Shown: piece by piece, positions 1 through 64,000 of the stretch
How positions within the stretch are numbered: the stretch's first letter is position 1
Layout: each line of letters starts with the position of its first letter
Assembly (NCBI RefSeq): GCF_004362745.1
Contig: NZ_SNXY01000006.1
Location: forward strand, 620,001 to 684,000
Reading direction: 5' to 3'
Length of the DNA: 64,000 bases
Source of the DNA: Oharaeibacter diazotrophicus
GTDB taxonomy: Bacteria; Pseudomonadota; Alphaproteobacteria; Rhizobiales; Pleomorphomonadaceae
The notes under the pieces: model-generated
What the model was told of the DNA's origin: nothing
Database searches by the model: none
Seen by the model: only the letters and a program-made list of their open reading frames with translations
Position numbers and translations under genes: made by a program

Positions 1-448
1 TCTTGATGTCGACCCGGTCCCAGCGGTTGTCCAGCACGGTGACGACGGCGACGCCGGTCTCGGCGCGGCGCTCGGCGGCGGCGCGGTCCATCGGCTTGCA
101 GGTCACGACCAGCGCCGGCCGGACCGACGCCGGCGGAAAGGCGTGGTCGCGCGGGGCGACGCCGCGGGTGACCTGGAGGTAGACGATGCCGTCGCGGACG
201 CGGTTGCGGCGCGCGGTCTCGCGGATCACCGTGACGAGCGCACCGCGCCCCATCGGCGCGGCGATGCGCAGTTCGGCGAGCGAGCGGTCGAGCCGATCGA
301 GATGGCGCCGCAGGTCGACGATGGCGCCGGCGCGGATCTCGCAGGCCTCGTAGACGCCGTCGGCGAACTGGTAGCCGCGGTCCTCCACGTGCACCGCGGC
401 GTCGCGGTGCGGCACGTAGCGACCGTTGACATAGGCAATGCGGGACAT
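1..448 (-). CDS. dat: D-amino-acid aminotransferase (class IV PLP enzyme), C-terminal part beyond window
   Basis: The gene starts at an ATG (446-448) behind a GGTGGTGAG ribosome site and runs off the left edge, so only the first 149 codons are present. The N-terminus has the class IV aminotransferase signature EDRGYQFADGVYE at residues 22-34. The last complete codon is Lys149 in a RVDIK context, the position of the Schiff-base lysine of D-alanine aminotransferases (Lys145 in the Bacillus enzyme). In the family, this PLP enzyme exchanges amino groups between D-amino acids and 2-oxo acids, supplying D-Ala and D-Glu for peptidoglycan. A branched-chain (IlvE-like) or aminodeoxychorismate lyase member of the same fold is less likely from the N-terminal motif, but the missing half would be needed to exclude it. 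Confidence 0.85.
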   Translation of the reverse strand, partial: MSRIAYVNGRYVPHRDAAVHVEDRGYQFADGVYEACEIRAGAIVDLRRHLDRLDRSLAELRIAAPMGRGALVTVIRETARRNRVRDGIVYLQVTRGVAPRDHAFPPASVRPALVVTCKPMDRAAAERRAETGVAVVTVLDNRWDRVDIK

Positions 449-665
449 CTCACCACCCTCTTCCGCCGGTCGGGTCCGGCCGCGTCGTCGTCGACGCATC
501 TCTAGCACGGCCGGGGCGCCGCGGACGACGCGTCCACCCTCGACATTGGCGACGGCTTCGTGACGTCCCGGACGTCCGATTTGCCAGCTTTCGCATGTTT
601 ACCGATCGGTTAATTTGTTTCCCGGGGCGCACGGTCGGAGGCGCTCCCAAACGGGGAGAAGAGAC

Positions 666-1019
666 ATGTCGAAGATCCTCACCGCCGCCGTCCTGCTCGC
701 GTCGCTCGCCGCCGCCGGTTCGGCCGAGGCCGCCTGCAACACCGCCGCCCTCGCCGGCAAGTGGTCGATCGCCGCCGCCAGCGGCACGCTCTGCACCATC
801 ACCGTCACCACCGCCGGCGTCACCAGCGGCACCTGCAGCGGCTTCTCGGCCGCCGGCAAGCTGGCGCTGTCGTCGGCCTGCAAGCTCTCGGGCACCGTGC
901 TCGGCGGCTCGATCACCGGCCGCACCGAGGTGATCGCCACGACGTCGCCGCTGAAGCCCAACCTGATGCTCGGCCTCGGCGGCGGCATCATCGGGCCCTT
1001 CGCCGCCTACCGCCAGTAA
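666..1019 (+). CDS. small secreted four-cysteine protein, function unknown
   Basis: This 117-residue protein starts at the ATG at 666, behind a GGGGAGAAGAG ribosome site; an upstream in-frame ATG at 615 lacks one. Residues 1-22 form a clear Sec signal peptide ending in SAEA, so the mature protein is about 95 residues. It is rich in Ala, Gly, Ser and Thr and has four cysteines (24, 43, 57, 72) that could make two disulfides in the periplasm. The C-terminal third contains a Gly-rich segment (LGLGGGIIG). I recognise no family. It stands alone between the divergent aminotransferase gene and the convergent lolD. Confidence 0.75.
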   Translation: MSKILTAAVLLASLAAAGSAEAACNTAALAGKWSIAAASGTLCTITVTTAGVTSGTCSGFSAAGKLALSSACKLSGTVLGGSITGRTEVIATTSPLKPNLMLGLGGGIIGPFAAYRQ

Positions 1020-1070
1020 GCGCGGGCGGTCGCACCGGCCGCGACGCCGAGGGCGCCGCGGCCTTCTCTC

Positions 1071-1778
1071 TCATTCCAACTCGACGATCCGCCCCTCTTC
1101 CAGCGTGATGCGCCGGTCCATGCGGGCGGCGAGTTCGTGGTTGTGGGTGGCGATGACGGCCGAGAGGCCGGTGGCGCGCACCAGGGCCTGCAGCGCGTCG
1201 AAGACGTAGTGCGAGGTCTTGGGGTCGAGGTTGCCGGTGGGTTCGTCGGCGAACAGCACCCGCGGTGCGTTGGCGACCGAGCGGGCGATGGCGACGCGCT
1301 GGCGCTCGCCGCCGGAGAGTTCGGCCGGCAGGTGCGAGGCGCGCTGCTCGAGCTTCATGTAGGACAGGAGTTCCATGCCGCGCCGGGTCGCCTCCTTGCG
1401 GTCGAGCCCGGCGATCATCTGCGGCACCACGACGTTCTCGATCGCGGTGAACTCCGGCAACAGGTGGTGGAACTGGTAGACGAAGCCGACCTCGGTGCGG
1501 CGGATCGCCGTGCGGGCGCCGTCGTCGAGGCTGCCGCAAGAACGCCCGCCGATGATCACCTCGCCGGTGTCGGGGCGCTCGAGCAGGCCGGCGATGTGCA
1601 GCAGCGTCGACTTGCCGGCGCCGGACGGCGCCACCAGCCCGCAGACCTCGCCGGGGAACAGCGAGAAGTCGGCCTGCCGCAGGATCGGCAGCACGCCGTC
1701 GCCCTCGCGATAGGACTTCTCGATCCCGACCAGCTTGAGGACCGGTTCCTCGACGCCCGTGATGATGCCGGCGGTCAT
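1071..1778 (-). CDS. lolD: lipoprotein-releasing ABC transporter ATPase LolD
   Basis: At 235 residues this has the usual LolD size. It shows a Walker A segment APSGAGKST (50-58), Q-loop [10 protein letters not shown] (101-110), signature LSGGERQ (154-160), Walker B VLFADEP (174-180) and H-loop His212. LolD dimers hydrolyse ATP to drive the LolC/E permease, which extracts outer-membrane lipoproteins from the inner membrane and hands them to LolA. The start codon sits one base after the lolC stop, so the two genes are translationally coupled behind proS. The small MacB/LolD ATPases resemble each other, but the adjoining lolC settles the assignment. Confidence 0.95.
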
Positions 1779-1779
1779 C

Positions 1780-3066
1780 TCACTCGTACCTCAGTGCGTC
1801 CACGGGATCGAGACGGGCCGCCCGCCAGGCGGGATAGACCGTGGCGAGGAAGGACAACGCCAGCGCCATCACCAGCACGGTGATCGTCTCGCCGGCCTCG
1901 ATGTCGGCGGGCAGGCGGGAGAGATAGTAGAGCTCCGGCGAAAACAGCTCGGTAGTGGTGAGCCACGACACGAAGCGCCTGATTTCCTCGACGTTGAGGC
2001 AGACGATCAGCCCGAGCACGAAGCCGGCGATCGTGCCGGCGACGCCGATCGCCGAGCCGGTGATCAGGAAGATCCGCAGGATCGCCGACCGCGTCGCGCC
2101 CATGGTGCGCAGGATCGCGATGTCGTGGCCCTTGTCCTTCACCAGCATGGTCATGCCGGAGATGATGTTGAGGGCGGCGACGAAGACGATCAGCGTCAGG
2201 ATCATGAACATCACGTTCCGCTCGACCTCGAGGGCCGAGAAGAAGGTGACGTTGCGCTGGCGCCAGTCGGTGACCAGCGTCGGCCGCTCGGCGGCGATGG
2301 TGACGAGGTCCTTCAGCGTGCCGACCTGATCGGGATCGGACACGAAGACGTCGATCGCGGTGACCTGCGGCGAGGTCGACGGCTGCATCGCCGTGGAGAA
2401 GAACGCCTGGGCGTCGGCCATCGGCATGAACACGAAGGTCTGGTCGTATTCCGACATGCCGATCTCGAAGATCGCCGTGACCGGATAGGCCTTGACCCGC
2501 GGCGTGGTGCCGAGCGCGGTGACGTTGCCCTTCGGGCTCACCAGCGTGACCTTGTCGCCGACGGTGACGCCGAGGTTGTCGGCGAGCCGGCGGCCGATCG
2601 CGACGCCGTGGGCGTCGTCGAAGCCGTCGAAGCTGCCGAGCTTCACCGTGCCGGCGATCAGCTTCATCTTGCCGAGGTCGGCACCGGAGACGCCGCGCAC
2701 CAGCGTGCCGTAGGACCCGGACGGGCCCGACGCCAGCACCTGGCCCTCCACGAAGGGCATCGCCAAGGTGACGCCGGGTACGCCGGCGATCCGCTGCGCG
2801 ATGGCGTCGTAGTCGGTGAGCGGGCCGTCGATCGGCTGCACGACGATGTGGCCGTTGATGCCGAGGATCTTCTCGAGCAGCTGGCCGCGGAAGCCGTTCA
2901 TCACCGCCATCACGATGATGAGCGTGGCGACGCCCAGCATGATGCCGGCGAAGGAGAAGCCGGCGATGACGGAGATGAAGCCCGCCTTTCGCTGCGACTT
3001 CAGGTAACGGGCCGCCAGCATCCACTCGAAGGGGGCGAAGGCCCGCCCCGCTTTCGCTGCGCTCAT
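1780..3066 (-). CDS. lolC: lipoprotein-releasing ABC transporter permease LolC/E
   Basis: This 428-residue inner-membrane protein has the LolC/E layout: one N-terminal membrane segment (about 30-57), a large periplasmic MacB-type domain, then three C-terminal membrane segments ending in the conserved [12 protein letters not shown] tail. Only one permease gene is present, as in most alphaproteobacteria, where a single hybrid LolF-type protein probably replaces the LolC/LolE pair. The open frame extends far upstream inside proS, but the ATG at 3064-3066 gives the normal N-terminus. The gene lies 65 bp after proS and is coupled to lolD. Confidence 0.93.
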
Positions 3067-3131
3067 CGATGATCTCTCCAACCGTCCCCGCGGGACCGGC
3101 CCGCCACGCCGGCGGGCCGAGCGGCCCGCGG

Positions 3132-4454
3132 TCAGGCCTTGGCGGTGATGCGGGCGATCGCCGATTCGAGCGAGACCGCCTGCTTCTCGCCGGTCGCCCG
3201 GCGCTTCAGTTCCACGGTGCCCTCCGCGAGGCCCTTCGGCCCGACGATCAGCTGCCAGGGCAGGCCGATCAGGTCGACGGTGGCGAACTTGGCGCCCGGA
3301 CGGGCGTCGGTGTCGTCGTAGAGCGGATCGACGCCGGCGGCGGCGAGCTGCTCGTAGGCCGACTGGCAGGCCGCGTCGACCGCGCCGTCGCCCGGGCGCA
3401 GGCTGACGATGCCGGCGCCGAACGGGGCGACCGAATCCGGCCAGACGATTCCGGCGTCGTCGTGGCTGGCCTCGATCAGCGCGCCGAGCAGGCGCGACAC
3501 GCCGACGCCGTAGGAGCCCATGTGCACCGGCTTCTCCTGGCCGTCCGGCCCGGTGACCTTGGCGCCCATCGGCTCGGAGTACTTGGTGCCGAAGTAGAAG
3601 ATGTGGCCGACCTCGATGCCGCGGGCCGAGACGCGCCGGTCCTCCGGCAGCGCCGCGAAGGCGGCCTCGTCGTGCATCTCCTCGGTGGCGGCGTAGCGGC
3701 TGGTGAAGCTCTCGACGATCGGGGCGAGGTCGCCGTCGAAGTCGACGTCGGCGCCCGGCACCGGCGTCTCGAGGAGCTCGCGGTCGCAGAACACCGCGCT
3801 CTCGCCGGTGGAGGCGAGGATGATGAACTCGTGGCTGAGGTCGCCGCCGATCGGGCCGGTGTCGGCGCGCATCGGGATCGCCTTGAGGCCGAGCCGCTCG
3901 AAGGTGCGCAGGTAGGCCACGAACATCTTGCGGTACGCGCGCTCGGCGCCGGCACGGTCGACGTCGAAGGAATAGGCGTCCTTCATCAGGAACTCGCGGC
4001 CGCGCATCACGCCGAATCGCGGGCGGATCTCGTCGCGGAACTTCCACTGGATGTGGTAGAGGTTCAGCGGCAGGTCGCGGTAGCTGCGTACGTTCGACCG
4101 GAAGATGTCGGTGATCATCTCCTCGTTGGTCGGCCCGTAGAGCATCTCGCGCTCGTGACGGTCGGTGATGCGGAGCATCTCCTTACCGTAGGCGTCGTAG
4201 CGTCCGCTCTCGCGCCAGAGGTCGGCCGATTGAATCGTGGGCATCATCAGCTCGATCGCGCCCGAGCGGTCCTGCTCCTCGCGCACGATCTGCTCGACCT
4301 TCTGCAGCACCTTGAAGCCGAGCGGCAGCCACGCGTAGATGCCCGCCGACTGCTGCTTCATCATGCCCGCGCGCAGCATCAGCCGGTGCGAGACGATCTC
4401 CGCCTCCTTCGGCGCCTCCTTCAGGATCGGCAGGAAATAGCGGCTGAGGCGCAT
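3132..4454 (-). CDS. proS: prolyl-tRNA synthetase, short form without editing domain
   Basis: This 440-residue class II synthetase charges tRNA-Pro with proline. Class II motif 2 is visible as [18 protein letters not shown] followed by LMKDAYSFD, and motif 3 as [16 protein letters not shown]. It lacks the roughly 180-residue INS editing insertion of the E. coli type between motifs 2 and 3, as expected of the compact alphaproteobacterial enzyme of about 440 residues. It is first in an apparent proS-lolC-lolD transcription unit, a gene order typical of Rhizobiales. Confidence 0.95.
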
Positions 4455-4631
4455 GGAATCCCTTTCGGCGACGCGAACTCTCGATCGGCGTCACTGAAAG
4501 CGCATCGGCCGGGAAAACTCAAGTCCGGCGGCCCCGGGGGCCGTTTTCGCGCCGCTTCCGGCGCCGCCGGATCGACATGCCGAAGCGGCATCGATCGGCG
4601 CAAAAAAATTATGCCGAGGCTGCACAGGGAG

Positions 4632-4660
4632 ATGACAACCCCAATAACGCGGTGTATGGT
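4632..4660 (+). promoter_or_regulatory. sigma-70-type promoter for the small RNA
   Basis: ATGACA at 4632-4637 (5 of 6 to TTGACA) and TATGGT at 4655-4660 (4 of 6 to TATAAT) are separated by exactly 17 bases. Initiation would be expected at about 4668. No protein gene begins within 500 bases downstream, but an intrinsic terminator follows 200 bases later. Confidence 0.5.
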
Positions 4661-4667
4661 ACCGGCC

Positions 4668-4902
4668 ATAATAAACACGGAGACGCAGCGGACCATGTAA
4701 AGCCCCAGTAAATGGGGGCCGCGGGTTCGCAATTCAGAACGTTTCCGATCGAGCGCGGTCTGAGTCTTGGGAGGATAGCCCCGGCTGGCGCGGAAATCGC
4801 AGCCGCCTCTACGAACGAGAGGGAGGAAACTCGTTCGGAGAAGTACAAGGGGTGACACGCCGAACTGAAGAAAGCAGGGCGAAAGCCCTGCTTTTTCTTT
4901 TT
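4668..4902 (+). ncRNA. candidate structured small RNA of about 235 nt
   Basis: This stretch has a promoter-like sequence at its left end and a strong intrinsic terminator at its right end, with no convincing open frame between. Two internal hairpins are evident: CCCCA/TGGGG (4703-4707 with 4713-4717) and a perfect 8-bp stem CGAACGAG/CTCGTTCG (4812-4819 with 4830-4837), whose 10-nt loop is AGGGAGGAAA. I do not recognise 6S, tmRNA, RNase P, SRP RNA or a known riboswitch. It is a free-standing transcript candidate between proS (divergent) and the oxidase gene. A long leader with attenuator for the oxidase gene is possible, but 284 bases separate the terminator from that start. Confidence 0.5.
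4871..4902 (+). terminator. intrinsic terminator with GNRA loop
   Basis: AAAGCAGGGC (4871-4880), loop GAAA, GCCCTGCTTT (4885-4894), then a T-rich run TTTTTCTTTTT to 4902. This is the clearest Rho-independent terminator in the window. The T-tract marks the plus strand as the transcribed one. Confidence 0.85.
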
Positions 4903-5186
4903 AAATCGATGTACCCGCGCTCGTGGCGATCGGTTCATCGGCGCCGCCGACCAAGCCCGGTCCCGTTGGCCGATCCTTCGTCGAGATTGCTCCGGTGCGA
5001 AGCCGGCGTCGGGTGGGCCTTCCGACCGCTCGCGAATCGTCCCCGACCGGCCCGCCGCACCGTGCGTTTACCCTGGTGCGGGATGCGCCGAGGCTCTTCA
5101 CCGGCGATTCAACACTCGCGTGCCGTAATCCCGCCGCCCGTCAATAGAGGCGTGCGGAGCCTCCGTCCGCACGGCAGCGTCGTCCG

Positions 5187-7103
5187 ATGTCCCGCTTCGT
5201 GCTCCCGGTGCTCCCGCTCGTCGCCGCCGCGACCGCCCTGCCCGCGTCGGCGGCGACCGGCGACATCACGGAGATGCTGCTGATCGGCCGGTCCGCCGGC
5301 CAGTGCGCCGCCGTCGTCGCCGGCGGCACGACGCCGGGCACGCCGGTGACGCAATGGACCTGCTGGGGAACCGCCGGACAGGTGTTCGACGCCCGCGCCG
5401 CCGGCGGCGGCTACACGATCGTCGACCGCAACGGCAAGCTCTGCCTCGCCGTGAAGGGCGGCCCGAAGACGACCGGCGCCGCCGTCACCGTCGAAACCTG
5501 CGCCGGCACCAAGGACCAGGTCTGGGCGCCGATCGGACGCGGCGGCGACGACGTCTCGCTGAAGAACGCCGCCTCCGGCCTCTGTCTGGCGGTCGGCGCG
5601 ACCGGGCGGCAGGACGGCGATCCGTTGGTGCAGATGCCCTGCGAGGCCTCGGCGACGCAGACCTTCGTGACCGCGCCGCGCAAGGGCACCTCGTCGTGGT
5701 CCGGCATCCTGCCGACGCCGATGCCGGCGGTCGCCTCCACGGTGCTGCCGAACGGCAAGGTGCTGCTGTGGTCGGCGCGCAATCGCTTCAAGTTCGGCTA
5801 CGGCGAGATCGGCCGGACCTACACGGCCGTATTCGACCCGGTCACCGGCAAGGCCGGCGAGCGCGTCGTCTCCAACACGAACCACGAGATGTTCTGCCCG
5901 GGCATCGCGACGCTCGCGGACGGCCGCGTGCTGGTCAACGGCGGCTCGAGCAGCTTCGCCACCTCGCTCTACGATCCGAAGACCAACGCCTGGAGCAAGG
6001 GCGCCGCGATGAACGTGCCGCGCGGCTATCAGGCCGACACGGTGCTCGGCAGCGGCGACGTCTTCACGCTCGGCGGATCGTGGTCGGGCGACCTCGGCCA
6101 CCGCATGGGCGAGGTCTGGAACGCCACGTCCGGCTGGCGCCTGCTCCCCAAGGTCGACGGCGACGACTTTGCCGGCAACGATCCTGGCGGCATCTTCCGC
6201 GCCGACAACCACATGTGGCTGTTCGGCTGGGGAACGAAGGACGTGTTCCACGCCGGCCCGGCCGCGGCGATGCACTGGATCGACACCACCGGCGACGGCG
6301 CGGTGAAATCGGCCGGCAAGCGTGGCGCCGATCCCTATTCGATCAACGGCAGCGTCGTGATGTACGACGCCTACCGCCTGCTGAAGGCCGGCGGCGCGCC
6401 CGGCTACGAGAGCGGCGACGGCACCACCGCCGCCTACACCATCGACTTCTCCGGCGGACCGACCAAGCCGGTGCGGGTGACGCGCCAGAAGCCGATGCTG
6501 TTCCCGCGCGCCTTCTCCAACGCCGTCGTGCTGCCCTCGGGCGAGGTGGTGGTGATCGGCGGCCGCTTCTCCGCCTCGACCAGCTCCGACGCGAACGCGA
6601 TCATGGTGCCGGAGCTGTGGTCGCCGGCGACGAAGACGTTCACCCGGCTCGAGGCGATGTACGTGCCGCGGCACTATCATTCGAGTGCCGTGCTGCTCAC
6701 CGACGGGCGGATCTTCGTCGGCGGCGGCGGCGTCTGCGGCACCTGCGTCAACCATCCGGACGCGCAGATCCTGACGCCGCCCTATCTCTTCGCCGCCGAC
6801 GGCGGCCCCGCGGTCCGGCCGGTCGTGACCAAGTCGCAGACCGCCGCCGTGCGCGGCGCCACGCTGAAGGTGACCACCGACCGGGCCGTCGCGAAATTCG
6901 CCCTCGTGCGGATGGGCGCGTCGACCCACACGATCAACAACGACCAGCGCCGCGTGCCGCTGACGATCGCCGCGAAGAGCGGCACCAGCTACACGCTGAC
7001 CGTTCCGGCCGATCCCGGCCTGATGGTCGGCGGCAACTGGCTCCTGTTCGCGCTCGACGCCAAGGGCGTGCCGAGCGTCGGCAAGGTCGTCCGGATCCGC
7101 TGA
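5187..7103 (+). CDS. secreted copper-radical oxidase (galactose-oxidase-like, AA5) with N-terminal ricin-type lectin domain
   Basis: This 638-residue protein has a Sec signal peptide (1-22, ending ASA), a ricin-B beta-trefoil region (about 25-165), a seven-bladed Kelch-type propeller (about 170-530) and a C-terminal DUF1929 immunoglobulin-like domain (about 535-638). The galactose oxidase active site is complete. Cys237 (in MFCPG) lies 44 residues before Tyr281 (in RGYQ), the same spacing as Cys228-Tyr272 in the fungal enzyme; Trp299 (GGSWSG) matches Trp290; Tyr497-His498 and His581 (THTINNDQRR) match the remaining copper ligands. The family oxidises primary alcohols or aldehydes with O2, giving H2O2. 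The substrate here is unknown; the lectin domain suggests a polysaccharide or surface glycan. The gene is followed 13 bp later by an SCO-type copper chaperone gene. Confidence 0.88.
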   Translation: MSRFVLPVLPLVAAATALPASAATGDITEMLLIGRSAGQCAAVVAGGTTPGTPVTQWTCWGTAGQVFDARAAGGGYTIVDRNGKLCLAVKGGPKTTGAAVTVETCAGTKDQVWAPIGRGGDDVSLKNAASGLCLAVGATGRQDGDPLVQMPCEASATQTFVTAPRKGTSSWSGILPTPMPAVASTVLPNGKVLLWSARNRFKFGYGEIGRTYTAVFDPVTGKAGERVVSNTNHEMFCPGIATLADGRVLVNGGSSSFATSLYDPKTNAWSKGAAMNVPRGYQADTVLGSGDVFTLGGSWSGDLGHRMGEVWNATSGWRLLPKVDGDDFAGNDPGGIFRADNHMWLFGWGTKDVFHAGPAAAMHWIDTTGDGAVKSAGKRGADPYSINGSVVMYDAYRLLKAGGAPGYESGDGTTAAYTIDFSGGPTKPVRVTRQKPMLFPRAFSNAVVLPSGEVVVIGGRFSASTSSDANAIMVPELWSPATKTFTRLEAMYVPRHYHSSAVLLTDGRIFVGGGGVCGTCVNHPDAQILTPPYLFAADGGPAVRPVVTKSQTAAVRGATLKVTTDRAVAKFALVRMGASTHTINNDQRRVPLTIAAKSGTSYTLTVPADPGLMVGGNWLLFALDAKGVPSVGKVVRIR

Positions 7104-7116
7104 GGAGGGCCAGCCG

Positions 7117-7677
7117 ATGCGCCGTGCGATCCGAACCGCCCTCGTCTTCGCGTTCGTCGCTCTTTCCGGCGCGGCGCTTGCACAGGACGGCCCGCAGGTG
7201 GCGCCGATCTTCGATCTCGGCACCGCCGCCGGCGGCACGGTGTCGTCGGCCGGGCTCGACGGCCGGCCCTACGCGATGTTCTTCGGCTTCACCCACTGCC
7301 CGGACGTCTGCCCGACCACCTTCGCCGAACTCGGGCTCGCCCTCGCCGCGCTTGGACCGGCGGCGAAGGACTTCCACGTCCATTTCGTGACGGTGGATCC
7401 GGACCGCGACACCCCGGATGTGGAGCGCGCCTTCCTGTCGGCCTTCGATCCGCGCATCGTCGCGCTCACCGGCCCGACGGCGGATCTCGCCGCGCTCGCC
7501 GACGACTACGGCGTCGTCGCGCGCAAGGTGCCGTTGTCGGACGGCAGCTACACCTTCGAGCACACCGCCACGATCTTCCTGGTCGACCGTGACGGCATCG
7601 TCGCCGACCGGGTCGCCTACATGGACGGGTCCGAGGTGATGGCGGCGAAGATCGGCAGGCTGATCGGGGTGGAGTGA
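7117..7677 (+). CDS. SCO1/SenC/PrrC-family copper chaperone
   Basis: This 186-residue protein has a signal peptide (1-22) and a thioredoxin-like SCO domain. The copper-binding CPDVC motif is at Cys61/Cys65, and the conserved third ligand is His149 (FEHTA). SCO proteins bind Cu in the periplasm and usually help assemble the CuA site of cytochrome c oxidase. Here the gene starts 13 bp after the copper-radical oxidase gene, behind a GGAGGG ribosome site, and no oxidase subunit gene is nearby. A role in metallating or protecting the secreted oxidase is therefore plausible but inferred. Confidence 0.88.
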   Translation: MRRAIRTALVFAFVALSGAALAQDGPQVAPIFDLGTAAGGTVSSAGLDGRPYAMFFGFTHCPDVCPTTFAELGLALAALGPAAKDFHVHFVTVDPDRDTPDVERAFLSAFDPRIVALTGPTADLAALADDYGVVARKVPLSDGSYTFEHTATIFLVDRDGIVADRVAYMDGSEVMAAKIGRLIGVE

Positions 7678-7711
7678 ACGCCCCGCCCTGTCCCGCGAAA
7701 CGTGGGCGCCC

Positions 7712-8191
7712 TCAGTCTCGCGACTTCATCAGGCGGGCCTTCTCGCGGTTCCAATCGCGTTCCTTGATCGACTGGCGCTTGTCGTGGGTCTTCTTGCCCT
7801 GGGCGAGCGCGATCTCGCACTTGGCCCGGCCCTTCTCGTTGAAATAGAGCCTGAGCGGCACGATGGTCATGCCCTGGCGCTGGATCGCGGCGATCAGCCG
7901 GCTGATCTGGCGGCGGTGCAAGAGCAGTTTGCGCGGCCGGCGGGTCTCGTGGTTGAACCGGTTGGCCTGGAGATATTCGGGGATGTGGGCGTTGAAGAGC
8001 CAGATCTCGTCGCCCTTGGCGCCGGCATAGGCGTCGCCGAGGTTGGTGCGGCCCTGGCGCAGGCTCTTCACTTCGGTGCCGGTGAGGGCGATGCCCGCCT
8101 CGATCTTCTCGCCCACCTCGTAGTGGTAGCGGGCACCCCGGTTGTCCGCGACGATCTTCTTGGGCGGCTCGACGACTTTCTTGGCGGACAT
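7712..8191 (-). CDS. smpB: SsrA-binding protein SmpB
   Basis: This 159-residue protein binds tmRNA (SsrA) and brings it to stalled ribosomes for trans-translation. The family core is present: [20 protein letters not shown] near residue 18, [18 protein letters not shown], then the basic C-terminal tail ([20 protein letters not shown]) that reaches into the ribosomal decoding site. It follows dapA on the same strand with 56 bp between, part of which is a strong hairpin. tmRNA itself is not in the window. Confidence 0.97.
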
Positions 8192-8210
8192 CTTCGTACT
8201 CGTTCAGGTC

Positions 8211-8233
8211 GGCGGACCGCGTCGCGGTCCGCC
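8211..8233 (-). terminator. hairpin between dapA and smpB
   Basis: GGCGGACCGC and GCGGTCCGCC form a perfect 10-bp stem around a 3-base loop, 15 bases after the dapA stop codon. There is no T-run, so it may be a 3'-end-stabilising or partial terminator rather than a full intrinsic terminator. Confidence 0.5.
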
Positions 8234-8247
8234 GTGTCCGGGCCGGC

Positions 8248-9123
8248 TCAGTTGAGCAGGCCGGCGTGCTCCAGCGCCTTGCGCAGCGCCGCCTCGGTCG
8301 GCCCGGAGACCGGAACGAGCGGCAGGCGCAGCTCGTTCCCCATCTTGCCGAGCAGCGAGAGCGCGTATTTGGCGCCCTGCGGATTCGGCTCGAGGAACAG
8401 CGCGGTGTGCAGCGGGAACAGGCGGTCCTGGATGGCGAGGGCGGCCTTGTAGTCGCCGGCCATGCAGGCCTCCTGGAACTCGGCGCAGAGCCGCGGCGCG
8501 ACGTTGGCCGTCACCGAGATGCAGCCGTGGCCGCCCTGCGCCATGAAGGCGAGCGCGGTGCCGTCCTCGCCGGAGAGCTGGCAGAAGTCGGGCCCGCAGG
8601 CCTGACGCTGCGCGCTGACGCGGTCGAGCTTGGCGGTGGCGTCCTTGACGCCGCAGATGTTCTTCAGCTCGTAGAGCCGCGCCATCGTCTCCGGGGTCAT
8701 GTCGATGACCGACCGCGGCGGGATGTTGTAGATCACGATCGGGATGCCGACGGCGTCGTTGATCGCCTTGTAGTGGCGATAGAGGCCTTCCTGGCTCGGC
8801 TTGTTGTAGTAGGGCGTCACCACGAGCAGCGCGTCCGCGCCGGCCTTCTCGGCGTGGCGGGCGAGGTCGATCGCCTCGGTGGTGTTGTTGGAGCCCGCGC
8901 CGGCGATCACGGGCACCCGGCCCGCGGCGACTTTGATCGCGGTCTCGACCACCTTTTTGTGCTCGTCGTGGCTCAGCGTCGGGCTTTCGCCCGTGGTGCC
9001 CACCGGCACGAGGCCGTGGCTGCCCTCCAGGATCTGCCAGTCGACGAAGGCCTCGAAGGCACCCCAGTCGACTTCGCCGTCCCGGAAGGGGGTGACGAGC
9101 GCGGTGATCGACCCCTTGAACAT
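8248..9123 (-). CDS. dapA: 4-hydroxy-tetrahydrodipicolinate synthase DapA
   Basis: DapA condenses pyruvate with aspartate semialdehyde in the diaminopimelate/lysine pathway. I start it at the ATG at 9121-9123 (AAGGGAAGAC ribosome site). This gives 291 residues beginning [13 protein letters not shown], as in E. coli (292), rather than at the upstream ATG at 9183. The Schiff-base lysine is Lys160 (GVKDA; E. coli Lys161), the active-site Tyr is Tyr132 (YNIPPR; E. coli Tyr133), and the pyruvate-binding TTGE is at 43-46. It is probably transcribed with smpB. Confidence 0.97.
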
Positions 9124-9399
9124 GTCTTCCCTTGAAACCCTGCCGGTGAGACGTGCCACGCCGGCCCCGTGGTCGGCGGACAATAGTGTGCGCGCCTTCG
9201 CGCCACAACAGCCGAGTTCGCCGCGCCGCCCCCGGGGGCGGGAAGGCGAACCGTTGAACGAAACCGTTCACCCTGACGCGGCCCGGCACGGACCCTCAAC
9301 CTTTCGTCAACCAAACTCCGCCAAGATTTAAGATATCATCAACGCCCGCTCGGGCCGGATGGTGGGGTCCTGAAAGCCCGGGCGAGAGGTCGGAGGTCG

Positions 9400-11559
9400 A
9401 TGCCCATGCCGTGGGCGCACCGGCTCGCCGCTGCGACGAGCCTCGTTTTCGCCGGAGCCCTGGTCGGAGCCGTGATCGCGGTTCCGAACCCGTTCGCGCG
9501 CCCCGGCGGCCCGACCCTCGGCGTCCCGTCGCCCGACGGACCCGCCACAACCGGATCGACCCGGGTCGCGGCCGTGCCCGCGGCGCCCGTCCGCACCACC
9601 ACCGCGGTCGACGTCGCCGCGCTGTCGGCCGGCGACCTCACCGGCGCCCTGCCCCACGCCGCGCTCGACGTCTCCGACGGCCTGCGCGCCGCCCTCGACG
9701 CGCTCGACGGCAAGGACTACGCGGCGGCGATGCAGGTGGCGTCGAGCCTGCCGGACCTCGAGCGCGACATCGTCACCTGGGTCGCGATCCGCCGCGGCCT
9801 CGACGGCCCGAGCCCGCGCGCCATCACCGAATTCGCCCGTGCCCATCCGCACTGGCCGAGCGCGACGTTGATGCGCTCGCGCGCCGAACAGGCGCTCGCC
9901 CGCTCCGCCGACCTCGCCCCCGCCGACCTCGCGGCCGCCTACGACGCCGCGCCGCCGGTGAGCGACACGGGCATGTTCTCGCTGGTGCGCGCCTACCGGG
10001 CCCTCGGCCGGACCGAGGACGCCCGTGTCCTGCTCGCCAAGTGGTGGGCGAGCGAGAGCCTGTCGCCGCAGGAGGACGCGGCGATCCTGAAGAGCTACGG
10101 CGACCTCCTGACGCCGGCCGACCACAAGACCCGCTTCGAGATGCTGATGGCGCGCGACCGCGTCACTCAAGCCGGGGCGCTCGCCAAGTTCGTCGGCCCG
10201 GACGCCCAGACCCTGGTCGCGGCCCGCGCCGCCGTGGTGCGCGGCGCCAGGGACGCCGCCGCCAAGCTGGCGGCCGTGCCGGCGGCGCTGCAGAAGGAGC
10301 CGATCCACCTGTTCTCGGTCGCCGAGTGGAACCGCCGCCAGAACCGCCCGCGCGACGCGGCGGCGGCCCTGCTCGCCGTCGACCCCGCCGCCACCCTCGC
10401 CGAGGCCGACGAGTGGTGGGTGGAGCGCCGCATCGTCTCGCGCGACCTGATCGAGCGCGGCGAGGCCAAGCTCGCCTACCAGGTGGTCGCCGCCCACAGC
10501 GGCGGCTCGTCGGAGACGCTCCAAGAGGCCCATTTCCACGCCGGCTGGTACGCCCTGCGCTTCCTGAACGACCCGGCGCGGGCGATCCCGCATTTCGAGG
10601 CGTTGCAGAACGTCTCCTCGAAGCCGATCAGCCGCGCCCGCGCCGCCTATTGGCTCGGCCGCGCCGAGGAGGCCGCCGGCCGGATGGAGGACGCCCGCCA
10701 GCACTATACGGTCGCCGCCGCCGACGAGATCGCCTTCTACGGCCAGCTCGCCCGGGTCAAGCTCGGCCGCGACGCCCTCGAGCTGCCGCCGCTGCCGGAG
10801 CCGACCGAGGCCGACCGCAAGGCCTTCGCCGAGAACGACCTCTGCCGCGCCCTCGCCATCCTGATCGCCGCCGGCCGCGAGCGCGACGCCGCGGTGATCT
10901 ACCCCGAACTCGCCCGCCGGCTGCCCTCGGGCGGACAGGTGCGGCTGCTCGCCGACTTCGTGCAGCGCCGCGGCGACCACCGCCTCGCCCTCCAGATCGG
11001 CAAGATCGCCGCCGACCGCGGCCTCGGCGTCGAGCGCCTCGCCTTCCCGGTGGATTCGATCCCCGAGCCGGCGCGCAAGGGGACGGCGGTCGAGACCGCC
11101 ATGGTGTACGCCATCGCCCGCCAGGAGAGCGCTTTCGACCCGCGCGCCGTCAGCCATGCCGGTGCCCGCGGCCTGTTGCAGCTGATGCCGGCGACCGCCG
11201 CCGCGACGGCGCGCAAGATCGGCGTCGCCTTCTCGGCCGACAAGCTGACGGACGATCCCGGCCTCAATGCCAAGCTCGGCGCCGCCCATCTCAAGGACCT
11301 CGTCGACACCTTCGACGGCTCCTACATCCTCACCTTCGCCGCCTACAACGCAGGCCCCGGCAAGGCGCGCGAGTGGATCCAGCGCTTCGGCGATCCGCGC
11401 AATCCAAAGGTCGACCCGATCGACTGGATCGAGCTGATCCCATACGGCGAGACCCGCAACTACGTGCAGCGCGTCACTGAGAATTTGCAAGTCTACCGCG
11501 AGCGGCTCGCGGCGGGTACGCTGGGGATCGCGGCGGACCTTCGCCGTGGGAGCAGTTGA
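9400..11559 (+). CDS. slt: soluble lytic murein transglycosylase, Slt70-like
   Basis: This 719-residue periplasmic enzyme cleaves the MurNAc-GlcNAc bond of peptidoglycan with 1,6-anhydro product formation. An N-terminal hydrophobic segment (about 8-30) acts as signal or anchor. A long helical superhelix of TPR-like repeats (about 85-480) follows, then a C-terminal SLT domain. The catalytic glutamate is Glu576 in ARQESAFDP, followed by the family motifs SHAGARGLLQLMP, AYNAGPGK and ETRNYVQR. It starts at ATG 9400 and ends 18 bp before a hydrolase gene, so the two are probably co-transcribed. Confidence 0.93.
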   Translation: MPMPWAHRLAAATSLVFAGALVGAVIAVPNPFARPGGPTLGVPSPDGPATTGSTRVAAVPAAPVRTTTAVDVAALSAGDLTGALPHAALDVSDGLRAALDALDGKDYAAAMQVASSLPDLERDIVTWVAIRRGLDGPSPRAITEFARAHPHWPSATLMRSRAEQALARSADLAPADLAAAYDAAPPVSDTGMFSLVRAYRALGRTEDARVLLAKWWASESLSPQEDAAILKSYGDLLTPADHKTRFEMLMARDRVTQAGALAKFVGPDAQTLVAARAAVVRGARDAAAKLAAVPAALQKEPIHLFSVAEWNRRQNRPRDAAAALLAVDPAATLAEADEWWVERRIVSRDLIERGEAKLAYQVVAAHSGGSSETLQEAHFHAGWYALRFLNDPARAIPHFEALQNVSSKPISRARAAYWLGRAEEAAGRMEDARQHYTVAAADEIAFYGQLARVKLGRDALELPPLPEPTEADRKAFAENDLCRALAILIAAGRERDAAVIYPELARRLPSGGQVRLLADFVQRRGDHRLALQIGKIAADRGLGVERLAFPVDSIPEPARKGTAVETAMVYAIARQESAFDPRAVSHAGARGLLQLMPATAAATARKIGVAFSADKLTDDPGLNAKLGAAHLKDLVDTFDGSYILTFAAYNAGPGKAREWIQRFGDPRNPKVDPIDWIELIPYGETRNYVQRVTENLQVYRERLAAGTLGIAADLRRGSS

Positions 11560-11577
11560 GCCGCGGGAGCAGTCGAG

Positions 11578-12498
11578 TTGTCGACACGCATCGTCGAATG
11601 GGCCGCGCTGGACGGCACGCGCCTCGCCGCCACCGTCCACGAGCCGGACACCACCGGCGATCGCGCCGACCTGCCCGTGCTCTGCCTGCCGGGTCTGACC
11701 CGCAACGGCCGCGACTTCGCCGTGCTCGCCGCCGCGCTCGCCGGCGATCCCGTCCGGCCGCGCCGGGTGATCGCGATGGACTTCCGCGGTCGCGGCCTGT
11801 CCGGCTGGGCCGACCCCGCCACCTACCGCCCCGACGTCGAGGCAACCGACGTCATCGCCGGGCTCGACGCGCTCGGGATCGCGAAGGCGGCCGTGGTCGG
11901 CACGTCGCGCGGCGGCATCGTGACCATGGTGCTCGCCGCCGCGGCCGGCGAGCGGATCGGCCCGGTGGTGCTCAACGACATCGGCCCGGTGATCGAGCGC
12001 GCCGGCCTCGTCGCCATCCGCGAGCGGATGCACCTGATGCTCGACGCCCGCCCGGCGAGCGACTGGGCCGAGGCGGTGGAGGAGCTGCGCGCCACCATGG
12101 GCCGCGCCTTCACCACGCTCTCGGACGACGACTGGATGGCGGTGGCGGAGCAGCTGATGCGCCCCGACGAGACCGGCCGGCCCGTCCTCGACTACGACCC
12201 CCGCCTGTTCGACGCCTTCGCCGACTTCGATCCCGCGGTCGGAATCGCGCCGTTCTGGCCCGCCTACGAGGCGCTCGACGGCCGGCCGCTGCTGGTGATC
12301 CGCGGCGAGAACTCCGATCTCCTCTCCGAGGAGACCGTCGACGAGATGCTGGCGCGGCTGCCGCACACCGACATCTGGACCGTGCCCGGCGAAGGCCACG
12401 CCCCGCTGCTGCGCGACGGCCCGACCATCGCCGCCATCCGCGCATTCCTCGACGGGGCGACCGTGGCCGCCCCGCCGGCGCACGCCGTCACACCGTGA
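11578..12498 (+). CDS. alpha/beta-hydrolase
   Basis: This 306-residue alpha/beta-hydrolase starts at a TTG behind GGGAGCAG. The nucleophile elbow is GTSRGG with Ser110; the oxyanion region is LPGLTRNGRDF (38-48); Asp is probably in the RGENSDLLS strand and the His in GEGHAP near residue 270. No signal peptide is seen, so it is probably cytoplasmic. The substrate cannot be named; esterase or lactonase-type chemistry is the family default. Its last 11 bp overlap the convergent quinone oxidoreductase gene. Confidence 0.85.
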   Translation: MSTRIVEWAALDGTRLAATVHEPDTTGDRADLPVLCLPGLTRNGRDFAVLAAALAGDPVRPRRVIAMDFRGRGLSGWADPATYRPDVEATDVIAGLDALGIAKAAVVGTSRGGIVTMVLAAAAGERIGPVVLNDIGPVIERAGLVAIRERMHLMLDARPASDWAEAVEELRATMGRAFTTLSDDDWMAVAEQLMRPDETGRPVLDYDPRLFDAFADFDPAVGIAPFWPAYEALDGRPLLVIRGENSDLLSEETVDEMLARLPHTDIWTVPGEGHAPLLRDGPTIAAIRAFLDGATVAAPPAHAVTP

Positions 12499-13465
12499 GG
12501 ATGCTCGAGCCGGTGGTCGCGCGCGACTCGAGCGCCTCGTGGCACTTCACGACGTCGTAGAGCGCGAATTCCTGGCCGATCGCGATCGTGACCTTGCCCG
12601 AGGCGATCATCGCGAACAGGTCGGCGGCGGTGGCGAGCAGGTCGGCGCGCGTGGCGGTGTAATGGAACAGCGTCGGGCGGGTGGCGTAGAGGCCGCCCTT
12701 CTGGCTGAGCAGCAACATGTCGAACGGCGGTACCGCGCCGGAGGCGTTGCCGAAGGACACGAAGGTGCCGAGCGGACGCAGGCAGTCGAGCGAGGCCGGG
12801 AAGGTGTCCTTGCCGATCGAATCGTAGACGACGTGGCACTTGGCCCCGCCGGTGAGTTCGCCGACGCGGGCGACGAAATCCTCCGAGCGGTAGTCGATCA
12901 CGTGGGTGAAGCCGGCTTCGCGGGCGATCCGGCACTTCTCCGGCCCGCCGGCCGTGGCGATCGAGGTGCAGCCGATCGCCTTCAGCCACTGTCCGGCGAT
13001 CTGCCCTACGCCGCCGGCGCCGGCGTGGAACAGCACGGTGTGCTCCGGACCGACCGGGAAGGTGCGGCGGACGAGATACTGCACCGTCATGCCCTTGAGG
13101 AGGCACGCGGCGGCGGTGCGGTCGTCGATCCCGTCCGGGATCGGCACCAGCCGGTCGGTGGCGACGACGCGCTTCTCGGCGTAGGCGCCGACCGAGCCGG
13201 CGTAGACGACGCGGTCGCCGACGGCGACGTCGGTGACGCCTTCCCCGACCGCCTCGACGACACCGGCGGCCTCCGAGCCCGGCACGAAGGGCAGACCCGT
13301 CGGCGCCTTGTAGAGGCCGGAGCGGAAGTAGGTGTCGATGAAATTGACGCCGATCACGGTGTGGCGGACCAGCGCCTCGCCGCGGCCCGGCGCCGGCACC
13401 TCGGCGTCCTCGAGGCGCATCACCGACGGGGCGCCGGTTTCGTGGACACGTACGACCTTGACCAT
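12488..13465 (-). CDS. qor: NADPH:quinone oxidoreductase, zinc-less MDR family
   Basis: This 325-residue cytoplasmic protein is a medium-chain dehydrogenase/reductase of the QorA type. It has the N-terminal GVNFIDTYFRSGLY signature of quinone reductases near residues 39-52, the GSEAAGVVEAVG stretch, and the nucleotide-binding AGAGGVGQIAGQ near residue 150. The cysteine zinc ligands of alcohol dehydrogenases are absent. Family members reduce quinones with NADPH by one-electron transfer, probably for redox detoxification. It is a single gene between two convergent or co-directional neighbours. Confidence 0.92.
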   Translation of the reverse strand: MVKVVRVHETGAPSVMRLEDAEVPAPGRGEALVRHTVIGVNFIDTYFRSGLYKAPTGLPFVPGSEAAGVVEAVGEGVTDVAVGDRVVYAGSVGAYAEKRVVATDRLVPIPDGIDDRTAAACLLKGMTVQYLVRRTFPVGPEHTVLFHAGAGGVGQIAGQWLKAIGCTSIATAGGPEKCRIAREAGFTHVIDYRSEDFVARVGELTGGAKCHVVYDSIGKDTFPASLDCLRPLGTFVSFGNASGAVPPFDMLLLSQKGGLYATRPTLFHYTATRADLLATAADLFAMIASGKVTIAIGQEFALYDVVKCHEALESRATTGSSILTV

Positions 13466-13512
13466 CTCGACCTTCCTCGGGGCGACTTCGTTCGCGAACG
13501 GGAGCGGAGAAG

Positions 13513-14754
13513 CTAGGCCGGTCCCCCCGCCGTGGAAAGGGTCTTCGCCGTGGTCCGCGGCGCGGCCTCGCCGGCGAGCGCGACCGACATCGCGATCAGC
13601 GGCAGCATCGCGGCGAAGGCGGTGACGAGGCCGAAGCCCTCGGCGACGATGCCGATGATCGGCGGTGCGACCAGCAGCGACACCATCACGGCGAGCGCCA
13701 GCGCCGCCATGTTGTTGGCCGGGCTGGCGCCGGGCCGGGTCGCGATCGCGGAGATCGCGACGGGGAAGATCAGCGACACCCCGAAGCCCATCAGCACCAG
13801 CGCCGCCGCCGCCAGCGGGAAGTTCGGCGCGGACACGAAGCAGGCGAGGCCGATGCCGGACACGGTGGCGCAGACGCGCACGATGGTGACCGCCGGCACG
13901 CGGGCGCGGATGGCGTCGCCGGAGAAGCGGCCGACCGCCATCGCCAACATGAAGCCGGCGTAGCCGACCGACGACCAGAACGGGCTGGCACCGACCTCCT
14001 CGCGCAGGAACAGCGTGCCCCAGTCGTAGAGCGAGCCTTCCGGCAGCGTGACGCCGACCGCCATCAGGCAGAGCCCGGCGGTGTAGCGGTTCGGCAGCGC
14101 GAACACCGGCCCCTCCTGCACCGGCCCGCCGGCGGGCGCCGGCGGCACCCAGACCGGCGCCGGCAGCAGCCGGATCAGGCCGACATAGGCGGCGACGCCG
14201 AGAGCGCCGACGATCGGCAGGTGGACGCCGTAGGGGATCGACAGCCCGGCGAAACCGCCGGCCACCAGCGCGCCGGCCATGAAGCCGAGGCTCCAGAAGC
14301 CGTGGCAGCGCGCCATGACGTGGACGCCGGAGGCCTTCTCCACCGTGTCGGCGGCGGTGTTGGCGGCGACTTCGATGCCGCCGTTGATCAGCCCGAACAC
14401 CAGGAGCGCGGCCGCGAGCACCGGCCAGTTCGGCGCCGTCGCGATCACGGCGATCCCGGCGGCGACGCCGATGCCCGAGGCGATCGCGATCCTGCCCGAA
14501 CCGTGGCGGTCGACCAGTCGGCCGGCGAAGGTGGCCGCGACCACCGAGCCGATCGGCGCGGCGAACAGCGCGAGACCGAGCGTCGCCTTGTCGATGCCGA
14601 GCGTGTAGAGCACGTCGGGCAGGCGTGTCAGCCAGCTCGACAGGACGAAGGCGTGCAGGAAGAACAGCGCGCCGACGGGAACGACGGGGGGGAGCACCGG
14701 AGACCTCGCGGGACGTCCCGACCGGCGGCCGGGCGCGTTATTGAACCGATTCAT
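13513..14754 (-). CDS. MFS transporter, YbjJ-like
   Basis: This 413-residue inner-membrane protein has about 12 membrane segments and begins after a short basic N-terminus (ATG at 14752-14754). The MFS A-motif-like stretch GRLVDRHGSGR occurs after the second helix. The sequence pattern around SSWLTRLPDV and the second-half segment GSLYDWGTLFLREEVGAS resembles the YbjJ/fucose-permease-like branch. The substrate is unknown. It is transcribed divergently from the YqhA-like gene, with about 190 bp of shared upstream region. Confidence 0.85.
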   Translation of the reverse strand: MNRFNNAPGRRSGRPARSPVLPPVVPVGALFFLHAFVLSSWLTRLPDVLYTLGIDKATLGLALFAAPIGSVVAATFAGRLVDRHGSGRIAIASGIGVAAGIAVIATAPNWPVLAAALLVFGLINGGIEVAANTAADTVEKASGVHVMARCHGFWSLGFMAGALVAGGFAGLSIPYGVHLPIVGALGVAAYVGLIRLLPAPVWVPPAPAGGPVQEGPVFALPNRYTAGLCLMAVGVTLPEGSLYDWGTLFLREEVGASPFWSSVGYAGFMLAMAVGRFSGDAIRARVPAVTIVRVCATVSGIGLACFVSAPNFPLAAAALVLMGFGVSLIFPVAISAIATRPGASPANNMAALALAVMVSLLVAPPIIGIVAEGFGLVTAFAAMLPLIAMSVALAGEAAPRTTAKTLSTAGGPA

Positions 14755-14947
14755 GCCACCGGTTCAAGTTACCTCGCACGGATGTGGATCGAAAGACGGC
14801 CGGGGGCGGACGACATCTGGTCCCGCGCGTGCCCCGACCTCTCCCGCGCCGATCCGCGCCTCGACGACGGCCGCCGCCTCGGTTAATGCTGCGACGCAAC
14901 CGCGGCCGTATCGGCCGGACATCGCCCGCGACGGGGAGGACGAAACC

Positions 14948-15448
14948 TTGAAGTCGGTGGAACAGCTGATCGAACGCCTGCTCCTCGCGAGCCGCTGGAC
15001 CCTGGTGGTGTTCCTCGGCGGCCTCGGCGTCGCACTGGCGATCTACGCGATCGCCTTCGTCGGCAAGCTCTGGAAGGTCGCGGTCAACGTCCTGGTCTAC
15101 GCCGAGGACGACATGATCCTCGCCATGCTCGGCCTGATCGACGCGGCACTGGTGGCGAGCCTGATCGTGATGGTGATGATCTCGTCCTACGAGAATTTCG
15201 TCGGCCGGCTCGACGAGCACGACGTCGAACTCTCGTTCATCGGCAAGCTCGACAGCGGCAGCCTGAAGATCAAGGTGGCCTCCTCGATCGTGGCGATCTC
15301 GTCGATCCACCTGCTGCAGGTCTTCCTCAACGTCGAGCACTACACCGACAATCAACTGCTGTGGTCGACGGTCATGCACCTCGCCTTCGTCGTCAGCGCT
15401 CTCCTGCTCGGCTTCCTCGACAAGCTCACGGCCAAGGCCAAGGTCTGA
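14948..15448 (+). CDS. UPF0114 (YqhA) family inner-membrane protein
   Basis: This 166-residue protein matches the size of E. coli YqhA (164). I use the TTG at 14948, directly after a strong GGGGAGGA ribosome site; the longer open frame from 14741 would overlap the divergent MFS gene and add an atypical N-terminus. It has three to four membrane segments, with the family stretch MVMISSYENFVGRLD in the middle and a conserved KIKVASSIVAISSIHLL helix. The function of UPF0114 is not established. Confidence 0.88.
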   Translation: MKSVEQLIERLLLASRWTLVVFLGGLGVALAIYAIAFVGKLWKVAVNVLVYAEDDMILAMLGLIDAALVASLIVMVMISSYENFVGRLDEHDVELSFIGKLDSGSLKIKVASSIVAISSIHLLQVFLNVEHYTDNQLLWSTVMHLAFVVSALLLGFLDKLTAKAKV

Positions 15449-15522
15449 CTTCGAGGGCGGCGGAGATACGGTCTTTTCGGAACGTATCTTTACGGAAGGT
15501 CCGCGCGGGTCCATCCTGACGG

Positions 15523-15542
15523 CCGGCCCATTTCCGGGCCGG
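15523..15542 (+). promoter_or_regulatory. 5'-UTR hairpin upstream of first duplicated secreted-protein gene
   Basis: CCGGCCC / GGGCCGG with loop ATTTCC, ending 15 bases before the ATG. A hairpin with the same loop and the same distance precedes the paralogue at 16229, and one base pair differs in a compensatory way (G-C here, C-G there). Confidence 0.5.
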
Positions 15543-15557
15543 AACAGGATTGATCCC

Positions 15558-16085
15558 ATGACATATTTCACCCGTTTCCGACAGGTCGTCTGCGCCGCCG
15601 CCGTCCTCGGGGCGTCCGCCCTGCCCGCCGCGGCGATCACCGACACCAAGTTCACCTATTCCACCGAACAGACCGGCTTCCTGACGATCTCGCCGATGGA
15701 CTTCGCGCCCGACGGGAGCAACAGCGCGGCGAACCCGTGGTTCGTCTCCTGGACCGGCATGTCGCTGACCGGCGACGGCTGCTTCGAGACCGGCGTCAAC
15801 CTGCCCCAAGGCGCCCGGATCACCGAGATCCGAGTATGGTACCGCAAGAAGGTCTACTTCCACTTCCTGTCGACCAAGCTCGTCGACGGTTCCAGCACCA
15901 ACATCGCGTTGAAGTCGGTGCCGGGCGACGGCACCACCGAGCGCCGGAGCTTCGGCGCCGCCCCGGAGGCCGAGACCATCGTCGACAACCGTAGCCGGAT
16001 GTACGGCCTCGGGATCTGCGTCGCACCGGGCGAAACCTTCCACGGCGCCCGCATCATCTACAAGTACACCAGCGCCGGCGACTGA
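15558..16085 (+). CDS. secreted protein of unknown function, tandem paralogue A
   Basis: This 175-residue protein has a signal peptide (about 1-26, ending LPAAA). The mature part starts ITDTKFTYSTEQTGFLTISP. Two cysteines (in GDGCFETG and GLGICVAP) could form one disulfide, and it ends GARIIYKYTSAGD. The pattern of alternating residues suggests a small beta-sandwich. I recognise no family. A second copy of equal length lies 143 bp downstream, well over half identical by eye. AGGA at 15546-15549 is the ribosome site. Confidence 0.8.
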   Translation: MTYFTRFRQVVCAAAVLGASALPAAAITDTKFTYSTEQTGFLTISPMDFAPDGSNSAANPWFVSWTGMSLTGDGCFETGVNLPQGARITEIRVWYRKKVYFHFLSTKLVDGSSTNIALKSVPGDGTTERRSFGAAPEAETIVDNRSRMYGLGICVAPGETFHGARIIYKYTSAGD

Positions 16086-16195
16086 TCGGGCCCGCCGCGA
16101 CGGTGCCGCCGGGCGATGGCGGCACCCCGCCCGGGTGGGTCCGTGTTACGGGACGTGGCTTTACGGATGCAGGGGACGCGGTCCATCCTGGCGGC

Positions 16196-16213
16196 CCGCC
16201 CATTTCCGGGCGG
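16196..16213 (+). promoter_or_regulatory. 5'-UTR hairpin upstream of second duplicated secreted-protein gene
   Basis: CCGCCC / GGGCGG around loop ATTTCC, 15 bases before the ATG at 16229. It is the counterpart of the hairpin at 15523-15542 and is embedded in a longer conserved leader (shared GGTCCATCCTG, CCATTTCCGGG and TTTACGGA). Confidence 0.5.
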
Positions 16214-16228
16214 CCGGGAATTGCGCCC

Positions 16229-16756
16229 ATGTCATTTTCGATGCTCCTGCGCCGGTCCGCCCTGACCGTCGTCGCCCTCGCCTGCGTCGCCCTTCCGGCC
16301 GCGGCGATCACCGATCTCAAGTTCACTTACTCCACCGAACAGACCGGATTCCTGACCATCTCGCCGATGGCGATGGCACCCGACGGCGACGCCACCGCGG
16401 CCAAGCCGTGGCTGTCCTATTGGGGCGGCGCCCGCCTCACCGGCCGCGGCTGCTTCCAGACCGGCGTCAACCTGCCCCAGGGGGCACGCATCGCCGAGGT
16501 CCGAACCTGGTTCCAGAAGGCGATCACTTTCGAGATGTGGTCGGCCAAACTCGCCGACGGTGTCGCGACGAAGATCGTCGGCAAGGACACCACGGCCGCC
16601 GACCCGACGGCCCGCCGCAACTTCGGGCTCGCCCCGGCGACGGCGACCTTCGTCGACAACCGCGCGCAGACCTACGGCTTCGGCGTCTGCCTCGAGGAGA
16701 ACGAGATCTTCTTCGGCGCCCGCATCATCTACAAGTACACCAGCGCCGGCGATTGA
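16229..16756 (+). CDS. secreted protein of unknown function, tandem paralogue B
   Basis: This is the paralogue of the preceding gene with the same length (175 residues) and layout: signal peptide ending LPAAA, mature start ITDLKFTYSTEQ, two conserved cysteines (GRGCFQTG, GFGVCLEE) and an identical C-terminus GARIIYKYTSAGD. I start at the ATG at 16229, because the longer frame from 16103 runs through the conserved leader and lacks a signal peptide. The last 38 coding bases (16715-16752) are identical to 16044-16081, pointing to a fairly recent duplication or gene conversion. Function unknown. Confidence 0.8.
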   Translation: MSFSMLLRRSALTVVALACVALPAAAITDLKFTYSTEQTGFLTISPMAMAPDGDATAAKPWLSYWGGARLTGRGCFQTGVNLPQGARIAEVRTWFQKAITFEMWSAKLADGVATKIVGKDTTAADPTARRNFGLAPATATFVDNRAQTYGFGVCLEENEIFFGARIIYKYTSAGD

Positions 16757-16861
16757 GGAGGCGGCCGCTCGATGTCGAGGCGTCCCCGCGCGAGGGGGCG
16801 CCGCATCGCACGGCAAATTCGCACATCACCTTCATAAGCGAGTGCAACCCCCTGAAATCCT

Positions 16862-16937
16862 TGGTGAGCGCGGTGGGACTCGAACCCACGACCCCATGAT
16901 TAAAAGTCACGTGCTCTACCGGCTGAGCTACGCGCTC
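16862..16937 (-). tRNA. tRNA-Lys (anticodon UUU)
   Basis: A 76-nt cloverleaf on the minus strand. The acceptor stem GAGCGCG/CGCGCTC pairs perfectly; the D-arm is GCTCAGCCGGTAGAGC; anticodon loop CTTTTAA gives UUU; the T-arm is GTGGGTTCGAGTCCCAC; and the 3' CCA is encoded (16862-16864). Confidence 0.97.
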
Positions 16938-17170
16938 CCACCAAGACCGTCATCACGGCTGCGGTTCACATAGCGGACGCACGGGCGCTCCGCAACGTGT
17001 GCGCCGCGGTAGGGCGTGGACGAGCGGCGACCGACCCTCGCCGCCCGGCGCAACCGGTGATTCCGGGCCGGGCGGCAGAAGTTGCCGGGCGCGCGGCAGG
17101 AACTACCTCGGCCATGTCCGACCGATTCGCCCAGAGCATTGAATTGGCTCGGTAAAACGCCTCTTTCGAG

Positions 17171-17186
17171 TGGCACCGCGCTTGCA
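17171..17186 (+). promoter_or_regulatory. sigma-54 (RpoN) promoter of the giant repeat-protein gene
   Basis: TGGCAC (17171-17176), five bases, TTGCA (17182-17186). The invariant GG (17172-17173) and GC (17184-17185) are exactly 10 bases apart, matching the TGGCAC-N5-TTGC consensus without mismatch. The start site would be near 17197, about 45 bases before the TTG start codon. Sigma-54 promoters need an enhancer-binding activator; I could not identify its site in 16938-17170. That rest of the 305-bp spacer (16938-17242) holds no gene I can support. Confidence 0.75.
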
Positions 17187-17242
17187 ACCCCTCCGGTGAG
17201 CCGGCGTCCGTCCGGCGGCAGATCATCACCGTCGGGACCCCG

Positions 17243-20200
17243 TTGACCTCGATCTCGTCCTCCTCGCTGTCCGGTTATTCGTTGACGCAGATCGCGGCGT
17301 TGACGGCCACGGACATGTCCGGGCTGACGACCGGTCAGGTGATGTCGCTGACGACGACGCAGGTCTCCGCGCTCGCCGACACCCAGATCGCGGCGCTGAC
17401 GCCGACCAATTTCGTGCTGACCGCCGCCCAGATGGCGGCGCTCGACGAGGAGCAGGTCGCCGCGATCGAGGCCGAGGATCTCGCCTCGCTGACGACGACG
17501 CAGATCCGCGCGCTGTCGGCGACCGAGTTGTCCGGGCTGTCGCAGGAGCAGGTCGCGGCACTGACGGCAAGCCAGATCGGTGCGCTGACGTCCGCGCAGC
17601 TCGCCGGGCTGACCACCGAGCAGATGGGCTGGCTGTCGACGACGCAGGTGGGCGGCTTCTCCTCGGCCCAGGTCGCGGCGCTGACCGAGACCCAGATCGC
17701 GGCGCTCTCGACCGATGCGATCGGCGCGCTGACGGCGTCGCAGGTGCGCGGCCTCGCCACCACCGACCTCGCCGCGCTGTCGCCGACCGCCTTCGCCGCG
17801 CTGTCGCCGACCGCCTTCGCGGCGCTGGCGGCCACGCAGATCGCCGGTCTCACGACCACCGCCGTCGCCGACCTCACGGAGACGCAGGCGGCGGCGCTGA
17901 CCTCGACCCAGATCGGCGCGCTCACCGACACCCAGCTCGCGGTGCTCACGGCGACGCGGATCGCCGCGCTCGGCGTCGATCAGGTCCGCGGCTTCTCCGC
18001 GTCCGACTTCTCGCTGTTCTCGTCGACGCAGCTCGCGGCACTGACCACCACGCAGATCGCCGGGCTGTCGACCGTCCAGGTCCGCGCGTTGGCGCCGACG
18101 GTGATCGACGCGCTGTCCGACGCCCAGTTCGAGGCGCTGACCGCAACCCAGTTCGCGGTGCTGACGGCGGGGCAGGCGGCGGGCCTCGCCACCACCGACC
18201 TCGCCGGCCTGCCCGCCGACGAGTTCGCGGCGCTGTCCGGCACCGCGATCAAGGCGCTGACGACGACGCAGCTCGCCGCGCTCGACACGACGCTGATCGC
18301 GGCGCTGACCGCGACGCAGATCCCGATGTTGCAGCGGACGCTGCTGCAGGCGTTGTCGTCGGCGCAGTTCGCGGCGCTGTCGTCGTCGCAGTTCGCGGCG
18401 ATGGCGACCTCGCAGGTCGCGAGCCTGACCACCGCCCAGGTGGCGGCGATGACCGCGACCCAGATCGCCGGGCTCACCACCAACCAGGTGACGGCGCTGA
18501 CGGTGACGCAGGTCGGCGCGATGACGCCGACGCAACTCGCCGCGATGACGCCCGGCCAGATCCGCGGCATCTCAAGCGGCGACGTCGCAAGGCTGAGCGC
18601 GTCCCAACTCGCCGCCCTCGACACGGACCAGATCGCGGCGCTGACGACCTCGCAGGTCCGCGGCCTGACCTCGCTCCAGATCGCCGGCCTCGCCACCACC
18701 CAGATCGCCGCGCTGACGCCGGCGCAGGCGGCCGTGCTCGAGGGCGTCGACGTCGCGGCGCTGTCGAGCGAGCAGTTCGCCGTGCTGTCGGCGTTGCAGA
18801 TCGCGTCGCTGTCGACGGCCGCGGTGTCGGCGATGACCTCGACCGAGGTCGCCGCGCTCAGCGCCACCCAGCTCGGCGCGCTGACCGGCGTGCAGTTCGC
18901 GGCGCTGAAGCCGACCCAGATCTCGCAGATCTCCACCACCGCCGTCGCCTCGCTGACGACGACGCAGCTGCGCGGCCTGACCTCGACCGCGCTCGGCGCG
19001 CTCGCCGACACCCAGATCGACGTGCTCTCGACCACGCAGGTCGCCTCGATCGGCGCCGGACAGGTCCGAGGGCTCACCGCCGACCAGATCGCCGGCCTCG
19101 CCGACACGCAGTTCGCGGCGCTGACGTCGACCACGCTCGCCGGGCTGTCGACGACGCAGATCGGCGCGCTCTCGACCACCCAGGTCGCCGGCCTGACCAC
19201 GACCCAGCTCGCCGGCCTCACCAAGACCTCCATCGGTCAGCTCGACGCCGACCAGATCGGCGCGCTGACCACGACCCAGGTCGCGGCGCTGACCGCGACC
19301 CAGCTCGGCAACTTCTCCTCGGCCGACGTCGCGGCGCTGCGCACCACGCAGATCGACGCGCTGACGACGACGCAACTCGCCGGCCTGTCCTCGACCGCGC
19401 TGCAGGGGCTGGTCGAGACCCAGATCCAGGCGCTCGACACCACCCAGATCGCCCTCCTGACCTCGACCCAGGTGGCCGGGCTGTCGTCGAGCGCGGTGGC
19501 GGCGATGTCGACGACCCAGCTCGCGGCGCTGACCGCGACGCAGTTCTCGGCGCTGCGCTCCAGCGCCATCGGCCGCCTCGACGCCACCCAGATCGGCGCG
19601 CTCACCGCGGCCGAGATCGAGGCGCTGAAGTCGACCCAGATCAAGGGCCTGACCGCCGACCAGTTCTCGGCGCTGACGACGACGCAACTCGCGGCACTGA
19701 CCTCCACCGCGCTGTCCGGCCTCACCACCACCCAGGTGGCGGCGCTGCCGACGGCCCGGCTCGCCCTCCTCACCACCACCCAGGCCGCCGGCCTGTCGTC
19801 GACCCAGGTCGGCGCCCTCACCGACGACCAGATCGCCAACCTCACCACCACCCAGATCGCCGGCCTCTCGACCACGCAGGTCACCGGCTTCTCGTCGACC
19901 GACCTGCAGGCGTTGACGACCGCGCAGATCGCGGCGCTGCAGCAGACCCAGATCGCCTCGCTGCGCACCGCCGCGATCTCCGGCCTGAGCGAGACCCAGG
20001 TGGCGGCGCTGTCGCCGACCCAGATCGCCGCCCTGACGACCACGCAGGTGTCCGCGCTCACGGCGACCGAAATCGGCGCGCTCACGACGACGTCGGTCGC
20101 GGCGCTGTCGGCCTCGCAGCTGAAAGCGATCTCGTCGACGGCGATCGCTGGCTTGAAGAACGCGCAGGTCGACGCGCTGACGACCACGCAGCTCGGCCTG

Positions 20201-23200
20201 ATCACCCAGACCCAGGTGGCGGGCCTCTCGAACGACCAGATCGTCGCGCTCGACGCGACCCAGCTGACGAGCCTGTCCTCGACGGCGCTGCGCGGCCTAA
20301 CCGCGACCCAGATCGGCGACCTGCCGGCCTCGGTGTTCGCGACCTTCGCCACCGACCAGCTGCGCGGCCTGACCACGACCCAGTTCGGCGCGATCGCCGG
20401 CACCCAGATCGACGCGCTGTCGACGACAGCGGTCGCCTCGCTGGCGACAACGCAGCTGAAGGGGCTGAAGGCGGAGGCCGTGGCCGCGCTCGGGGCCGAC
20501 CAGATCGCGGTGCTGTCGTCGTCGCAGATCGCCGGGCTGTCGGCGGCCGGCGTCAAGGGGCTGACCGAGACGCAGCTCGCAGGCCTCGACCAGACCCAGC
20601 TCGCCGGCCTGACCTCGACCCAGATCGCCGGCCTCGCCGATACCGCGCTGGCGGCGCTGTCGCAGACGCAGATCCAGGGCCTCACCACCACGCAGGTCGC
20701 CGCGATCTCGGCGACCGCGGTCGATTCGCTGTCGACCACCCAGATCGCCGACCTAACCACCACGCAGCTGGCGGCGCTGACCTCGGCGCAGATCCGCGTG
20801 CTCGACGAGGACCAGCTCGCGGTCCTCACCGGCACCCGGCTCGCCGCGCTGACCTCGACCGAAGTGTCGGCCCTGACGGCGACGCAGATCGGCCAGCTCT
20901 CGGCCGAGCAGGTCGCGGCCCTGACGACGACCCAGCTGAAGGGCCTCGGCGCCACGTCGATGGCGGGCCTGCGCACCACCCAGATCGACGCGCTCAGCGC
21001 GACGCAGCTGGCGGCCCTGACCTCGACCCAGATCGGCGGCCTCGGCACCACCGCCATCGCCGAGCTCGACGCCACCCAGATCGCGGTGCTGACCTCGACG
21101 CAGATCGCCGCGCTGACCACCACCGGCGCCCAGAGCCTGACCAGCGAGCAGGTCTCCGGCCTGACGACGAGCCAGTTGGCGGCGCTCTCCACCAAGGCGA
21201 TCGGGGCGCTGACCACGACCGCGCTGCGCGGTCTCGACGCCACCGACGTCGCCGGCCTGACCACCACGCAGATCGCGGGCCTGTCGACCACCGGCATCGC
21301 CAGCCTGTCGGCGACCCAGCTCGGCGGGCTGACCACGCAGCAGATCGCCAACCTGACGCGGACGCAGCTGGCGGCCCTCGGCACCGACCAGCTCGCGGCC
21401 CTCACCGACACCCAGTTCGCCGGCCTGACCTCGACCGGTGTCGCGTCGCTGACCACCACCCAGGTCGCCGCGCTCGACCCGACGCGCCTCGCCGGCATGA
21501 CCTCGACGCAGCTGAAGGGCCTGACGTCGTCGCAGGTGGCGGCGCTGACCGACACCCAGGTCACCGCGCTCGGGACGGAAGACCTCTCGGCGCTGACCAC
21601 CACCGCCGTCGCGGGCTTCACCGCCACCGAGATCGGCCAGCTGACCACGACCCAGCTCGCCGCCTTCGCCACGACCCAGGTCGCGGCGCTGTCGACGTCG
21701 GGAATCGACGGACTGACGGCGACGCAGATGGCGGGGCTGTCGACGACGCAACTGCGGGCCTTCCAGACGACGCAGATCGGATCGCTGTCCGAGGACCAGA
21801 TCGCCGCTCTGACCACCTCGCAGGTGGCGGCGCTGACCGCGGCGGGCATCCGCGGGCTCACCTCGACCCAGGTCTCGGCGCTGACCGACGACCAGATCGG
21901 CGTACTCACCGCCACCCAGATCGCCGCGCTCGCCGCCGAGGCCGTCGCCGGCTTCTCGGCGACCGACATCGCGGCGCTGTCGACGACGCAGCTCGGCGCC
22001 CTCACCGCCACCGAGATCGGCGCGTTCACGACCACCCAAATCGCCGGCCTGTCGCCGTCGCTGATCGCCTCGCTCAGCACGACCCAGATCGCCGGCATGA
22101 CGGCGACGCAGATCGGCACGCTGACGACGACGCAGATCGGAGCCCTCGGCACCCGTCAGATCGAGGCGCTGACCAACACCGAGATCGGCGGCCTCACCTC
22201 CGAGCAGGTCGCGGCGCTCACGACGACGCAGTTCGACCGCCTGACCGAGACCCAGATCGGCGCCCTGTCGGCGACGGGCCTCGCCGGCCTCGACACCACC
22301 CGGCTCGTCGGCCTCGACACCACCCAGCTCCTGGCGCTGAAGACCGCCCAGGTGGCGACGCTGTCGACGACGCAGGTCTCGAATCTCGCGACCAGCCAGA
22401 TCGACGCGCTGACCACGGACGAACTCAAGGGCCTGACCGCCACCCAGGTCGCGGCGCTGTCGACGACCCAGCTCGCCCGCCTCGTCTCGACCCAGATCGG
22501 CGCGCTGACCGCGACCGCGGTCGCCGGCCTCACCACCACGCAGATGCAGTCGCTGTCGGCGAGCCAGCTCGCCGCGCTGTCGACGACGCAGGTCGGCGCG
22601 CTCTCCGACTGGCAGATCGCGGCCTTTTCGGCGACCCAGGTCGCCGGCCTCGCCACCACCCAGCTCGCCGCCCTCTCCGGCACGGCCTTCTCGGCGCTGA
22701 CCACCTCGGAGATCGCGGCGCTGACCACGACGCAGCTCGGCGCGCTGACCGCGACCCAGCTCGGCGCGCTCTCCGACACCCAGGTCGCGGCGCTGACCGC
22801 GACGCAGATCGGCCAGCTCGGCACCACCTCGCTCCGGATGCTCGGCACCGACCAGATCGAGGCGTTGACGGCGACGCAGCTCGGCCAGCTCTCGACCACC
22901 CAGCTCAACGGTCTGGCGACCACCCAGCTCGCCGGCCTGACCGAGACCCAGGTCGAGCAGCTGACGACGGCGCAGATCGCCGCGCTCGGCACCACGCAGG
23001 TGTCGAGCCTCACCGGCCGCCAGCTCGCCGCGCTCGACACCACCGGCCTCGCCGCGCTCACAACCACCCAGATCTCGGCGCTGTCGACGTCGGCGATCGG
23101 GTCGCTGACGACGACGCAGGTGTCGTCGCTCACCTCGGGCCAGCTCGCGGCGCTGACCGCGACCGAAGTCGGCGCGCTCCTGGCGACGCAGGTCGCCACG

Positions 23201-26053
23201 CTGTCGACCGGGCAGGTCGCGGCGCTGACCACGACCCAGCTGAAGGGCCTGTCGGCGGCCGGCGTCCAGGCGCTGACGACCACGCAGGTCGCGGCGCTGA
23301 CGACGGCGCAGGTCGACAACCTCACCACGACGCAGATGGGCGCGCTCGCCGACACCCAGGTGGTGGCGCTCGGCGCGACCGGCGTCGCCCGCCTGTCCAC
23401 GACCCAGGTCGCGGCGCTGTCGACCGCGGGCATCGCGGCGCTGACCACGGCCGAACTCGCCGCGCTGGCGACGACGCAGGTGGCGGCGCTGACGGCGACG
23501 CAGACCGGCGCGCTGGCGACGACGCAGATCTCGGCCCTGGCGGCGACCCAGCTCGCGGCGCTGACCACCTCGGCCGTCGCCGGCTTCACCGAGGTCCAGG
23601 TCGGCGCCCTCTCCGAGACGCAGATCAACCAGCTGTCGACCCAGCAGCTCGGCGCGCTCACCGCGACGGCGCTGCGCGGCCTGACGGCCACCGAGGTCGG
23701 CGCGCTGACCACGACGCAGGTCGCCTCGCTGTCGGCCTCGGCACTGTCCGGCCTGACCACGACGCAGCTCGGCGGCCTGACCGCGACGCAGGTGGCGGCG
23801 CTGACCACCACCCAGGTCAAGGGCCTGACCGCGACCGAACTCGGCGCGCTCTCGGCGACGCAGGTCGCCGCGCTCGGCACCCGTCAGGTCGCGGCGCTGA
23901 CCACCACCGCCCTCGCCGGCCTCGGCTCGACCGCGGTGGCGACGCTCGACGCCACCCAGCTCGGCGCGCTGACCACGACCCAGGTGGCGGCACTGTCGAC
24001 CACCGGCGTCAAGGGCCTCAGCGCGGCCTCCTTCGCGGCGCTGTCGACCCGTCAGCTCGCGGCCCTCGGCTCCACCCAGGTCGGCGGTTTGACGACCGCT
24101 CAGGTCGCCGGGCTGACGACGACCCAGCTCGCCGGCATCGCCACCACCGCCCTCGCCGGGCTCGCGGCGACGCAGGTCGCCGCCCTGACGCCGGCGCAGT
24201 TCGCCGCGCTCGGCACCACCCAGATCGCGGCACTGTCGACCACCGGCGTCTCCGGCCTGACCGCGACCGAACTCGCGGCGTTGTCCACCACCCAGCTCGG
24301 CGCGCTCAAGGCGAGCCAGCTCGGCGCGCTGACGTCGACCCAGGTCGGCCAGCTCGCGACCACCCAGATCGCCGCGCTCACCACCACCCAGGTCGCCGGC
24401 CTCGGGGCGACGGGCGTCGGCGCGCTCTCGGCCGCCCAGGTCGCGGCCCTGTCAACCAGCCAGATCGCCGCGCTGAGCTCCGCCGGCCTCAAGGGCCTGA
24501 CCGCGACCCGGATCGGCGACTTCGCCGCGACCCAGCTCGCCGCGCTGAAGACCGGCCAGATCGCCGCGCTCGCGACCACCGCGGTCTCCGGCCTCGACGC
24601 CACCGACCTCGCGGCCCTGGCGACGACCCAGTTCAACGCGCTGACTTCGACCCAGATCGGATCGCTGACGACCACCCAGGTTGCGGCGCTGTCGGCCGGC
24701 CGCGTCGCCGACCTCACCACGATCCAGCTCGCCGGCCTCGCCGAGACCCAGACCGCGGTGATGTCGACCACCCAGCTCGCCGCGCTGACCACCGGTCAGA
24801 TCGCCGCGCTGTCGACCTCCGGCGTCGCCGGCCTCGGCGGCACGCAGCTGTCGGGTCTCTCGGACGCCCAGGTCGACGCCCTGACGACGACGCAGTTCGG
24901 CTCGCTGTCGACGACCGCGATCAGCGGCCTGACCGCCACCGACATCGCCGCGCTCAACACCACCCAGTTCACCAGCCTGTCGACTACGCAGGTCGGCGCC
25001 CTCACCGCGACCCAGGTGGCGGGCCTCTCGACGACGCAGCTGAAGCTGCTCACCACCCGTCAGGTGGCGGCGCTGACCTCGAGCCAGGTCGCCGCCCTCG
25101 GCGAGGCGCAGATGGACGCGCTGACGACCACGCAGGTCTCGCACCTGTCGTCGACCGGGCTCGCCGGCCTCACGGCGTCGCAGGTCGCCGGCCTCGAGGC
25201 GACGCAGATCGCCGCGCTCGGCTCCGACGAGTTCTACGCGCTGACCTCGACCGCGGTGTCCGGACTGACCACCACCCAGTTCGCCGCGCTGACCTCGACC
25301 CAGCTCGGCAGCCTGTCGTCGACCGGCATCGCCGGCCTCGCGACCACCCAGCTCGCCGGCCTCACCACCACGCAGATAGGCTATCTCGGCGAGGAGGAGA
25401 TCTACGGCCTGACCGCGACCCAGGTCTCGGCCTTGACCAAGAGCCAGATCGAATCGCTGTCGTCGACCATGATCGGCGCGCTGTCCTCGAACGGCATCTC
25501 CGGCCTCACCACCACCCAGATCGACGCGCTGACGGTGACGCAGATCGCCGGCCTGTCCTCGACCCAGATCGGCGCCTTCACCGTCACCGGCATCGGGGCG
25601 CTCGAGCCCGAGGACCTCGCGGCGATGTCGTCGGAGCAGCTCGCCGGCCTCGTCCGGATGCAGCTCCGGGCGCTGTCGACGGCGCAGATCGCGGCGCTGT
25701 CGACCGGCCAGATCGGCGCGCTGTCGCCCGACCAGATCGGCAGCCTGACCTCGACCGAGCTCAACGCCTTCTCGCCGGCGCAGTGGTCGGCGCTGTCGCC
25801 GCAGCAGGTGGCGGCGCTGTCGGGCTACCAGTTCGGCCTGCTCGACGTCACCCACGCCCAGAGCCTTTCCCCGGTGCAGTTCTCGGCGCTGACGACGACC
25901 ACGGTGTCGAGCCTCGCCACCACCTTCATCCAGATGCTGACGACCACCGAGATCCAGGGCCTGAATGCCACGCAAATTGACGCCCTGACGACGACTCAGC
26001 TAGCGGTCATGTCGGAAGAGCAGCTGGACGCGCTCGAACTGGCGCTGTCTTGA
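17243..26053 (+). CDS. giant octapeptide-repeat protein, 2,936 residues, function unknown
   Basis: Apart from residues 1-11 and the last six, the protein is one uninterrupted array of 8-residue units, consensus L-[ST]-x-T-Q-[ILV]-x-[AG]. Units begin at 12, 20, 28, 36 and 44; one unit (52-58) is a residue short; then residues 59-2930 equal exactly 359 octads. Position 5 is usually Gln, replaced now and then by Ala, Asp, Glu, Ser or Gly. I see no Cys and very few Trp. There is no signal peptide, RTX nonapeptide, membrane segment or LPXTG. The [ST]-x-x-Q pattern resembles a helix N-capping box (compare LTPEQVVAIAS of TAL-effector repeats), suggesting a solenoid of short helices. The start is a TTG with a weak GGGA ribosome site; no better in-frame start exists. 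Sigma-54 promoter upstream, GT41 glycosyltransferase gene downstream. LTTTQ-repeat proteins occur in other alphaproteobacteria as hypothetical proteins; I know of no assigned function. Confidence 0.85.
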   Translation: MTSISSSSLSGYSLTQIAALTATDMSGLTTGQVMSLTTTQVSALADTQIAALTPTNFVLTAAQMAALDEEQVAAIEAEDLASLTTTQIRALSATELSGLSQEQVAALTASQIGALTSAQLAGLTTEQMGWLSTTQVGGFSSAQVAALTETQIAALSTDAIGALTASQVRGLATTDLAALSPTAFAALSPTAFAALAATQIAGLTTTAVADLTETQAAALTSTQIGALTDTQLAVLTATRIAALGVDQVRGFSASDFSLFSSTQLAALTTTQIAGLSTVQVRALAPTVIDALSDAQFEALTATQFAVLTAGQAAGLATTDLAGLPADEFAALSGTAIKALTTTQLAALDTTLIAALTATQIPMLQRTLLQALSSAQFAALSSSQFAAMATSQVASLTTAQVAAMTATQIAGLTTNQVTALTVTQVGAMTPTQLAAMTPGQIRGISSGDVARLSASQLAALDTDQIAALTTSQVRGLTSLQIAGLATTQIAALTPAQAAVLEGVDVAALSSEQFAVLSALQIASLSTAAVSAMTSTEVAALSATQLGALTGVQFAALKPTQISQISTTAVASLTTTQLRGLTSTALGALADTQIDVLSTTQVASIGAGQVRGLTADQIAGLADTQFAALTSTTLAGLSTTQIGALSTTQVAGLTTTQLAGLTKTSIGQLDADQIGALTTTQVAALTATQLGNFSSADVAALRTTQIDALTTTQLAGLSSTALQGLVETQIQALDTTQIALLTSTQVAGLSSSAVAAMSTTQLAALTATQFSALRSSAIGRLDATQIGALTAAEIEALKSTQIKGLTADQFSALTTTQLAALTSTALSGLTTTQVAALPTARLALLTTTQAAGLSSTQVGALTDDQIANLTTTQIAGLSTTQVTGFSSTDLQALTTAQIAALQQTQIASLRTAAISGLSETQVAALSPTQIAALTTTQVSALTATEIGALTTTSVAALSASQLKAISSTAIAGLKNAQVDALTTTQLGLITQTQVAGLSNDQIVALDATQLTSLSSTALRGLTATQIGDLPASVFATFATDQLRGLTTTQFGAIAGTQIDALSTTAVASLATTQLKGLKAEAVAALGADQIAVLSSSQIAGLSAAGVKGLTETQLAGLDQTQLAGLTSTQIAGLADTALAALSQTQIQGLTTTQVAAISATAVDSLSTTQIADLTTTQLAALTSAQIRVLDEDQLAVLTGTRLAALTSTEVSALTATQIGQLSAEQVAALTTTQLKGLGATSMAGLRTTQIDALSATQLAALTSTQIGGLGTTAIAELDATQIAVLTSTQIAALTTTGAQSLTSEQVSGLTTSQLAALSTKAIGALTTTALRGLDATDVAGLTTTQIAGLSTTGIASLSATQLGGLTTQQIANLTRTQLAALGTDQLAALTDTQFAGLTSTGVASLTTTQVAALDPTRLAGMTSTQLKGLTSSQVAALTDTQVTALGTEDLSALTTTAVAGFTATEIGQLTTTQLAAFATTQVAALSTSGIDGLTATQMAGLSTTQLRAFQTTQIGSLSEDQIAALTTSQVAALTAAGIRGLTSTQVSALTDDQIGVLTATQIAALAAEAVAGFSATDIAALSTTQLGALTATEIGAFTTTQIAGLSPSLIASLSTTQIAGMTATQIGTLTTTQIGALGTRQIEALTNTEIGGLTSEQVAALTTTQFDRLTETQIGALSATGLAGLDTTRLVGLDTTQLLALKTAQVATLSTTQVSNLATSQIDALTTDELKGLTATQVAALSTTQLARLVSTQIGALTATAVAGLTTTQMQSLSASQLAALSTTQVGALSDWQIAAFSATQVAGLATTQLAALSGTAFSALTTSEIAALTTTQLGALTATQLGALSDTQVAALTATQIGQLGTTSLRMLGTDQIEALTATQLGQLSTTQLNGLATTQLAGLTETQVEQLTTAQIAALGTTQVSSLTGRQLAALDTTGLAALTTTQISALSTSAIGSLTTTQVSSLTSGQLAALTATEVGALLATQVATLSTGQVAALTTTQLKGLSAAGVQALTTTQVAALTTAQVDNLTTTQMGALADTQVVALGATGVARLSTTQVAALSTAGIAALTTAELAALATTQVAALTATQTGALATTQISALAATQLAALTTSAVAGFTEVQVGALSETQINQLSTQQLGALTATALRGLTATEVGALTTTQVASLSASALSGLTTTQLGGLTATQVAALTTTQVKGLTATELGALSATQVAALGTRQVAALTTTALAGLGSTAVATLDATQLGALTTTQVAALSTTGVKGLSAASFAALSTRQLAALGSTQVGGLTTAQVAGLTTTQLAGIATTALAGLAATQVAALTPAQFAALGTTQIAALSTTGVSGLTATELAALSTTQLGALKASQLGALTSTQVGQLATTQIAALTTTQVAGLGATGVGALSAAQVAALSTSQIAALSSAGLKGLTATRIGDFAATQLAALKTGQIAALATTAVSGLDATDLAALATTQFNALTSTQIGSLTTTQVAALSAGRVADLTTIQLAGLAETQTAVMSTTQLAALTTGQIAALSTSGVAGLGGTQLSGLSDAQVDALTTTQFGSLSTTAISGLTATDIAALNTTQFTSLSTTQVGALTATQVAGLSTTQLKLLTTRQVAALTSSQVAALGEAQMDALTTTQVSHLSSTGLAGLTASQVAGLEATQIAALGSDEFYALTSTAVSGLTTTQFAALTSTQLGSLSSTGIAGLATTQLAGLTTTQIGYLGEEEIYGLTATQVSALTKSQIESLSSTMIGALSSNGISGLTTTQIDALTVTQIAGLSSTQIGAFTVTGIGALEPEDLAAMSSEQLAGLVRMQLRALSTAQIAALSTGQIGALSPDQIGSLTSTELNAFSPAQWSALSPQQVAALSGYQFGLLDVTHAQSLSPVQFSALTTTTVSSLATTFIQMLTTTEIQGLNATQIDALTTTQLAVMSEEQLDALELALS
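17276..26032 (+). repeat. 24-bp coding repeat array, about 365 units
   Basis: The DNA counterpart of the octapeptide array. Units are 24 bp and in frame, but diverged and with mixed synonymous codons (ACC/ACG, CTC/CTG, CAG/CAA), so the array is old and held by selection at protein level rather than freshly expanded. Because the period is a multiple of three, other frames and the minus strand also stay open for long distances. Confidence 0.9.
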
Positions 26054-26103
26054 CCGGCGCCGCCCGGCCGCGTCCGTGATCCCTCGAGACCCGGGACGCC
26101 GGC

Positions 26104-28110
26104 ATGGTCGACGACGTCTTCGCCTCCGAGATCGGCGCGGCCACCGGGCGCGGCCTCGGCGTGATGGAGCTGATCCGGTCCGCCGAGACGTTGAAGGCCG
26201 CCGGTGAACTCGCCGCGGTCGGTGCGCTCTACGGCTCGTGGATCCAGCACAATCGCGACAACGGGCTGCTCTACGCGGTCCTGTTCAACTACGCCGTCGT
26301 CCTGACCGACGCCGGCGATCTCCAGCGCGCCCGCGACTGCCTCGAGCAGGCGCTGCAGCTGAAGCCCGATTTCATGCCCGCCCACATCAACCTCGGCCGC
26401 GTCCACGAGCGGATGGGGGCGGTGGGCACGGCGGTGCAGCAATGGTCGCAGGTGGTGGACCGGCTGCCGCAGATCGAGGGCAACGGGATCTCGCACAAGC
26501 TGACCGCGCTCAACCAGATCGCGCGCACCCTCGAGGGCGCAGGCCAGGACGAGAGCGCCGAGGCGATGCTGCGCCAGAGCCTCGACATCGACTGCCACCA
26601 GCGCGAGGTGTCGCAGCATTTCACCGCGCTGCGCCAGCGCGCCTGCGAATGGCCGGTGGTGCAGCCGTGGGAGCGGGCGCCGCGGGCGGCGCAGATGAAG
26701 GCGATGTCGCCCCTGTCGGCCGCCGCCTACAGCGACGACCCGCTGTTCCAGCTCGCCGTCGCCGCCAACTACAACGCCGTCGACGTCGGCACGCCCGCCG
26801 CCGCGATGGACGCCTGGCCGAAGGCGGCGGCGCGCGCCGACCGGCCGATCCGGATCGGCTATCTCTCGTCGGATCTGCGCGAACACGCGGTCGGCCACTT
26901 GATGGCCGAGGTGTTCGGCCTGCACGACCGCGGCGCCGTCGAGGTCTATGCCTATTATTGCGGCATCCCCGCCGCCGACCCGATGCACGAGGCCTACAAG
27001 GCCGCGGCCGACCGCTGGGTCGACGTCTCGCGCATGGACGACGCCACCGCGGCGCGGCGGATCGCCGACGACGGCATCCAGATCCTGGTCGACGTCAACG
27101 GCTACACCCGCGAGGGCCGCACCAAGCTGCTGGCGCTCCGGCCGGCGCCGGTGATCGTCAACTGGCTCGGCTATCCCGGCACGCTCGGCAGCCCCTACCA
27201 CCGCTACGTGATCGCCGACGAGGTGATCATCCCGCCGGACCACGAGCTCTACTATTCCGAAAAGGTGCTGCGCCTGCCCTGCTACCAGCCGAACAACCGC
27301 AACCGCGTGGTCGCCCCGGTCGGGCAGACCCGTGCGGAGGCGGGGCTGCCGGAGACCGGCACGGTGTTCTGCTGCTTCAACGGCGCCCACAAGATCACGC
27401 CCTTCACCCTCGACCGCTGGCTGACCATCCTCGACCGCGTGCCCGGCTCGGTGCTGTGGCTGCTCGCCGGCGCCGACGCGGTCGCCGAGCGGCTGAAGGC
27501 GCGGGCGGCGGCACGCGGGGTCGACCCGGCGCGGCTGGTGTTCGCGCCGAAGCTCGACAACCCGCACCATCTCGCGCGCTATCCGCTCGCCGACCTCTTC
27601 CTCGACACCACGCCCTACGGCGCCCACACCACCGCCTCCGACGCGCTCTACATGGGCGTGCCGGTGCTGACCTACGCCGGCCGCTGCTTCGCCTCGCGCG
27701 TCTGCGGCAGCCTCGTCACCGCCGCCGGCCTGCCCGACCTCGTCGCCGGCACCGCCGAGGGCTTCGTCGACAAGGCGGTGGCGCTCGGCCGCGACCCGGC
27801 GGCGCTGGCCGCCCTGAAGGCACGGCTGGCGGAGAACCGCGACACCTGCACCCTGTTCGACATGCCGGGTCTCGTCCGCGCGCTCGAGGGGCTCTACGGC
27901 GAGATGTGGGCCGACTTCCGCGCCGGCGCGCTGCCCGAGCCGGACCTTTCCAACATGGACGTCTACCTCGAGGTCGGCATCGAGCCCGACCACGAGGCGA
28001 TCGAGGTCCAGACCATCGCCGACTACGAAGGTTGGTGGCGCGAGCGGCTGGAACGGCGCAACCGCGTCCGCCCCTTCCCGCACGACCGCCGCGCCTTCCC
28101 GGCGCGCTGA
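26104..28110 (+). CDS. GT41 family glycosyltransferase, OGT/SPINDLY-like with TPRs
   Basis: This 668-residue protein carries an N-terminal TPR region (about 45-120 and beyond, with ALQLKPDFMPAHINLGRVHERMG typical) and a C-terminal Glyco_transf_41 domain. Family motifs are intact: RIGYLSSDLREHAVGHLMAE (about 251-270), LGYPGTLGSPYH, LPCYQP, a Lys430 in CFNGAHKITPFTLDRW that aligns with OGT catalytic Lys842, and LDTTPYGAHTT with His508 (OGT His920 position); His261 fits OGT His498. GT41 enzymes transfer GlcNAc or glucose from nucleotide sugars to Ser/Thr (OGT) or Asn (HMW1C). The gene starts 50 bp after the giant Ser/Thr-rich repeat gene, so that protein is the obvious candidate acceptor (inference). 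Donor sugar unknown. Confidence 0.9.
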   Translation: MVDDVFASEIGAATGRGLGVMELIRSAETLKAAGELAAVGALYGSWIQHNRDNGLLYAVLFNYAVVLTDAGDLQRARDCLEQALQLKPDFMPAHINLGRVHERMGAVGTAVQQWSQVVDRLPQIEGNGISHKLTALNQIARTLEGAGQDESAEAMLRQSLDIDCHQREVSQHFTALRQRACEWPVVQPWERAPRAAQMKAMSPLSAAAYSDDPLFQLAVAANYNAVDVGTPAAAMDAWPKAAARADRPIRIGYLSSDLREHAVGHLMAEVFGLHDRGAVEVYAYYCGIPAADPMHEAYKAAADRWVDVSRMDDATAARRIADDGIQILVDVNGYTREGRTKLLALRPAPVIVNWLGYPGTLGSPYHRYVIADEVIIPPDHELYYSEKVLRLPCYQPNNRNRVVAPVGQTRAEAGLPETGTVFCCFNGAHKITPFTLDRWLTILDRVPGSVLWLLAGADAVAERLKARAAARGVDPARLVFAPKLDNPHHLARYPLADLFLDTTPYGAHTTASDALYMGVPVLTYAGRCFASRVCGSLVTAAGLPDLVAGTAEGFVDKAVALGRDPAALAALKARLAENRDTCTLFDMPGLVRALEGLYGEMWADFRAGALPEPDLSNMDVYLEVGIEPDHEAIEVQTIADYEGWWRERLERRNRVRPFPHDRRAFPAR

Positions 28111-28258
28111 TCGGCCCCCGCCTTCCTCGAAACGTCACGATGGACGGCTAGAGCGACCGGGCCGGGTCGCCGTCCATCTCCCCGCTTTCGCCGCGCCGCG
28201 GGACCGGCGAGGATGACGCGGCGGCCGTCGGGCGGCCGGCCCCGCGGACGGAGCGCAG

Positions 28259-29248
28259 ATGAACAAGGTCGCACGCGAGATCCCGGGTCTGGTCTGGGGC
28301 TACCGGTTTCCCGCCGAGGGCGGCGCGCCCGAGACGCTCGGCGCCGTCGACGGCGAACGGGCGCTCGCCGACGGCGGCTTCGTCTGGCTGCACCTCGCCC
28401 TCTCCGACGCGCGGGTGCCGGGCTTCCTCTCCGGCATCGACGGCCTGCCGGCGGCCGCGCTGCAGACGCTGACGGGGCGCGACGACCACCCGGTCACCGA
28501 GATCGACGACGGCATCGTCCACGGCGTCCTCGTCGACTTCCAGCGCGAGTTCGACCAGGAGACCCGCGAGTTCGGCTGGCTGCGCTTCGCGATCGGCCCG
28601 GGCTTCATCCTGACGACGCGGCTGCACCCCCTGCGCAGCGTCGACCGCGCCCGCTCGGCGGTAGCGCACGCCGGCCGGATCGGCCGGACCAGCGACGTAC
28701 TCGAATTGATCGTGATGGAGTTCGTGCGGGCGCTGACCGGCCTGGTCGGCGAGATGACCGACGAGCTCAACCTGATCGAGGACTACGTCTACGACGATGC
28801 CCCACGCGACGAGCGCCGTCGGCTCGGCCCGGTGCGCCGGCTGCTCGCGCGGATGCACCGGCATCTGCGCGCCATGCTGAGCGGCTTCCGCAAGACCGAG
28901 ATCGCCGATCCCGGCGAGGTGGCGGCCCCGGTCCGCGACATGGCCGAACGGCTCGCCGACCGCATCGAGCGCGTCAACCGCGACGTCTTCGCCCTCCAGG
29001 AGCGTGCCCGGCTGCTGCACGAGGAGATCGACAGCAAGATCTCCGCCGAGACTAACCGCCACCTCTACATCCTCTCGGTGATGACCGCCTTCATGCTGCC
29101 GCCGACGCTGGTCGCCGGCATCTTCGGCATGAACACCGCCGACCTGCCGTTCCTGCACGAGCCCGGCGGCACCTGGTACGCGGTCGGCCTCTGCGCCATG
29201 TCGATCGCGCTGGCCTGGGCGCTGCTGCGCCGGATCGGGATCTTCTGA
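28259..29248 (+). CDS. zntB: CorA/ZntB-family divalent metal transporter
   Basis: This 329-residue inner-membrane protein has a large cytoplasmic N-domain, a long stalk helix (about 180-270) and two C-terminal membrane segments joined by the family loop GMNTADLPFLHEPGG. The GMN motif is universal in CorA channels. The following TADLPF-type loop and overall sequence resemble ZntB, which carries Zn2+ (proton-coupled import is proposed). It starts at the ATG at 28259 behind ACGGAG. It is monocistronic and ends in a convergent spacer containing a repeated two-hairpin element. Confidence 0.88.
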   Translation: MNKVAREIPGLVWGYRFPAEGGAPETLGAVDGERALADGGFVWLHLALSDARVPGFLSGIDGLPAAALQTLTGRDDHPVTEIDDGIVHGVLVDFQREFDQETREFGWLRFAIGPGFILTTRLHPLRSVDRARSAVAHAGRIGRTSDVLELIVMEFVRALTGLVGEMTDELNLIEDYVYDDAPRDERRRLGPVRRLLARMHRHLRAMLSGFRKTEIADPGEVAAPVRDMAERLADRIERVNRDVFALQERARLLHEEIDSKISAETNRHLYILSVMTAFMLPPTLVAGIFGMNTADLPFLHEPGGTWYAVGLCAMSIALAWALLRRIGIF

Positions 29249-29286
29249 AGGCCTGCGTTTGCGCACCCCTGCTCTCCCCGCCGCCT

Positions 29287-29390
29287 CGGTCCGCGGAGGC
29301 GGACCGTCCACGAAGGGGCCGGCGGAGACGTTCACCCGGTCGGCGCCGCAACCGGTGGCCGGGTCGTAGATGGTCCGCCTGCGCGGACCA
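29287..29390. repeat. REP-like two-hairpin intergenic element, copy 1
   Basis: Hairpin 1: CGGTCCGC (29287-29294) with GCGGACCG (29299-29306). Hairpin 2: TGGTCCGC (29371-29378), loop CTGC, GCGGACCA (29383-29390). A second copy sits at 58144-58250, where 26 bases (29365-29390 = 58225-58250) are identical. Both copies lie between convergent genes. The rest of the 29249-29470 spacer shows nothing else I can support. Confidence 0.65.
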
Positions 29391-29470
29391 TGACGGATCG
29401 GGGGCGGAGCGGCATGGCGGCAACCGGCCTGAAACGATCGGGCGGTACCTGATGTCGAGACCGGGATCGG

Positions 29471-29923
29471 TCAGGCCTTCTTCACCCAGCGGCCCTGCTC
29501 GTTCTGCTGCCAGTAGGTCACCGCGTGGCCGGCGGCCTTGAGGGTCTTCCAGTGCGTCCGGGCGTCGGCGAGGGCGTCGGGGTCGTTGCCGTCGAAGAGG
29601 AGGACGAGGCGGTCGTAGCCGGCGGCGTCGGCCGGCGGGGCGGCGCGGTCGACCAGGAAGCGGACGGTGGCGCGGTTGGGGTTGACGTCGTCGGTGGCGA
29701 GGAAGACCGGTTGCTCGGCCTCGTGGCCGTCGGCGGCGGTGCCGTGCGGCAGGAAGCTCTCGTCCTCGAAGGTCCAGAGCAGCGTGTCGAGCGCCTCGAG
29801 CCGCTCGGCCGACCCGGCCTGCACCACCGCGCGCCAGCCGCGCTCCAGCGTCAGCTGCAAGAGCTTCGGCAGGACGCGGTCGAGCGGCTGGCGGTCGAGG
29901 TGGTAGAACAGGACGTCGGTCAT
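29471..29923 (-). CDS. holC: DNA polymerase III chi subunit HolC
   Basis: This 150-residue protein begins MTDVLFYHLDRQPLDRVLPKLL at the ATG at 29921-29923. The Chi family pattern is clear: the N-terminal FYHL start, ERGWRAVVQAGSAERLEALD in the middle, LLWTFEDESFLPHG, and a C-terminal KAAGHAVTYWQQNEQGRWVKKA. Chi links the clamp-loader psi subunit to SSB at the replication fork. It lies downstream of pepA on the same strand, a common alphaproteobacterial order, but the 180-bp gap between them is full of hairpins. Confidence 0.93.
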   Translation of the reverse strand: MTDVLFYHLDRQPLDRVLPKLLQLTLERGWRAVVQAGSAERLEALDTLLWTFEDESFLPHGTAADGHEAEQPVFLATDDVNPNRATVRFLVDRAAPPADAAGYDRLVLLFDGNDPDALADARTHWKTLKAAGHAVTYWQQNEQGRWVKKA

Positions 29924-29940
29924 CGGCTCCGCGCCGTGGT

Positions 29941-30096
29941 CGCCGCGAGGGGGCCGGCCCCCTCGCGGCGGGATGTCGTACCGAGTTCGCGGCGCTCCGA
30001 CCCGTGGTCGGAGTGCCGCGCGCGAGAAGCGCCCGACCGGGCGCCGGCCGAATGGCCGAAACCTCGTGAAGTCTCGACGAAGCGAGACTTCACGAG
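29941..30096. repeat. cluster of five adjacent hairpins between pepA and holC
   Basis: Five inverted repeats fill this spacer: a perfect 30-bp palindrome (29941-29970); a 14-bp stem with one G-T pair (29988-30001 with 30007-30020); GCGCCC/GGGCGC (30029-30044); CGGCC/GGCCG (30045-30058); and a perfect 14-bp stem (30063-30076 with 30083-30096). On the minus strand the last lies 6 bases after the pepA stop and could act as its terminator, although only a short T-run follows. Confidence 0.65.
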
Positions 30097-30102
30097 ACGG
30101 CG

Positions 30103-31596
30103 TCAGCTCTCGAAGTTGTCGCGGACCAGCCGGTCGAGCAGGCGGACGCCGAAGCCCGAGCCCCAGGAGCGGTTGATGTCGCTGTCGGGGCTCGCCATCG
30201 CGGTGCCGGCGACGTCGAGATGCGCCCACGGGGTGTCGGCGACGAAGCGCTTCAGGAACTGCGCCGCGGTGATCGCGCCGCCGTAGCGGCCGCCGGTGTT
30301 CTTCATGTCGGCGAAGCGGCTGTCGATCTGCTTGTCGTACTCGGGGCCGAGCGGCAGGCGCCACAGCTTCTCGCCGGAGGCCTTGCCGGCGGCGGTGAGC
30401 TTGTCGGCGAGGCCGTCGTCGTTGGAGAACAGGCCGGCGTGCTGGGTGCCGAGCGCCACCATGCAGGCGCCGGTGAGCGTCGCGAGGTCGACCATGAAGG
30501 CCGGCTTGAAGCGGTCCTGGCAGTACCAGAGCGCGTCGGCCAGCACGAGACGGCCCTCGGCGTCGGTGTTGATGATCTCGATGGTCTGGCCCGACATCGA
30601 CTTCAGGATGTCGCCGGGGCGGTAGGCGTTGCCGTCGGGCATGTTCTCGACGAGGCCGAGGATGCCGATGGCGTTGACGCGCGCCTTGCGGCCGGCGAGC
30701 GCGCGGATGGTGCCGATCACGGCGGCGGCGCCGCCCATGTCGCCCTTCATGTCCTCCATGCCCTGGCCGGGCTTGATGGAGATGCCGCCGGTGTCGAACA
30801 CCACGCCCTTGCCGACGAAGGCGATCGGCTGCTCCTTGGCCTTGCCGCCGTTCCAGCGCAGGATCGCGAGCCGGGCCGGCCGGGCCGAGCCCTGGGCGAC
30901 GCCGAGCAGCGCACCCATGCCGAGCTTGCGCATGTCCTTGTCGGTGAGAATCTCGACCTCGACGCCGACGCTCTCGAGACGCTGGGCCTCCTCGGCGAAC
31001 TCGACCGGACCGAGCACGTTCGGCGCCTCGTTGACGAGGTCGCGGGCGAGCTCGACGCCGGCGGCGACCTCGGCGAGGTCGGCCCAGGCCTTCTTCGCCT
31101 TGGCGTGGTCGTCGACATGGAGGACGATCTTCGGTGCCGGCGCCGGCTCGTCCTTCTTGCGGGTCTTGTGCTTGTCCCAGTCGTAGGCGCGCAGACGCAG
31201 GCCGAGCGCGAATTCGGCGACCAGCGCCGGATCGAACGCCGCCCCGTCGGAGCGCTCCAGGACCACCGACACCTGCCGCGCCTTCATCTCGCGCAGCTTG
31301 CCCATCACCGCGCCGCCGAGCTTCAGCATGCCCTCGGCCGAGAGGTCGGCGAGCGGGCCGACGCCGGCGAGGACGACGCGGTCGACCTCGAGGCCGGTCG
31401 GCGCGACGACGTCGAGGAAGCCCTGGGCCTTGCCCTTGTAGTCGGTGGCGGCGACGGCGCGTGCGATTCCCGGGGCGGCCTCGAGCAGCGCGGCGCCGGA
31501 GGGACCGAAGGCGCCGCTCTCGTCGGCGAGGAGGACGACGACGCCCGAAGTCGCCTGCGCGGGCTTGGCGACGGTGATGCTCGGTAGCGGTGCCAT
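30103..31596 (-). CDS. pepA: leucyl aminopeptidase PepA (M17)
   Basis: This 497-residue cytoplasmic metallopeptidase removes N-terminal Leu and other residues. The family signature [14 protein letters not shown] is present, as are the metal/substrate regions [17 protein letters not shown] and [13 protein letters not shown]. The catalytic domain lies in the second half and a regulatory N-domain in the first. I start at the ATG at 31594-31596 ([10 protein letters not shown]); the open frame continues upstream but with an Arg-rich, unlikely N-terminus. It is divergent from lptF, the standard alphaproteobacterial arrangement. Confidence 0.95.
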
Positions 31597-31847
31597 GATG
31601 ACGCTGTGGATTCCCGTGGATCGGATGCAGCGGCGCGGGTCGCGCCGGCGAGAGCGGGAAGGTGGCGCTTTGCGGCGGCGAGGGCAAGCACCCTTCGACA
31701 AAGGCCCCTGCGCCGCCGTTCGCGGGTCCTTCACGGCCAGTTGGTCGACGGCCCCCTTGCGTTCCGACCGTCGGGCCGGCCAAACATCGTCGCGAACCGC
31801 CGGGCGCTCGACCCGGGACTCGGGCGGGCGCGGACCGTGGACGGGCG

Positions 31848-33029
31848 ATGGGACGGATCGGCAGGTACATCTTCGTGCGCAGCGCCGTCGCCTTCTCGGC
31901 GGTGGTGGTGACGCTGACGGCGATCGTCTGGGTGACGCAGGCGCTGCGCCGCTTCGACCTCGTCACCGCCAAGGGTCAGGCGATCCTGGTCTACCTTGGC
32001 ATGACGCTGCTCGCGGTGCCCTCGCTGGTCGCCTATGTCGCGCCCTTCGCGCTGGTGGTCGGCGCGGCCATGGTGCTGAACGGCCTGCACGGCGACAGCG
32101 AGCTCGTCGCCATGAACGCGGCCGGCGCCTCGCATCGGCGCATCCTGACGCCCTTCCTGGCGCTGTCGCTGCTGGTCGCGGCGCTGTGCGGCTGGATCGC
32201 GCTGTGGTCGGGGCCGCAGACGCTGCAGAGCCTGCGCGACGTCACCAACGCCATTCGCGCCGACATCGTCGCCAACGTGGTGCAGCCCGGCCGCTTCATC
32301 GACATCGACGACGACTTCACCTTCCACATCCGCAACCGCGCCGGCGACGGCTCGCTCGAGGGCCTGTTCATCCACGACGGCCGCGACCGCCAGTACGAGT
32401 ACACCTATTCCGCCGAGCGCGGCCGGATCGCCGAGATCGCCGGCCGCACGCTGATCGTGATGGAGAAGGGCACCGTCGAGCGCACCCGGCGCGCCGAGCG
32501 GTCGAGCACCTTCGTCGAATTCGGTTCCTACGCCTTCGACCTCACCGACCTCGTGCCCGCCGACACCGGCAAGTCCTACCAGCTCAACGAGCGCACCATC
32601 GGCGAACTCTTGACGCTGCCGGCGAACGATCCGACCGTCGACGGCAAGCCGGCCAAGCTCACCGCCGAGATCCTCGGGCGTCTCGCCACCCTGCTCTATC
32701 CGCCGGCGATGATGCTGGCGCTGTTCCTGTTCATGGGCTTCCCGAAGACGACCCGCAGCGGCCGCGTGCTCGCGATCCTCGGCGGCCTCGGCGCCGCCAG
32801 CCTCGTCCGTCTCGCCGGCTTCGGCGTCGCCGGCGTCGCGGCGGCGGACGAGACGCTGGCGATCCTCGCCCTCGCCGTCCCGGCGGCGATTCTCGCCGTG
32901 CTCGGCGTCTGCGTCTTCTTCGGCATCGAGCCCTTCGTGCCGCGCTTGGTCGCCCGGCCGCTGATGGCGCTGGGCGACGCCTGCGGCCGCCTCGCCGGGC
33001 GCTTCGGCGTCAAGGGAGGCGCGCGATGA
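31848..33029 (+). CDS. lptF: LPS export permease LptF
   Basis: This 393-residue YjgP/YjgQ-family inner-membrane protein begins [20 protein letters not shown]. It has three N-terminal and three C-terminal membrane segments flanking a periplasmic beta-jellyroll domain. With LptG and the LptB ATPase it extracts lipopolysaccharide from the inner membrane and feeds the Lpt bridge. I choose the ATG at 31848; the longer frame from 31662 is non-homologous in character. Its stop overlaps the lptG start (ATGA). Confidence 0.93.
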
Positions 33030-34117
33030 TCCTCGGCACCCTCGGCCGCTATTTCGGGGCGGTGTTCCTGCGCTGGATCGGCGGCCTGTTCCTCGGGGCG
33101 GCGCTGCTCGTCTTCCTGATCGACGTGCTCGAGTTGATGCGCACCCGGCTCGACGACGCGCCGGAGGCCTTCCTCGGCCTGCTCGCGGTGTCGGCGCTGC
33201 GCGTGCCGCTGATCATGGAGCAGGTGCTGCCCTTCGCCGTGCTGATCGGCTCGATCGCCGCCTTCGTGTCGCTGTCGCGGCGTTCCGAGCTGGCGGTGGC
33301 GCGCGCCTCCGGCCTGTCGGTCTGGCAGTTCGCGGCGCCGGGCGTCGCGCTGGCGCTGGCGCTCGGCGTCCTCGCCACCACGGTCTACAATCCCGCCGCG
33401 GTGGCGATGAAGGTCGCCTCCGATCGGCTCGCCGGCGAACTGGTCGGCCGCGCCGCCTCGATCCTCAGCGAGCAGTCGAGCGAATCGTGGCTGCGCCAGC
33501 GCACCGCCGAGGGCGACGCCATCCTCTGGGTCGGCGGCGTCGCCGACGGCGGCACCACGGTGATCGACCCCGTCGCCTGGCAGTTCGACAAGGACGGCCG
33601 GCTCGAACGGCGGATCGAGGCACCCGTGGGCCGGCTCGGCGAGGGCACCTGGATCTTCGAGCGCGCCACGGTGGTCGACACCGACGGCACCCCGCGCCGC
33701 GAGGCGGAGTTCCGCCTGCCGACGGCGTTGACGCCCGACCAGGTACGCGGTCGCTTCGCCTCGCCGGACAGCGTGTCGTTCTGGGCGCTGCCGGGCACGA
33801 TCGGGCGCGCGGCGGCATCGGGTCTGCCGCCGTACAGGTTTCGTTTGCAATTCCATGCGCTTCTATCGAGACCGCTGCTCCTCGCGGCGATGGTCCTGAT
33901 CGCGGCCACGGTCTCGCTCGGGTCCGCCCGTTCGGGGGGTACGGGGCGGATGATTCTCGGTGGCGTGGTCGCGGGCTTCATGCTTTATGTGATCACCGAG
34001 ATCGCCCGCGACCTGGGTAGCGAAGGGCTGGTTCCGGCCGCCCTGGCCGCCTGGGCGCCCGCGGTCGTGGCCACGTGGTTGGGTTCGACCGTCCTGTTGT
34101 TCCGGGAGGATGGGTGA
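33026..34117 (+). CDS. lptG: LPS export permease LptG
   Basis: This 363-residue partner of LptF starts [20 protein letters not shown] at an ATG overlapping the lptF stop codon, with a GGGAGG ribosome site. It has the same six-helix YjgP/YjgQ layout with a central periplasmic domain. The C-terminal membrane segments include GRMILGGVVAGFMLYVITEI, a typical LptG end. The pair forms the transmembrane core of the LptB2FG exporter; LptB, LptC and LptA genes are not in this window. Confidence 0.93.
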   Translation: MILGTLGRYFGAVFLRWIGGLFLGAALLVFLIDVLELMRTRLDDAPEAFLGLLAVSALRVPLIMEQVLPFAVLIGSIAAFVSLSRRSELAVARASGLSVWQFAAPGVALALALGVLATTVYNPAAVAMKVASDRLAGELVGRAASILSEQSSESWLRQRTAEGDAILWVGGVADGGTTVIDPVAWQFDKDGRLERRIEAPVGRLGEGTWIFERATVVDTDGTPRREAEFRLPTALTPDQVRGRFASPDSVSFWALPGTIGRAAASGLPPYRFRLQFHALLSRPLLLAAMVLIAATVSLGSARSGGTGRMILGGVVAGFMLYVITEIARDLGSEGLVPAALAAWAPAVVATWLGSTVLLFREDG

Positions 34118-36474
34118 CGTTGCGTAGATCCGTCGGCTCCCGACTCCCAGCGGGACGGTCCCGCGCCCTGTGCGGGGTCGCCCTCGCGGCACTGATCGCG
34201 GCGTCGGGCGGGGCCCATGCGCAGGAGCAGGCGGCCGGTGCCGGCCTCGTCGACCTCGTGAAGGCGCAGGCGCCCGCCGGCGACGCGCGCATGCTGGTCG
34301 AAGCCGACAGCGTTCTCTACGACATCGACAGCCAGAGCATCGCCGCCGTCGGCAAGGTGGTGATCTACTACGGCGCCTACACGCTCCTCGCCGACCGCGT
34401 CGACGTCGACCGCAGGACCAAGCGCGTCACCGCCACCGGGTCCGTCGAACTCTCCGACGGCGACGGCAACGTGGTGCGCGGCGACAGCGTCGACCTCACC
34501 GACGACCTGCGCGACGGCGTCGCCGAGGGCCTCGAACTCGTCACCGCCGACCGCGTCGCCTTCACGGCGCGCAAGGCGACGCGCGCGGCCGACGACGTCA
34601 CCACCTTCGAGGAAGGCGTCTACCAGCCCTGCGTCGACTGCAACGGCGAGAAGGGGCGCAAGCCGATCTGGCAGATCCGGGCCAACCGGATCATCCACCG
34701 CCAGGGCGAGCGCACCATCACCTTCGAGGACGCCAAGTTCGAGTTCCTCGGCGTGCCGATCGCCTGGGTGCCGCGGCTGACGCAACCCGATCCCTCCGTG
34801 AAACGCCTGTCGGGCTTCCTGATGGCGCGGCCGACCTATTCGGAGAAGCTCGGTTTCGGGCTGTCGGTTCCCTATTTCTGGGCGCTGGCGCCGAACACGG
34901 ACGTGACCTTCTCGCCGGGCTACTACACCCGCCAGGGCGCCTTCGCGGATCTCGAGTTCCGCCACCGCACCATCGACGGCGCTTGGTCGATCCGGCTCGC
35001 CGGCCTCAACCAGTCCGATCCGAGCGTGTTCGGCGACCTCTCCGGCAACCGCGACTGGCGCGGCGGCGTGCTCTCCAAGGGCGAGTTCGCCCTCAACGAG
35101 CGCTGGAAGTGGGGCTGGAACATCGGCCTCGCCACCGATCGCTCGTTCTTCTCCGACTACGACCTGCCGGCGCCGAGCAGCTCCGACGCCGTCACCAACG
35201 AGCTCTACCTGACCGGCGTCGACGGTCGGAACCGCTTCGACGCCCACGCCTACGGCTTCTTCGTCCAGCAGGAGGACAGCACCGAGGCCGGCGCGCTGCC
35301 GCAGGACCTCGACCTGCAGAGCAAGCAGGCGCTGGCGGTGCCGGTGATCGACCATCAGGTCTACGCGCCCGAACCCGTGCTCGGCGGCGACTTCTCGGTC
35401 ACCAGCAACTTCACCACGGTGACGCGCCAGCGCACCGACGTGTTCGAATATTCCGACGGCACCACCCGCCTGCGCGGACCGGCCGGCACCTATTCGCGCG
35501 GCAGCATCGATGCGCTCTGGCGGCGCCGCTTCGTCGACGGCATCGGTCAGGTCTTCACCCCCTTCGCCTACTTCCGCGGCGACGTCTTCTTCAGTGCGCC
35601 GAAGGGCGACGGCGTCTCGAGCCCGTCGTCCGAGACCGAAGTCCGCGCCATGCCGGCGGTCGGCCTCGAGTACAGCTACCCGATCCAGATCCTGTCGCCG
35701 GTCGGCAGCCACGTGATCGAACCGGTGGCCCAACTGATCGTGCGCCCGAGCGAGACCGAGACGGCGAGCCTCGCCAACGACGACGCCCAGAGCCTCGTCT
35801 TCGACGCCAACTCGCTGTTCGACTACGACAAGTTCTCCGGCTACGACCGCGTCGAGGGCGGCACCCGCGCCAATCTCGGCCTGCGCTACGTCGGCCGGTT
35901 CGACAACGGCATGACGGTGTCGGGCGTCGCCGGCCGCTCCTTCCTGATCGCCGGCCAGAATTCCTTCGCCACCGACACGCCCTACGACACCGGCGAGGAC
36001 TCGGGCCTGCAGACCGATTCGTCGGACTGGGTCGGCTCGCTCGGCCTCAACACCAACCGCGGTCTGCTCGCCTACGTCTCCAGCCGCATCGACGGCGACG
36101 ACCTGTCGCCGAACCGGCTCGAGGCGCAGCTGATCGGCCTCTCCGGCCCGCTGACGACCGCCCTCACCTACGCTTTCGTGCGCAAGCAGCCCGACTACGG
36201 CCTCGACGAGGACCGCCAGGAGCTCCAGGCCTCCGGCAGCCTCCGGCTCGACGAGAACTGGCGCGCCTTCGGCTCGGTCCGGTTCGACCTCGTCAACGAG
36301 GAAGTGGTCCGCCACGCCTTCGGCGTCGCCTACGACGCCGAGGAGTTCTCGGTGTCGCTCAGCTACGCCGAGGACCGCTCGACCGAGGACACCGTGCCGG
36401 ACCGCACCGTCTACCTGCGGCTCGGGCTGCGCACCCTCGGCGACGCCTCGACCTCGATCGACGGCAACAACTGA
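34114..36474 (+). CDS. lptD: LPS-assembly outer-membrane protein LptD
   Basis: This 786-residue protein starts at a GTG that overlaps the lptG stop (GTGA), behind GGGAGGATGG. A signal peptide ends at GGAHA near residue 33. The N-terminal periplasmic OstA/LptA-like domain (about 55-200) joins the Lpt bridge. The C-terminal LptD barrel (about 270-786) inserts LPS into the outer leaflet with LptE. The alphaproteobacterial feature GVYQPCVDCNGEKGRKPIWQ, with its Cys-x-x-Cys pair, is present. Confidence 0.95.
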   Translation: MTLRRSVGSRLPAGRSRALCGVALAALIAASGGAHAQEQAAGAGLVDLVKAQAPAGDARMLVEADSVLYDIDSQSIAAVGKVVIYYGAYTLLADRVDVDRRTKRVTATGSVELSDGDGNVVRGDSVDLTDDLRDGVAEGLELVTADRVAFTARKATRAADDVTTFEEGVYQPCVDCNGEKGRKPIWQIRANRIIHRQGERTITFEDAKFEFLGVPIAWVPRLTQPDPSVKRLSGFLMARPTYSEKLGFGLSVPYFWALAPNTDVTFSPGYYTRQGAFADLEFRHRTIDGAWSIRLAGLNQSDPSVFGDLSGNRDWRGGVLSKGEFALNERWKWGWNIGLATDRSFFSDYDLPAPSSSDAVTNELYLTGVDGRNRFDAHAYGFFVQQEDSTEAGALPQDLDLQSKQALAVPVIDHQVYAPEPVLGGDFSVTSNFTTVTRQRTDVFEYSDGTTRLRGPAGTYSRGSIDALWRRRFVDGIGQVFTPFAYFRGDVFFSAPKGDGVSSPSSETEVRAMPAVGLEYSYPIQILSPVGSHVIEPVAQLIVRPSETETASLANDDAQSLVFDANSLFDYDKFSGYDRVEGGTRANLGLRYVGRFDNGMTVSGVAGRSFLIAGQNSFATDTPYDTGEDSGLQTDSSDWVGSLGLNTNRGLLAYVSSRIDGDDLSPNRLEAQLIGLSGPLTTALTYAFVRKQPDYGLDEDRQELQASGSLRLDENWRAFGSVRFDLVNEEVVRHAFGVAYDAEEFSVSLSYAEDRSTEDTVPDRTVYLRLGLRTLGDASTSIDGNN

Positions 36475-36545
36475 GCGCGGCACCCCCGACCGGCCATGTT
36501 TCGGTCGGAAAACATGTGCAATTTCGGGCATCCTGATCTACAAGA

Positions 36546-36563
36546 CCGTTCACCTTTGAACGG
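36546..36563 (+). promoter_or_regulatory. hairpin in the lptD-surA spacer
   Basis: CCGTTCA / TGAACGG, a perfect 7-bp stem around CCTT, 21 bases before the surA ATG. Two mutually exclusive inverted repeats (around CATGTTT...AAACATG) lie just upstream at about 36498-36526. It may act as an attenuator or mRNA processing site that separates expression of surA from lptD. Confidence 0.35.
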
Positions 36564-36584
36564 CCCGATCGCCCCTGAATCGCC

Positions 36585-37544
36585 ATGGACGGACACATGA
36601 CGCGCCCGACGTCGCCCCTGAAGACGCTCCTCGCCGCCGCGGCCGTCGCCGTTCTCGCGCTCGGTGCGCCGGCGACGCCGGCCCTGGCGCAGTCGTCCTC
36701 GATCAAGGTGGTGGTGAACGACGACGCCGTCACCTCGATGGACGTCTCCAACCGGGCGCGCCTTCTGCAGATCGCCAACAAGCTCGCCCCCGCGGCGGCG
36801 CAGAAGGCGGCCCTCGAGGAGCTCGTCAACGACACGCTCCGCCTGCAGGAGGCCAAGCGTCGCGGCATCGTCGTCCCCGAGGCCATGGTCGATCAGGCGA
36901 TCTCGGAGATCGCCGGCCGCTCCAAGATGAGCCCGGCGCAGTTCGCCCAGGCGCTCGGCGGCGCCGGCGTCAACATCCGCACCCTGAAGGACCGCATCCG
37001 CGCCCAGATGGCCTGGGGCCGGGTGGTCCGCGCCAAGGTGCAGCAGTCGGTCCGCCAGGAGCAGGACGACCTGATCGCGCAGATGCGCCGGCAGGAGAAG
37101 TCCGCGTCCGACCTCTCCGCCGAGGACTACGTGCTGCAGCGCATCGTGTTCACGCTGCCGTCCAAGGCCGGCGCGGCGGACGTCGACCGCCGCCGCAAGG
37201 AGGCCGAGAACCTGCGCGCCCGCTTCAAGGGCTGCGACAGCGGCATCGCGCTCGCCAAGCAGCTCCGCGAGGTCGCGGTGCTCAACGTCGGACGCAAGCT
37301 CGCCAGCGAGGTTCCCGCCGGCTTCCGCGACATGCTCAAGGAAACGCCCGAGGGCGGTCTGACCAAGCCGTCGGTCGCCGACAACGGCATCGAGATGTTC
37401 GCGGTCTGCCAGAAGATCAAGGTGCAGGGCGAGAGCGCGGTCTCCGCCGGCCTCGACGCCGAGACGCTCAACGACCAGGGCAAGAAGGTGTCCGACCAGC
37501 TGACGCAGGAGCTGCGTCAGAAGGCCAACATCACCTACCGCTGA
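36585..37544 (+). CDS. surA: SurA-like periplasmic chaperone / peptidyl-prolyl isomerase
   Basis: This 319-residue protein has a signal peptide (ending PALAQ near residue 40) and a SurA N-domain starting [22 protein letters not shown]. The C-terminal part corresponds to the parvulin region but looks divergent, so isomerase activity is doubtful. SurA escorts outer-membrane proteins, including LptD, to the BAM complex, fitting its place after lptD. The start could be the ATG at 36585 or at 36597; neither has a strong ribosome site. The stop overlaps the pdxA start (TGATG). Confidence 0.88.
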
Positions 37545-38581
37545 TGACCGCGGACCCGGCCGCGCCGCCGCTGGCGGTTTCCGTCGGCGAGCCCGCCGGC
37601 ATCGGCGCCGAGGTCGTCGCCATGGCCTGGGCGCGCCGTGCCGTGGCCGGACTGGAGCCCTTCTACCTCCTCGCCGATCCCGCCTTCGTCGCCGCGCGCC
37701 TCGCCCGTGCCGGCATCGCGGTTCCGATCGCCGTGGTCGAGCCCGAGACGGCCGCCGCGCAATTCGCCGACGCCCTGCCCGTGGTGGCGGTCGACGGCGC
37801 CATGGGCGACCGGCCGGGCCGGCCCGATCCCGCCGACGCCGCCGCGGTGATCGCCGCGATCGAGACCGCCGTCGCCCACGTGCGGGACGGCCGCGCCGGC
37901 GCGGTGGTGACCGCGCCGATCCAGAAATCCAACCTCTACGCCGCCGGCTTCGCCTTCCCCGGCCACACCGAGTTCCTCGGCGCCGTCGCCGCGCGCCACT
38001 GGCCGGGCGCGCCCTGCGACCCGGTGATGATGCTGGCCGGGCCCGAGCTCTCCACCGTGCCGGTCACGGTCCACGTCGCGCTGAAGGACGTGCCGCGGCT
38101 CCTGACCCGCGAGCGCATCGTCGCGGTCGGCCGCATCGTCGCCGGCGACCTCGCCCGCCGATTCGGGATCGCCGACCCGCGGATCGCCGTCGCCGGCCTC
38201 AACCCGCACGCCGGCGAGGACGGCACCATGGGGCGCGAGGACCTCGAGATCGTCGGCCCGGCGGTGGCGGATCTGAAGGCCCTCGGCATCCGTGCCTCCG
38301 GCCCGTACCCGTCCGACACGCTGTTCCACCGCCGCGCCCGCACCGGCTACGACGTCGTGCTCGGCATGTACCACGACCAGGTGCTGATCCCGGTGAAGAC
38401 GATCGCCTTCGACGAGACCGTCAACGTCACGCTCGGCCTGCCCTTCGTGCGCACCTCGCCCGACCACGGCACCGCGCTCGACATCGCCGGCCGCGGTGTC
38501 GCCGATCCCGCCAGCATGGTGGCGGCACTGGCGCTCGCCGGCCGGATGGCGGCGACCGGCCGGACGGGAGCGCCGACGTGA
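37544..38581 (+). CDS. pdxA: 4-hydroxythreonine-4-phosphate dehydrogenase PdxA
   Basis: This 345-residue NAD-dependent, metal-binding enzyme of pyridoxal 5'-phosphate synthesis (DXP-dependent route) oxidises 4-phosphohydroxy-L-threonine. Family motifs include [10 protein letters not shown] near the N-terminus, [20 protein letters not shown], and the metal-site histidines in [11 protein letters not shown] and [12 protein letters not shown]. Translation is coupled to surA by a TGATG overlap and to rsmA by GTGA. The surA-pdxA-rsmA order is shared with E. coli. Confidence 0.96.
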
Positions 38582-39441
38582 GTCAAATCGACGACCTGCC
38601 GCCCCTGCGCGAGGTGATCGAGCGCCACGGCCTCCAGGCCCTGAAGAGCCTCGGCCAGAACTTCCTGCTCGACCTCAACCTCACCGCCCGCATCGCCCGC
38701 ACCGCCGGCCGCATCGACGACCTCGCGGTGGTCGAAGTCGGTCCGGGTCCCGGCGGCCTGACGCGCGCGCTGCTCGCGGTCGGCGCCGGCCGCGTGGTCG
38801 CGGTCGAGCGCGACCGGCGCGCCATCGCCGCGCTGGAGGAGGTCGCCGCGCATTATCCGGGCCGGCTCGACGTGATCGAGGGCGACGCCCTCGCCATCGA
38901 CACCGCGGCGCTCGGCGACGGCCCGGTCGCGATCGTCGCCAACCTGCCCTACAACATCGCGACGCCGCTCCTGACCGGCTGGCTCTCGGCCGAGCCGTGG
39001 CCGCCGCGCTGGCGCGTCATGGTGCTGATGTTCCAGAAGGAGGTCGCCGACCGCATCACCGCGGCGCCCGGCGACGACGCCTACGGCCGCCTCGCCGTGC
39101 TGACCGGCTGGCGGGCGATCGCCACGCAGATGTTCGACATCTCGCCCAAGGCCTTCGTGCCGCCGCCGAAGGTGACCTCGACCGTGGTGCACTTCGAGCC
39201 GCGGCCGGCGCCGCTGCCGTGCCGGCGCGAGAGCCTCGAGGCCGTCACCGCCGCCGCCTTCGGGCAGCGCCGCAAGATGCTGCGCCAGAGCCTGAAGGCG
39301 CTCGGCGTCGATGTCGCCGCCCTGGTCGAATCGGCCGGCCTCGACCCGACCGTCCGCGCCGAGACCGTCCCGGTCGCCGGCTTCGTCGCCCTCGCCAACG
39401 CCTGGGACAAGCTGCGCGGCGGGCGCGCGCCCGGGGGCTGA
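38578..39441 (+). CDS. rsmA: 16S rRNA dimethyladenosine transferase RsmA/KsgA
   Basis: This 287-residue SAM-dependent enzyme dimethylates two adjacent adenines (A1518/A1519, E. coli numbering) in 16S rRNA during small-subunit maturation. SAM motif I is [10 protein letters not shown] (51-60). The catalytic NLPYNI motif is present, as is the N-terminal [10 protein letters not shown]. The start is a GTG overlapping the pdxA stop. Loss of this enzyme gives kasugamycin resistance in other bacteria. Confidence 0.96.
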
Positions 39442-39568
39442 GGCCGCGGTCGAGCGCCGTTTCGACGTGGAAGACGGCCCGATCGGTCCCGCGAGCCGAC
39501 GTGCCGCGGGACGTTCCGACGACGCCCTTGCCAGCCGGCCCGAACCCCACTATAAGCCGCCCCGTTGG

Positions 39569-39643
39569 GCGCCCTTCGTCTATCGGTTAGGACACTAGCC
39601 TTTCACGCTGGAGAGACGGGTTCGATTCCCGTAGGGCGTACCA
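39569..39643 (+). tRNA. tRNA-Glu (anticodon UUC)
   Basis: A 75-nt cloverleaf. Acceptor arms are GCGCCCT and AGGGCGT (first pair G-U); D-arm TCTATCGGTTAGGA; anticodon loop CTTTCAC gives UUC; T-arm ACGGGTTCGATTCCCGT; 3' CCA encoded at 39641-39643. Confidence 0.96.
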
Positions 39644-39710
39644 CCCCAACATTTCCCTGTGATTTCAACGAGCGACGAACGGCTTTTCAAGCCGTTTCGC
39701 AACCTGCTTA

Positions 39711-40340
39711 TCAGCCCTTCTCGGACGACCGCCGCGCCATCGCGTCGGCGATTCCAGTCGCGCCGGTCCGGCGCAGGCCGTCGACCGCGCCGGCGTGGTC
39801 GCGGGCGTCGCGATTCTGGCTGAGCTTCGATTTGGCGAGCGTGCGGACGATGTCGATCCGGAAGGCGACGATCGCTGCGAGCATCCGGTCCATGTAGTCG
39901 GCCGGGGCGTCGGCCATGCGCCAGGCGTCGGCGCCGTTGAGGCGGCGTTCGTGATGGCGGGTCAGGAGGCCGACGGCGGCGCGCTTGGCCTTGTCGTCGT
40001 GCTGGAACGCGATGGTGCCGTGGACGTGGACGACCTGGTAGTTCCAGGTCGGGACGTGGCGGTGGTGCTCGGCCTTGCCCGGATAGAAATTCGGCGACAC
40101 GTAGGCATCGTCGCCGCGGAAGATCGCCAGCACCTCCTGCCCCTCGGCGATCTCGCGGTGCATGGCGTTGGCGAGCGCGCAATGGCCGATCAGGGAGCCG
40201 TCGGCACCGACGAGCAGCGGCAGGTGGTTCGCGACCAGCCCTGACGCCGTCTGCGCGACCACGCAGGCGAGCGGGAAGGCCTCGAGCAACGCCGCGATCG
40301 CGGCGGCGTCGGTCTCGGCGAAATGGGCGGGCACGTACAT
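39711..40340 (-). CDS. PaiB-like FMN-binding protein
   Basis: This 209-residue protein starts MYVPAHFAETD at the ATG at 40338-40340. It is a split-barrel flavin-binding protein of the PaiB family: LVANHLPLLVGADG, AYVSPNFYPGKAEHHRHVPTWNYQVVHVHG and a C-terminal basic helix match the family. B. subtilis PaiB is described as a transcriptional regulator of sporulation and protease genes; many homologues are annotated as FMN-binding negative regulators without proof of DNA binding. No partner paiA is adjacent. Confidence 0.88.
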   Translation of the reverse strand: MYVPAHFAETDAAAIAALLEAFPLACVVAQTASGLVANHLPLLVGADGSLIGHCALANAMHREIAEGQEVLAIFRGDDAYVSPNFYPGKAEHHRHVPTWNYQVVHVHGTIAFQHDDKAKRAAVGLLTRHHERRLNGADAWRMADAPADYMDRMLAAIVAFRIDIVRTLAKSKLSQNRDARDHAGAVDGLRRTGATGIADAMARRSSEKG

Positions 40341-40450
40341 GGATCCGAATCCCCCGGGCTCACGGTCGATGCACGATCGTCGCCCGGGACGTCGGCACCG
40401 TGAAGGCGGCGCCGACGGCAAACTCCTGTTCCGCGACGGTGCGGAAAGCG

Positions 40451-41878
40451 TCAGTCCGCCAGCATCTTGCGGACACGCGCCTCGAGCCCCGAGGCGAAGC
40501 GGTTCACCTCCTCGGAGAGCGACGCGACCACCTCGGCCGCGCTGCGCGTCGCCGCCGCCTCGTCCGCGACCCGCACGATGGTGGCGGCGACGTCGGTCGC
40601 GACGGCGCGCTGTTCGTCGGTGGCGGCTGCGACTGCCGAAGAGATGCCGGCGATCCGCTGGACGCCGTCGATCGTGGTCGTCACGGACTGGGAGGTGCGC
40701 GTCGCCTCCGATTGGATCCGCCCGATTCGCTGGGTGATGTCGCCCGTCGACTTCGCGGTCTGGTCGGCGAGCGCCTTCACCTCGGCCGCGACGACGGCGA
40801 AGCCCTTGCCCATCTCGCCGGCGCGCGCCGCCTCGATGGTGGCGTTGAGGGCGAGCAGCTTGGTCTGCGCCGCGATGCTGTTCACGACGTCGAGGACCTC
40901 GCCGATGCTGCCGACCGCCGTGACGAGCTCCCGGAGCTGTTCGCGGGTCGCGGTGGTCGCCTCGCCTACTTCGCCAGCCTGCACCGCGGTTTCGCTGGTG
41001 CGCTGCGCCACCTCGGCGATCGCCGCTGCCTGCTCCTCGCCCGCAGCGGAGACCGTCGACGCCATGGCGTTGAGCTGCGAGGCGGTGGAGACCAGTTTCT
41101 CCGCGGCTGCAGCGACCCGCTTGGCGACCTCCTCCAGCCCTTCCACGGTCGCCGACAGCTCCTCGGCCATCTCGGCCTTCTCCGTCACGATCGACCAGAT
41201 CAGCAGCGGGCGGCCCGCGACGTGGCTGATCCTGAGATCGAGATATTCGGGTCCGACACGGATGCGCGCGTGATGCGGCACGCCGCGTCCGACGATCTCC
41301 CGCTGGTGCATCGGGCGCTTGTGGAATACGTCGATCGAGCTGCCGATCAACTGGTCGGCGGAGATCGGCAGGTGCGCCTCGAGACGGCGCAGCAGCGTCT
41401 TCGAGGTGGTATTGGCGTAGTCGATGACGAAGGTCGCGGGATCGCAGGTCATGACCGCGATCGGCAGGTCGTCGAGGGTGGCGAGCAGCGCCTCGGTGCG
41501 GCGGCGCTCGGCGCGGCGGGACGGCACTTCGATCGCCGTCTTGACGAAGCCGGCACCGTCCTGCATCGGCGAGTAGGTAGCCGCCAGCGTCACCAGCGAG
41601 CCGTCCTTGCGGAACCGCTCGAACTCGCCGGCCTGGATCCGCCCCGCCCTGAGATTGTTCCAGAACTCGGCATAGGCGGGCGAGTCCGCATAGGCGGGAT
41701 CGCAGAAGATCCGGTGGTGCTTGCCGATGATCTCCTCGGCGCGATAGCCCATCGTCCGGAGAAAATTCTCGTTCGCCTCGACGACCTTGCCGGACGCGTC
41801 GAAGCGGATGACGGCTTGTGCCTTGCTGATGGCGTCGAACTGCTCCGACGTTCCCTTGACAGAACGAAAGTTGAACAC
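40451..41878 (-). CDS. soluble PAS-containing methyl-accepting chemotaxis protein
   Basis: This 475-residue chemoreceptor has no membrane segment, so it should sense a cytoplasmic signal. Two PAS domains (about 10-115 and 120-230; the first has [18 protein letters not shown]) precede a signalling domain. The highly conserved hairpin tip is visible as [23 protein letters not shown] choose the GTG at 41876-41878, preceded by GGAG. The longer frame to 42001 adds 41 residues from an ATG lacking a ribosome site. It should act through CheA/CheW, which are not in the window. Confidence 0.88.
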
Positions 41879-41935
41879 GACTGGCTCCGGGGGAAGAAGC
41901 GTGCCGGCCGATCGTCCAGCACGAAGGAAATTTGC

Positions 41936-41947
41936 TTCCCTAGGGAA
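41936..41947. promoter_or_regulatory. 12-bp perfect palindrome upstream of the chemoreceptor gene
   Basis: TTCCCTAGGGAA, 58 bases before the GTG start, could be an operator. The 393-bp spacer 41879-42271 between the chemoreceptor and TadG-like genes is lower in GC than its surroundings and holds no gene I can support. Confidence 0.3.
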
Positions 41948-42271
41948 CAGTTCGCGCATTAATACATCATGAAGATGAAAGCTAATGTGGATCACCGCCA
42001 AATTTGCGAATGATTACCGTTACATCGCTCAAGTTGACCCAAACGACCGGTGCACGGGTTATCGCCGTCGGTCACACGGAATACGCGGTAAAATTGTCAG
42101 ATCTGAAGCGGTGGCACGACCCACCATCGGTAGTCCTGTCCGCGATTCCACCTATCACTGCCGGACTCGACGCATGTGCGCATGTACGAATGTTTTCTTG
42201 TGGACCTCGTCGACCATGGCGCAGCGGCGACGCGACGATCGCCGCGACGACGCCGGCGGCGCCCCGTCCGC

Positions 42272-43555
42272 TCACCGCGACAGGCGCGGCGGCACGGCCC
42301 GGGCGTAGAGCGTCTTGAAGCTGTCGACGACCGATTCGGCGCTCGTGGCGAGGTGGTAGAGGTCGCCGCCACAGCGCTGCAGCGCGTAGGTGGTGTCGGC
42401 GTGGCGGTCGCCGTTGCGGCCGAGGAGGCTGGGCATGCCGAGCGTGGCATCGTAGCCCCAGTCCCCGGTCAGATCGAGATAGGGGACCTGGACGACCCCG
42501 ACCTTGGCGTTCTGCATGCGCAGGGTGTCGCAGACCGTCGGATCGAACTCGCGGACGTAGTCGCGCAGCGGCGTATCCCAGGTCCAGGTGCGGTTCGGGT
42601 CCTGCACGCCGTCGGTGAGCATCATGACGAGCTTGATCGCCTTGGCCCGCGACGTGCCGTCGCCACCGCCGCCGATCAGGCCGGGGATGGTGTCGGCATA
42701 CGTCCACCAGCGTGTTCCACCCACGGTCTCGCCGGACGTCTGGGGGGCGGCCGGCAGGTTGGCGCGGACCTGCACCATGTCGGTGGTCAGGGCGAGGTTG
42801 CGGCGCAGGGAATCGTCGAAGGTGTAGATCTGGACCCGGGTGTGGCCGACCGTGTCGATGTCCTCGATGTAGTCCGCGAAGTTCAGGACGCTTTGGCGGA
42901 TCAGGTCGTAGCGCAGCGTGACCCCGTTGGCGGCGGCCCAGGCGAAGGAATCGGCGCCCGGGTTGTCGTGGCAGGCGAAGGCACAGCGGACGTTGGCCAC
43001 GAGGCGGTCGATGTCGGCGGCGGTGGCGCCGAGTGCCATCGAGCCGGACGTGTCGACCAGCAGGGTGACGTCGACGTAGGGCGTCGACGTGCTCTCCGAC
43101 GACGACGACAGCGTGAAGTCGATCCTGTCGACGCCGATGATCCCGAGGAACGAAGTCGGCACCGAGACATCGGCGGTGGCGGTGACGGTGGAACCGAGGC
43201 CCGACGTCACCACCTCGGTACGGGCGTCCGCGAGCAGGCCCGTGGCATTCGACGAGGCGATGTAGGAGTCGACCGACGCGCTCGCCACCTTGGTACGCGC
43301 GGCGTCGGTGGCGGCGCGGCTCTCCATCAGGTTGGCCGCGGCCGTGACGACGGCCGTGTCGAGCACGCCGAGCGCGTAGTCGCGCTGACGGACGGCATAC
43401 CCGTAGTCGATGGCACACCCGACCGCGACGATGATCACCAGCATCGCCACGGCGAAGATCAGCGACACGGCGCCGCCCCGGTTCCCGGCGAGCCGACCCA
43501 GCGACCTGGAAACCGACCGCGGCGGACGGGGGGCAGGCGGCTGTGGCGTCAACAC
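42272..43555 (-). CDS. TadG-like pilus-assembly protein with von Willebrand A domain
   Basis: This 427-residue protein begins with a basic stretch and a single TadE/TadG-type membrane helix (NRGGAVSLIFAVAMLVIIVAVGCAIDYG split over about 25-52). A vWA domain with the metal-site motif DTSGS follows, with LMMLTDGVQD-like strands further on. TadG-type proteins are part of Flp/Tad pilus systems, exposed on the periplasmic side. I prefer the GTG at 43553-43555 (CGGAG ribosome site) to the ATG at 43585. No other tad genes are nearby, so it is an orphan here. Confidence 0.82.
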   Translation of the reverse strand: MLTPQPPAPRPPRSVSRSLGRLAGNRGGAVSLIFAVAMLVIIVAVGCAIDYGYAVRQRDYALGVLDTAVVTAAANLMESRAATDAARTKVASASVDSYIASSNATGLLADARTEVVTSGLGSTVTATADVSVPTSFLGIIGVDRIDFTLSSSSESTSTPYVDVTLLVDTSGSMALGATAADIDRLVANVRCAFACHDNPGADSFAWAAANGVTLRYDLIRQSVLNFADYIEDIDTVGHTRVQIYTFDDSLRRNLALTTDMVQVRANLPAAPQTSGETVGGTRWWTYADTIPGLIGGGGDGTSRAKAIKLVMMLTDGVQDPNRTWTWDTPLRDYVREFDPTVCDTLRMQNAKVGVVQVPYLDLTGDWGYDATLGMPSLLGRNGDRHADTTYALQRCGGDLYHLATSAESVVDSFKTLYARAVPPRLSR

Positions 43556-43765
43556 GAGGCTCCGGCAACGATGGCGGGTACACATGCAGCTTGCAGCAAG
43601 TTCTTGAAGATTCCCTTAGCCAAGTGCCTGTGGATCCTGCGGTATCGGGGCGTCGACCGCCCTTCGTGCAGCATCGCCCGCTTCGATCCCACGCCGTAGG
43701 GAGGTTCTCGCCGGCCGCGCCGTCGGCTATGACGGTCGCGACCCGAAACGGAGACGACCGCGGCC

Positions 43766-44674
43766 GTGCCCTCCCCCGCCGACGACCTGATCACCATCCG
43801 CGACCTCGTGCGCTACGCGGTGTCGCGCTTCAACGCCGCCGGGCTCTCCTTCGGCCACGGCACCTCGAGCGCGCTCGACGACGCGGTCTTCCTGGTGCTG
43901 GAGACGCTGAAACTACCGATCGACGAACTCGATCCCTGGCTCGACGCCCGCCTCACCTGCGCCGAGCGCGAGACGATCGTCGGCCTGATCGAACGTCGCG
44001 TCGACGAGAGGATCCCGACGCCCTATCTGGTCGGCCGCGCCTACATCCAGGGCATTCCGTTCCACGTCGACGAGCGGGTGATCGTGCCGCGCTCCTTCAT
44101 CGGCGAACTGCTGGTGTCCAGCCTCGTCGGTGGCGAAGGCTTCGCGTTGATCGACGACCCCGAGGCGGTGACCTCGGTGGTCGACATCTGCACCGGGTCC
44201 GGTTGCCTCGCGATCCTCGCCTCGCGGCTGTTCCCCAACGCCGAGGTCGACGCCGTGGACCTCTCGCCGGACGCGCTCGAGGTTGCGGCGATCAACGTCG
44301 AGACGCTCGGCGCCGACACGGTGCACCTCCACCAGGGCGACCTGTTCGGGCCGTTGGCCGGGCGGCGCTACGACCTCATCGTCACCAACCCGCCCTATGT
44401 CGAGGCGGAGGTGATGGCGGAACTGCCCGAGGAATACCGGCACGAACCGGAGATGGCGCTCGCCGGCGGCCATGACGGCCTCGACGTCGTGCGCCGCATC
44501 CTCGCCGCCGCACCCGACCACATCGCGCCCGGCGGCGGCCTGATCTGCGAGATCGGCACCGGCCGCGAGATCCTCGAGGCCGAGTATCCCGACCTGCCCT
44601 TCCTCTGGCTCGACACCGAGGAATCCGAGGCCGAGGTGTTCTGGCTGACCGCCGAGGCGCTCGGCGTCGCCTGA
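43766..44674 (+). CDS. prmB: ribosomal protein uL3 N5-glutamine methyltransferase PrmB
   Basis: This 302-residue protein of the HemK family methylates a glutamine of ribosomal protein L3 using SAM. The SAM motif is VVDICTGSGCLAI and the catalytic motif is NPPYVEAEVM. The N-terminal helical domain LITIRDLVRYAVSRFNAAGLSFGHGT is characteristic of PrmB rather than PrmC. It starts with GTG at 43766, with GGAG 12 bases upstream. It is a single gene before a 270-bp spacer. Confidence 0.92.
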   Translation: MPSPADDLITIRDLVRYAVSRFNAAGLSFGHGTSSALDDAVFLVLETLKLPIDELDPWLDARLTCAERETIVGLIERRVDERIPTPYLVGRAYIQGIPFHVDERVIVPRSFIGELLVSSLVGGEGFALIDDPEAVTSVVDICTGSGCLAILASRLFPNAEVDAVDLSPDALEVAAINVETLGADTVHLHQGDLFGPLAGRRYDLIVTNPPYVEAEVMAELPEEYRHEPEMALAGGHDGLDVVRRILAAAPDHIAPGGGLICEIGTGREILEAEYPDLPFLWLDTEESEAEVFWLTAEALGVA

Positions 44675-44943
44675 AGAGATATGCCGCCGACGCATGCCGA
44701 CGGCATCAAGTGCGCCTAGTTATGTGCTGAGCGAGGCGCCATGGCGAATTTTCCGGCCGGATCCGCCGGCCGCGGCGCCATGCCTATGGACACGCCACAT
44801 TCCGCGGATCACAGTCCACGTGACATCGCCGTGACGCACGGTCGGCACTTCGAGCCGCGCCGACTGCGCGAAACGGTTCCGGACCGACGCGCCGTTCGCC
44901 GAAATTCCTCCTCTCGCGACGGCCGATCAGGGATGACGAGCCG

Positions 44944-47397
44944 ATGAACGTGACGCCGGACATGACCAGGACGACGGCCTCCACGGCGGAGCCGCGCGCC
45001 GCCGACGCGGATTCGCTGAAGCGGGCGATCGTCGAGAAGCTCGCCTACGTCGTCGGCAAGGATCCCGGCCACGCCACCCAGAAGGACTGGTGCACGGCGC
45101 TGTCGATGGCGGTGCGCGACCACGTGGTCGACGCCTGGTTCGACGCCACCCGCCGCGGCTACGCCACCCGCCGCAAGCGGGTCTACTACCTCTCGATGGA
45201 GTTCCTGATCGGCCGGCTGTTGCACGACGCCGTCTGCAACCTCGGCCTCGAGGACGCCGTCCGCAAGGCCGCCGCCGACCTCGGCATCGACTACGACGCC
45301 CTCGTCGGCCAGGAGAGCGACGCCGCGCTCGGCAACGGCGGCCTCGGCCGTCTCGCCGCCTGCTTCATGGATTCGATGTCCAGCCTCGGCATCCCCGCCT
45401 ACGGCTACGGCATCCGCTACGAGCACGGCCTGTTCCGCCAGCGCTTCCACGACGGCTGGCAGGTCGAGGAGCCGGAGGACTGGCTGGTCTCCGGCCACGT
45501 CTGGGAGTTCGAGCGGCTCGAGGTCGCCTATCCCGTCAAGTTCGGCGGCCACATCTCCTTCGACGGCCACGGCCGGACCTATTGGCACGCCGACGAGACC
45601 GTGCTCGCGGTCGCCTACGACACCCCGATCGCCGGCTGGACCGGCCGCCACGTCAACACGCTGCGGCTGTGGGCGTCGAAGCCGGTCGAGGTGCTCGACC
45701 TCCGGCGCTTCAACCACGGCGACTACGTCTCGGCGGCCGAGAAGACCATCCGGGCCGAGACCATCAGCCGCGTGCTCTACCCGGACGACACCACGCCCGA
45801 GGGCAAGGAACTCCGCCTCAAGCAGGAGTTCTTCTTCACCTCGGCCTCGCTGCAGGACCTCGTCCGCCGCTTCGTCTCCGAGTTCGACGACATCCGCCAG
45901 ATCGCCGACCACGTCGCGATCCAGATGAACGACACCCACCCGGCGATCGCGGTCGCCGAGCTGATGCGCATCCTCGCGGACGAGCACCGCCTGCCCTTCG
46001 CGGAGGCGTTCGAGATCACCCGCAAGTGCCTGAGCTACACCAACCACACGCTGATGCCGGAGGCGCTGGAGCGCTGGAGCGTCGGCCTGTTCCGGCGGGT
46101 GCTGCCGCGGCACATGCAGATCATCGAGTGGATCGACTACCACCACCTCGCCGAGGTGCAGGGCCGCAACGTACCCGTCTCGCTCGACGACATCCGCATC
46201 ATCGAGTGGGGCAACGAGATCAAGATGGGCAACCTCGCCTTCATCGGCTCGCACCGGGTGAACGGCGTCTCCGCGCTGCACACCGAGCTGATGAAGCAGA
46301 CGGTGTTCCACGACTTCCACACGCTCTACCCCGACCGCATCGTCAACGAGACCAACGGCATCACGCCGCGCCGCTGGCTCTACGAGTGCAACCCGGGCCT
46401 GCGCGGCCTCCTGATCGACGCCATCGGCGACGGCTGGGTCGGCGACCTCTCGGAGATCGAGAAGGCGGTGCCGCTCGCCACCGACGCCGCCTTCCGCGAG
46501 CGCTTCGCCGCCGCCAAGCGCGCCAACAAGATCCGGCTCGCCGCCGAGATCAAGCGGCGCATCGGGCTCGACGTCGACCCCTCGGCGCTGTTCGACATTC
46601 AGATCAAGCGCATCCACGAATACAAGCGCCAGCTGCTCAACATCCTGGAGACGATCGCGCTCTACCAGGCGATCCGGCGCACCCCGGGGGCGGAGTGGAC
46701 GCCGCGGGTCAAGGTGCTCGCCGGCAAGGCGGCGCCCGGCTACCACATGGCCAAGCTGATCATCAAGCTCGCCAACGACGTCGCCCGCACCGTCAACGCC
46801 GACCCGATCGTCGGCGACCGGCTGAAGGTGGCGGTGCTGCCGAACTACAACGTCAGCCTCGCCGAGGTGATCATCCCGGCCGCCGACCTCTCCGAGCAGA
46901 TCTCGACCGCCGGCATGGAGGCGTCGGGCACCGGCAACATGAAGCTGGCGCTCAACGGTGCGCTCACCATCGGCACCCTCGACGGCGCCAACGTCGAGAT
47001 CGGCGAGCGGGTCGGTCCGGACAACATCTACATCTTCGGCCTGACCGCCGAGAATGTCGCCGAGATCCGCAAGACCGGCTACAACGCCCGCGCCACCATC
47101 GAGAACGACCCGACGCTGCGCGCCGTGCTCGATTCGATCGCCGCCGGTGCCTATTCGCCCGACGATCCCGGCCGCTTCAACGAGTTGCTCGACCGGATGT
47201 GGAACGTCGACTGGTTCCTCGTCTCGGCCGACTTCCAGGCCTATTTCCAGCGCCAGCGCGAGGTCGACGTCGACTACCGCGACGCCACGCGCTGGACCGA
47301 GCGGGCGATCCTCAACACCGCCAAGGTCGGCTGGTTCTCCTCCGACCGCACCATCAAGGGCTACGCCAAGGACGTCTGGGACGTCGACACCTTCTGA
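44944..47397 (+). CDS. glgP: glycogen/alpha-glucan phosphorylase
   Basis: This 817-residue cytoplasmic enzyme releases glucose-1-phosphate from alpha-1,4-glucans. The PLP-site motif EASGTGNMKLALNGALTI carries Lys667; other family motifs are VYYLSMEFLIGR near the N-terminus, LGNGGLGRLAACFMDS, and QMNDTHPAIAV. It starts at the ATG at 44944. No other glycogen gene lies alongside. A terminator hairpin follows at 47446. Confidence 0.97.
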   Translation: MNVTPDMTRTTASTAEPRAADADSLKRAIVEKLAYVVGKDPGHATQKDWCTALSMAVRDHVVDAWFDATRRGYATRRKRVYYLSMEFLIGRLLHDAVCNLGLEDAVRKAAADLGIDYDALVGQESDAALGNGGLGRLAACFMDSMSSLGIPAYGYGIRYEHGLFRQRFHDGWQVEEPEDWLVSGHVWEFERLEVAYPVKFGGHISFDGHGRTYWHADETVLAVAYDTPIAGWTGRHVNTLRLWASKPVEVLDLRRFNHGDYVSAAEKTIRAETISRVLYPDDTTPEGKELRLKQEFFFTSASLQDLVRRFVSEFDDIRQIADHVAIQMNDTHPAIAVAELMRILADEHRLPFAEAFEITRKCLSYTNHTLMPEALERWSVGLFRRVLPRHMQIIEWIDYHHLAEVQGRNVPVSLDDIRIIEWGNEIKMGNLAFIGSHRVNGVSALHTELMKQTVFHDFHTLYPDRIVNETNGITPRRWLYECNPGLRGLLIDAIGDGWVGDLSEIEKAVPLATDAAFRERFAAAKRANKIRLAAEIKRRIGLDVDPSALFDIQIKRIHEYKRQLLNILETIALYQAIRRTPGAEWTPRVKVLAGKAAPGYHMAKLIIKLANDVARTVNADPIVGDRLKVAVLPNYNVSLAEVIIPAADLSEQISTAGMEASGTGNMKLALNGALTIGTLDGANVEIGERVGPDNIYIFGLTAENVAEIRKTGYNARATIENDPTLRAVLDSIAAGAYSPDDPGRFNELLDRMWNVDWFLVSADFQAYFQRQREVDVDYRDATRWTERAILNTAKVGWFSSDRTIKGYAKDVWDVDTF

Positions 47398-47445
47398 CGC
47401 ACGCGGCGGGCGGCTCTGCCCACGGCGGATCGGAACGGACGCGGA

Positions 47446-47480
47446 GGCCGGTATCCCCAGGGGTACCGGCCTTCTTCGTT
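47446..47480 (+). terminator. terminator after glgP
   Basis: GGCCGGTA(T)CCCC and GGGGTACCGGCC form a 12-bp stem with one bulge, followed by TTCTTCGTT. The remaining 47481-47785 spacer carries no gene I can support. An in-frame ATG at 47558 with GGAG upstream could extend the next gene by 76 residues. Confidence 0.7.
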
Positions 47481-47785
47481 CGAGGCGGCGGTTCGGTAGG
47501 GAGAGCGGGCGGACGGCGAAGGATGCGCGGCACCGGAGTGCAACCTGCGGAGAAATCATGCGGGCACGCATCCCCGACGTGATGAGCCGGCTTTTCAATT
47601 GCAGAGCCGGTGAAGAACGCTCTGCCTGCCGTGACCGATGCCAACGCCCTCCGATTGAAGTCGCCTCGACCCGCCGCCGCACCTCGCCGAGACACCTCGT
47701 TTACCCCCCGTCAACCACTGTGGCCGGACACTGGAGCGATGCGAATCCGGTGCGCCGCGCGCCGGTCCGGGTCCCGGGGGCCGCC

Positions 47786-48790
47786 ATGACCGACGCCGAC
47801 AAGCCGCTCCACGTCATTCCGCAGTTGGAGGCGGTCGCCAATCTCAAGGCCAACCCGGCGGCCTATTGGCGCTCCACCGTCGGCCGGGTCAACAACGGGC
47901 ACCTGCGCACCTGGATCGCCCCGAAGGTGCTGCTCGGGCCGGACGATCCGGTCTACGCCATCGGCTCCTGCTTCGCGCTCGAACTCGAGAAGGCGCTGCT
48001 CGGCCGCGGCCACAAGGTGCTGAGCGCGCTGTCGCCGGACGATCCGTTCCTGATCCGCGCCTATCTCGCCCGCTACAACGTGCCGTCGATGGCGCGCGAG
48101 TTCGAGCGCTGCCTCGTCGACCCCTGCCCGATGCGCGACGAGGACCTCGCGGTCGCCCTGCCCGACGGCAGCTACCGCGACGGCCACTATTACGCGCTCG
48201 ACCGGCTGCGCAACATGAACGCGCTGTCGAACAAGCGCGCCGCCGCGCGCAAGTCGTTCCGGCGCATCCGCGAGGCCAAGGTGGTGATCCTCACTCTCGG
48301 CCTCAACGAGGTCTGGTACGACCCTGACGCCGGCGCCTATCTCAACACCTGCGTCGACCTCGACCTGATCTCGGCCAAGCCTCGGCTCGAGGTGCACGTG
48401 CTGTCGGCGGCGCAGAACGTGCGCCATCTCGAGGCGATCCGCGACCTGATCCGCACCCACATCCCCCACCCGGTGCAGATCATCGTCTCGGTGTCGCCGG
48501 TGGCGCTGTCGGCGACCTTCTCGATGGACGACGTCGTCGTCGCCAACATGCGTTCGAAGTCGATCCTGCGCGCCGCCGCCGAGGAGTTCTGCGCGCGCCA
48601 CGACGACGTCCACTATTTTCCGTCCTACGAGATCTCGATGTGCTCGGACCTGCGCGAGACCTTCCAGCAGGACGGCCGCCACGTGAAGCCGACCATGGCG
48701 CAGCACATCATCCGCACCTTCAACGCGGTCCACATGGGCGGCCTGGGTATGGACGCCGTCGAGGAGGCGCCGCTCGCCGCCACCGGCTGA
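47786..48790 (+). CDS. GSCFA-domain protein (SGNH-hydrolase-like)
   Basis: This 334-residue protein carries the motif that names the family, GSCFALELEKAL, near residue 61, followed by VVILTLGLNEVWYD and VSVSPVALSATF. GSCFA domains resemble SGNH/GDSL esterases and are found near polysaccharide and glycosyltransferase genes; the reaction is unproven. The start is uncertain. The ATG at 47786 gives the usual N-terminus, whereas the ATG at 47558 with a better ribosome site would add a Cys/Arg-rich 76 residues. It converges on gyrA. Confidence 0.85.
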   Translation: MTDADKPLHVIPQLEAVANLKANPAAYWRSTVGRVNNGHLRTWIAPKVLLGPDDPVYAIGSCFALELEKALLGRGHKVLSALSPDDPFLIRAYLARYNVPSMAREFERCLVDPCPMRDEDLAVALPDGSYRDGHYYALDRLRNMNALSNKRAAARKSFRRIREAKVVILTLGLNEVWYDPDAGAYLNTCVDLDLISAKPRLEVHVLSAAQNVRHLEAIRDLIRTHIPHPVQIIVSVSPVALSATFSMDDVVVANMRSKSILRAAAEEFCARHDDVHYFPSYEISMCSDLRETFQQDGRHVKPTMAQHIIRTFNAVHMGGLGMDAVEEAPLAATG

Positions 48791-48811
48791 CCAGATCCTG
48801 CGATTCCGCTC

Positions 48812-48863
48812 CCCGAAACGAAGAGGCCCGCGGCGTCGACGCCGCGGGCCTCTTCGTTTCGGG
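48812..48863. terminator. perfect 52-bp palindrome, bidirectional terminator
   Basis: Two perfect 26-base arms meet at 48837/48838 without a spacer (centre GCGTCGACGC; both strands read CCCGAAACGAAGAGGCCCGC outward). It lies between the GSCFA gene and convergent gyrA, the expected place for a two-way terminator; each strand has a short T-containing tail (TCTTCGTTTC). Confidence 0.75.
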
Positions 48864-48889
48864 TCATGGCTCGACGGGCTGGCAGAGGC

Positions 48890-51634
48890 TCAGCCCTCCT
48901 CGCCGCCCTCGCCGATGTCCGAGAGGTGCTCGACACCGACGACGCGCTCGCCCTCGCCGGTGGTGAAGATGCGCACGCCCTTCGACGCGCGCGAGGCGAT
49001 GCGGATGCCCTCGACCGGCACGCGGATCAGCTGGCCGCCGTCCGAGATCAGCATGATCTGGTCGGTCGCCTCTACGGGGAAGGCGGCGACGAGCTTGCCG
49101 ATCTCGTCGAGCTTGGTCTGGTCGGTCGCCTTGTTGCCCTTGCCGCCGCGGCCCTTGATCGAGAACTGATAGGACGACGAGCGCTTGCCGTAGCCCTTCT
49201 CGTTGACGGTCAGGACGAACTGCTGGTTGGCGTCCATCTCGGCGTAGCGCTCCGGCGAGAGCTGGGCGTCGCCGCCGATCTCCTCGTCGGCCTCGTCGGT
49301 GTCGGCGTCCTCGAGATCGGCCTCTTCGCCGGTGACCGCGCGCTGGTTGGCGTTCCACTGCTTCTGGAACAGGTCGCGCTCGGCCGGCTCTGCCTCGAAA
49401 TGGCGCAGGATCGTCAGCGAGATCAGCTGATCGCCCTCGCCGAGCGCGATGCCGCGCACGCCGGTGGAATCGCGGCCCTTGAAGACGCGGACATCGGTCA
49501 CCGAGAAACGGATGCACTGGCCGAGCGCCGAGACGAGCAGGAAGTCGTCGTTCTCGGTGCAGGTCTCGACGCCGACGATGCCGTCCGCCTCGTCGTCGAA
49601 CTTCATCGCGATCTTGCCGTTGCGGTTCACGTTGGTGAAGTCGCTCAGCTTGTTGCGGCGCACGGTGCCGAAGCGGGTCGCGAACACCACGTCGAGATCG
49701 GCCCAGGTCTCCTCGTCCTCGGGCAGGGCCAGGATCGAGGTGATGCGCTCGCCGTCCTGCAGCGGCAGGAGGTTCTTGATGAACTTGCCGCGCGACTGCG
49801 GATTGCCGAGCGGCAGACGCCAGACCTTCATCTTGTAGGCGATGCCGCGCGAGGAGAAGAACAGCACCGGCGTGTGGGTGTTGGCGACGAACAGGCGGAC
49901 GACGAAATCCTCCTCCTTGGTCGCCATGCCCGAGCGGCCCTTGCCGCCGCGCCGCTGCGCCCGGTAGGCCGACAGCGGCACACGCTTGATGTAGCCCTCG
50001 TGCGACACGGTCACGACCATGTCCTCGCGGGCGATCAGGTCCTCGTCCTCCATGTCGGCGTCGGATTCGAGGATCTCGGTCCGGCGCGGCGTGGCGAAGG
50101 CGGTCTTGAGGTCGGTGAGTTCGGTGCGGATGATCTCCAGCACCCGGGCACGCGAGCCGAGGATGTCGAGATAGTCCTTGATCTCGTCGGCGAGCTTGTT
50201 GAGCTCGTCGGCGATCTCGTCGCGGCCGAGCGCCGTGAGGCGCTGCAGGCGCAGATCGAGAATGGCGCGGGCCTGCTCCTCGGAGAGGTTGTAGGTGCCG
50301 TCCTCGTTGACGGTGTGGCGCGGGTCGTCGATCAGGCGGATCAGCGGCGCGACGTCGTGTGCCGGCCAGCGCCGCGTCATCAGCTGCTCGCGGGCGGTGG
50401 CCGGATCCGGCGCGTTGCGGATCAGCTGGATGACCTCGTCGATGTTGGCGACGGCGATGGCGAGGCCGACGAGGACGTGGGCGCGGTCGCGCGCCTTGCC
50501 GAGCAGGAAGCGGGTGCGGCGGGTGACCACCACCTCGCGGAAGCCGACGAAAGCGACCAGCACGTCCTTGAGGTTCATCACCTCGGGCCGGCCACCGTTC
50601 AGCGCCACCATGTTGACGCCGAACGAGGTCTGCAGCGGCGAGAAGCGGTAGAGCTGGTTCAGGATCACGTCGCCGACGGCGTCGCGCTTCAGCTCGATCA
50701 CCACCCGCATGCCCTGGCGGTCGGACTCGTCGCGCAGGTCCGCGATGCCCTCGATCCGCTTCTCCTTCACCAGTTCCGCGATCTTCTCGACCATCGCGGC
50801 CTTGTTGACCTGGTAGGGGATCTCCGTGACGATGATCGCCTCGCGATCCTTGCGGATCTCCTCGATCGTGGCGCGGCCGCGCATCACCACCGAGCCGCGG
50901 CCGGTGAGATAGGCCTGCCGGATGCCGGAGCGGCCGAGGATCTGGGCGCCGGTCGGGAAGTCCGGACCCGGCACGATGTCCATCAGGTCCTCGATCTCGA
51001 CGTCGGGCTGGTCCATCACGCGGATGGTGGCGTCGATGACCTCGCCGAGATTGTGCGGCGGGATGTTGGTGGCCATGCCGACGGCGATGCCGCCGGCGCC
51101 GTTGACCAGCAGGTTCGGGAAGCGCGCCGGCAGCACCGACGGCTCGCGTTCCGAGTTGTCGTAGTTCGGCGTGAAGTCGACGGTGTCCTTGTCGAGGTCG
51201 TCGGTCAGCGCGTTGGCGACCTTCTCGAGCCGGACCTCGGTGTAGCGCATCGCCGCCGGCGGATCGCCGTCGACCGAGCCGAAGTTGCCCTGACCGTCCA
51301 CCAGCGGCAGCCGCATCGAGAACGGCTGCGCCATGCGCACCAAGGCGTCGTAGATCGACTGGTCGCCGTGCGGGTGATACTTACCGATGACGTCGCCGAC
51401 GACGCGGGCGGACTTGCGATACGGCTTGTTCCACTCGTAGCCGTTCTCGTGCATCGAGTAGAGGATGCGCCGGTGCACCGGTTTCAGGCCGTCGCGGACA
51501 TCCGGGAGGGCACGGCTCACGATCACGCTCATGGCGTAGTCGAGATAGCTGCGCTTCATCTCGTCGGAGATCGAGATCGGCTTGATGTCGGCGGGCGGCT
51601 CCGTGCCCGCCGGTCGGTTGTCGTCGTCGGCCAA
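48890..51634 (-). CDS. gyrA: DNA gyrase subunit A
   Basis: This 914-residue subunit cuts and rejoins DNA during ATP-driven negative supercoiling. The catalytic tyrosine is Tyr131 ([11 protein letters not shown]. coli Tyr122). The GyrA box QRRGGKG in the C-terminal wrapping domain separates it from ParC. An acidic segment (about 790-815, rich in EEAD and DEADEE) precedes the last blade. In the quinolone region, E. coli Ser83 is replaced by Gln92 while Asp87 is kept as Asp96. The start is a TTG at 51632-51634; the nearby ATG is out of frame. Confidence 0.96.
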
Positions 51635-51760
51635 AAGAGGGCGTCCCCTGCATTAAATCGATGCCCCTTCTAGCCGATTCCGGCCGGCGAGGCCAATCGA
51701 AGGGACCGCTCGTCCACTATCCCGGCGATCCGGCCGAAACGTGGCGCATCACCCCTGCCC

Positions 51761-52819
51761 TCACGTCTTCACGTCGATCGATTCCGCCACCGGTTGGAAC
51801 AGGCCGACGAGGTCCTGGTCGAGCTTGCCGCCCATCTCGCGCAGGATGGAGAAGGCCTTCTCGGGCGAGAACGGGGGCTTGTAGGCGCGGCGCTCGATCA
51901 GGGCGGCGTAGATGTCGGCGATGGTGACGATGCGGATGAGGTCGGGGATCTCGCCGCCGCGCAGACCGTGCGGATAGCCGGAGCCGTCGAGGTATTCGTG
52001 GTGCAGCAGGGCGACGTCGGCGATCTCGCCGGCGGTCTCGGGAAAGCGGCGCAGCATCTCGTGACCGACCGTGACGTGGGTGCGCATCAGCCGCATCTCG
52101 TCGTCGGTGAGCTTGCCCGGCTTGTCGATCACCGCCTTCGGGATCGCCGACTTGCCGATGTCGTGGAAGAAGGCGGCGAGGAACACGCGCTCCATCTCGC
52201 CGTGCGGAAAGCCCAGCGAGGACGCGAAGGCGGTGGCGAGCGTCGTCACCAGCGAGCAGTGCTGGATCGTGGTGTCGTGGTTCTGCGAGATGGTGTCGAC
52301 CAGGAGGAACAGGCTGGTGCCCTGGATCTTGTCGACGTAGGTGGAGGTGAGGTCGGTATAAAACTTGTGATCGAAACTTGTCTGTCCGGAGAAGAGATCC
52401 AGCGCCGACGTCGTGGCCTGGAAGACCGACATCGCCACCGCTTCCGCCTCGGCGGCACGGGCGCGGGCACCGAGCAGGACGTCGGCCTTGATCTGACCGA
52501 TCAGCTTGAAGAGATGTCCGAGGCCGTTGTTGGCGTTGCAGTAGTAGCGGATGCCGAGCTGCTCGAGCGCGGCGATGTCGCGCGCCGGCACGGATTCGGC
52601 GTAGGCGATCGCCTTGCGCATCGCCGGTGAACGTCCGACGCTCTCGCGAAACTGCCGGGCCACGGGCACGCCCGGTCCGTCGAGCAGGATGTAGACGTCT
52701 CCGTCCGGGACCGCGGTAGAGCCCTTCAGGACCGAGACGGGCGCGTCGATGCCGGATCGCTGCAGCGCGGCCGCGAGGGGGCGGCCCGCCTCGGGCGTCC
52801 GGCACACCACGGGAACCAT
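51761..52819 (-). CDS. HD-GYP domain protein, probable cyclic-di-GMP phosphodiesterase
   Basis: This 352-residue protein starts at the ATG at 52817-52819 behind GGAGGG. The N-terminal 90 residues resemble a degenerate receiver-like domain. The C-terminal HD-GYP domain keeps the metal and catalytic signatures FFHDIGKSAIPK, HVTVGHEML and HHEYLDGSGYP, with the GYP motif intact, so hydrolysis of cyclic di-GMP is expected. Family members regulate motility and biofilm. It is a single gene between gyrA and der. Confidence 0.88.
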   Translation of the reverse strand: MVPVVCRTPEAGRPLAAALQRSGIDAPVSVLKGSTAVPDGDVYILLDGPGVPVARQFRESVGRSPAMRKAIAYAESVPARDIAALEQLGIRYYCNANNGLGHLFKLIGQIKADVLLGARARAAEAEAVAMSVFQATTSALDLFSGQTSFDHKFYTDLTSTYVDKIQGTSLFLLVDTISQNHDTTIQHCSLVTTLATAFASSLGFPHGEMERVFLAAFFHDIGKSAIPKAVIDKPGKLTDDEMRLMRTHVTVGHEMLRRFPETAGEIADVALLHHEYLDGSGYPHGLRGGEIPDLIRIVTIADIYAALIERRAYKPPFSPEKAFSILREMGGKLDQDLVGLFQPVAESIDVKT

Positions 52820-53036
52820 GCGAGCAACCCTCCATGCCCGACCAGCGATACGAGCATGTTGCGCTCGGCTGCTTAATGTTGGGTGACCATGCGGTATGTC
52901 TCGCAAAATTTTGCAATCGCCCTGCAGTTCCAAACCATGTCTCTTTGCACGGCGCAAGGGCGATCGGTCGGACATTGAAGGATGAGGGTCGGTACTTCGT
53001 CGAGCCCCGGCATGCCGGAGCTCGACGTGACCGAGG

Positions 53037-54446
53037 TCAGTCCTTCTTGTCGAACGGGTTGTCGCCGCCCGCGCGCATCTGGATGCGGATCGGCACGCCG
53101 GGCATCTCGAAGGTCTCGCGCAGGCCGTTGACGAGATAGCGCATGTAGCTCTCCGGCATCGCCTCGGGGCGCGAGCCGAACAGCACGAAATAAGGCGGGC
53201 GGGTCTTCGCCTGCGTCATGTAGCGGATCTTGAGGCGGCGCCCGGCGACGGCCGGCGGCGGATGGTGCTCGAGCAGGCCGGTCAGCCAGCGGTTCAGGCG
53301 ACCCGTCGAGACGCGGGTGTTCCACAGGTCGTAGGCGCGCACGCAGGCGTCCATCAGCTTGTCTAGGCCCTGGCCGGCGAGGCCGGAGAGCGTGACGAGC
53401 TGGACGCCGCGCACCTGCGGCAGCAGCCGGTCGGCCTCCTCGCGCAGTTCCTTGAACTTGGCGGCGCGGTCCTCGACGAGGTCCCACTTGTTGAGGCCGA
53501 TGACGAGCGCCCTGCCCTCGCGCACGATCAGGTCGACGATCTGCAGGTCCTGCTTCTCGAACGGGATGGTGGCGTCGAGCAGCACGACGACCACCTCTGC
53601 GAACTTGATCGCGCGCAGGGCGTCGGCGACGGAGAGCTTCTCGAGCTTCTCCTGCACCCGCGCCTTGCGGCGCAGACCCGCGGTGTCGAACAGCTTGACC
53701 TCGCGCTCGCGCCACGACCAGTCGACGGCGATGGAATCGCGGGTGATGCCGGCCTCGGGGCCGGTGAGCAGGCGGTCCTCGCCGATCAGGCGGTTGATCA
53801 GCGTCGACTTGCCGGCGTTCGGGCGCCCGACCACGGCAATGCGCAGCGGCCGGACCGGGTCGTCGCCGACGACGTTGCCCTCCTCGTCGACCGCGACGCC
53901 GGTGACGGCCTCGTCGGCTTCGGCCGGCGCGGCGAAGCCGGCCTTGTCCTCGATCGCCTCGCGCAGCGCGTCGTAGAGGTTCGACATGCCCTCGCCGTGC
54001 TCGGCCGACAGCGGAATCGGATCGCCGAAACCGAGCTCGAAGGCTTCGTAGAGGCCGGGCTCGGCGGCACGGCCCTCGGCCTTGTTGGCGACCAGGATCA
54101 CCGGCCGCTCCATGCGGCGGACCACTTCGGCGAAGTGCTTGTCGAGCGGCGTCAGGCCGCTGCGGGCGTCGATCACGAACATGATCGCGTCCGCCTCGCG
54201 GATGGCGTTCTCGGTCTGCTGGCGCATCCGGCCCTCGAGGCTCGCCGGATCGGCCTCCTCGAGGCCGGCGGTGTCGATGACGCGGAAGCGCAGGTCGCCG
54301 AGCTTGGCGTCGCCCATGCGGCGGTCGCGCGTCACGCCCGGGGTGTCGTCCACCAGCGCCAGCTTCTTGCCGACCAGCCGGTTGAACAGGGTGGACTTGC
54401 CGACGTTCGGCCGGCCGATGATGGCGACTGTGGCCTCTGCGGGCAT
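53037..54446 (-). CDS. der: ribosome-assembly GTPase Der (EngA)
   Basis: This 469-residue protein has two tandem GTPase domains (P-loops GRPNVGKS at 11-18 and GRPNAGKS near 190) and a C-terminal KH-like domain ending PFDKKD. The second domain has NKWD; the first has NKAEG instead of NKxD, usual in this group. An acidic linker joins the G domains. Der acts in late 50S subunit assembly. I start at the ATG at 54446 ([14 protein letters not shown]). It lies downstream of bamB, as in E. coli yfgM-bamB-der. Confidence 0.96.
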
Positions 54447-54593
54447 GGCGGAATGGTCCTCTCGCGTATCGGGGCCGCGACGGGGCGGCCCTCTCTTGCA
54501 TCTTAACGTCCGGAGCATCGTCCGGAAACGAACGAGGGCGGCACCCGCGGGATCGGACCCGCGCGCACCGCCCGGAATATCCGGCACCGCCGG

Positions 54594-55958
54594 TCAGTTC
54601 AGTGCGGTCAGCCGGCCGTCGCCGCCGAGCACGACGATCCGTCCGTCGACCGCGATCGGCGCGATCGCGCCCTCGAGGCCGATCGCACCGACCGGGCCCG
54701 ACGAGCCGTCGCGCGCGTCGACCGAGGCGATCTTGCCGTCGACCGAGACGGCCCAGAGCCGGCCGTTGGCGAGCAGCGGACCGGCCCAGGTGACGCGGCG
54801 CTTGCCCGAGGCGGATGGCAGCTGCGTCGCCCACAGCACCGTGCCGCGGGTGCGGTCGAAGGCGACGAGACGGTCCGACAGGTCGACCAGGAACACGGCC
54901 TCGCCGGACACCACCGGGGTGTGGGCGCTGCCGATCGCCTGATCCCAGACCACCTCGCCGGTGTCCGCCTTCAGCGCCACCAGCCGGCCGCCGACGCCGG
55001 TGGCGTAGACCACGCCGGCGTGGACGACCGGGCTCGCCGACGCGTCGCGCAGGCCCGTGACGGCGTCGATGCGCGATCCGCCGGTGACCGTGCCGCGCCA
55101 CTTCTCGGCGCCGCTGGCGAGATCGAGCGCCAGGATCGCACCGGAGTTGGTCGGGGCGATCACGAGGTTGCCGGCGACCGCCGGGCTCGAGGTGCCGAGG
55201 AGGCCGGCGCCGCTGCCGTCGGACGACGCGGTCCAGGCCTTGGCGCCGGTGGCGGCGTCGAGGGCGAACACGGTGCCGGCCTGCGTCACCGCCACGACCT
55301 TGCCGGCCGCCGCGGTAGGCGCGCCGCGCGCGGGCGCGTCGAGCTTGGCCCGCCAGACCACGCCGCCGGAACCTGCGTCGAGCGCCACGACCTCGCCGAA
55401 GCCGGTGGCGGCATAGACGCGGCCGCCGTCGACGGCGACGCCGCCGCCGTTGACCGCATCGCCCTCGCCCTGCGGCCGGACGTTGACGCGGAACACCCGG
55501 CCGCCGTTCGAGGCGGCGGTGGCGGTGACGTTGCCCTCGGGATCGTAGCTGTAGACGACGCCGCCGGCCGCCACGGGCCGGGCGGAGACGCGGATGCCGG
55601 CGCTCGAGGAGAAGCCGAAGGTGCCCGACGCCGAGGCGCGGCCGGCGTCGGTGCTCCAGGCGCTGCCGCCGGCCGAGCCCGCGGCGACGTTGCCGGGGTC
55701 GTTGGCGGCGTTGCCGCCCGGCTGCGGCCAGCCGGACAGCGCCGTCGGCGCGCCGATCACGGCCGGCTTGCCGGTGACGGCGGCGACAGGGTCGGCGCCC
55801 TCCAGGACGGAGCGGCGGTTGCCGGGAACCTTCTGCTCTTCCTGCTTGAACGGGTTCAGGTTGGAAATCGCGTCCACCGGCCCGTCGGTGCCGCAGCCGG
55901 CGACGGCGAGCGGGGCGATCGCGGCGAAGACGAGGGCGTAGCGGCGGGCGCGGGGCAT
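54594..55958 (-). CDS. bamB: BamB-like PQQ-propeller lipoprotein
   Basis: This 454-residue protein has a lipoprotein signal peptide with lipobox VAGC (Cys22), then an Ala/Gly-rich linker and an eight-bladed PQQ-type beta-propeller. The repeated blade motif is of the form G-x-V-x-A-L-D-x-x-T-G-x-x-x-W. BamB supports BamA-driven insertion of outer-membrane proteins. The position between yfgM and der supports the assignment, although alphaproteobacterial BamB is divergent. It starts at the ATG at 55956-55958, only 4 bp after yfgM. Confidence 0.9.
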   Translation of the reverse strand: MPRARRYALVFAAIAPLAVAGCGTDGPVDAISNLNPFKQEEQKVPGNRRSVLEGADPVAAVTGKPAVIGAPTALSGWPQPGGNAANDPGNVAAGSAGGSAWSTDAGRASASGTFGFSSSAGIRVSARPVAAGGVVYSYDPEGNVTATAASNGGRVFRVNVRPQGEGDAVNGGGVAVDGGRVYAATGFGEVVALDAGSGGVVWRAKLDAPARGAPTAAAGKVVAVTQAGTVFALDAATGAKAWTASSDGSGAGLLGTSSPAVAGNLVIAPTNSGAILALDLASGAEKWRGTVTGGSRIDAVTGLRDASASPVVHAGVVYATGVGGRLVALKADTGEVVWDQAIGSAHTPVVSGEAVFLVDLSDRLVAFDRTRGTVLWATQLPSASGKRRVTWAGPLLANGRLWAVSVDGKIASVDARDGSSGPVGAIGLEGAIAPIAVDGRIVVLGGDGRLTALN

Positions 55959-55962
55959 CGGA

Positions 55963-56649
55963 TCAGGACCCGGCCGGCGTGGCGGGCTTGGCCGGCTCGC
56001 CGGCCGCGGCGCGGACGATACCGGAGAGGATGCCGGCGCGGGACGACACGTCCTGCGGCGTCTGCGGGTCGTTGTCGATCTTGGCGAGGGCGGCGCGGGC
56101 CTCGTCCCAGGCCTCGGCCTTGACGGCGGCGAGCGCCACCAGTTCGCGCGCCGAGAAGCGCCACGGGCTGACGTCGTTGTCGTAGGGGGCGACGCGGGCC
56201 TTGATCGCGGCGAGGTCGTCGCGGTCGACAGCGACCATGGCGGCACGGAGCGCCGCGACGTCGCGGATCTCCTGCGGCACCGCGGCGTCCTTGGAAATCG
56301 TCTCGAAGGCGGCGAGGGCGTTGTCAGTCTCGCCGGCGGCGAGGCGCTCGGCGGCGGCGCGCATCAGGGCGAGCGCGCGATAGTCCTTCGGCGCGTCGGA
56401 GGCGAAGGCGGTCAGCGCCTCGGCGACGGCACCGTGGTCCTCGTCCTTGGCGGATGCGAGGGCGGCGCGGAAGGCGTCGCCGGCGGCGGCGGCCTGGCGC
56501 TCGGTGTAGTATTCCCAGCCGCGCCACGCGGCGGTGCCGGCGACGATCAGGACGGCGACACCGATCACGACGCCGCTGTAGCTCTTCCAGAGCTTCGTCA
56601 GCCGGTCGCGCCTGAGGTCTTCGCCGACCTCGTCGAAGATGTCCGTCAT
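55963..56649 (-). CDS. yfgM: YfgM-like ancillary SecYEG translocon protein, TPR domain
   Basis: This 228-residue protein has one N-terminal membrane helix (about 26-46, SGVVIGVAVLIVAGTAAWRGW), preceded by a charged cytoplasmic stretch, and a periplasmic TPR-like domain. In E. coli, YfgM sits at the Sec translocon and partners the periplasmic chaperone PpiD. The gene heads an apparent yfgM-bamB-der unit. Confidence 0.9.
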   Translation of the reverse strand: MTDIFDEVGEDLRRDRLTKLWKSYSGVVIGVAVLIVAGTAAWRGWEYYTERQAAAAGDAFRAALASAKDEDHGAVAEALTAFASDAPKDYRALALMRAAAERLAAGETDNALAAFETISKDAAVPQEIRDVAALRAAMVAVDRDDLAAIKARVAPYDNDVSPWRFSARELVALAAVKAEAWDEARAALAKIDNDPQTPQDVSSRAGILSGIVRAAAGEPAKPATPAGS

Positions 56650-56766
56650 TCCGTCCTCTCGGATCGTCCCGTCGGGCCGGCGCTCCGCCGACCTCCTCCG
56701 GACAGGCGTTTACAGGCTTTTCGGCGCGTCGCCAACGTCGCGGCGCGCCGGAAGCCCGGAAATCCG

Positions 56767-57339
56767 TCAGCCGAGCGGCGCGACGCCGATCAGCCACAGG
56801 TGCAGCACCGTGACGAACAGGGCGTAGACCACGAGACCGGCGATGACCGCGATCGCGTCGTTGGCCGCGCGTGGCGGCGCCGTGACCACCGCGGGGCGCG
56901 GGTGGCGCTTGGCCGAGATCCGCGCGGCGACGGCCCAGGCGAGGAACGAGCCGAACAGGACGACGTCGGCGAGCGTGCCGTTGGCGATCAGGTGGGCGAA
57001 GGCCCAGATCTTCACCGCCGCCAGCATCGGGTGCTTCGTCGCCCGCGAGATCCGGCCCGGCAGGTAGGCCGCGAACAGGAGCGGGAACACGAAGATCATC
57101 AGCGTCGCCGCGAGGTGACGGGTGAAGACCGGCGGATCCCACAGCGGGACGGGGGCCTCGCGGGCGGCGCCGTAGCCGACCACGATCAGCACCAGACCGA
57201 CCAGCGAGACGAGGGAGTAGAGCGCGCGGAACGGCATGGCGCCGAGGCGCGCCGCGAGGGCGTCGCGCGCCGACGGCGCCACGATGCGGACGGCGTGCGC
57301 GCCGAGGAAGACGACGAGGCCGAGGAGCAGGATCGTCAT
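56767..57339 (-). CDS. NnrU-family inner-membrane protein
   Basis: This 190-residue protein has about five membrane segments. It shows the NnrU pattern: an N-terminal ILLLGLVVFLGAHAVRI, HLAATLMIFVFPL, and the conserved PGRISRATKHPMLAAVKIWAFAHLIANG. NnrU was named in denitrifiers for nitrite reduction. Here no nitrogen-oxide gene is adjacent, and many alphaproteobacteria that do not denitrify carry it, so the cellular role is open. Confidence 0.88.
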   Translation of the reverse strand: MTILLLGLVVFLGAHAVRIVAPSARDALAARLGAMPFRALYSLVSLVGLVLIVVGYGAAREAPVPLWDPPVFTRHLAATLMIFVFPLLFAAYLPGRISRATKHPMLAAVKIWAFAHLIANGTLADVVLFGSFLAWAVAARISAKRHPRPAVVTAPPRAANDAIAVIAGLVVYALFVTVLHLWLIGVAPLG

Positions 57340-57514
57340 GGGATCACCCGTCGGGGGCGTTCGCGCGGACGGCGGGTGTCCGCTCGGGCGGGTGCGCGGG
57401 GGCGCGCCGACGCCGTGCGCCCTCCCCGAACGAGGGCAGCGGCGAAGACTTAGCTCGAATTATCTCAATCTCAACCCCTTCGCGTCATCGTGGCTCGGTC
57501 CCCGGGAGGTCGTC

Positions 57515-58099
57515 ATGTATCGCTTCGCCACCCTGGCCGGTCTCGTCGCGTCCGTCGTCGCGATCGCCCCCGCCGCGTCCGCCGCCGAGGCGCCGCTACC
57601 CGATTCGCTCCAGCTCGCCCTGATCCGCCCCGCCCTGCCGACCACGCCCGACCTCGTCGAGCCGGCGGCGCTGCATCCGGACGGCGACGTCGCCGAGGCC
57701 CCGCGCCAGCCCTCGCTGGCGGCGCGCGCCGCCCTCGCGCCGAAGGTGATCGTCAAGGTCGACATCGGCGCGCAGCGCATGCGCGTGATCGTCGACGGCA
57801 CCGAGCGCTATTCCTGGAAGGTCTCGACCGCCGGCCGCGGCTACGTCACGCCGACCGGGCAGTGGACGCCCTACCGGATGCACACGATGTGGTACTCGCG
57901 CAAATACGACAACGCGCCGATGCCGCACGCGATCTTCTTCACCGGCGGCTACGCCATCCACGCGACGCCGCACGTCCGCCGCCTCGGCTCGCCCGCCTCC
58001 CACGGCTGCGTCCGCCTGCACCCCGACAACGCCAAGGCCCTGTTCGCGCTCGCCAAGGAATACGGCCGCGACAGCATGCGGGTGGTGATCAAGCGCTGA
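57515..58099 (+). CDS. L,D-transpeptidase, YkuD domain
   Basis: This 194-residue secreted protein has a signal peptide (1-22, ending ASAA) and a YkuD catalytic domain with His163 and Cys165 in SHGCVRLHPDNAKAL. It cross-links peptidoglycan stem peptides (3-3 links) or attaches proteins to diaminopimelate, depending on subfamily. The ATG at 57515 has a GGGAGG ribosome site; the longer frame upstream is spurious. No substrate-binding LysM or PG-binding domain is attached. Confidence 0.93.
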   Translation: MYRFATLAGLVASVVAIAPAASAAEAPLPDSLQLALIRPALPTTPDLVEPAALHPDGDVAEAPRQPSLAARAALAPKVIVKVDIGAQRMRVIVDGTERYSWKVSTAGRGYVTPTGQWTPYRMHTMWYSRKYDNAPMPHAIFFTGGYAIHATPHVRRLGSPASHGCVRLHPDNAKALFALAKEYGRDSMRVVIKR

Positions 58100-58143
58100 A
58101 GGGGTGGTGCGGTCGAAGCGCGGGCACCCCGCTCGAGCCGACT

Positions 58144-58250
58144 TGGTCCGCGAAGGCGGACCATCCACGCCCGTTCAGGGCCGCATCGGCATGAAGGCGG
58201 ACACGGAAACGTCCGGCCCCAGCCCGTAGATGGTCCGCCTGCGCGGACCA
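58144..58250. repeat. REP-like two-hairpin intergenic element, copy 2
   Basis: Hairpin 1: TGGTCCGC (58144-58151), loop GAAG, GCGGACCA (58156-58163). Hairpin 2: TGGTCCGC (58231-58238), loop CTGC, GCGGACCA (58243-58250). In hairpin 1 the outer pair is T-A here and C-G in copy 1 (29287-29390), a compensatory change. It is located between convergent ykuD-type and thrS genes. Nothing else supported in 58100-58365. Confidence 0.65.
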
Positions 58251-58365
58251 GCCCATCCGGAGGGCATGCGAATCCCGAACCCGGTTCGACTTCGCCGCGT
58301 GACACTACCCGAGGGGCCGCCCGAACCGGCCGGCCGGACCTGACGTCCGACCGGCCTGTCCGTTC

Positions 58366-60354
58366 TTACTCCGCCGCTTCGGCGGCCGCTTCCGCGCGGG
58401 CTCGGGCGACGTCGGGCGGGGTGGTCTCGGCGGCGAGCATGGCGAGGGCGTCGGCAAGGCTCGTCGCCTGAGGATGCTGGCTGCCGAGCCGGCGGACGTT
58501 GACCGCGTTCTCCTCCGCCTCGCGCTTGCCGCAGACGAAGATCAGCGGGACCTTCGCGTGGCTGTGCTCGCGGACCTTGTAGTTGATCTTCTCGTTGCGC
58601 AGATCGACCTCGGCGCGGATGCCGGCCTTGCGCAGGGTCTCGTAGACCTTGAAGGCGTAGTCGTCGGCCTCGGAGGTGATGGTGGTGACGACCACCTGCA
58701 CCGGCGAGAGCCACAGCGGGAAGTGCCCGGCGTAGTTCTCGATCAGGATGCCGAGGAAACGCTCCATCGAGCCGCAGATGGCGCGGTGGATCATCACCGG
58801 CGTCTTCTTCTCGCCGTCCTTGTCGACGTAGAAGGCGCCGAACCGCTCCGGCAGGTTGAAGTCGACCTGGGTGGTGCCGCACTGCCACTCACGGCCGATG
58901 GCGTCGCGCAGGGTGTACTCGAACTTCGGGCCGTAGAAGGCGCCCTCGCCCGGATTGATGCCGGTCTTGATCCGCCCGCCGGAGTTGGCGGCGATCTCCT
59001 CCAGCACCTTGGTCATCACCTCCTCGGCGTGATCCCAGAGCGCGTCGGAGCCGACGCGCTTCTCGGGCCGGGTCGAGAGCTTGACGGTGACCTCGTCGAA
59101 GCCGAAGTCGCGGTAGACCGACAGGATCAGGTCGTTGATCTTGTGGCACTCCGCGGCCATCTGCTCCTCGGTGCAGAAGATGTGCGCGTCGTCCTGGGTG
59201 AAGCCGCGTACGCGCATCAGGCCGTGCATGGCGCCGGAGGCCTCGTAGCGGTGAACGACGCCGAATTCCGCAAGACGGAGCGGCAGTTCGCGGTAGCTCC
59301 TCAGACCGTGCTTGAAGATCTGCAGGTGGCCGGGGCAGTTCATCGGCTTGAGGGCGAACAGGCGCTTGTCCTCGGCCTCGTCGCCGGCCGACTGCACGCC
59401 GAACATGTTCTCGCGGTACCAGCCCCAGTGGCCGGAGGTCTCCCACAGGCTCTTGTCGAGCACCTGCGGGGCGTTGACCTCCTGGTAGTCGCCGCGCAGG
59501 CGCCGGCGCATGTAGGCGACCAGTTCCTGGAAGATGGTCCAGCCCTTGCCGTGCCAGAACACGACGCCCGGGCCCTCTTCCTGGAAGTGGAACAGGTCCA
59601 TCTCGCGGCCGAGCCGGCGATGGTCGCGCTTCTCGGCCTCCTCGAGCATCTTCAGATAGGCGTCGAGGTCCTCCTGGGTGTGCCAGGCGGTGCCGTAGAT
59701 GCGGGTCAGCATCTCGCGGTCGCTGTCGCCGCGCCAATAGGCGCCGGCCACCTTCATCAGCTTGAAGGCGTTGCCGATCTTGCCGACCGAGGTCATGTGC
59801 GGACCGCGGCAGAGGTCGAGCCACTGACCCTGGCGGTAGATCTTGAGGTCCTGTCCGGCGGGAATCGCGTCGACCAGCTCGATCTTGAACGCCTCGCCCT
59901 TGGTGGCGAACCAGTCCTTGGCCTGATCGCGGGTCCAGACCTCCTTGGTGAAGCGGGCGTCGCGCGCGATGATCTCGCGCATCTTGGCCTCGATCTTCGG
60001 CAGGTCCTCCGGGGTGAACGGGCCCTCGGGGCGGTAGAAGTCGTAGTAGAAGCCGTTCTCGATCACCGGGCCGATGGTGACCTGGGTGCCGGGGAACAGC
60101 TCCTGCACCGCCTCGGCCATCACGTGCGCGGCGTCGTGGCGGATCAGCTCGAGCGCGCGGGGATCGTCGCGGGTGACGATCTCGAGCCGGGCGTCGGCGG
60201 TGATGGGATCGGAGAGATCGGCGAGCACACCGTCGAGCGCCATCGCCACGGCCTTCTTGGCCAGTGACTTGGAGATGCCCTCGGCGATCGCCTGTCCGGT
60301 GGTGCCGGGCTCGAAGGGCCGCACGGAACCGTCGGGGAAGGTGACGTGGATCAT
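58366..60354 (-). CDS. thrS: threonyl-tRNA synthetase
   Basis: This 662-residue class II synthetase has an N-terminal TGS domain ([10 protein letters not shown] onward), an editing domain with the HDAAH...-type site near residue 73 (removes Ser from tRNA-Thr), a catalytic core (about 250-540) and a C-terminal anticodon-binding domain. The zinc-site stretches [11 protein letters not shown] and the later [13 protein letters not shown] are present, and motif 2 is visible around [19 protein letters not shown]. It has a single ATG start at 60354. Confidence 0.97.
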
Positions 60355-60506
60355 CGCACACGCGTCCTCTGCTGCTCACTCCCGCAGACGAGCGCGGGTA
60401 AGCGGGTTTCCAAACGGAAGCGGGTATAGAAGGCCGGGCGGCCGTTGTCCAACCGGCGGACGACGCCGGTCTGCCGGCAGTGACCTTGCCTTGCCCGCGA
60501 AGGACG

Positions 60507-60540
60507 ACGATCCCCCGCGACCGTCGTCGCGGGGGATCGT
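60507..60540 (-). terminator. hairpin downstream of the secreted protein gene
   Basis: ACGATCCCCCGCGAC and GTCGCGGGGGATCGT form a perfect 15-bp stem around CGTC. It lies 41 bases after the stop of the minus-strand gene ending at 60582. No T-run follows, so it may be a non-canonical terminator. Confidence 0.55.
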
Positions 60541-60581
60541 GGATTCGGGAGCGGCACCGGGTCAAGGCGCCGGGCGGAGCC

Positions 60582-61868
60582 TCAGAGCCCGAAGGTCGAG
60601 CAGAGCGAGGCGCCGACGCCGGCGGCGGTCTTGGTCAGGCCCGCGGCGGTGGAGCGGCCGAGCACGACGCAGACGTCGTAGAAGAGGATGCCGCCGGAGG
60701 GGTAGCCGACGAAGCTCTGCGACGTCGTGGGGCTGTCCCACACGGTCTTCAGGCCGGGGCCTGTGCCGTAGAAGGCGCTTGAACCCCAGGCGATCTTCTT
60801 GCCGGTCGTCGGGGTGGTGTTGCTGTCGTAGGGCAGGCTGTACTGCAGCGACTGGTAGGGCCACTCCCAGTCGCAGGGCAGCAGCTGGGTCTGCCACTCG
60901 CAGCCCTTGCCGCCGCGGTAGGTCGCCGAGGTCGAGCCGCGCTCGTCGGCGTAGCCGTCGCGCAGCGAGGAGCTCGCGAAGGGCTTCGGCTCGAACATGC
61001 CCATCTCGTAGCCGTTGGCGATCAGCGCGACGTAGCGGCCGCCGGAGTTGGCCGCGTTCCAGGTCCAGCTGGAATTGCGGGTGACCGGGTTCGTCGTGGT
61101 CACGAAGTGCTTGCGGTCGCCCCACATCACCTTGCCGACCGCGCTGTTGCCGCCATTGTCGAAGGCGAGCACGCCATAGGGGGCACGGACGTCGAAGCTG
61201 GCCTGATCGGGCTTCAGGCCGGACATGTTCACCTGGACGCGGACGAGCGGATAGTCGCGGCCGGACTGGAAGTACCAGGTCTGGGTCGCCGGCATCAGGT
61301 AGCGGGCGTAGGCCGACGCGGTCAGCGGCAGCGCCGGGCTGTCGGAGCCGTTGGCGTTCACCGGGCGCTGCGCCACGGTGCCGTAGCGCGGGTAGGCGAT
61401 GGTGGCCGCGTAGGCCATCACGGCGCCGTTCTGGCGCACCGCGGTGCCGATGGTGGCCGGGAAGCCGAGGCCGAGCGGCGAATCGTCGGCGTGGAAGATC
61501 TTGCCCGCGATGGTGTCCTGGCTGCCGTCGGCGAAGTCGCGGTAGCGCTCGTGCGAGACGAAGTAGCCGAAGCCGCCGTCGCCGCCGGCTGGAGCCGGTG
61601 CCACCACGTTCTTGACGCCCGAGGCGTCGCGGTACTGGTAGGTCATCCGGATGGCGTAGCCGCCGTTGCCGGTGTTGCCGGAGCCCTGCTTCTTGAACGA
61701 GACCGAGCGGACGAGTCCGGCGGAGTCGTACCAGCGGAAGGTGTCGACGGCGACGCCGCCGATCGTCTCGGCGACGCGCTCGACCTTGCCGGCCTCGAGG
61801 GCGGCGGCCGAATGGCCCGTGAGGGCGGTGGCGAGAAGGAGCGTGGGCAGGAAGAACTTGGCGAGCAT
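60582..61868 (-). CDS. secreted protein of unknown function, 428 residues
   Basis: The ATG at 61866-61868 (AGGA ribosome site) gives a signal peptide (about 1-22) followed by a 400-residue exported domain rich in Tyr, Trp, Gly, Ser and Asn. The pattern of short beta-strands (for example VDTFRWYDSAGLVRSV, SWTWNAANSGGRYVALIANG) suggests a beta-rich fold of the kind seen in glycan-binding or glycan-degrading proteins. Several late cysteines (CEWQ, PCDW, VCVVL, LCST) could form disulfides. I recognise no family or catalytic motif. It stands alone upstream of thrS and divergent from an MFS pump. Confidence 0.75.
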   Translation of the reverse strand: MLAKFFLPTLLLATALTGHSAAALEAGKVERVAETIGGVAVDTFRWYDSAGLVRSVSFKKQGSGNTGNGGYAIRMTYQYRDASGVKNVVAPAPAGGDGGFGYFVSHERYRDFADGSQDTIAGKIFHADDSPLGLGFPATIGTAVRQNGAVMAYAATIAYPRYGTVAQRPVNANGSDSPALPLTASAYARYLMPATQTWYFQSGRDYPLVRVQVNMSGLKPDQASFDVRAPYGVLAFDNGGNSAVGKVMWGDRKHFVTTTNPVTRNSSWTWNAANSGGRYVALIANGYEMGMFEPKPFASSSLRDGYADERGSTSATYRGGKGCEWQTQLLPCDWEWPYQSLQYSLPYDSNTTPTTGKKIAWGSSAFYGTGPGLKTVWDSPTTSQSFVGYPSGGILFYDVCVVLGRSTAAGLTKTAAGVGASLCSTFGL

Positions 61869-62072
61869 GTCCGATTTCCTCGTGCAGCGGGTTCGCTCTG
61901 GACGGTCCTCCGACATCCCGCATGGTCGGTCCGAACCGTTCGCGGTGCCGTCGGCCCCGCTTGCCCCCTCCGCGCCTTACGGTCTGTCGCCGCGGCGTCA
62001 CGACCCTATCACCGGCGTTCACGGCTTCGTAGCGGGACACTTTCCCTCTCGACCGTCGGCGCGCCCTGATCC

Positions 62073-62087
62073 ATAAGGTCGCCTTAT
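62073..62087. promoter_or_regulatory. palindromic operator candidate before the MFS pump
   Basis: ATAAGG-TCG-CCTTAT, a perfect 6-bp dyad with a 3-base spacer, 21 bases before the ATG at 62109, in an otherwise GC-rich spacer. The position overlaps a likely promoter or ribosome-binding region, as for TetR- or MarR-type repressors. No regulator gene is adjacent in the window. Confidence 0.4.
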
Positions 62088-62108
62088 CAATTCTTCGTCC
62101 GGCCGATC

Positions 62109-63539
62109 ATGCTGATCCCCCTCATCGTCGCCTGCGCCCTCTTCATGGAGAACCTCGACTCGTCGGTGGTCTCCACCTCGCTGCCCGCCATCGCCCACGA
62201 CCTCGCGGTCGACCCGATCGCGCTCAAGCTGGCCTTCACGAGCTACCTGATCTCGATCGCGGTGTTCACGCCGGTGTCGGGCTGGTTCGCGGACCGCTTC
62301 GGTGCCCGCACCGTGTTCCGCACCGCGATCGTGGTGTTCGTCGGCGGATCGATCCTGTGCGGGCTGTCGTCGACGCTCGAGGGCTTCGTCGCCGCCCGCG
62401 TCGTCCAGGGCGCCGGCGGTGCGATGATGGTGCCGGTCGGCCGGCTCGTGCTGCTGCGCACGGTCCCGAAGGCGGACTACGTCCGGGCGCTGTCCTGGCT
62501 GACCGTGCCGGCGCTGATCGGGCCGGTCATGGGCCCGCCGGTCGGCGGCTTCATCACCACCTATTTCGATTGGCGCTGGATCTTCTGGATCAACGTGCCG
62601 ATCGGCATCGTCGGCATCGCCCTCGTTCAGGCCTACATCGCCAACATCCGCGAACCCGAACCGCGCCGCCTCGACGTCGCCGGCTTCCTGCTCTCGGGCA
62701 TCGGTCTCGGCGGCTTCGTGTTCGGCGTCGCCGCCAGCGGCATCGGGCTGCTGCCGGCGCCGGTGATCGCCGCGATGGTGACGGTCGGCGCCGTGGCGCT
62801 CGCCGGCTACGTCGTCCATGCCCGCCGGGCGGCCGACCCGCTGATCGATCTCCGGCTGTTCCGGATCGGCACCTATCGGACGTCCGTCGTCGGCGGCCTG
62901 TTCTTCCGCGTCGGAGTCGGGGCGATCCCGTTCCTGCTGCCGCTGATGCTCCAGGTCGGCTTCGGCCTCACCGCCTTCCAGAGCGGCATGCTGACCTTCG
63001 CCGCCGCGGCGGGCGCCATCACCATGAAGTTCACGGCGCCCTGGATCCTGCGCCGCTTCGGCTTCCGCACCGTGCTGGTGGTCAACACCGTGACCGCCAC
63101 GGTCTTCCTGGTCGCGAGCGCCCTCTTCACGGCGGCGACGCCGAGTGCGGTGATCTTCGCGGTGCTGCTCGTCGGCGGCTTCTTCCGCTCGCTGCAGTTC
63201 ACGGCGCTGAACGCCCTCGGCTTCGCCGACGTCGACCGTCCGCGCATGAGCCAGGCGACCAGCCTGTCGAGCGTGACGCAGCAGCTGTCGGTGTCGCTCG
63301 GCGTCGCGGTCGCGGCCGGGGCGCTGGAGTGGACGCGCAGCATGCGCGCCGACCACGCGCTGATCGCCGCCGACTTCGGCCCCGCATTCCTGATCGTCGG
63401 TGCGATCAGCCTGATCTCGCTGGTGTTCTTCGTACGGCTGCCGCCGGGCGCCGGCGCCGAGGTCTCGGGCCACCGCGCCCGGCCGGTGCCGGTCGCGGCG
63501 GAGCTTCAGGACCCCAGCCGTGTCGAAGGGTCGATGTGA
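62109..63539 (+). CDS. MFS multidrug efflux pump, DHA2 (EmrB/QacA-like) family
   Basis: This 476-residue inner-membrane protein has the DHA2-type start (LDSSVVSTSLPAIAHDL), motif A GWFADRFGARTVF and motif C-like GPVMGPPVGGFITTYFDWRWIFWINVPIG, which marks drug/proton antiporters. It probably has 14 membrane segments. No EmrA-type membrane-fusion partner is adjacent. The last 34 bp overlap the convergent yidD. Confidence 0.9.
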   Translation: MLIPLIVACALFMENLDSSVVSTSLPAIAHDLAVDPIALKLAFTSYLISIAVFTPVSGWFADRFGARTVFRTAIVVFVGGSILCGLSSTLEGFVAARVVQGAGGAMMVPVGRLVLLRTVPKADYVRALSWLTVPALIGPVMGPPVGGFITTYFDWRWIFWINVPIGIVGIALVQAYIANIREPEPRRLDVAGFLLSGIGLGGFVFGVAASGIGLLPAPVIAAMVTVGAVALAGYVVHARRAADPLIDLRLFRIGTYRTSVVGGLFFRVGVGAIPFLLPLMLQVGFGLTAFQSGMLTFAAAAGAITMKFTAPWILRRFGFRTVLVVNTVTATVFLVASALFTAATPSAVIFAVLLVGGFFRSLQFTALNALGFADVDRPRMSQATSLSSVTQQLSVSLGVAVAAGALEWTRSMRADHALIAADFGPAFLIVGAISLISLVFFVRLPPGAGAEVSGHRARPVPVAAELQDPSRVEGSM

Positions 63540-63889
63540 GCGCCGGTCCAGCGCGCCGCGCGCCAGGGCGCCCACCAGCGGTGCCCGGGCGGCAGCGCCT
63601 CCGGGATGGGATCGTAGCCGTCGGCACCCCACGGGTTGCACCGCAGGATGCGGGCGAGGCCGATCCAGCCGCCGGTCCACAGGCCGAAGCGGGCGATCGC
63701 CTCGTCGGTATAGGCCGAGCAGGTCGGGGCGTAACGGCACTGCCGGCCGATCAGCGGCGACAGCGTCAGTTGGTAGAGGCGGATCGCGGCCCGGCCGATC
63801 AACCGGCCGGGCGTGCGGGGTGCCGGATCCCCGGGGCGGCAGGCGGCGCACATGCCGTCAGATCCGGGTGTCGGACACGGGGACGTCAC
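63506..63889 (-). CDS. yidD: membrane protein insertion efficiency factor YidD
   Basis: This 127-residue membrane-associated protein starts at a GTG that overlaps the stop of the upstream Fe-S scaffold gene (GTGA). The conserved YidD core is present: RLYQLTLSPLIGRQCRYAPTCSAYTDEAI and the C-terminal GADGYDPIPE. YidD assists YidC/Sec-dependent insertion of inner-membrane proteins. The first 20 residues are an extra N-terminal segment containing Cys pairs; a later start at residue 13 is possible. Confidence 0.93.
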   Translation of the reverse strand: MTSPCPTPGSDGMCAACRPGDPAPRTPGRLIGRAAIRLYQLTLSPLIGRQCRYAPTCSAYTDEAIARFGLWTGGWIGLARILRCNPWGADGYDPIPEALPPGHRWWAPWRAARWTGAHIDPSTRLGS

Positions 63890-64000
63890 TCCGCCGCGCC
63901 GTCGGCGGTCGCCGCCGCGCGCTTGCGTTCGATCTGGTCGAGGCAGTCGACCACCGCGTCGAAAGTCAGCAGCGTCGAGGCGTGACGGGCCTTGAAGTCG
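63886..64000 (-). CDS. Fe-S cluster assembly scaffold protein (NifU/IscU-like), C-terminal end only
   Basis: Only the last 37 codons and the stop are in the window, reading DFKARHASTLLTFDAVVDCL, then a charged helix ending DGAAE. The segment ARHASTLLTFDAVVDCL fits the C-terminal helix of the alphaproteobacterial SUF-type scaffold proteins that commonly precede yidD, and the stop overlaps the yidD start. The cysteine ligands lie outside the window apart from one Cys, so the assignment rests on this short match and on gene order. Confidence 0.6.
   Translation of the reverse strand, partial: DFKARHASTLLTFDAVVDCLDQIERKRAAATADGAAE

What the first reader, a model, noticed from the sequence alone, without database searches (positions are those of the whole stretch)
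5187..7103. Bacterial galactose-oxidase-like enzyme with a complete Cys-Tyr copper site and a lectin domain
Copper-radical oxidases (AA5) are best known from fungi. Here the Cys-Tyr pair keeps the fungal 44-residue spacing (Cys237, Tyr281), the stacking Trp lies 18 residues further (Trp299) as in galactose oxidase, and Tyr497, His498 and His581 complete the site. The N-terminal ricin-type domain and signal peptide point to an extracellular glycan target and local H2O2 production.
Basis: partly seen in the sequence, partly recalled or inferred. Interest (0 to 1): 0.7.

Follow-up and report, generated by a model that had tools for sequence, protein, structure and literature searches.

The report
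Bacterial galactose oxidase with copper-chaperone partner
This bacterium carries a secreted, galactose-oxidase-like copper enzyme with its whole radical site intact, next to a gene for a copper-delivery protein; the enzyme belongs to a known but little-studied bacterial family, and the repeated pairing with that delivery gene suggests how bacteria load its copper.

Summary
Window 5187-7103 (+) encodes a 638-aa exported protein whose catalytic domain is a galactose oxidase (PDB 9g43, Pseudoarthrobacter siccitolerans, 495 bits; fungal 1gof, 408 bits; GlxA only 101 bits). Cys237, Tyr281, Trp299, Tyr497, His498 and His581 align exactly with fungal C228/Y272/W290/Y495/H496/H581 and are invariant in over 80 bacterial relatives. 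Bacterial enzymes of this kind are already known, so it is a new member, not a new kind.

(1) The 'lectin' is a ricin-type trefoil, but the sugar-binding Asp is Ala in all three repeats, so glycan targeting is unsupported. The pocket also lost the galactose-stacking Phe (F464 becomes Ser466), unique among intact relatives examined. (2) A SCO copper-chaperone gene starts 13 bp downstream. A SCO gene flanks the oxidase in 52 of 56 alpha/beta-proteobacterial loci, but in 0 of 17 Actinomycete loci; the SCOs come from two deeply separate clades. A sister genus has the same site with neither gene.

Best model: SCO supplies copper in the periplasm, the Cys-Tyr cofactor self-assembles, and the secreted enzyme oxidises a primary alcohol or sugar with H2O2 release. 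Substrate unresolved; oxidase activity inferred, not shown.

The parts
5187..7103 (+). Galactose-oxidase-type copper-radical oxidase, 638 aa
   Evidence: ORF and Pfam; PDB matches 9g43/9g8h and 1gof
5187..5255 (+). Probable Sec signal peptide (residues 1-23, approximate)
   Evidence: By eye; model of low confidence at residues 1-22; no predictor run
5280..5663 (+). Ricin-type beta-trefoil (residues 32-159); QVF, QVW, QTF present; Asp of the CxDx motif replaced by Ala in all three repeats
   Evidence: Pfam PF00652/PF14200; motif table; alignment to CBM13 1knl
5682..6815 (+). Catalytic Kelch beta-propeller (about residues 166-543)
5895..5897 (+). Cys237, thioether partner (GaO C228)
6027..6029 (+). 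Tyr281, thioether-linked radical Tyr (GaO Y272)
6081..6083 (+). Trp299, stacking Trp (GaO W290)
6198..6200 (+). Arg338 (GaO R330), galactose O3/O4 contact kept
   Evidence: PMC11267884
6408..6410 (+). Glu408 (GaO Q406), substituted
6582..6584 (+). Ser466 (GaO F464), loss of the stacking Phe; only such intact case among the relatives examined
6675..6680 (+). Tyr497 and His498 copper ligands (GaO Y495, H496)
6816..7097 (+). GO-like early-set domain (residues 544-637)
   Evidence: Pfam PF09118
6927..6929 (+). His581 copper ligand (GaO H581)
7103..7108 (+). AGGAGG Shine-Dalgarno-like site of the SCO gene, at the 13-bp gap between the genes
   Evidence: sequence
7117..7677 (+). SCO1/SenC copper-chaperone-like protein, 186 aa, Cys61, Cys65, His149, signal peptide by eye; probable operon partner
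   Evidence: Pfam PF02630 142.5 bits; residues
4807..7710 (.). Segment without counterpart in sister-genus genome G005, where proS and smpB flank a short stretch with no long gene: GalOx-SCO cassette

Best explanation
The locus is a two-gene cassette: an exported galactose-oxidase-type copper-radical oxidase of the bacterial AA5_2-like lineage, and a SCO protein that supplies it with copper. Shown here: complete copper/Cys-Tyr site in the sequence, galactose-oxidase fold in the model, 13-bp gene spacing, lineage-wide pairing with SCO, and an empty site in a sister genus. Inferred: both are exported by Sec; SCO (Cys61/Cys65/His149) hands copper to the apo-oxidase in the periplasm; copper and O2 then form the Cys237-Tyr281 thioether radical cofactor; the enzyme oxidises a primary alcohol (probably a sugar CH2OH) to an aldehyde with O2 reduced to H2O2. 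The native substrate is probably not simply free galactose, because the stacking Phe is lost and neighbouring pocket residues differ.
For: Sequence and fold. All six catalytic residues present and invariant in the family. SCO directly downstream in the window and a SCO gene beside the oxidase in 14/16 alpha and 38/40 beta loci (the two beta exceptions are cut by contig ends), same strand in all but one, 0/17 Actinomycetes. The window SCO and all eight others tested pass the Pfam SCO cut-off. The SCOs fall in two clades divided by very long branches, one alphaproteobacterial (Hyphomicrobiales) and one mostly beta, so the pairing probably arose at least twice. None beside the three GlxA-like loci examined. 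Empty proS-smpB site in G005. In the window's family nearly all genomes have one SCO; the two carrying GalOx have four and three. Precedent: in Streptomyces lividans liquid cultures the sco mutant holds only immature, uncrosslinked GlxA, rescued by copper (PMC4736821).
Against: No activity, copper content or crosslink was measured. The fungal enzyme matures with copper and O2 alone (own knowledge), so SCO may be dispensable when copper is plentiful. Actinomycete, gammaproteobacterial and two alphaproteobacterial relatives have no SCO within the flanks examined. SCO proteins can also act as thiol-disulphide reductases. The oxidase gene itself has no obvious Shine-Dalgarno.
Confidence: 0.75

Rival explanations
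1. The oxidase is real, but the adjacent SCO protects it by redox chemistry (keeping Cys237 reduced before copper arrives, or handling H2O2 by its thioredoxin-like fold) and does not deliver copper.
For: SCO shares the redoxin fold (weak AhpC-TSA and Redoxin hits); the oxidase needs a free Cys before crosslinking and makes H2O2.
Against: The window SCO keeps the copper-binding Cys61, Cys65, His149 set, and in S. lividans added copper replaces Sco (PMC4736821).
Confidence: 0.15
2. The enzyme is a galactose 6-oxidase in the strict sense, with galactose or galactosides as native substrate.
For: The Trp/Arg pair that best marks galactose oxidases is kept (W299, R338) and the nearest solved bacterial enzyme 9g8h is complexed with galactose (PMC11267884).
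Against: Q326 to Gly334, Y329 to Phe337, Q406 to Glu408 and especially F464 to Ser466; [quoted passage not shown]
Confidence: 0.35
3. The protein is not an oxidase in vivo but a structural or inactive homologue.
For: No catalytic activity was tested; the ricin domain has lost its canonical Asp residues; long end branch of 0.52.
Against: All six copper/radical positions are kept despite that long branch, and a copper-chaperone gene sits beside it.
Confidence: 0.07

Closest known systems
Galactose oxidase from Pseudoarthrobacter siccitolerans (PDB 9g43, 9g8h)
   Same: Best sequence and fold match over residues 151-637; same copper/radical residues; also Q326 to Gly and Y329 to Phe
   Different: About 40% identity in the structural alignment; it keeps F464 and has Asp at 406; its Arthrobacter relatives (76-81% identical to it) show no SCO neighbour within the 5-kb flanks
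Fungal galactose oxidase, Fusarium (1gof; CAZy AA5_2)
   Same: All catalytic residues at the same spacing; same three-part layout of N-terminal sugar-binding-type domain, propeller, early-set domain
   Different: N-terminal domain is ricin-type here, F5/8C-type there; four pocket residues differ; no dedicated chaperone known to me for the fungal enzyme
GlxA of Streptomyces (4unm)
   Same: Bacterial copper-radical oxidase whose maturation depends on a Sco protein (PMC4736821)
   Different: Only 101 bits to the window enzyme; NCBIfam GlxA model 128 against cut-off 800; sco lies in a separate operon with ecuc and dtpA
Uncharacterised oxidases of Methylopila, Chelatococcus and Chenggangzhangella (L012-L014, L016, L026, L031)
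   Same: Nearest relatives (up to 59% identity), ricin trefoil plus oxidase plus downstream SCO
   Different: Keep F464; some have tandem oxidases before one SCO

Membership tests
Copper-radical oxidases (CAZy AA5) | Cys-Tyr crosslink pair plus Tyr, His, His copper ligands on a Kelch-type propeller | tested here: met
   Residues aligned; fold match
Copper-radical oxidases (CAZy AA5) | Actual thioether bond, bound copper and oxidase activity | not testable with these tools
   Needs protein
AA5_2 (galactose/alcohol oxidases) | Closer to galactose oxidase than to glyoxal oxidase or GlxA, with second-shell Trp in the GaO position | tested here: met
   495 and 408 bits against 101 for GlxA and 36 for glyoxal oxidase 9n3u; tree. 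CAZy's own subfamily models were not run
AA5_2 (galactose/alcohol oxidases) | F464 equivalent, reported conserved in all characterised members (PMC11267884) | tested here: not met
   Ser466. A substrate-contact residue, not one that defines the catalytic site
Galactose 6-oxidase activity | W290/R330 pair | tested here: met
   W299 and R338; the paper calls the pair a key indicator, not proof
GlxA (NF052501) | Score over the curated equivalog cut-off | tested here: not met
   128.5 against 800
SCO1/SenC copper chaperones | PF02630 over cut-off with CxxxC and distal His | tested here: met
   142.5 against 22.8 bits; Cys61, Cys65, His149
Ricin-type sugar-binding lectins (CBM13) | Trefoil with three QxW-like repeats | tested here: met
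   (two of three are QxF)
Ricin-type sugar-binding lectins (CBM13) | Sugar-contacting Asp in at least one repeat (ricin D22 position) | tested here: not met
   Ala in all three repeats; role of that Asp from own knowledge

The most novel reading that the evidence does not exclude
Proteobacterial galactose oxidases form a dedicated maturation module with SCO copper chaperones, assembled at least twice from different SCO lineages because copper must be inserted in the periplasm of two-membrane cells; the window enzyme within it has a re-shaped, more open pocket for a substrate other than galactose.
Probability: 0.5. Interest if true: 0.55.

Novelty: new member of a known kind. Interest (0 to 1): 0.4.

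Why it matters
The enzyme adds a divergent bacterial member to a small characterised set and could have an unusual substrate range. The repeated oxidase-SCO pairing gives a direct test of whether radical copper oxidases need a dedicated copper chaperone in Gram-negative bacteria, extending what has been shown for Streptomyces GlxA. A link between Sco proteins and such oxidases from genome context was suggested before (Banci 2007, as cited in PMC4736821; I could not read that paper), so the idea is not wholly new.

Tried and rejected
GlxA membership: rejected on score. Other conserved neighbours: all-against-all clustering of flanking ORFs, as far as its output was shown (it was cut), gave the oxidase and SCO families as the widely shared ones; the other large clusters look like antisense shadow ORFs. 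Recent foreign origin by composition: cassette GC (about 0.71) matches its surroundings. Pocket geometry: coordinates of the model were not available, so the effect of Ser466 could not be modelled. Papers on the P. siccitolerans enzyme were not found in the library. Origin from or to fungi: not addressed, only one fungal sequence in the tree.

Full report
Observation. The open frame at 5187-7103 (+) is real and complete. Pfam places a ricin-type trefoil at about residues 32-159, Kelch repeats, and a galactose-oxidase early-set domain at 544-637. The best PDB sequence matches are the bacterial galactose oxidases 9g8h/9g43 (495 bits), then fungal galactose oxidase (1gof, 408 bits); GlxA scores only 101 bits. 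Foldseek names 9g43 as Pseudoarthrobacter siccitolerans, and its sequence is 80-81% identical to two Arthrobacter loci. C237, Y281, W299, Y497, H498 and H581 match fungal C228, Y272, W290, Y495, H496 and H581. The stated spacings are exact.

Family. A scan of one genome per species found 243 related loci; the best 80 were kept. Closest are Methylopila, Chelatococcus and relatives (order Hyphomicrobiales for Methylopila), which group with the window enzyme at 97% SH-aLRT, the window enzyme having a long end branch of 0.52. In the window's order 12 of 397 sampled genomes have one at E <= 1e-60, the window's own included. The six catalytic positions are invariant in all galactose-oxidase-type rows aligned and in the full-length added rows (one frame ends early).

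Substrate pocket. Relative to the fungal enzyme: F194 kept (F203), Q326 to G334, Y329 to F337, R330 kept (R338), Q406 to E408, F464 to S466. PMC11267884 states that F464 is conserved in all characterised members and that the W290/R330 pair is the key indicator of galactose 6-oxidase activity. Among more than 80 relatives plus those, only the window enzyme has Ser there; one has Trp, and one apparently degraded frame (L112) has Leu. The loop has the same length as the fungal one, so misalignment is unlikely. I infer a more open pocket; the direction of any specificity change is unknown.

Lectin domain. The trefoil is recognisable, but the CxDx motif that carries the sugar-contacting Asp in ricin and CBM13 reads CAAV, CLAV, CLAV, and the alignment with 1knl shows the same replacement. 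By a simple motif count, 38 of 46 trefoil-bearing relatives keep at least one acidic residue. Canonical sugar binding is therefore unsupported in the window protein, though a non-canonical site is not excluded.

SCO partner. A SCO1/SenC gene (7117-7677) starts 13 bp after the oxidase stop with AGGAGG upstream. An HMM built from these SCOs hits beside the oxidase in 14/16 alphaproteobacterial and 38/40 betaproteobacterial loci, both beta exceptions being truncated by contig ends; same strand in all but one (L074); 0/17 in Actinomycetes. It lies downstream in some lineages and upstream in Paraburkholderia/Caballeronia/Cupriavidus. With mostly one to five SCO genes per genome, chance presence within about 10 kb would be around or below 1% (own estimate). 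These loci are related to each other, so they are not independent trials; the independent evidence is that the linked SCOs fall into two clades separated by very long branches, with differing gene order. No SCO lies beside the three GlxA-like loci taken as controls. The window SCO and eight other linked SCOs pass the Pfam cut-off. In the SCO tree the window's SCO groups with other SCOs of its own genome rather than clearly with the Methylopila oxidase-linked ones, but that group contains long branches flagged as unreliable, so joint inheritance of the pair with Methylopila is not established.

Cassette. In G005, another genus of the same family, proS and smpB flank a short stretch without a long gene; window 4807-7710 has no counterpart there. 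Most genomes in the family lack the oxidase, so gain in this lineage is the simpler reading, but loss elsewhere is not excluded. The window genome holds four SCO genes, one near a PCuAC-like gene and one near a nosZ-like gene by inspection, consistent with one chaperone per copper enzyme.

Mechanism. Export, copper delivery by SCO, self-processing of the cofactor and alcohol oxidation with H2O2 release follow from the family and from S. lividans, where the sco mutant in liquid culture holds only uncrosslinked GlxA and copper rescues it (PMC4736821). None of these steps was measured for this protein.

Verdict.

Noticed in passing
4712-4899 (+): Rfam ar9 alphaproteobacterial sRNA (46.5 bits, cut-off 45) with an intrinsic-terminator-like hairpin at 4869-4896, between proS and the oxidase.
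   Followed up: partly
L002 1342-3501 / L009 7420-9579 (own genome, C6 about 555.5 kb): A second copper-radical oxidase, GlxA/glyoxal-oxidase-like, with a C-terminal AbfB domain and no SCO neighbour, about 70 kb from the first.
   Followed up: partly
L033 2041-7227; L008 3561-8660; similar very long frames in L038, L041, L050, L051, L055, L065, L069, L105, L110, L111: Galactose oxidase fused to Ig/PKD/F5-8C domains and a CCP_MauG / RoxA-like cytochrome c end (Pfam on L033 and L008 only), several followed by SCO. An H2O2-making oxidase joined to a peroxidase-like haem domain looks unusual.
   Followed up: partly
L012 4482-9030; L013 4449-9021; L108, L109: Tandem oxidases before one SCO; the second copy has lost R330 (Leu) and Y329 (Ser/Met), suggesting a different substrate.
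   Followed up: partly
L095, L096 (own genome): Other SCO genes lie near a PCuAC-like gene and a nosZ-like gene, as if each copper enzyme has its own SCO; assigned by eye only.
   Followed up: partly
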